Shown here: positions 1-20,034 of the stretch, in pieces
How positions within the stretch are numbered: position 1 is the stretch's first letter
Layout of the letters: each line of letters begins with the position of its first letter
From: a virus
Virus record (IMG/VR): IMGVR_UViG_3300043409_000082
Location: 1-20,034 of that record
DNA length: 20,034 bases
Strand: one strand, 5' to 3'
Position numbers and translations under genes: made by a program
The notes under the pieces: model-generated
Told to the model about the DNA's origin: nothing
The model's database searches: none
What the model saw: the letters and a program-made list of their open reading frames with translations, nothing else

Positions 1-46
1 GCAAGAAGCCGCCAAGTCTAAAGCACCTGCTTGGGCTAGAAAATAA
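1..46 (+). CDS. 3' end of an upstream ORF (partial)
   Basis: An open frame enters from the left edge (codons from position 2) and ends at TAA 44-46, which shares its last base with the ATG of the nuclease gene. Only 14 residues are visible, ending in KAPAWARK. A lysine/alanine-rich tail before a nuclease gene would suit a phage single-strand binding or annealing protein, but the stretch is too short to identify. The 1-nt TAATG overlap is the main reason to believe it is coding. Confidence 0.5.
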   Translation, partial: QEAAKSKAPAWARK

Positions 47-1134
47 TGGCTTTACTTCCACAATCAGTTACTGATCCTGTGGCTGATGCCATCTTTGCCT
101 TCTACAAGGCAAAGTTTGGCTCAGAGTCACAACGCCCCTACCTTGGTGCGTCAAGCATTGGCAAGCCTTGTCTGCGCCAACATTGGTACTCATTTCGGTG
201 GTCTAAGCCTGCTCAGTTCTCTGGCAGGCTTTACCGAGTGTTTCAGTCTGGTCACTTGCAAGAGCCAAGGGTTTATGCAGACTTGGCAGCCATTGGTTGC
301 ACTGTCTACCAAATCAACCCCACCACAGGCAAGCAGTGGTCATTCACCGAACCCGCAACTGGTCACCACTTTCAGGGCAATGCGGACGGCATCATCACGG
401 GCCTGCCGCAAGCGCCCAAGTCACCGCACTTGTTGGAGATCAAAACCGCATCTGACAAGATGTTTAAAGATATGCAGAAAAATGGCGTAAAGAAGGCCAA
501 GCCCGAACACTACGCGCAGATGCAAATATACATGAAGTGGAGCATCGATCAGTTTGGAGCAGATGGCTGCCAACGGGCGCTTTACTTTGTGGTGAACAAA
601 GACAACGATGACATCTACACCGAGCGCCTAGAGTACAACAAGTGCGAGGCACAAGAACTGGTGAACAAGGCTATGGCTATTATTACCGCGCCCGAGCCAC
701 CAGTTGGAGTGTCTACCGATCCAACTTGGTTTGAGTGCAAGTTCTGCGACTACCACGCTATCTGCCACGGCACAGATGTCCCTATGCCAACGTGCCGTTC
801 ATGCGTTCACGCCACGCCTGAATTGGGTGGCAATGCAGTTTGGTCATGCGCCTCACACAGCACAGTCTTGTCAGAAGGAATGCAACGAAAAGGTTGCAAT
901 GATCACCGCTATATCCCCATCTTGCTTGCCAAAACAGGCCATCCAGTTGACCTTGACCAAAGTGACAATGTGATCTACAAAATGGCAGATGGCAAACAGT
1001 TCATCAATGGTGATCCAGACAAAAACTTTGATCACATCAGTAGCGCAGAAATCCACGCCTGCACAGACAAGACCGCCTTGGTGGACGAGTTTGCCCTTGA
1101 TCTGCGTAAACAACATAATGCAAGGTTCGTATGA
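46..1134 (+). CDS. PD-(D/E)XK nuclease, Cas4/RecB-like exonuclease
   Basis: Probable phage exonuclease for replication or recombination, 362 residues. The core PD-(D/E)XK signature is visible as D114 in GNADGI, followed by E131-I-K133 in LLEIKTA. The Cas4/AddB-type iron-sulfur cysteine set is also present: C42 in an N-terminal GKPCLRQHW motif and C231-x2-C234-x5-C240 after the nuclease core. In this family the four cysteines hold a 4Fe-4S cluster. A further set, C250-x2-C253, C268 and C284 near HRYIP, looks like a separate metal site, probably zinc. The ATG overlaps the upstream stop by one base, and the gene's own stop overlaps the next ATG (ATGA). It lies directly before a helicase, as in many phage recombination cassettes. 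The family assignment is firm; polarity and substrate cannot be read from sequence. Confidence 0.87.
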   Translation: MALLPQSVTDPVADAIFAFYKAKFGSESQRPYLGASSIGKPCLRQHWYSFRWSKPAQFSGRLYRVFQSGHLQEPRVYADLAAIGCTVYQINPTTGKQWSFTEPATGHHFQGNADGIITGLPQAPKSPHLLEIKTASDKMFKDMQKNGVKKAKPEHYAQMQIYMKWSIDQFGADGCQRALYFVVNKDNDDIYTERLEYNKCEAQELVNKAMAIITAPEPPVGVSTDPTWFECKFCDYHAICHGTDVPMPTCRSCVHATPELGGNAVWSCASHSTVLSEGMQRKGCNDHRYIPILLAKTGHPVDLDQSDNVIYKMADGKQFINGDPDKNFDHISSAEIHACTDKTALVDEFALDLRKQHNARFV

Positions 1135-1295
1135 ACAATCTACCAATTGACCACATTACATTGAGAGACTATTTTGCCGCCCAAGCGATCATTGGCCTGC
1201 TTCACCAAAGTCAGCCCAATGTTTATGACCTAGCGCGAGATGCTTATAAATTGGCAGATGTCATGCTTGAGGAGCGCGAACTTGATCCTTCGTGA
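1131..1295 (+). CDS. small conserved-type phage protein (54 aa)
   Basis: A 54-residue ORF beginning MNNLPIDHITLRDYFAAQ and ending MLEERELDPS. Its ATG at 1131 overlaps the nuclease stop in an ATGA, and its 3' end overlaps the helicase start by 14 nt if that start is TTG 1282. The pattern of (I/L)RDYFAAQA near the start and an A-D-x-M-L-x-E-R-E ending matches a small protein I recall from many phages and prophages near DNA-replication genes. No function is known to me. A weak AAGG lies five bases upstream. It is too short for most ORF cut-offs, but its neatly interlocked position supports it. Confidence 0.72.
   Translation: MNNLPIDHITLRDYFAAQAIIGLLHQSQPNVYDLARDAYKLADVMLEERELDPS
1269..1274 (+). 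promoter_or_regulatory. ribosome binding site deciding the helicase start
   Basis: GAGGAG lies seven bases before TTG 1282. The resulting protein begins MILREYQ, the usual opening of this helicase family. The in-frame ATG at 1240 has no comparable site and would add 14 residues read inside the preceding small gene. Confidence 0.65.
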
Positions 1296-2892
1296 GTATC
1301 AGTCCCGCGCAGTTACAGACCTGTTTGTTTGGTGGACAAAACATCAAGAGGATCACGACATCCCTCTTTTGGTGCTACCCACCGCCGCAGGCAAGTCTGT
1401 GATCTGCGCTGAGATTGTGCGCCAAATGTGGGATCAATGGCCTCTGTTTCACCCTCGAACTGTGGTGCTTGTGCCATCCAAGGAACTTGCCGAGCAGAAC
1501 GCTGCCAAGCTCAGAGCCTTGCTTCCCTCAAACATCAGCGTTGGCTTTGTCAGCGCCAGCTTGGGCAAGAAGCAACACCAAGCAGATGTGATTGTTGCCA
1601 CCATTGGAAGCATCCACAAGGCATCTCACCTGCTTGGCAACATCAAGGCTGTGGTGATTGATGAGGCTCATCTGGTGAGCCAGAAGGCAGGGGATGCAGG
1701 GATGTACCGCACCTTCTTGTCCAAGTTGAGTGAGTTGTGCGAGTTCAGGACTGTTGGCATGACCGCCACGCCTTTTAGGGGCAATGGCGTTTGGCTGACC
1801 GATGGGGATGAGCCATTGTTCACAGGCATTGCAAGCCGTGTCTCTATGCGCGAATTGCTCGATGCCAAGTTCATTGCACCACTTGTCCCGCCAGATCGCA
1901 TTGAAACCCGCATCGATGCCAGCAATGTTGGCATAGCCAACGGCGACTACAAGGTTGGCGAACTTTCCCGAGAGGTTGAAAAATACCTGTCCAAAGTAGC
2001 CACAGAAGCTATCAAAATCGCCTCAGAGCGCAAGAAATGGATCGCCTTTACACCGAGTGTCAAAAACGCTGAAAGCCTTGCAGATCGCTTAAATTACCGA
2101 GGCATTGTGAGCGCCGTTGTCTGTGGTGAAACCCCCAAGCAGGAGCGCGAAGACCTGATTGCTCAGTTTAGGGATGGCGAGATTCACTGCTTGGTAACTG
2201 TCTTGGCTTTATCGGTTGGCTTTGATGTGCCAGACGTAGACTGCATTATTTGGTGCAGGCCCACCAAGTCGCCAGTGCTTTATGTGCAGGGCATGGGCAG
2301 GGGTACTCGAATTGCAGATGGCAAGACAGATTGCCTGGTGCTTGACTTCACCGACACAGTTGAGCGCCTTGGGCCAGTGGACACCATCCAAGGCAGGGCT
2401 AAAAAGAGGTCAGGCACTCAAGAAGCGCCCTACAGCATCTGCCCCAATTGCGGTGAACGCAATGCACCCGCAGCTCTTGTTTGTATTCACTGTAAAGGCC
2501 AGATCAGGGAAGAAGAACAAAAGCCCCTTGATGCAAGGGTTTCACTTGCAGCGCTTCTGTCAAATCGGACAAGCGCCGATGACTTTGTTTGGCACGATGT
2601 AACCAAGGTTGGCTACGCCGTTCACCGCAAAGAGGGTAAGCCCGACTCATTAAGGGTGGACTACTACGCTGGCTTGCTTATGGTTGCAACTGAATGGGTT
2701 TGTTTCAGTCACATTGGCTATGCTAGGCAAAAGGCCGAGAACTGGTGGCTTCGCAGGGAAAGAACGCATATCCCGTCTGGGACGCAAGAGGCATTTACAT
2801 GGACTTTATTTAACAAAATTAAAGAACCAATCAGAATTTTGACCCGTAAAAATGGAAAATACACCGAGGTAAAACAACATGAATTTTATTGA
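1282..2892 (+). CDS. superfamily 2 DEAH-box helicase, RadD/YejH-like
   Basis: ATP-dependent nucleic-acid helicase or translocase, 536 residues from TTG 1282 (550 from ATG 1240). In order from the TTG: Q-motif-like LREYQ at residues 3-7, Walker A PTAAGKS at 33-39, DEAH at 127-130, motif III TAT at 161-163, and motif VI QGMGRGTR at 336-343. A C-terminal zinc ribbon follows, C387-x2-C390 and C401-x2-C404. Two RecA-like domains plus a CxxC/CxxC ribbon is the architecture of RadD-type helicases, which act in DNA repair and restart. The last ~130 residues are unassigned. The gene follows the Cas4-like nuclease and overlaps the next small gene by 14 nt. A role in phage replication or recombination is inferred from this pairing. 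Confidence 0.88.
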   Translation: MILREYQSRAVTDLFVWWTKHQEDHDIPLLVLPTAAGKSVICAEIVRQMWDQWPLFHPRTVVLVPSKELAEQNAAKLRALLPSNISVGFVSASLGKKQHQADVIVATIGSIHKASHLLGNIKAVVIDEAHLVSQKAGDAGMYRTFLSKLSELCEFRTVGMTATPFRGNGVWLTDGDEPLFTGIASRVSMRELLDAKFIAPLVPPDRIETRIDASNVGIANGDYKVGELSREVEKYLSKVATEAIKIASERKKWIAFTPSVKNAESLADRLNYRGIVSAVVCGETPKQEREDLIAQFRDGEIHCLVTVLALSVGFDVPDVDCIIWCRPTKSPVLYVQGMGRGTRIADGKTDCLVLDFTDTVERLGPVDTIQGRAKKRSGTQEAPYSICPNCGERNAPAALVCIHCKGQIREEEQKPLDARVSLAALLSNRTSADDFVWHDVTKVGYAVHRKEGKPDSLRVDYYAGLLMVATEWVCFSHIGYARQKAENWWLRRERTHIPSGTQEAFTWTLFNKIKEPIRILTRKNGKYTEVKQHEFY

Positions 2893-3079
2893 ACTAAGCG
2901 CCATCAAGAAACATTTGGACAGTCAGGTCAAGCAGATCAACACCATCCAAGTCAATTGCCGACAATGTAATAATTTTGAGACAGGCATTTGTAAGCAGTT
3001 TGGAGCAAAACCACCGCTAGAGTGGATCACTGGCACAGTTGAGTGCGAACATTGGGAATGGGATCAAATCCCCTTTTAA
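2879..3079 (+). CDS. small cysteine-rich protein (66 aa)
   Basis: The first ~25 residues are predicted helical, followed by a compact cysteine module: C27-x2-C30-x2-F33, C38-x2-F41, P45-P46, then C56 with a tryptophan-rich end (EHWEWDQIPF). Four cysteines in this spacing suggest a bound metal, either zinc or an iron-sulfur cluster. The CxxCxxF...C...C order resembles high-potential iron-sulfur proteins, but the loops are short. I recall similar unannotated small proteins after helicase genes in phages. It overlaps the helicase end by 14 nt, so it is likely translated together with it. Function unknown. Confidence 0.72.
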   Translation: MNFIELSAIKKHLDSQVKQINTIQVNCRQCNNFETGICKQFGAKPPLEWITGTVECEHWEWDQIPF

Positions 3080-3088
3080 GGAGACATC

Positions 3089-3274
3089 ATGTTAGAAAAA
3101 CCACCATATTCAAAGATTAGTTACCCGTCTACACCTGCCAAGGATTTCAAGTGGGAGTCCGGATCGGATGTGCAAGCCCTTTGGCGCAAGCATGGTTGGA
3201 CTCCTCCTAGTGAGGGTATGCCACCACCACCCCCAGAGCGTGTCATGGATATGCCTCTTAGGAGAGTTAGGTAA
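3089..3274 (+). CDS. small proline-rich hypothetical protein (61 aa)
   Basis: A 61-residue protein with AAGGAG at 3078-3083, five bases before the ATG, the best ribosome site in the left block. It contains W/K-rich segments (DFKWESGSDVQALWRKHGW) and a five-proline run near residue 48. No transmembrane segment or recognised domain is visible. It sits between the cysteine-rich protein and the next small gene, with its stop (TAA 3272-3274) directly abutting the next ATG. Function unknown. Confidence 0.65.
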   Translation: MLEKPPYSKISYPSTPAKDFKWESGSDVQALWRKHGWTPPSEGMPPPPPERVMDMPLRRVR

Positions 3275-3466
3275 ATGCCCCGCCCCAAACCGCCTGAACC
3301 ATTACTAGGGAGACAAGTCCGAATGTCAGATAGGCATTGGATGATCTTGCAAGAACTTGGCGGCGCTGAGTGGTTGCGTAAGCAGTTAGATAAGAACGCC
3401 AAGATGCCAGCCAAGTATTACCGCCGTGAACTGGACGCACCTTCAAAGAAAGAAACCAATGACTAA
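3275..3466 (+). CDS. small helical protein, possible regulator (63 aa)
   Basis: The ATG follows the previous stop with no gap, and GGAG lies ten bases upstream. The segment VRMSDRHWMILQELGGAEWLRKQL resembles a short phage/plasmid family with the pattern (R-M-S/T-D-x-x-W-x-x-L-x-x-L-G-G-x-x-W-L-R), sometimes annotated as a small regulator. That link is from memory and gives no proven function. An internal ATG at 3323 would start exactly at MSDRHW, so a shorter form is possible. Its end overlaps the next gene by 8 nt. Confidence 0.65.
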   Translation: MPRPKPPEPLLGRQVRMSDRHWMILQELGGAEWLRKQLDKNAKMPAKYYRRELDAPSKKETND

Positions 3467-3650
3467 CCAAAGTGGCTGGCGCAAGCGCCAAATGCAAATG
3501 CCCAAGTTTGACATTTGGGAGCGCGAGAGCCTGGTTGACTTTGCAGGGGAGTGCTACGTCAAACTGTGCGAACAGGATGACCGCATTCAGCAACTTGAGT
3601 GCGATCTGAAGACGGCTATAGAGGCTTACAGGGCGGTGGTTAAAGAATAA
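3459..3650 (+). CDS. small coiled-coil hypothetical protein (63 aa)
   Basis: The start is placed at ATG 3459, inside the 3' end of the preceding gene (8-nt overlap, as elsewhere in this block), rather than at the further upstream ATG 3426. The N-terminus is basic (GWRKRQMQMPKF); the rest is a probable helix or coiled coil (ESLVDFAGECYVKLCEQDDR, then QLECDLKTAIEAYRAVVKE). It is the last rightward gene, and its final 11 bases overlap the end of the opposing lysozyme gene. No family recognised. Confidence 0.6.
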   Translation: MTNQSGWRKRQMQMPKFDIWERESLVDFAGECYVKLCEQDDRIQQLECDLKTAIEAYRAVVKE

Positions 3651-4083
3651 GAGCGCACTCAGCAACTCTGCGCTTGGTCAGCCCTGCTAGAACCTTACCG
3701 CCGCCTTTATTCCAAAGCATCAGTTGCTCCTTTGCCCCTTCCCAATCTCCTGCGTTAATTTTGCGTTTGAGGGTTGAGGTTTGAAGACGACCAATCCCAA
3801 GGTTGTAACAAAAATCCACAATGGCATTGCATTTTCGCTCGTCTGTTGCAAGAATTGGACAGTTACGCAAAGCACCAGGCAAGTAGGTATGCTCCAACTC
3901 AATCATCAAAAGCGCCCTAGCTGTTGGCTCATCCATTGGCGGGTCTTCTAAAGTCACCTTGCGTTTGTCAGCGTAATAGGTAGAACCATAACCAATCGTT
4001 GCCACATTTGCAGGGCAAAGGTATGGTTTGGCTCTATAGCCCTCAAACTGACGGCATAAAGCAGCGGCTAGTTCTAAGTTCAT
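3640..4083 (-). CDS. phage lysozyme (endolysin), glycoside hydrolase family 24
   Basis: Muramidase that degrades peptidoglycan at the end of infection, 147 residues starting at ATG 4083; an earlier in-frame start at 4119 is unlikely. The active-site region is FEGYRAKPYLCPANVATIGYG, giving E14, C23 and T29. This is exactly the E-x8-D-x5-T spacing of T4 lysozyme, with the aspartate replaced by cysteine. The C-terminal half has the family's WNKGGGKVLAGLTKRR-type motif. There is no signal peptide, so it depends on the holin encoded just upstream, whose stop overlaps this ATG (ATGA). The 3' end overlaps the convergent rightward gene by 11 nt. Confidence 0.92.
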   Translation of the reverse strand: MNLELAAALCRQFEGYRAKPYLCPANVATIGYGSTYYADKRKVTLEDPPMDEPTARALLMIELEHTYLPGALRNCPILATDERKCNAIVDFCYNLGIGRLQTSTLKRKINAGDWEGAKEQLMLWNKGGGKVLAGLTKRRVAECALIL

Positions 4084-4574
4084 ATTCCACGCTTGGCAAG
4101 AGTTCTGTCTAAAAACCAATAATTAATTGTTCCTGAGAGCAAAGCAGAAAAGTCAGGGGTCATCATGGTTTTAAATACTTCAGTAGCTGGCGCACCCGCT
4201 AACCATGCGTTCCAAGCAAACCAAACGTGAATAAATGACCAAACAAACAGAACCCAATATGTGACCACAGGACGCACAGAAGCAGAAAGTGAGGCTACCC
4301 ATCCACCTGCTGCCTTAACCATCTCTGCTTGCTGTGTAATGGCGTTATTGAAGGCATCCATGACACCTACGTCAATTGCGGCCTCTCTTTGTGCGCCTAT
4401 CTCAGCTAACTTCTGCTGACCACGCTGTGCTTCCAAGTCGCATTGGAACTTGAACATATTGAGTTCATGCTGACGCTCATTCTTTTTATCCACCCATTTA
4501 AGAACTTCGGGCGCTAATCGAAAAATACCGCCAAAAATAGAGCCTAGTAAACCACCGCTTAAAACTTCAAACAT
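4080..4574 (-). CDS. holin, 3-TM family (GTA-holin-like)
   Basis: Inner-membrane pore former for lysis, 164 residues. There are three hydrophobic stretches: an N-terminal glycine-rich segment (LSGGLLGSIFGGIF), a strong central segment after SVRPVVTYW (WVLFVWSFIHVWFAW), and a C-terminal one (FSALLSGTINYWFLDRTL). A charged helical stretch lies between the first two. The ARP-x-x-TYW and NYWF-x-R patterns match the 3-TM holin family first named in gene-transfer agents. ATG 4574 is preferred over a TTG at 4580 because GGAGGA (4581-4586) lies six bases before it. The 3' end overlaps the lysozyme start by 4 nt, a classic holin-endolysin pair. Confidence 0.82.
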   Translation of the reverse strand: MFEVLSGGLLGSIFGGIFRLAPEVLKWVDKKNERQHELNMFKFQCDLEAQRGQQKLAEIGAQREAAIDVGVMDAFNNAITQQAEMVKAAGGWVASLSASVRPVVTYWVLFVWSFIHVWFAWNAWLAGAPATEVFKTMMTPDFSALLSGTINYWFLDRTLAKRGI

Positions 4575-4576
4575 AA

Positions 4577-5308
4577 TCAATCCTCCGACATATCAGTTGA
4601 AGCCAAGTTAATGCGGGTCTTGAGTGCCGCAATATCCTCTGGCTTGTCTTTAAATCCAATGGCTACATACCCTGCAAACTTGCCCATATCTGGGGGGATA
4701 GAGCCTCGGCACATAAACTTTACACCCTGTTTAACACCCCACTCGCCCACCTTAGACGATGAGTTGAACTCTTCGCACAGCACCTCTCCGTTAAGCATAG
4801 CAACCATAGCACTGTTGCGATCTGCTGATGCGTTAAAAAGTGAAGTTACTGTGCCTTCCATTGATTTCTCTCTTGAGCCGTCAGCGTTCAAGGCCAGAAC
4901 AGTAGTGCGTGAGTTTGTTGCTAGGTTGGCCTTATGAACCAATACAACTAAACCATCTACATCTTTCATTAGGCTACGGGCTGGGGCAAGCAAGTTCTCC
5001 TGCTTTGCCAGTTGAGGCATCTTGTCTTGCGTTGTAATTGCGTGAAGAAGCACTTGCCTAGAGTCCCACGCAAAGTAGCCAGCAAACGCTAGAAACGCTA
5101 AGAGAATGACTGTGAACAATTTGAAAGGATTATCCACCCACTCAATCAAACCTATGATTTTGCCAAGCGTACTATCGTCTTTCTTGGCTTCAGACTTGGG
5201 TGCAGAAGCTGGTGCGGCAACAGACACATTGATTGTCTGTTCTGCCTTTGGTTTGGGCATACGCCGTTTAACTGGCGCTACCTTGGCTGGGGGTTTTCTT
5301 GTAACCAT
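4577..5308 (-). CDS. single-pass membrane protein of the lysis region (243 aa)
   Basis: The N-terminal ~50 residues are lysine/proline/alanine-rich and probably cytoplasmic. A single transmembrane helix follows at about residues 63-81 (LFTVILLAFLAFAGYFAW), then a ~160-residue domain that would lie in the periplasm. That domain contains two cysteines (LCEEF and FMCRGSIPP) that could form a disulfide. I recognise no family. Its place between a coiled-coil protein and the holin suggests a role in lysis or membrane effects. It is too large for a typical inner-membrane spanin and lacks the expected coiled coil. The start overlaps the upstream stop (TAATG). Confidence 0.75.
   Translation of the reverse strand: MVTRKPPAKVAPVKRRMPKPKAEQTINVSVAAPASAPKSEAKKDDSTLGKIIGLIEWVDNPFKLFTVILLAFLAFAGYFAWDSRQVLLHAITTQDKMPQLAKQENLLAPARSLMKDVDGLVVLVHKANLATNSRTTVLALNADGSREKSMEGTVTSLFNASADRNSAMVAMLNGEVLCEEFNSSSKVGEWGVKQGVKFMCRGSIPPDMGKFAGYVAIGFKDKPEDIAALKTRINLASTDMSED
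4581..4586 (-). promoter_or_regulatory. ribosome binding site of the holin gene
   Basis: GGAGGA on the minus strand lies six bases before ATG 4574, inside the last codons of the upstream gene. It selects ATG 4574 over the overlapping TTG 4580. Confidence 0.6.
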
Positions 5309-5544
5309 TATGCGTATATGTCCAGTTTTCGGTTCTGAAATATCTCCATACGAAGACGCTCTTGCACTACTTTTTTAGTGTAAATCTCAAACTCTAAATC
5401 TTGCAGTTCTGTCTGCTTCTGCTTGGCTAACTCGTTTGCTTTGTTAACTTCATGTTGTCTTTCTAGTCTTTTTTGAGCAAGATCGTGCTTATCTGGATAC
5501 CCTGATGGTTGAACAGTTGGGAATAATTTGATTGTGTCAATCAT
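5308..5544 (-). CDS. small coiled-coil protein (78 aa)
   Basis: Residues ~20-70 are highly charged and glutamine-rich (QKRLERQHEVNKANELAKQK and following) and form an obvious long helix or coiled coil. There is no membrane segment. GGGAGAAGA directly precedes ATG 5544. The start overlaps the previous stop by 4 nt (ATGA) and the stop overlaps the next ATG by one base, so it is tightly bound into the lysis operon. It may be a coiled-coil partner in lysis or a virion accessory protein; no family recognised. Confidence 0.7.
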   Translation of the reverse strand: MIDTIKLFPTVQPSGYPDKHDLAQKRLERQHEVNKANELAKQKQTELQDLEFEIYTKKVVQERLRMEIFQNRKLDIYA

Positions 5545-5828
5545 TTCTTCTCCCTTGATAAAGCATCCTTGTAAGCAATAACAATTTTATGTCTTAACTC
5601 AGCACTATCAGCCGCACCCGCCCATTCACTCAGATTATTCCAAATCACAGTCATGTCGGAACTTTTACACAATGTTTTGTGTTTTGTTAACCAAGCAGAC
5701 ATTTGTTGATGACGCTCTGACGGGTTATGTATTGTATAAGCTATCCCATAAAACTCTCGAACACTACAAAGGTCTTGACCCGTGGAGTGAATCGATAAAG
5801 TTAAAACAAGTGCTATTAGCCATCTCAC
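5541..5828 (-). CDS. small exported protein of the lysis cassette (95 aa)
   Basis: GTG 5828 is chosen because it overlaps the stop of a 30-residue upstream ORF in a GTGA and because the product then begins with a clean signal-peptide-like segment, MRWLIALVLTLSIHSTGQ. A longer reading from TTG 5876 would run through that upstream ORF. The mature part has two cysteines (LCSVREF and TLCKSS), the stretch HNPSERHQQMSAWL, and WNNLSEWAGAADSAELR. I recall similar unannotated proteins in Burkholderiales phages. It is likely periplasmic or outer-membrane associated; an outer-membrane lysis role is possible but no lipobox is evident. Confidence 0.65.
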   Translation of the reverse strand: MRWLIALVLTLSIHSTGQDLCSVREFYGIAYTIHNPSERHQQMSAWLTKHKTLCKSSDMTVIWNNLSEWAGAADSAELRHKIVIAYKDALSREKK

Positions 5829-5917
5829 GAAATTGCCCAAACAACAATGTAAAAACACCAGATGACAGTCACACAAAATAGGACTGCGCTAGTTACAGCA
5901 ACAGTCCAATCTTTCAT
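5825..5917 (-). CDS. 30-residue single-TM peptide, possible lysis component
   Basis: The ORF begins MKDWTVAVTSAVLF and is hydrophobic almost to its end (VIWCFYIVVWAIS). It would be a single transmembrane helix with a short charged N-terminus. Its TGA lies within the GTG start of the next gene (GTGA), and its ATG overlaps the TGA of an 11-codon ORF (ATGA). No clear Shine-Dalgarno is seen, so expression may rely on coupling. A small holin-like or pinholin-like function is possible but unproven. It is too short for ordinary gene callers. Confidence 0.55.
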   Translation of the reverse strand: MKDWTVAVTSAVLFCVTVIWCFYIVVWAIS

Positions 5918-5949
5918 TTTTTAAGCCAAGCTTGCCAAACACTTAACAT
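5914..5949 (-). other. 11-codon mini-ORF upstream of the TM peptide
   Basis: ATG 5949 opens MLSVWQAWLKK and stops at a TGA that overlaps the ATG of the 30-residue TM peptide (ATGA). It lies in the otherwise empty gap 5950-5983 after the ejection-protein gene. There is no ribosome binding site. It could be a leader peptide or chance; only the overlap supports it. Confidence 0.22.
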
Positions 5950-5983
5950 AATATTTCAATTGGTACTAATGAGGTTTGTACAG

Positions 5984-7570
5984 TTATTGACTCAGCAATC
6001 CAGACCTATTTTGTTCTTGAGACATTTCACGCAATCTACGTTGTTCTAAAAGAGCAAGCCCAGGGTTTCCAAATAAACCTGGCAGTGCTCTTGTCATTGA
6101 ACCAGTTACTTGTGGGGTTTGACCAAGACGCATTTGATTACCTAATTCATCAATTGTTCCCATACGTCTTGACGTAGCCGCTGCTCTTGCCGCCATTGCT
6201 CCAGCGACCAATGGTATTCCTGTTACTGGGTCATAAACAATTAAACTTCCTGCTCCACCACCTGTAAACACACCAGTAGGTGCGAACTTTCCAAAAAATC
6301 TAAGTGTATTTTGAATGTTATCGCCTTGAGCCGCTTTTGTAATTGCATCTTGTTCTTCTTGGCTAAACATTGCCATTCGCTTGTCATTTTTTGCCAGTAA
6401 TCGCAATTGCGCTGTCAAAGCATTTTCAGCACCTGATTGTGTATATTTGTTTTTATCAATCTTTGCAGTCTCAAGCATATCGCTGAAGATTTCAGATTTC
6501 TTCATTTTTGAATAAGCATCACGGGCCTCTGCCCATGTTTTAGCAACTAATTTTGCATCGCCAGATTCAACTTTAGAAATATCAACCTTGGTTAAATAAT
6601 TATCAAACTTATCTAACAGAATAGAGGCTAATCGTTTTTCTTCTGGGTCAGTGCTTTTTTGTGCGCCACGAATCATTTTTCGCAATGCTTGCAACTCTAC
6701 CCAATCTTTTGGTTGTGTCGTGCTTGTTAATTCTTCAATAGCAGCAGAAACTTTTGGGTAGGCTTTTGGTGTATATCCTTCAGTCCTTAACTCTTTGGCA
6801 GCAGACTGCATATCAGTAACAAACTCAGGTGTTTTTAATTGAACACCCATTTTGTCTAAGGCTTGATAACGATCTTGTGCAATTTTAGCCATTGCTTCTT
6901 CAGAAACCGCTTGCTGTGTTGTTGGTTTTTTTAAGCCACCAATAAGAGATGTTCCAAGAGTTGTCAAAAAAGCAGCAATTGGATTATTGGTAGCTTCATA
7001 AACTGTTTGGCCTGTCATGGCTGCTGTAGGAGATACAACAGCTTGTGTTGCTGGCTCTGCTACAAGTTTAGAAGCAAATGCTCTACCAACTGGTGTTTGT
7101 GCTGTTGTTGCCAATGTAGAAAGTGCAGGTACTTGTTTACCAAGACTTGTTAGTGTCTCAAGTCCAGCACTTGCAACTCTTTCTGGTGCTGTTTGTTCTT
7201 CTGGCGGTGCTGGTACACCCGCCATTGTCATTAGATTTTGAATTCCTTTAGATGTAGGAATTAAGCGTTTATCTGTAAATGGTGATAACGCAGCATTTAT
7301 TAAACTACCCAAAGTATCTGCTGCTGGAACTATCATGCTTCCGGCAATTGTTCCAAATGGGCCGCCATATGATCCTACACCTGCACCAACAGCAGTTGGA
7401 GTAATTGCTCTTGCTACTATGCCAAGTCCTCGATCAAAAGCAGATGGTTTTTCTGTTGGTGTTTCAGGGCTTCCAGCAAGAAATCTAAGTGTAGATTCTG
7501 AAAGTGCTGAAAAATCATTGTTTGCAATAGATGTAAGTTCAGCATCTGTTAGTTTAGATAAGTCTGCCAT
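5984..7570 (-). CDS. probable internal virion / DNA-ejection protein (528 aa)
   Basis: A long alanine-rich protein with no enzyme motif. The N-terminus has small glycine-rich hydrophobic segments (residues ~57-96). The middle (about 215-400) is charged and strongly helical (ALRKMIRGAQKSTDPEEKR and similar). A second small-residue hydrophobic stretch (GVFTGGGAGSLIVYDPVTG) lies near 430-466. This mix of coiled helix and amphipathic glycine-rich segments is typical of podovirus ejection proteins that enter the host with the DNA. It is last of the three large virion genes and overlaps the previous stop by 1 nt (TAATG). The class is inferred from composition and position, not from a recognised domain. 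Confidence 0.6.
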   Translation of the reverse strand: MADLSKLTDAELTSIANNDFSALSESTLRFLAGSPETPTEKPSAFDRGLGIVARAITPTAVGAGVGSYGGPFGTIAGSMIVPAADTLGSLINAALSPFTDKRLIPTSKGIQNLMTMAGVPAPPEEQTAPERVASAGLETLTSLGKQVPALSTLATTAQTPVGRAFASKLVAEPATQAVVSPTAAMTGQTVYEATNNPIAAFLTTLGTSLIGGLKKPTTQQAVSEEAMAKIAQDRYQALDKMGVQLKTPEFVTDMQSAAKELRTEGYTPKAYPKVSAAIEELTSTTQPKDWVELQALRKMIRGAQKSTDPEEKRLASILLDKFDNYLTKVDISKVESGDAKLVAKTWAEARDAYSKMKKSEIFSDMLETAKIDKNKYTQSGAENALTAQLRLLAKNDKRMAMFSQEEQDAITKAAQGDNIQNTLRFFGKFAPTGVFTGGGAGSLIVYDPVTGIPLVAGAMAARAAATSRRMGTIDELGNQMRLGQTPQVTGSMTRALPGLFGNPGLALLEQRRLREMSQEQNRSGLLSQ

Positions 7571-9144
7571 TATTTACCCCTTTTGGCTAATTCTGCTTTG
7601 GCTTGTGCTGCTAAATCTCCACCAGATAAAGACGGACTAGGCAATGTCATTTGCGGAGATAAAGCCTCAAGTGCAGATTTACTATATCCACCAGCGGCAG
7701 CGGCCTTTGTTATCTTTTCAAATGCTCGTTGAGCCGCTGAAGCTTGTCGTTCTAAGTTTGCTTGTGCTTGTGGCCCACTCATACCAGGAGTCACAATTGC
7801 CCTATCAAATTCTGCTTTTTCAGTGTTTGTCAATGCAGCACCAAATAAATCGTTTCTTATTTGATTTACTTGATTTTGATAAGTCTGCCACCATTGACCA
7901 AATTCAATGCTCTTTGGATCACTTGACCGCAAAGCAATTGTGATTGCTCCTTTGCCAAGCAGATCAGAACCAAACCCAACATAACTTTGCTTAAATGATG
8001 ATGATAAATTTGAAATATCAGAAACACCATTAGATTGCTTTGCTAATTTCTCCATTGATGGCAATGGAATTTGTTTACCATCAGCGGCAGCAATAGCTGC
8101 CTTTTGTGCCGCATCAATATGCAATTGAGTCATTTGTTGTTGCAATGCTCTTGAAGCTTCCATTCCAGCCAATGCCGCAACCTTTAATCCCTGATTAGCT
8201 TCAGTATTTACAGCTTGATTGTTTATAGTCGTTAAATGCTGCATTGCTTTGTCTTGATCATCTGGGTCTAATCTTCCCCAGCTTTTAGCCAAAACTTGAG
8301 CATATGGAACAACTGTGGAGTGAACACCTTTTGCATCAATTAGTGAAGAAATTGGGTTTTCTGTAGATACAGCTTGTTGATCTCCACTTGGGTTTGTAAA
8401 AGACCATCCCTGCGCTGTTCTTTGTGCAAGCTTTTCGCCCTTTTTAAAGACTCCACCAATTGCAACTGGTTCTTTTCCTTGTTCAATTTTGTACCAAATA
8501 TCACCAGCTTTTTCATACTTTGGCTCGTTATAAGCTTGAGCAGTTCTTCCAGCTTGCAGTGCCGCATAACCTGGCGCACCCATAGCTTGAAGAGGTATAG
8601 CAACTCTGTTAATGTCGTAACTTGGTGCAACAGCAGCAATGTTTCTTGCAGGTTCTAAATAAGATGTATCTGCTGCTTGATCTACAACAACGCTTTCAGG
8701 AATTGTCTGCTCTGGAGTGCCTGGGCGATATGCGCCTTGTCGAATTTGCTCAACCATTGCAGCCTGTCTCTGCGTCTGCTGAGATACAAGTCGGGCTTGC
8801 GCTTGATCAGCAACTGCTAACAATTTCATTGCCAATTCAGTGTTACCCATAGCATTAGCTTGTTGAGCCGCATTAGCAAGTGATTGAGGGTCTTGCAAGT
8901 TAATGCCTTTTAGCAATTCTGCTTGTTGTGTGATGCGCTGAAGTTGTGGATCTTCTATGCCCATAGCACCCGCAAAGCCTCGGCCTAGCTGACCAATGCC
9001 AGCACCTAACTGAGCACGAGCCGCAGCACCTGGGTCTAATTGAGCAAGGTCATATCCTTGCTTTAAATCTTGTTGATATTGCTGACGCTGATACATATCA
9101 GGAGTCATACCAAACAGACCCGCTACTATATTAGTTTCTGCCAT
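7570..9144 (-). CDS. probable internal virion / ejection protein (524 aa)
   Basis: A glutamine/alanine-rich helical protein. The first ~130 residues are rich in QQ and coiled (DMYQRQQYQQDLKQGYDLAQ). A middle domain has KAGDIWYKIEQGKEPVAIGG, a likely beta segment. The C-terminal third contains the motif RNDLFGAALTNTEKAEFDRA (about residues 429-448), which I associate with large podovirus structural proteins. AAGGA lies six bases before ATG 9144. It sits between two other large virion proteins in the position of the T7 gp14-gp16 group. An internal or ejected protein is the best guess; no catalytic motif is seen. Confidence 0.62.
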   Translation of the reverse strand: MAETNIVAGLFGMTPDMYQRQQYQQDLKQGYDLAQLDPGAAARAQLGAGIGQLGRGFAGAMGIEDPQLQRITQQAELLKGINLQDPQSLANAAQQANAMGNTELAMKLLAVADQAQARLVSQQTQRQAAMVEQIRQGAYRPGTPEQTIPESVVVDQAADTSYLEPARNIAAVAPSYDINRVAIPLQAMGAPGYAALQAGRTAQAYNEPKYEKAGDIWYKIEQGKEPVAIGGVFKKGEKLAQRTAQGWSFTNPSGDQQAVSTENPISSLIDAKGVHSTVVPYAQVLAKSWGRLDPDDQDKAMQHLTTINNQAVNTEANQGLKVAALAGMEASRALQQQMTQLHIDAAQKAAIAAADGKQIPLPSMEKLAKQSNGVSDISNLSSSFKQSYVGFGSDLLGKGAITIALRSSDPKSIEFGQWWQTYQNQVNQIRNDLFGAALTNTEKAEFDRAIVTPGMSGPQAQANLERQASAAQRAFEKITKAAAAGGYSKSALEALSPQMTLPSPSLSGGDLAAQAKAELAKRGK

Positions 9145-9153
9145 GATGAATCC

Positions 9154-11436
9154 TTAATAATAAAGAGGGCCACTAAAATTAGGATCAATAGGCAGTCCAT
9201 ATTCTCCCGCTTGAATTGAATTAGGCGTGAAGCCTGTTGTCAAACTTCCTTGGGGAGTGTTCCCAAACAAACCGCTAAAAACATTATTCAATGACTGACC
9301 AAACATAGCATTTGGATTACCTGCCGCCATCAATGCTTGAGCGTAAGGATTAGCCGTAGCGTTAGCACTGGTTGCCAAGTTAGTGCTTAGTTGAGCACCT
9401 GTTAAGCCTAATTGACCTTGTCTTGCACCCGCTGTAGACGTTTGTTGAGCAAGAGCATTACTCATATTAAATGGTTGTTGACCAAGTGTCTCCAAGTTCT
9501 GTACTTGTCCCAAAGCAGTTGTGTAAGGCGTGTAAGCCTGTTGCTGACCGCCATAGTAGCTACCCAGAGCATTAGCACCTTGACCAAGCAAGCCAGCCCC
9601 ATACAACACATTTTGCTGACCAAATTGCTGTGCATTAGCCGCAAGTCTTGCATCCTCTTGAATCTTGGCATTCATAAATGCTTGCAACTCAGGTGTAGTA
9701 GCACCCAAGTTACCGCCTTGAGCCACAGAAAGACCGCCACGGCCTTGTTGCTGTAGTTTGTTTTGTAAGAAGGCTAACTCTTGTTCACGACCTGGTGCTA
9801 GAAGTGCCAATTGTGATTTCATGTAATTGCTTGCAACATCTTCAGGATTCTGAGCAAGATACTTATTACCCAACCCAAACAAACTCTGTGCGCCTGTTTG
9901 AAGAGGTGCAAATGCTTGTTGTGCGCCTTCTGCTTGTTGCAGACCAGACTCAGCCAATTTGACCAATCGATCTTGAGCATTCTTAGCTTGTGGGTCTAAC
10001 GTATATCCCGCACTTGTCATTTGACCCGTTACTGGATCATAGCCAAACTGTGAAGTACCAAACCTTGTAGTCATGCCAACTGGTCTAAATGCCGCAGACT
10101 GTTTAGCAGCAGCAGTTTCAGCATCAATCATTGCTTGCGCTTTTTGAGCCGCCTCTTTAGATGCTTTCTGTTGAAGTAAGCTACCAGCAGTTGTTAGGCC
10201 GCCAGAAAACAGATTACTAAGGTTTGTTTTATTGCCACTAAGAGTATTTAAAAGACCCGTACCTAGAGTTGTTCCAGCTATTTTACTTAGATCAACAACT
10301 TTACTTAAATCAGTTACTTTACTAAGATCAGTAACCTTGCTCAAGTCGGTTACCTTGCTCAAATCAGTAACCTTGCTCAAGTCGGTTACCTTGCTCAAAT
10401 CAGTAACCTTGCTCAAGTCGGTTACTTTGCTTAAATCGGTAGCCTTACTTAAGTCTGTTACTTTGCTTAAATCGGTAGCCTTACTTAGGTCTGTAACTTT
10501 ACTTAGATCAGTTACAGTGCCACCATTAGTCAGTAATCCACCAGTTAAAGTACCTGCCGCCAAACCACCTAGTTGCTCAGCAAGTGTCAAAGCACCCAAA
10601 GTACCACCAGAACCGCCAAGAGACATATCTAGTTGAGTCAACTCAGATAATGTCAATCCTGTGTTGCCAATAGTTCCTGCTGCACCAACATTGGCTAAAG
10701 AACCACCAAGGTAGTCTGCTCCCGCACCAGCACCCGCATTCAATGCTTCAAATGCTGATCCCGCACCAGTACCAGATAACAATCCCGCATCTGCGAGTGC
10801 CTCACCTGCAAATGCTGAAGCACCTGTTGCACCACCTGCCGCACCACCTAACAAGCCTTCAAAACCACCTAAACCATATACCGCACCCGCCACAGCCGCC
10901 AGTTTAAGAATGTCATTTTTTAAAGTGCTAGAAGATGCGCCTTGAGTATAGAAAACAGGCTTACCAGATTCATCAAAGTTAACACCAAAACCAGTATTAC
11001 CTTTTCCTTCGTAAGAACCAGACCATAGATTGTCTTTAGTTCTCTCACCATAACCAGAGATAAGTTTATCTCCTGTCATTACATTGATGATTCCTGTATC
11101 ACCTTTGGCAACCTGAGTAATGTCTGTTACACCACTCTTAGCCAACTCATCAGCCATATACAAGGCGGCTTTTTCAGGAGGTAATCCACCTGTCCACGCT
11201 TGAGTAGTTCCTTGAGAAAGAATCTGATCCGCTAATTTATTGACATTTTCAGCCGTGTAAACAGAGGGAGCAGCTAATTTATATCGAGATTGCACATCTG
11301 CAACTGGTAAGCCAACAGCTTGAGCCATTTGAGCAGGAGTGACATTGTATGTCTGCATTGCAGTTGCAATTTGCTCATCGCTCATCTCAGGATTCTTGAG
11401 CAAGAAATCCCGAATTTGTTGACTTGTTATTGCCAT
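9154..11436 (-). CDS. large repeat-containing virion protein (760 aa)
   Basis: Four parts are visible. (1) A small helical N-terminal domain, QQIRDFLLKNPEMSDEQIA, continuing to MAQAVGLP, resembles short helical modules in Burkholderiales phage virion proteins. (2) A glycine/alanine-rich region of low complexity (about 175-300). (3) Thirteen tandem copies of a T-D-L-S-K-V/A hexapeptide (about 308-385). (4) A glutamine/alanine-rich helical C-terminal half ending in GLPIDPNFSGPLYY. The composition and the neighbouring ejection-type proteins suggest an internal or tail-associated virion protein. AAGGA precedes ATG 11436. There is no enzyme motif, and the exact role is unknown. Confidence 0.62.
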   Translation of the reverse strand: MAITSQQIRDFLLKNPEMSDEQIATAMQTYNVTPAQMAQAVGLPVADVQSRYKLAAPSVYTAENVNKLADQILSQGTTQAWTGGLPPEKAALYMADELAKSGVTDITQVAKGDTGIINVMTGDKLISGYGERTKDNLWSGSYEGKGNTGFGVNFDESGKPVFYTQGASSSTLKNDILKLAAVAGAVYGLGGFEGLLGGAAGGATGASAFAGEALADAGLLSGTGAGSAFEALNAGAGAGADYLGGSLANVGAAGTIGNTGLTLSELTQLDMSLGGSGGTLGALTLAEQLGGLAAGTLTGGLLTNGGTVTDLSKVTDLSKATDLSKVTDLSKATDLSKVTDLSKVTDLSKVTDLSKVTDLSKVTDLSKVTDLSKVTDLSKVVDLSKIAGTTLGTGLLNTLSGNKTNLSNLFSGGLTTAGSLLQQKASKEAAQKAQAMIDAETAAAKQSAAFRPVGMTTRFGTSQFGYDPVTGQMTSAGYTLDPQAKNAQDRLVKLAESGLQQAEGAQQAFAPLQTGAQSLFGLGNKYLAQNPEDVASNYMKSQLALLAPGREQELAFLQNKLQQQGRGGLSVAQGGNLGATTPELQAFMNAKIQEDARLAANAQQFGQQNVLYGAGLLGQGANALGSYYGGQQQAYTPYTTALGQVQNLETLGQQPFNMSNALAQQTSTAGARQGQLGLTGAQLSTNLATSANATANPYAQALMAAGNPNAMFGQSLNNVFSGLFGNTPQGSLTTGFTPNSIQAGEYGLPIDPNFSGPLYY
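10283..10516 (-). repeat. 18-bp tandem repeat (13 copies) with 36-bp higher-order units
   Basis: Thirteen in-frame 18-bp units, each encoding T/V-D-L-S-K-V/A. Synonymous bases alternate: units around 10337-10426 alternate two variants (AAGTCG versus AAATCA), and those at 10427-10498 alternate another pair. The array therefore grew by copying 36-bp pairs as well as single units. All units keep frame. Confidence 0.93.
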
Positions 11437-11448
11437 GATATTTATTCC

Positions 11449-11658
11449 TTATTCGGATGCAGCTTGCAATGGTGCAAGGTTTTCGGTTGTCCAATAGTCT
11501 TTAGCCAACATGATTTGCAGATGTTCTTTGTTGCGTGATAGACAAGCAGTCCATTCGGCATCAGACATGAAATCTGGCTTGCCACCATTGATTAGGTTTA
11601 CGCTATCCATTGCGGCAGAGTAGTGCTTGGCAATTTGTTCGGGAGTTTGGTTTTCCAT
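11449..11658 (-). CDS. small protein next to the tail fibre (69 aa)
   Basis: A 69-residue acidic/helical protein with MENQTPEQIAKHY at the start and a C-terminal RNKEHLQIMLAKDYWTTENL. AAGGAA, lying in the last codons of the tail-fibre gene, precedes its ATG. There is no membrane segment. I recall similar short ORFs behind tail fibres in freshwater phages, usually unannotated. It could be a fibre-assembly helper, but this rests only on position. Confidence 0.62.
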   Translation of the reverse strand: MENQTPEQIAKHYSAAMDSVNLINGGKPDFMSDAEWTACLSRNKEHLQIMLAKDYWTTENLAPLQAASE

Positions 11659-11660
11659 GA

Positions 11661-14342
11661 TTAGTTTCCTTGAAGTTGAGATTTGAGGCTTTCCACCTCG
11701 GCTTTAAGTTCCTTGATGGCATTTATCATGTACCAAGTGAGATTGTCTGAGTCCACAGACATAACGCCTGTAGATTCAGTTTTGACGCACTCAGGTAAAA
11801 CGGCTTGCAATTCTTGAGCAATTACGCCAAGTTGAACACCATCTTTTTTGATTGCGTCAGATGGTTTGAGTTCTGCATCAACTTCTTCGGGTAAACGATA
11901 TTCAAAGTTGCGTACTTGAATTTGAGTAAGTTTTTCTAAACCAATATTGTTATCAACAATGTTTTTCTTTAGGCGCTGGTCAGAAGTGGTAGTCCATGTG
12001 GTTGTGTTGTTTCCTTGATAAATACTTCCAAGATTAGCAGATATAAAACCAGTGCTATCGCCTTTTCCTGTTGCTGTTGAGCCGCTAACAATAACAAGTT
12101 GGTTTTCACCACCAGCAGCAGATGTTCTAGCATCCAAACCAATCAAAACATTTCTACTACCTGTGGTTGGGCCAGTATTTTCACCTGCGCTTCTACCGAT
12201 AAGGGTGTTTTCATTTCCAGTTGTCACAATTAGCCCTGCGCCACGACCAATACAAACATTGTTTTGTCCTGTTGTTACTGATTGAGCCGCACTAGCCCCC
12301 AATGCAGTATTTCCTAAACCTGTTGTGCAAACAACAAGAGCAGAAAGTCCAACTGCTGTATTACTAGCACCCGTTGTGTTTGCATAAAGAGACTGATACC
12401 CTACAGCAGTGTTGTTAGATGCTGTGTTTAGATAAAGAGATCGGTCACCAAGGGCTGTATTGTACGAACCTGCGGTATTTGCACGAAGTGCGTTTGAGCC
12501 AATAGAAGTGTTATCAACTCCAGTTAAGTTTTCAAACTGAGAATAATCACCTACAGCAGTATTACTTGAGCCTGTTGTTTTTTGCAATGACGAATAACCA
12601 AATGTTGTATTAGCACTTCCAGTAGTAACAGCGTTTAACGCGCCATACCCAAATCCAGAATTATTCGTTCCAGTGGTAATTGCCGCACCAGCATAAGGGC
12701 CAAAAATTGAGTTTCCGCTACCAGTAGTAATTGCGCCTAAAGCCCCGTTAGAGCCAACCACAGTATTTGAACTAACAGCACTTGCACCGCGACCAATTCT
12801 CACACTGGTTGCATAAGTATCATTAGCGAGAGTAACTGTAGTTCCATCAAATGTAAAATTGGCAGAACCAGCAAATGCTCCAGCGTTGTTGTACTGAACT
12901 TGAGTGGTAGACCCGCCAGGAGATGTGCTACCTCCAGATGCCGCAATCGTAATTGCACCCGCAGCATTGGTAATAGTTACGTTTGTTCCAGCAGTCAATG
13001 TTGTGCGAGTGAAGCCTGTTCCATTGCCAATGTCCAAAGCACCATTGGCAGGAGTTGATGTTAAGCCTGTACCGCCATTGCCTATTGGTAAAGTTCCTGT
13101 TACACCAGTAGTTAATGGCAGACCCGTTAAGTTTGTCGCAACACCAGATGTAGGCGTACCCAATAAAGGTGTTACCAAAGTGGGAGAAGTGGCAAAGACA
13201 TTTGCACCCGTTCCTGTTTCATCTGTTAATGCTGCCGCTAAGTTTGCACTGCTAGGAGTCGCTAGGAAAGTAGCTACGCCTGTTCCAAGACCCGCAACAC
13301 CTGTGCTAATTGGCAAGCCAGTAGCATTCGTTAAAGTGCCGCTTGTGGGTGTTCCAAGGATAGGGGTTACTAAGGTAGGTGATGTAGCAAATACTAATGA
13401 GCCAGAACCTGTTTCATCAGTAATTGCAGAAGCTAAATTGGCACTAGAAGGAGTAGCTAAAAGAGTTGCTATACCCGTACCCAAACCACTCACGCCCGTT
13501 GAGATTGGCAGACCCGTAGCATTTGTTAAGACTGCGGAACTTGGTGTTCCCAATGCGGGAGTCACCAATGTTGGCGAGTTTGACAAGACAACATTAGTTG
13601 TTCCTGTGCTTGTTGTAACACCAGTACCGCCATTTAATACCGCCAAAGTTCCCGTAATGTCAGCAGTAGAAAGGCTTACGGCATCCCATGTTGCATTTGT
13701 GCCATCAGTTTGAAGATACTTGTTTGCATTACCAGTTTGGCTAGGCAATAAGTTATTCAGACCACCTGCGGCTGTAGAAGCACCAGTTCCTCCGTCAGCA
13801 ACCGCTAGATCGGTAATACCAGTAATTGAGCCGCCCGTGATTGCCACGCTAGAAGATGTGATCGGGCCTGTCACCCCAGCAGTAGCCGTTACAGCACCAG
13901 TGAGTGTCGATGCACCTGTTACATTCAAAGTGGTACTTGCCGTGATCGCTTTAGCCGCTAGGGTTGTGTTAGCAACTGTGGCAGTTCCTGTTGCCGCACC
14001 AATGTTCACAGCAGTAGCCGCACCACCAAGATTTAAGGTAGTTGAGACAGTATTGAATGCCGCCTGAGTAACAGCACCAACCAACGCACCCGCTAGAGTT
14101 GTCGTGCTTGATGCCGCAAGAGTTGTGAACGCACCCGCTGCTGGGGTAGTCCCGCCAATAGCCGCACCATCAATTGCACCGCCCGTAATTGCGGCAGCAG
14201 AGTTATCTGTCTTTGTCGCAACAGCAGTAGCAATGTTGTTGTACTCTGTATCAATCTCAGTACCTTTGACAATCTTTAAGGGATTGCCAGGCGACAAGTT
14301 GTCTTTGGTTGCAAAATTTACTGTTTTTGTATAGTTCGACAA
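11661..14342 (-). CDS. tail fibre with C-terminal S74 intramolecular chaperone
   Basis: Receptor-binding fibre, 893 residues, trimeric by analogy. The N-terminus ([20 protein letters not shown], then [20 protein letters not shown]) matches a widespread podovirus fibre attachment region. A T/G/A-rich shaft follows, with two and a partial 65-residue repeats. Next come about twelve 17-residue repeats of the N-T-A-x-G type resembling the YadA-head beta-roll. The last 107 residues are an S74/endosialidase-type chaperone starting near S787 in SDQRLKKNI, with a terminal coiled coil. In this family the chaperone cleaves itself off before that serine once the trimer has folded. The start is TTG 14342, with AAGGAG seven bases upstream. 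No glycan-degrading domain is seen. Confidence 0.9.
12170..12770 (-). repeat. 51-bp degenerate repeats encoding 17-residue beta-roll-like units
   Basis: About twelve degenerate units in the tail fibre with the pattern G-x-x-N-T-A-x-G-x-x-(A/S)-L-x-x-x-T-T (for example [17 protein letters not shown] and [17 protein letters not shown]). The NTA-x-G spacing resembles the left-handed beta-roll of trimeric autotransporter heads. Boundaries are approximate. Confidence 0.75.
13115..13577 (-). repeat. 195-bp direct repeats in the tail-fibre shaft
   Basis: Two full copies (13383-13577 and 13188-13382) and a partial third encode a 65-residue unit beginning SPTLVTP-x-LGTP and ending VFAT. The copies differ at many synonymous sites, so the duplications are not recent. 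Confidence 0.85.
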
Positions 14343-14349
14343 AGTAATT

Positions 14350-14355
14350 CTCCTT
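14350..14355 (-). promoter_or_regulatory. ribosome binding site for the TTG-started tail fibre
   Basis: AAGGAG on the minus strand lies seven bases before TTG 14342 and overlaps the stop codon of the nozzle gene (TAA 14354-14356). It supports TTG as the true start, which gives the familiar N-terminus MSNYTKT. Confidence 0.7.
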
Positions 14356-15898
14356 AAGCTGTTCTGCCATCTTTGGCTTGAATTTCAATCTTTTGCAAAG
14401 ACAATGCAACATCATTGATGGTTGTCTCATAGCCAGTCTGGACAATCTTTCCCGCACCAGAGGCATTGGCTCTTAAAGTCTTAATTGGAATACCACTTGT
14501 GTACTCAGCAGTGCCATATTCAGCAGTTCCATACTCATAACTCACTTGGGTAGGGATATAGACATTCTGTGCTTCATAAGCACCAGAATAATCAAACCCC
14601 CAATTGATCGTTAAATACTGGTTTGAGCCACCAATCACAATTGCTGAAATAGTCTTTAGAACAGAAATCTGGTTAGGATTGCCAAGGTCAGCATTGTTTG
14701 TGTAATAGGCAAATCGGTAAGTGGATGTGTCATCTAAGTAACCACCATACTTGCCGATATACCCATTCTTGCCAATGTACAAGTCACCATTTCTGAGTGA
14801 CCGCAAAGATGTTGGTGCAATAGAGTCCCACTTAGTGACCCGTGAAGAACCATCTTGCAAAGACTGCTTTGTATCAAAGCAATAGACTTGGAAAGTAGTG
14901 GGTAGCACAAGCAAATAAAACGCTTCTTTTTCTGAATAAACAGATTTCAGATCAGCTAATACTTCACTTGCCAAAGATGAGTTCAGATCAAAGCGAACAT
15001 TCTTGGACAAGTCTCTCAATGGTGCAGACTTCTCTTGAATAGTCCTCATCAATGAGCGAACACCTGAGTCTGACAAGAACACCACATCAGAGCCAATGCT
15101 TTGAATCGTATCTCTTGCGATACACCCAATTGAGCCTACTGTGTCGGACAGAACTAGAGAGGCGGGTGTGGAAGCACCAGAGTAAACAAGAATCTGCCGT
15201 TTACCAAAGATGAACAAGAAATCATTGTGCGCTGCCAAACCCATTACTTCATCAGCACCATTAGGCCAAACCCGTGAAACATCAAGTGAGCCTGAAGTGC
15301 CGCCTGACCAAATATGACCCGCAATCAGATCAGAGAATGTAATGGTAACTTTGTCTGTAGAAGTGTTAGCCACCCACAAACGACCAAAAGCCGAGATGGC
15401 AATGTTGGCTAAAGGAACAGTTCCTGTGTAGCCTGTTTTCTCGGACACTCTGCGATAAGTTGAAGTGCTTACAGCGGGGTCATAGATGAGTGGATCGTGA
15501 CCAGTTTGAAAGAAATAAGCTATGCCATTCAAAGATGCACATTGCCAATTAGATGCCGTAATCGTTGGGGCTGTACCACCCCCCCCATAGGTCAATTCAG
15601 TTACCGCATTGGAAGTACCTAGCTTAAATAGCTTGTTATTCCCTGCAAACAGAACAGTCAGACTGCCATCGGTCTGGACTAACTCATGGATGACACCCAC
15701 ATCATTAGCACCAAGAGTACCTGATGAAGCGTTAACTCTATCCCAACCCTTCCTAGCACCGATCCGACCATACTGGTCAAGAATGCAGTTAGTCGCAACC
15801 AAAGCAAAGCCAGCCCCTAAATCAAGGGGCGAGTCTTCAGTGTTCAGGCCGTAGAAGCCTGGTGCTGAGAGACTGTAACTTTGTAAAGGTTTAGACAT
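14354..15898 (-). CDS. tail nozzle / tail tubular protein B-like (gp12-like)
   Basis: A 514-residue beta-rich protein with no membrane segment. The N-terminus ([20 protein letters not shown], then [20 protein letters not shown]) is the typical opening of short-tail nozzle and stabilisation proteins. The body has repeated beta-strand motifs suggesting a propeller ([51 protein letters not shown]). It follows the adaptor gene (TAATG overlap) and precedes the tail fibre, matching the gp11-gp12 order of T7-like phages. It would form the tail nozzle through which DNA exits. A direct YGTAE repeat occurs near the C-terminus (about 14505-14535). Confidence 0.8.
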
Positions 15899-16542
15899 TA
15901 CACGGGTTCAAAGTTGTTTTCTACATAACGAGTGCCTTCGAGTGCAATGGCATCCGAGAGCATTCCCCTGAACAGAGCGTAGGCTTCGGAAGAGGCAGTC
16001 CCTCCATCCTCACCACGCTCAATCAAAGCCCGTGCATAAGCACTTTGGGCAACCAAATAATCCAAGACTTTCACAGATGTAGCATCTGATGACAGAGCCG
16101 CTTGCGGTACAGCCAAATCAAACATGACTGTATAGACCCCATTAGGAATTGGAAATAACTCTACTTTAGTGTCTCCACTAGAGTCAACACCATCAAAGGT
16201 GAACTCAGAAGGTATGCCAGTTGATGGAGTACCAAAGTTCAGTTTGCGGTTCATGTCCACAAAACTGATATTTTTTAAACCAATAAAACTTGTAGAGTTA
16301 ATAGCATCGTTAACTTGAAACTTCTGACCCGCACCCGTCATGGAATAAGCGTGTGTGTTCGCAACAGTTGTGATAGTCACTGTTGTGCTAAGAACATTCC
16401 AATTGAATGAATCCTCAATCTGACGCTTGGCATCATTGACAAACTTGCCAATCAAAGAAGAATAGGTTGTTTCGCCAACAGTAGATACTGAACTCTCACG
16501 CAAGCGAACTAACACATCGTTAACAAGTTCTAAGTAAGTCAT
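15898..16542 (-). CDS. tail adaptor / tail tubular protein A-like (gp11-like)
   Basis: A 214-residue protein with the layout of podovirus adaptor proteins. A helical N-terminus (MTYLELVNDVLVRLRESSVS, then KFVNDAKRQIEDSFNWNVL) leads into a beta region (TTVTITTVANTHAYSM). The C-terminal helical part includes VLDYLVAQSAYARALIERGE. In this family the protein bridges portal and nozzle. Its ATG overlaps the upstream stop (ATGA), and its stop overlaps the nozzle start (TAATG), so adaptor and nozzle are probably co-translated. Confidence 0.82.
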   Translation of the reverse strand: MTYLELVNDVLVRLRESSVSTVGETTYSSLIGKFVNDAKRQIEDSFNWNVLSTTVTITTVANTHAYSMTGAGQKFQVNDAINSTSFIGLKNISFVDMNRKLNFGTPSTGIPSEFTFDGVDSSGDTKVELFPIPNGVYTVMFDLAVPQAALSSDATSVKVLDYLVAQSAYARALIERGEDGGTASSEAYALFRGMLSDAIALEGTRYVENNFEPV

Positions 16543-16874
16543 GTTCGTTGTGCTCCCTGAACCTCAAATGTTGCAATAAAACTGAATGTACTACTTGCTT
16601 GAGTAGTAATTTGAATTTTATCGCCTTCTTCTAAAACGATATAAGCATTACCATCAAACTGAAGATATGCCTTTGAAGTAAAGTCGTATTGAGTAAGAAT
16701 ATCTAAAGTAGTTGCCGCACTTGCGTCATACCATTGAACAGTAATGTGTTTAGTCGAACCACCAGTGTTGTGAATATACATCACAGTAAACTTGGCGTAG
16801 TAACCCGTAGGAACTGTATAAACAGTTGTCAGCGTATTTGCTGTTGGGCTAACTCCGACTGATACTGGCCTCAT
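16539..16874 (-). CDS. small beta-rich virion protein (111 aa)
   Basis: Almost all beta-strand by pattern: TTVYTVPTGYYAKFTVMYIH, STKHITVQWYDASAATTLDI, AYIVLEEGDKIQITTQASS, FSFIATFEV. I recall similar ~110-residue proteins beside tail or head genes in marine and freshwater podophages, where they are virion components of unclear place. The fold is probably a beta-sandwich, suitable for a decoration or tail-attachment protein. ATGA overlaps are present on both sides. A virion role is likely; the exact position is unknown. Confidence 0.68.
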   Translation of the reverse strand: MRPVSVGVSPTANTLTTVYTVPTGYYAKFTVMYIHNTGGSTKHITVQWYDASAATTLDILTQYDFTSKAYLQFDGNAYIVLEEGDKIQITTQASSTFSFIATFEVQGAQRT

Positions 16875-17164
16875 TTACTATTCCTCTTAGAGATCGCTTT
16901 AGCCTTGGCTTTAGCGTCTTCCTTGGACGTTGCGCCCCAAGCTCTAAGAGAAAGTAAAAGTCGGGTAGGCTTTCCATCTTTCATCTCAGCGCCAGGCATA
17001 TTGCCCATTCTAGATAAAAAGGAGGCCCTTCTGGGGTTGTCACCTGACGACAATGGAGGTTTTAGATTCCCACCAGTTTCTGCATTATACGATGCTCTTC
17101 CCTTGGCATTCAAGCCCCCTTTTGGGTTTTGTCCTTCTTTTCTTTGCCAAGCAGGAGATTTCAT
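16871..17164 (-). CDS. basic small protein, DUF6321-like (97 aa)
   Basis: The sequence SPAWQRKEGQNPKGGLNAKG, continuing through RASYNAETGGNLKPPLSS, is a pattern I know from a short domain in many aquatic phages; from memory it is called DUF6321, and this needs a profile search. It is lysine/arginine-rich and ends in a repeated AKAKA basic tail. There is no membrane or enzyme motif. It lies in a coupled run of tiny basic genes between capsid and tail genes. Nucleic-acid binding or virion packing is plausible from charge only. Confidence 0.65.
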   Translation of the reverse strand: MKSPAWQRKEGQNPKGGLNAKGRASYNAETGGNLKPPLSSGDNPRRASFLSRMGNMPGAEMKDGKPTRLLLSLRAWGATSKEDAKAKAKAISKRNSK

Positions 17165-17307
17165 TTTTTCTTTGCGGTCTTAGCCGCAGCCTTAAATGCC
17201 GCCTCAGTAGGAGCACCTTTAGAGCCAACCTTACGCATCTTTTCCTTAGAACCAGCTTTGATGCGTTCTTGTTTGGCTAAAATATTGGCATAAAGACCTT
17301 GTTTCAT
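17161..17307 (-). CDS. tiny lysine-rich protein (48 aa)
   Basis: The product begins MKQGLYANILAKQERIKAGS and ends AAFKAAAKTAKKK, with 12 lysines and 2 arginines against 3 acidic residues. The ATG overlaps the upstream stop and its TGA overlaps the next ATG (both ATGA). I recall close relatives (MKQGLYANI..., GSKGAPT...) as unannotated proteins in aquatic phage genomes. It is too short for most gene callers. Function unknown; basic charge suggests DNA or RNA contact. Confidence 0.68.
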   Translation of the reverse strand: MKQGLYANILAKQERIKAGSKEKMRKVGSKGAPTEAAFKAAAKTAKKK

Positions 17308-17474
17308 TTCTTTTTCCTCATTGGCTTGCTCATGCCAGCCTCTGATAAAGCAATGGCAATGGCTTGTTTCTTAGAAGTTACGGCAGGGCCTTTCTTAGAG
17401 CCTGAGTGCAACTTACCCGCACCATACTCTTTCATAACCTTGCTGATTTTGGCTTCTGTTTTGGTCTTTTTCAT
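17304..17474 (-). CDS. tiny basic protein, DUF6496-like (56 aa)
   Basis: The sequence has KVMKEYGAGKLHSGSKKGP and VTSKKQAIAIALSEAG. This pattern of K-V-M-x-E-x-x-x-G-x-L followed by (S/T)-x-K-Q-A-x-A-I-A-L-S-E-A is what I know as DUF6496, found in phages and bacteria. It has 15 lysines and one arginine against three acidic residues. It is joined by ATGA overlaps to both neighbours. No experimental function is known to me. Confidence 0.72.
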   Translation of the reverse strand: MKKTKTEAKISKVMKEYGAGKLHSGSKKGPAVTSKKQAIAIALSEAGMSKPMRKKK

Positions 17475-17623
17475 TTGCCACGACCTGATTTCTTCATCAT
17501 GTTTGTAGCGGTACGACCACCACGCTCGGGCATTGGGCGCATCTTGGGCTTACCAACAGCAATCATAATTGCCAATGGCATAGTCTTTGGCTTTTTAGTC
17601 TCTTTAGGTTTTGTCATTTTCAT
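17471..17623 (-). CDS. tiny basic methionine/proline-rich protein (50 aa)
   Basis: The product starts MKMTKPKETKKPKTMPLAIM and ends KKSGRGK, with 11 lysines and 4 arginines against 2 acidic residues. The centre (MPLAIMIAVGKPKM) is mildly hydrophobic but short for a membrane span. ATG 17623 is chosen over an upstream start because it overlaps the previous TGA in an ATGA, as do the neighbours. No family recognised. Confidence 0.65.
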   Translation of the reverse strand: MKMTKPKETKKPKTMPLAIMIAVGKPKMRPMPERGGRTATNMMKKSGRGK

Positions 17624-18027
17624 GGTTTTTCCTTCGTAATAGGGCCGCCAGCTTTCCACGCATCACAAGTACGGGCGGCAGCACAAGTGAATTGAAATAA
17701 GTCGCAATAGCCGAGATCAGCGGCTTTAATGAAATTTTCATCATAAGATAACTCCTTTTCACCCTCATCTTTCTCAAGACCAACAAGGATGCACTCCATC
17801 ATTTTGGGAGTTTGGATAAAAGCAGCGCAATTTCCACAACGCATACCTTTGATTGTTTCTGTAGGAGAGTTGTACATCTTGGCTTTCTTTAACCAAAACG
17901 CATCATTTTGTTCATTTGGATTGGGTGGCCCATAGCCAAACTTAGCAAAGGCATTGTTTCGGTTCTTCAGATTAACCGATATATCTTGTGTCGCAATAGG
18001 ACACACAATGCCAGTTAAGAGGCTCAT
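17620..18027 (-). CDS. cysteine-rich phage protein, possible metal/Fe-S binder (135 aa)
   Basis: Six cysteines lie in the C-terminal half: C64-x2-C67-x11-C79-x28-C108-x6-C115-x5-C121, with aromatic residues in GNCAAF, GYCDLFQF and TCDAW. A seventh, C9, lies near the start. The order C-x2-C-x2-F ... C ... G-Y-C resembles high-potential iron-sulfur proteins, although the C79-C108 gap is longer. There is no signal peptide. I recall this type as an unannotated protein among head-tail genes of aquatic phages. It is coupled by ATGA overlaps to both neighbours. A structural zinc or iron-sulfur site is an inference. Confidence 0.7.
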   Translation of the reverse strand: MSLLTGIVCPIATQDISVNLKNRNNAFAKFGYGPPNPNEQNDAFWLKKAKMYNSPTETIKGMRCGNCAAFIQTPKMMECILVGLEKDEGEKELSYDENFIKAADLGYCDLFQFTCAAARTCDAWKAGGPITKEKP

Positions 18028-18227
18028 TTAATGACCTTAGTAGCAATAAATGAAATAACACCGCCAATAACAGAGGCGATAGCCATTCCAACAAAAAAGC
18101 CACCTTTAGATTTGTTAGCCATTTCTAAAAGCGTTTTAATATCTTGGCGAAGTGCATGGACTTCTGCTTGTAAAGCCTCGACTTGGGCTTCTAACTTACC
18201 GAATTCTCTTGGGTCAATCTCAGACAT
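18024..18227 (-). CDS. coiled-coil plus C-terminal TM protein (67 aa)
   Basis: Residues ~8-37 form an amphipathic coiled coil (FGKLEAQVEALQAEVHALRQ, then DIKTLLEM). A single transmembrane helix with a lysine end follows at about 43-64 (GFFVGMAIASVIGGVISFIA). The layout is like hemolysin XhlA-type or other small phage membrane proteins. A second holin-like role is possible, but its place among head-tail genes, far from the lysozyme, makes this uncertain. It overlaps the upstream gene by 8 nt and the downstream one by 4 nt. Confidence 0.68.
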   Translation of the reverse strand: MSEIDPREFGKLEAQVEALQAEVHALRQDIKTLLEMANKSKGGFFVGMAIASVIGGVISFIATKVIK

Positions 18228-18393
18228 TTTCTACTTTCTTTGGACGACCCATCTTCTTAACAGGTGCTGGTTCAGGTTTTACAGGAGTCTCATCAACTCG
18301 GACGTAACCCTCGTGACCTTTCATGCTATCAATATCGTGTTGATAGGTGAAAGTTATTAGAGTACCAGACTGTAAACATCTAAAAGTAGCCAT
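18220..18393 (-). CDS. small protein with AT-hook-like tail (57 aa)
   Basis: The N-terminal half is MATFRCLQSGTLITFTYQHD, then SMKGHEGYVRV, a small beta-type module I recall from phage genomes. The C-terminus is proline/lysine-rich and contains KKMGRPKK, resembling the GRP core of an AT-hook that binds the DNA minor groove. GGAG lies five bases before ATG 18393. The gene starts just after an intrinsic terminator. Its stop overlaps the next ATG by 8 nt (ATGTCTGA). Too short for common ORF cut-offs. Confidence 0.66.
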   Translation of the reverse strand: MATFRCLQSGTLITFTYQHDIDSMKGHEGYVRVDETPVKPEPAPVKKMGRPKKVENV

Positions 18394-18405
18394 AAAAACT
18401 CCATT

Positions 18406-18431
18406 AAAAAGGGGGGTATTAGCCCCCTTTT
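18406..18431 (-). terminator. intrinsic terminator after the capsid-accessory gene
   Basis: On the minus strand a nine-pair stem (AAAAGGGGG with CCCCCTTTT) closes a seven-base loop and is followed by TTTTT. It lies two bases after the stop of the 18433-18756 gene and before the next start. The stem also has a T-run on the plus strand, so it could act both ways. Confidence 0.8.
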
Positions 18432-18432
18432 A

Positions 18433-18756
18433 TCATACCAAACGAACCACTACGCACCGAACTGTAGTGCTTGCTAAGTCCAAAGTACCGCCCGATTCGT
18501 TTTGGAAACGAATAGAGACAACATCTGCTGCTGAGACATAAGGTGTAACGCTAATGCCAGAGACATCCACGCCCATACTGATGTTCATCACAATGTCGCC
18601 TAGCTTCACGCCAGGTACTGCAATGGTATTTGTTTCACCCACGCCATCAGCTAAAGATGAAGCGTTTAGTGTTGCTACTACAGACCAAGTATCCGAAAAA
18701 AGACCTCGGAATTGGTCAGTTCCCCTACGGGAAACTACTGCTGTTGCTGCTGCCAT
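18433..18756 (-). CDS. small virion protein downstream of MCP (possible capsid decoration)
   Basis: 107 residues from ATG 18756, which has AAGGAG (18764-18769) seven bases upstream; a start at 18789 would lie inside the terminator hairpin. It is mostly beta-strand (WSVVATLNASSLADGVGETN, VKLGDIVMNISMGVDVSGIS, VSIRFQNESGGTLDLASTTV), ending VRCVVVRLV. It sits alone between two intrinsic terminators directly behind the capsid gene, the usual place for a decoration or head-stabilising protein. I recall homologous unannotated proteins near phage capsid genes. The decoration role is inferred from place, size and beta content. Confidence 0.68.
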   Translation of the reverse strand: MAAATAVVSRRGTDQFRGLFSDTWSVVATLNASSLADGVGETNTIAVPGVKLGDIVMNISMGVDVSGISVTPYVSAADVVSIRFQNESGGTLDLASTTVRCVVVRLV

Positions 18757-18774
18757 AATAAATCTCCTTGATGT

Positions 18775-18806
18775 AAAAAATCCCCCCACCGATTAAGGCG
18801 AGGGGA
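18775..18806 (-). terminator. intrinsic terminator after the major capsid gene
   Basis: On the minus strand a ten-pair stem with two wobbles (TCCCCTCGCC with GGTGGGGGGA) and a six-base loop is followed by TTTTTT. It starts twelve bases after the capsid stop. In T7 a terminator likewise follows the capsid gene and lowers expression of the tail genes. Confidence 0.85.
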
Positions 18807-18817
18807 AAAGGCAACTA

Positions 18818-19780
18818 TTAGGCTGGAACTGCTAACGCATATGCGCTAGAAGACAAAGCTGCACCAGTTGAGGCGGCTGCACGAAGTGCTTTCACACCAT
18901 ACAAAGTATCAGATGTAAACAAAGTAGCCAAGTAATCTTGCTTGTACTGAGTCTGTGAACGGATACCAATTTGCTCAACCAGAACCATAGAGTCCTTGTG
19001 ACCCATCAAGCAGATACGATCAGTGGTGGAGTTACCAGCACCAGTATCAGCATTGCTAGATGTAAACACAGGAATACCATACAGATTACCGATTTCACCA
19101 GTACGGATGGCATTACCATTGCCCACAAAAGCCTGTTCTGTGTAACGGGAAAGACCCATCAACGTATTGCGGCTTGAAGGAGGAATGATAAAGAAACGAT
19201 TGTCCATAGGAGTATCGTTGTCATCCAAACGCTGAATGGTTCTGCGAATAGCGGCATCAGTCAAAGCGGAAGCATTGGATGAAGAGCTATTGTAAGCAGT
19301 CGTACCATCACCACCAATAAAGGCTTTGCTTGTTGCAGTAGCAGTTGCGTAGTCGTTAGTACCGACAGTAGCACCATTGAATGCACGACCCAATTGGATC
19401 AAGCTAGTGTCTACTTGCTTGGCAAGCGCATAGCCCGCATCAGCAGTGTAGAACTGGCGCAAGCTGTTTAAGGCTTGTGCTTCAACGATGTCCTCAATGA
19501 AACGTGAATATTCAAAGTGTTGGTTAATAGACACTTGAATTTCTGTCTCAGTATCGGCAATCAGAGTAACGGCAGTAGATGCCGCTTTTGCTGAAGCGTT
19601 ACCACGGGTAGGTGCGGGAATGTGAACTACATCGCCCTTCTTACCTTTGAAGTTCATCTTCATTACAATGTTAGCCAGAACAAGATTCTTCTTGTATGAG
19701 GCTATGATTTCATCACTCCAAATTTCGGGGATGAACGTGTCTGCGGTGGCTTTTGTCACCAGTGGTGTTGGATATGCCAT
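18818..19780 (-). CDS. major capsid protein (HK97 fold, T7-like)
   Basis: A 320-residue coat protein. The N-terminus (FIPEIWSDEIIASYKKNLVL, then ANIVMKMNFKGKKGDVVHIP) is the classic opening of T7-type and related podovirus capsid proteins. Further landmarks are SINQHFEYSRFIEDIVEAQA (E-loop to spine-helix region), DDNDTPMDNRFFIIPPSSRN, and GNLYGIPVFTSSN (A-domain). AGGAG lies eight bases before ATG 19780. The scaffold C-terminus is immediately upstream and an intrinsic terminator immediately downstream. It forms the icosahedral shell; identification is firm. Confidence 0.93.
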   Translation of the reverse strand: MAYPTPLVTKATADTFIPEIWSDEIIASYKKNLVLANIVMKMNFKGKKGDVVHIPAPTRGNASAKAASTAVTLIADTETEIQVSINQHFEYSRFIEDIVEAQALNSLRQFYTADAGYALAKQVDTSLIQLGRAFNGATVGTNDYATATATSKAFIGGDGTTAYNSSSSNASALTDAAIRRTIQRLDDNDTPMDNRFFIIPPSSRNTLMGLSRYTEQAFVGNGNAIRTGEIGNLYGIPVFTSSNADTGAGNSTTDRICLMGHKDSMVLVEQIGIRSQTQYKQDYLATLFTSDTLYGVKALRAAASTGAALSSSAYALAVPA

Positions 19781-19798
19781 GATTAAATCTCCTAAAGT

Positions 19799-20034
19799 TT
19801 AACGAACCCGACCCTCTTGGTATGCCGCCATGATCTCGTCACTTAGTGCATCATACCGATTTGGGTCTTGCATTTTGAGCCGAATAAGGTCAGCCCTTCT
19901 GTATACTTTCTTTGATGATTCACCAGAACCACCTACATCAACACCTACTGCTTTTAAGTTCTGCTTGCGAGTTACCTCGCCATCATCACTCGTTTGCTTC
20001 TGTTTAACAGAACGTAGCTGTTTATAGGTAGATA
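19799..20034 (-). CDS. capsid assembly scaffold, C-terminal 78 residues (partial)
   Basis: An open frame enters from the right edge and stops at TAA 19799-19801, 18 nt before the capsid start. The visible part is charged and helical and ends KVYRRADLIRLKMQDPNRYD, then ALSDEIMAAYQEGRVR. This matches the conserved C-terminal helix of podovirus scaffold proteins, which binds the coat protein. The scaffold-then-capsid order is that of T7 genes 9 and 10. The N-terminal part lies outside the window. Confidence 0.85.
   Translation of the reverse strand, partial: STYKQLRSVKQKQTSDDGEVTRKQNLKAVGVDVGGSGESSKKVYRRADLIRLKMQDPNRYDALSDEIMAAYQEGRVR

Follow-up and report, generated by a model that had tools for sequence, protein, structure and literature searches.

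The window, which is the whole stretch of DNA analysed, comprises an entire virus record of 20,034 bases, and its array-bearing protein belongs to a freshwater phage. The minus-strand gene set includes the capsid gene, an SU10-type adaptor, a 514-aa structural gene, an S74 fibre, three large genes and the lysis genes. Of the 241 phage records matched by the capsid protein, 211 belong to mycobacteriophages; the top-ranked matches were the cyanophages CHP58, A-4L and Pf-WMP3, with 30–34% identity across 71–79% of the protein. The top PHROG label of the 514-aa structural gene is 'amidase', the label 'virion structural protein' also being assigned, and from its position we infer that its product is the nozzle. 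A short 15-bp tandem repeat (14502–14537, 2.4 copies) lies inside the same gene.

The array is carried by the first of the three large genes, which are located between the fibre and lysis genes, with the fibre gene separating them from the other tail genes. By this order the gene lies in the structural block, which supports the preliminary description on this point. The coordinates of the features are collected in Table 1. The ORF downstream of the array gene was present for 106 of the 115 relatives compared, and the likeness of its start was judged from eight starts. The label of phrog_21712, matched by the third large gene, is major head protein, yet the capsid gene of the window is located at 18818–19780; the label may be wrong.

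Table 1. Position and strand of the array gene, its parts and the two genes following it (window coordinates).
Feature	Position	Strand	Basis
Array-holding gene, 760 aa, first of three large genes	9154..11436	-	ORF
Next gene	7570..9144	-	Relatives show a neighbour with the same start (MAExNIVAGLFG-like)
Third large gene of the run	5984..7570	-	phrog_21712 match, E 4.1e-20
N-terminal helical domain, weakly HTH-like, residues 1–57	11266..11436	-	Pfam HTH_26 and ParB fold match
Hexapeptide array, 13 copies, residues 309–386	10279..10512	-	18-bp in-frame units
First 36-bp block, copies 2–5	10423..10494	-	TRF, copy comparison, codon identity
Second 36-bp block, copies 6–10	10333..10422	-	TRF, copy comparison, codon identity, 63-bp exact direct repeat
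Conserved C-terminal core, about residues 401–700	9337..10236	-	Alignment of 19 relatives

Twelve of the 13 hexapeptides read TDLSK[V/A] (ten with V, two with A) and the thirteenth VDLSKI. The preliminary description had reported 13 in-frame copies of T-D-L-S-K-V/A at 10283–10516; all 13 are in frame, one departs from the formula, and the array, which is real, lies about 4 nt lower. The protein repeat score is 60, the maximum of 100 shuffles being 6.0. Both 18-bp and 36-bp periods were called by TRF, the latter with 87% matches and a score of 252. Among copies 2–5, copy 3 equals copy 5 and copies 2 and 4 differ by one base; among copies 6–10, copies 6, 8 and 10 are identical, as are 7 and 9. 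Codon identity between copies two apart is 0.68 versus 0.41 in within-array shuffles (0 of 500 as high), and between adjacent copies 0.38 versus 0.40. The alternation in pairs that had been described, with copying of 36-bp blocks superimposed on the 18-bp units, is thus borne out for nine of the 13 copies (2–10), copies 1, 11, 12 and 13 lying outside the blocks. Since the silent sites of most arrays are near saturation, most arrays are old and the block copying is local and recent. An antisense ORF on the plus strand (10232–10636) mirrors the array; nothing in its favour was found and it was discarded.

Relatives were collected by IMG/VR scans with the whole protein and with the C-terminal core alignment, 80 loci being kept per scan. 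The 115 distinct proteins with enough upstream sequence are the nearest 115 of at least 516 relatives. Among these nearest 115, a strong short-period array (score ≥15) was found in 52 and a score of ≥10 in 69, while 46 scored <10 and contain no clear array, which counts against a cassette reading. The position of the array is largely constant: 39 of the 52 strong arrays end 50–70 residues ahead of the conserved FRPxGMTTRFG (FRPxG motif) of the core. The units occupying this slot are TDLSKV, GT, GTGV, GTGL, PPVV, PPVI, APPVV, TPPVV, TTPPVV, PPTGV, TTGA, NTALTNTAA, GSTL, TAGSTLAN, KAAADAAAA-like, PAVTSTI, the 16-residue AFELANAGASALTDLG and an 18-residue unit. Relatives therefore replace the unit itself and not just the number of units, a point that the preliminary description had missed.

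Outside this gene family such arrays are rare. Comparable arrays occurred in 3 of 411 other ORFs of the same loci versus 49 of 82 family genes, and the three exceptions are a family gene cut short (L084) and one gene seen in two contigs (L019 and L020). A scan with the DNA pattern of tandem TDLSK[V/A] matched four contigs, each in the family gene at the slot, with L084 repeating L083. For 113 of the 114 proteins examined, the slot has an entropy under all C-core values (medians 2.24 and 3.28 bits, respectively), and across the 114 some 90% of its residues are T, G, A, P, V or L. Charged residues are rare there, with D at 0.8% and K at 0.7%, which makes TDLSKV one of few charged units. Three relatives (L041, L085 and L123) carry, upstream of the slot, a 16-residue array, AFELANAGASALTDLG; in L085 it runs into FELANAGSSALTDLSKV, as if the hexapeptide had grown out of the end of the 16-residue unit. 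The N-terminal modules also vary among the relatives looked at (L085 and L004), L085 having two copies of the HTH-like domain, and the last 10–40 residues of the family occur in unrelated alternatives (NYYGNQDLGLYL, PSTGEYFGSLYF and FGGLFS), which form a second exchange point. No family member was confirmed in bacterial genomes, where 50 stretches matched a pattern.

The exchange of the segment was assessed on a C-core tree and on close pairs. On the tree (72 rows), whose labels were assigned by eye with weak arrays included, the array label changes 33 times, the minimum possible being 8 and the shuffled mean 46.8. None of 200 shuffles gave 33 or fewer changes; some clustering therefore remains and exchange is not free. 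Among 66 pairs with ≥85% identity in core DNA (neither these pairs nor the tree rows are independent), upstream homology reaches a median of 358 codons in the 33 pairs sharing a signature and ends at a median of 46 codons in the 33 pairs with different signatures. In ten of the latter, homology picks up again just upstream of both arrays. For instance, L030 (PPVV) and L022 (LTP/AAT, weakly periodic) each have a segment of 137 bp unrelated to that of the other, yet their flanks match at 96.2% identity upstream (769 bp) and 89.5% downstream (1870 bp); the periodicity score of the L022 segment, 7.0, equals its own shuffle maximum, which weakens this example of a clean swap. L022 and L035 likewise have matching flanks around unrelated segments of 134 and 62 bp. 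A link between array type and the downstream gene was not detected (permutation P 0.09), and the link to the C-core is weak (P 0.046). Array type tracks the core only loosely, and near-identical flanks can carry different segments. As judged from these alignments, related phages trade the repeat segment whole.

The number of units varies as well, as the preliminary description had anticipated; the fixed copy number it had named as contrary evidence was looked for in the relatives and was not seen. The TDLSKV arrays comprise 13 copies in the window, 12 in L083, 12 in L086 and 8 in L085, and the repeat segment is 57 residues long in L030 but 33 in L035, two relatives with 97.5% identity in C-core DNA. 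Whole units can be gained and lost in frame, subject to assembly error. In L083 and L086, 11 of the 12 copies are nearest to the copy with the same index, and nucleotide differences amount to 7 of 216 in the array, 54 of 600 in the core and 31 of 180 upstream. The kept order and the few differences indicate that this array moved as one piece, with no ongoing homogenisation of its copies.

The window array has a pS of 0.98 and a pN of 0.06. Across 36 distinct arrays, three of which are the 16-residue arrays upstream of the slot (L041, L085, L123), the medians are 0.65 for pS and 0.098 for pN/pS, compared with a median pN/pS of 0.269 for the core pairs with pS >0.5 (3116 of 6441). The ratio is under the core median in 31 of the 36 arrays; the five above it (L148, L067, L071, L019 and L030) are mostly G-T types. 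In 45 copies of TDLSKV type, of which those of L083 and L086 come from close kin, D, L and K are invariant (45/45) while their codons vary (GAT 33, GAC 12; AAA 29, AAG 16; all six Leu codons), with exceptions at position 1 (three), position 4 (three) and position 6 (eight). The low pN is partly built in because the arrays were found by periodicity; the saturation of silent sites is not. With this ascertainment caveat, the peptide unit is under purifying selection as silent sites drift towards saturation, and the surviving units are constrained. Since silent changes are near saturation and the peptide hardly changes, it is the peptide that is selected, and a DNA-level role of the repeat, which we also considered, was rejected as unlikely. 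Codon homozygosity is below the prediction from the gene's own usage in 19 of 25 distinct arrays (Wilcoxon versus control segments, p 0.006), so that codon scrambling beyond random is weakly supported; the window array is unremarkable in this respect (P 0.39), and we claim saturation alone.

For the 760-aa protein no Pfam family scored over its cut-off, and the only match at E ≤ 0.01 was HTH_26 at residues 1–57 (E 0.0054, under the HTH_26 cut-off), a region that also matched ParB 6s6h_B (Z 5.2, rmsd 3.3, 55 aligned). The core alone gave no PHROG match and neither a phage record nor a PDB sequence at E ≤ 1. PHROG profiles 5070 and 7964, both of unknown function, match residues about 308–391 (E 6.4e-8 and 2e-6); this match is limited to the array and points to a likeness of repeat words rather than of whole proteins. 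NCBIfam matches to BAC and EntB, far below cut-offs and confined to the array, were dismissed, as was a match of the array to Brochothrix phage ADU4 on the strand opposite the annotated gene.

In the AlphaFold2 model of the full protein (pTM 0.33), residues 1–120 are confident (pLDDT 85–96) and the array shows a regular period-6 HHH--- pattern with pLDDT 67–86 over residues 311–380. AlphaFold2 is known for confident yet unrealistic solenoids on perfect repeats, according to the part of PMC11795689 available; the array model was therefore not used, and a solenoid form is unproven. The full-length model had no match in the PDB at E ≤ 0.001. Modelled alone (mean pLDDT 55), the core shows a helix, a beta hairpin and long helices, and the proteins that it matches with certainty are unnamed ones from uncultured phages. 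Proteins named as internal virion or DNA transfer proteins follow at E 0.04–0.08 amid tape measure, fibre and giant-virus proteins, and T7 chain 8e4g_a, with Z 7.6, is tied with unrelated helical chains.

The array was compared with named repeat classes. Its period is 6 and its unit contains no aromatic residue (W or F), which sets it apart from the 11-residue tape measure repeats. Leucine-rich repeats of the internalin kind have a period of about 22 residues; no Pfam repeat model matched at E ≤ 0.01, and internalin 4fmz, matched by phmmer at E 3.6e-11, owes this hit, in our reading, to short D-L-S-like words. No Pfam hexapeptide model of the left-handed beta-helix matched at E ≤ 0.01 either, and the AlphaFold2 model, unreliable here, lacks the strands that a beta-helix would need. 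Since no sequence homology to a named podovirus ejection protein (gp14/gp15/gp16 or gp7/gp20/gp16 type) was found, the protein is not classed as one; gene order and the weak fold matches suggest that it may work like one.

Different units at the same place in relatives make the repeat look like a traded cassette, each unit of which is kept by selection. We put at about 0.45 the probability that the TDLSKV array represents one allele of a cassette in a slot before the conserved core, forming a periodic, self-packing segment of a podovirus structural protein. The array is most likely a periodic structural segment, swapped whole, of an ejection-type virion protein. The evolutionary part of this account, the exchange of whole segments between related phages, is well supported by sequence comparison. 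Mechanistically, the protein would probably be ejected ahead of the DNA, and the periodic stretch of a homomultimer would pack with itself or with the matching stretch of neighbouring subunits. If only self-packing matters, one self-consistent periodic peptide could stand in for another. Silent drift would reduce the repetitiveness of the DNA and presumably stabilise it. Since the core matched no named protein by sequence, the ejection role is putative.

The main rival, above all for the G-T arrays, is a plain flexible spacer: the slot may need no more than low complexity and little charge to link the N-terminal modules with the core, repeats being the easiest route to such a linker. We consider this possible, if rather unlikely. 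Units of very different propensities share the slot (PPVV, GTGV, KAAADAAAA-like), low complexity is nearly universal there with the six-residue composition given above, and G-T arrays are more variable (pN/pS 0.40–0.63 in L019, L071 and L148). The constancy of D, L and K in every TDLSKV-type copy, with codons varying, is hard to square with a free spacer, and the pN/pS values under the core median in most arrays, read with their ascertainment, also speak against it. Assembly artefact or plain DNA slippage with no protein-level meaning could be suspected from the 63-bp exact repeat in the window and from the array-bearing relatives all being metagenome assemblies. Near-saturated silent sites, the finding of the slot again in many IMG metagenomes, and the distinctness of all 12 18-mers in each of L083 and L086 (with exact repeats of at most 20 and 15 bp) make this scarcely credible.

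Swaps might also be driven by recognition of the protein by the host or a resident phage, as in P22 SieA exclusion, whose escape changes map to the ejection proteins gp16 and gp20 according to the available part of PMC10883804. Exchange is rapid on the core tree and in the 66 close pairs, and single metagenomes (e.g., 3300020042 and 3300042549) hold several array types; against this, change inside arrays is suppressed rather than favoured, and neither a host nor an exclusion gene is known here. We regard such a moving target as very unlikely, and it would be compatible with the cassette explanation. A bolder form of the latter, in our view quite unlikely, is that the slot serves as a self-recognition segment, own-kind periodic peptides zipping between the subunits of a homomultimeric DNA-delivery conduit. 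Only subunits with the same cassette would then assemble well; any self-consistent unit would work, units would be strictly kept while new ones could sweep in, and foreign subunits would be kept out of a phage's own conduit in mixed infections.

A search of the literature found no account of such arrays in the ejection or internal virion proteins of phages, and the nearest known systems each share part of the picture. Like the 11-residue-repeat tape measure proteins (PMC3271669, available in part), the present ones are phage structural proteins with tandem peptide units whose copy number varies among relatives. Those described in that part have a single unit type with W or F every 11 residues, whereas here periods range from 2 to 18, there is no aromatic marker and the unit itself is replaced. 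As in Persi et al. (PMC5120217, available in part), tandem copies within one protein were compared by Nei-Gojobori. The repeat copies of that study diverge fast under strongly relaxed selection; unlike these cellular repeats, the arrays described here retain their peptide at near-saturated silent divergence. The main text of that source does not contain the word 'virus'.

A further parallel is P22 gp20 (PMC10883804, available in part), a structural-block protein with mosaic modules whose intragenic segments, though very different, can take one another's place, as they do here. Unlike gp20, for which the available part of that source describes no repeat arrays, the present family has them, and no sequence similarity was found between its core and any named ejection protein. 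For gp20 it is argued in the same part that extended subunits, if arranged side by side, could have any section exchanged for a very different one given self-self contacts. Such a rule would yield a slot of the present kind, open to unrelated periodic units of which each is strictly conserved. The slot makes the self-self rule for exchangeable ejection-protein modules testable, and its many unrelated repeat alphabets, traded whole, offer a natural series for asking whether an exact sequence or mere periodicity is needed in the virion.
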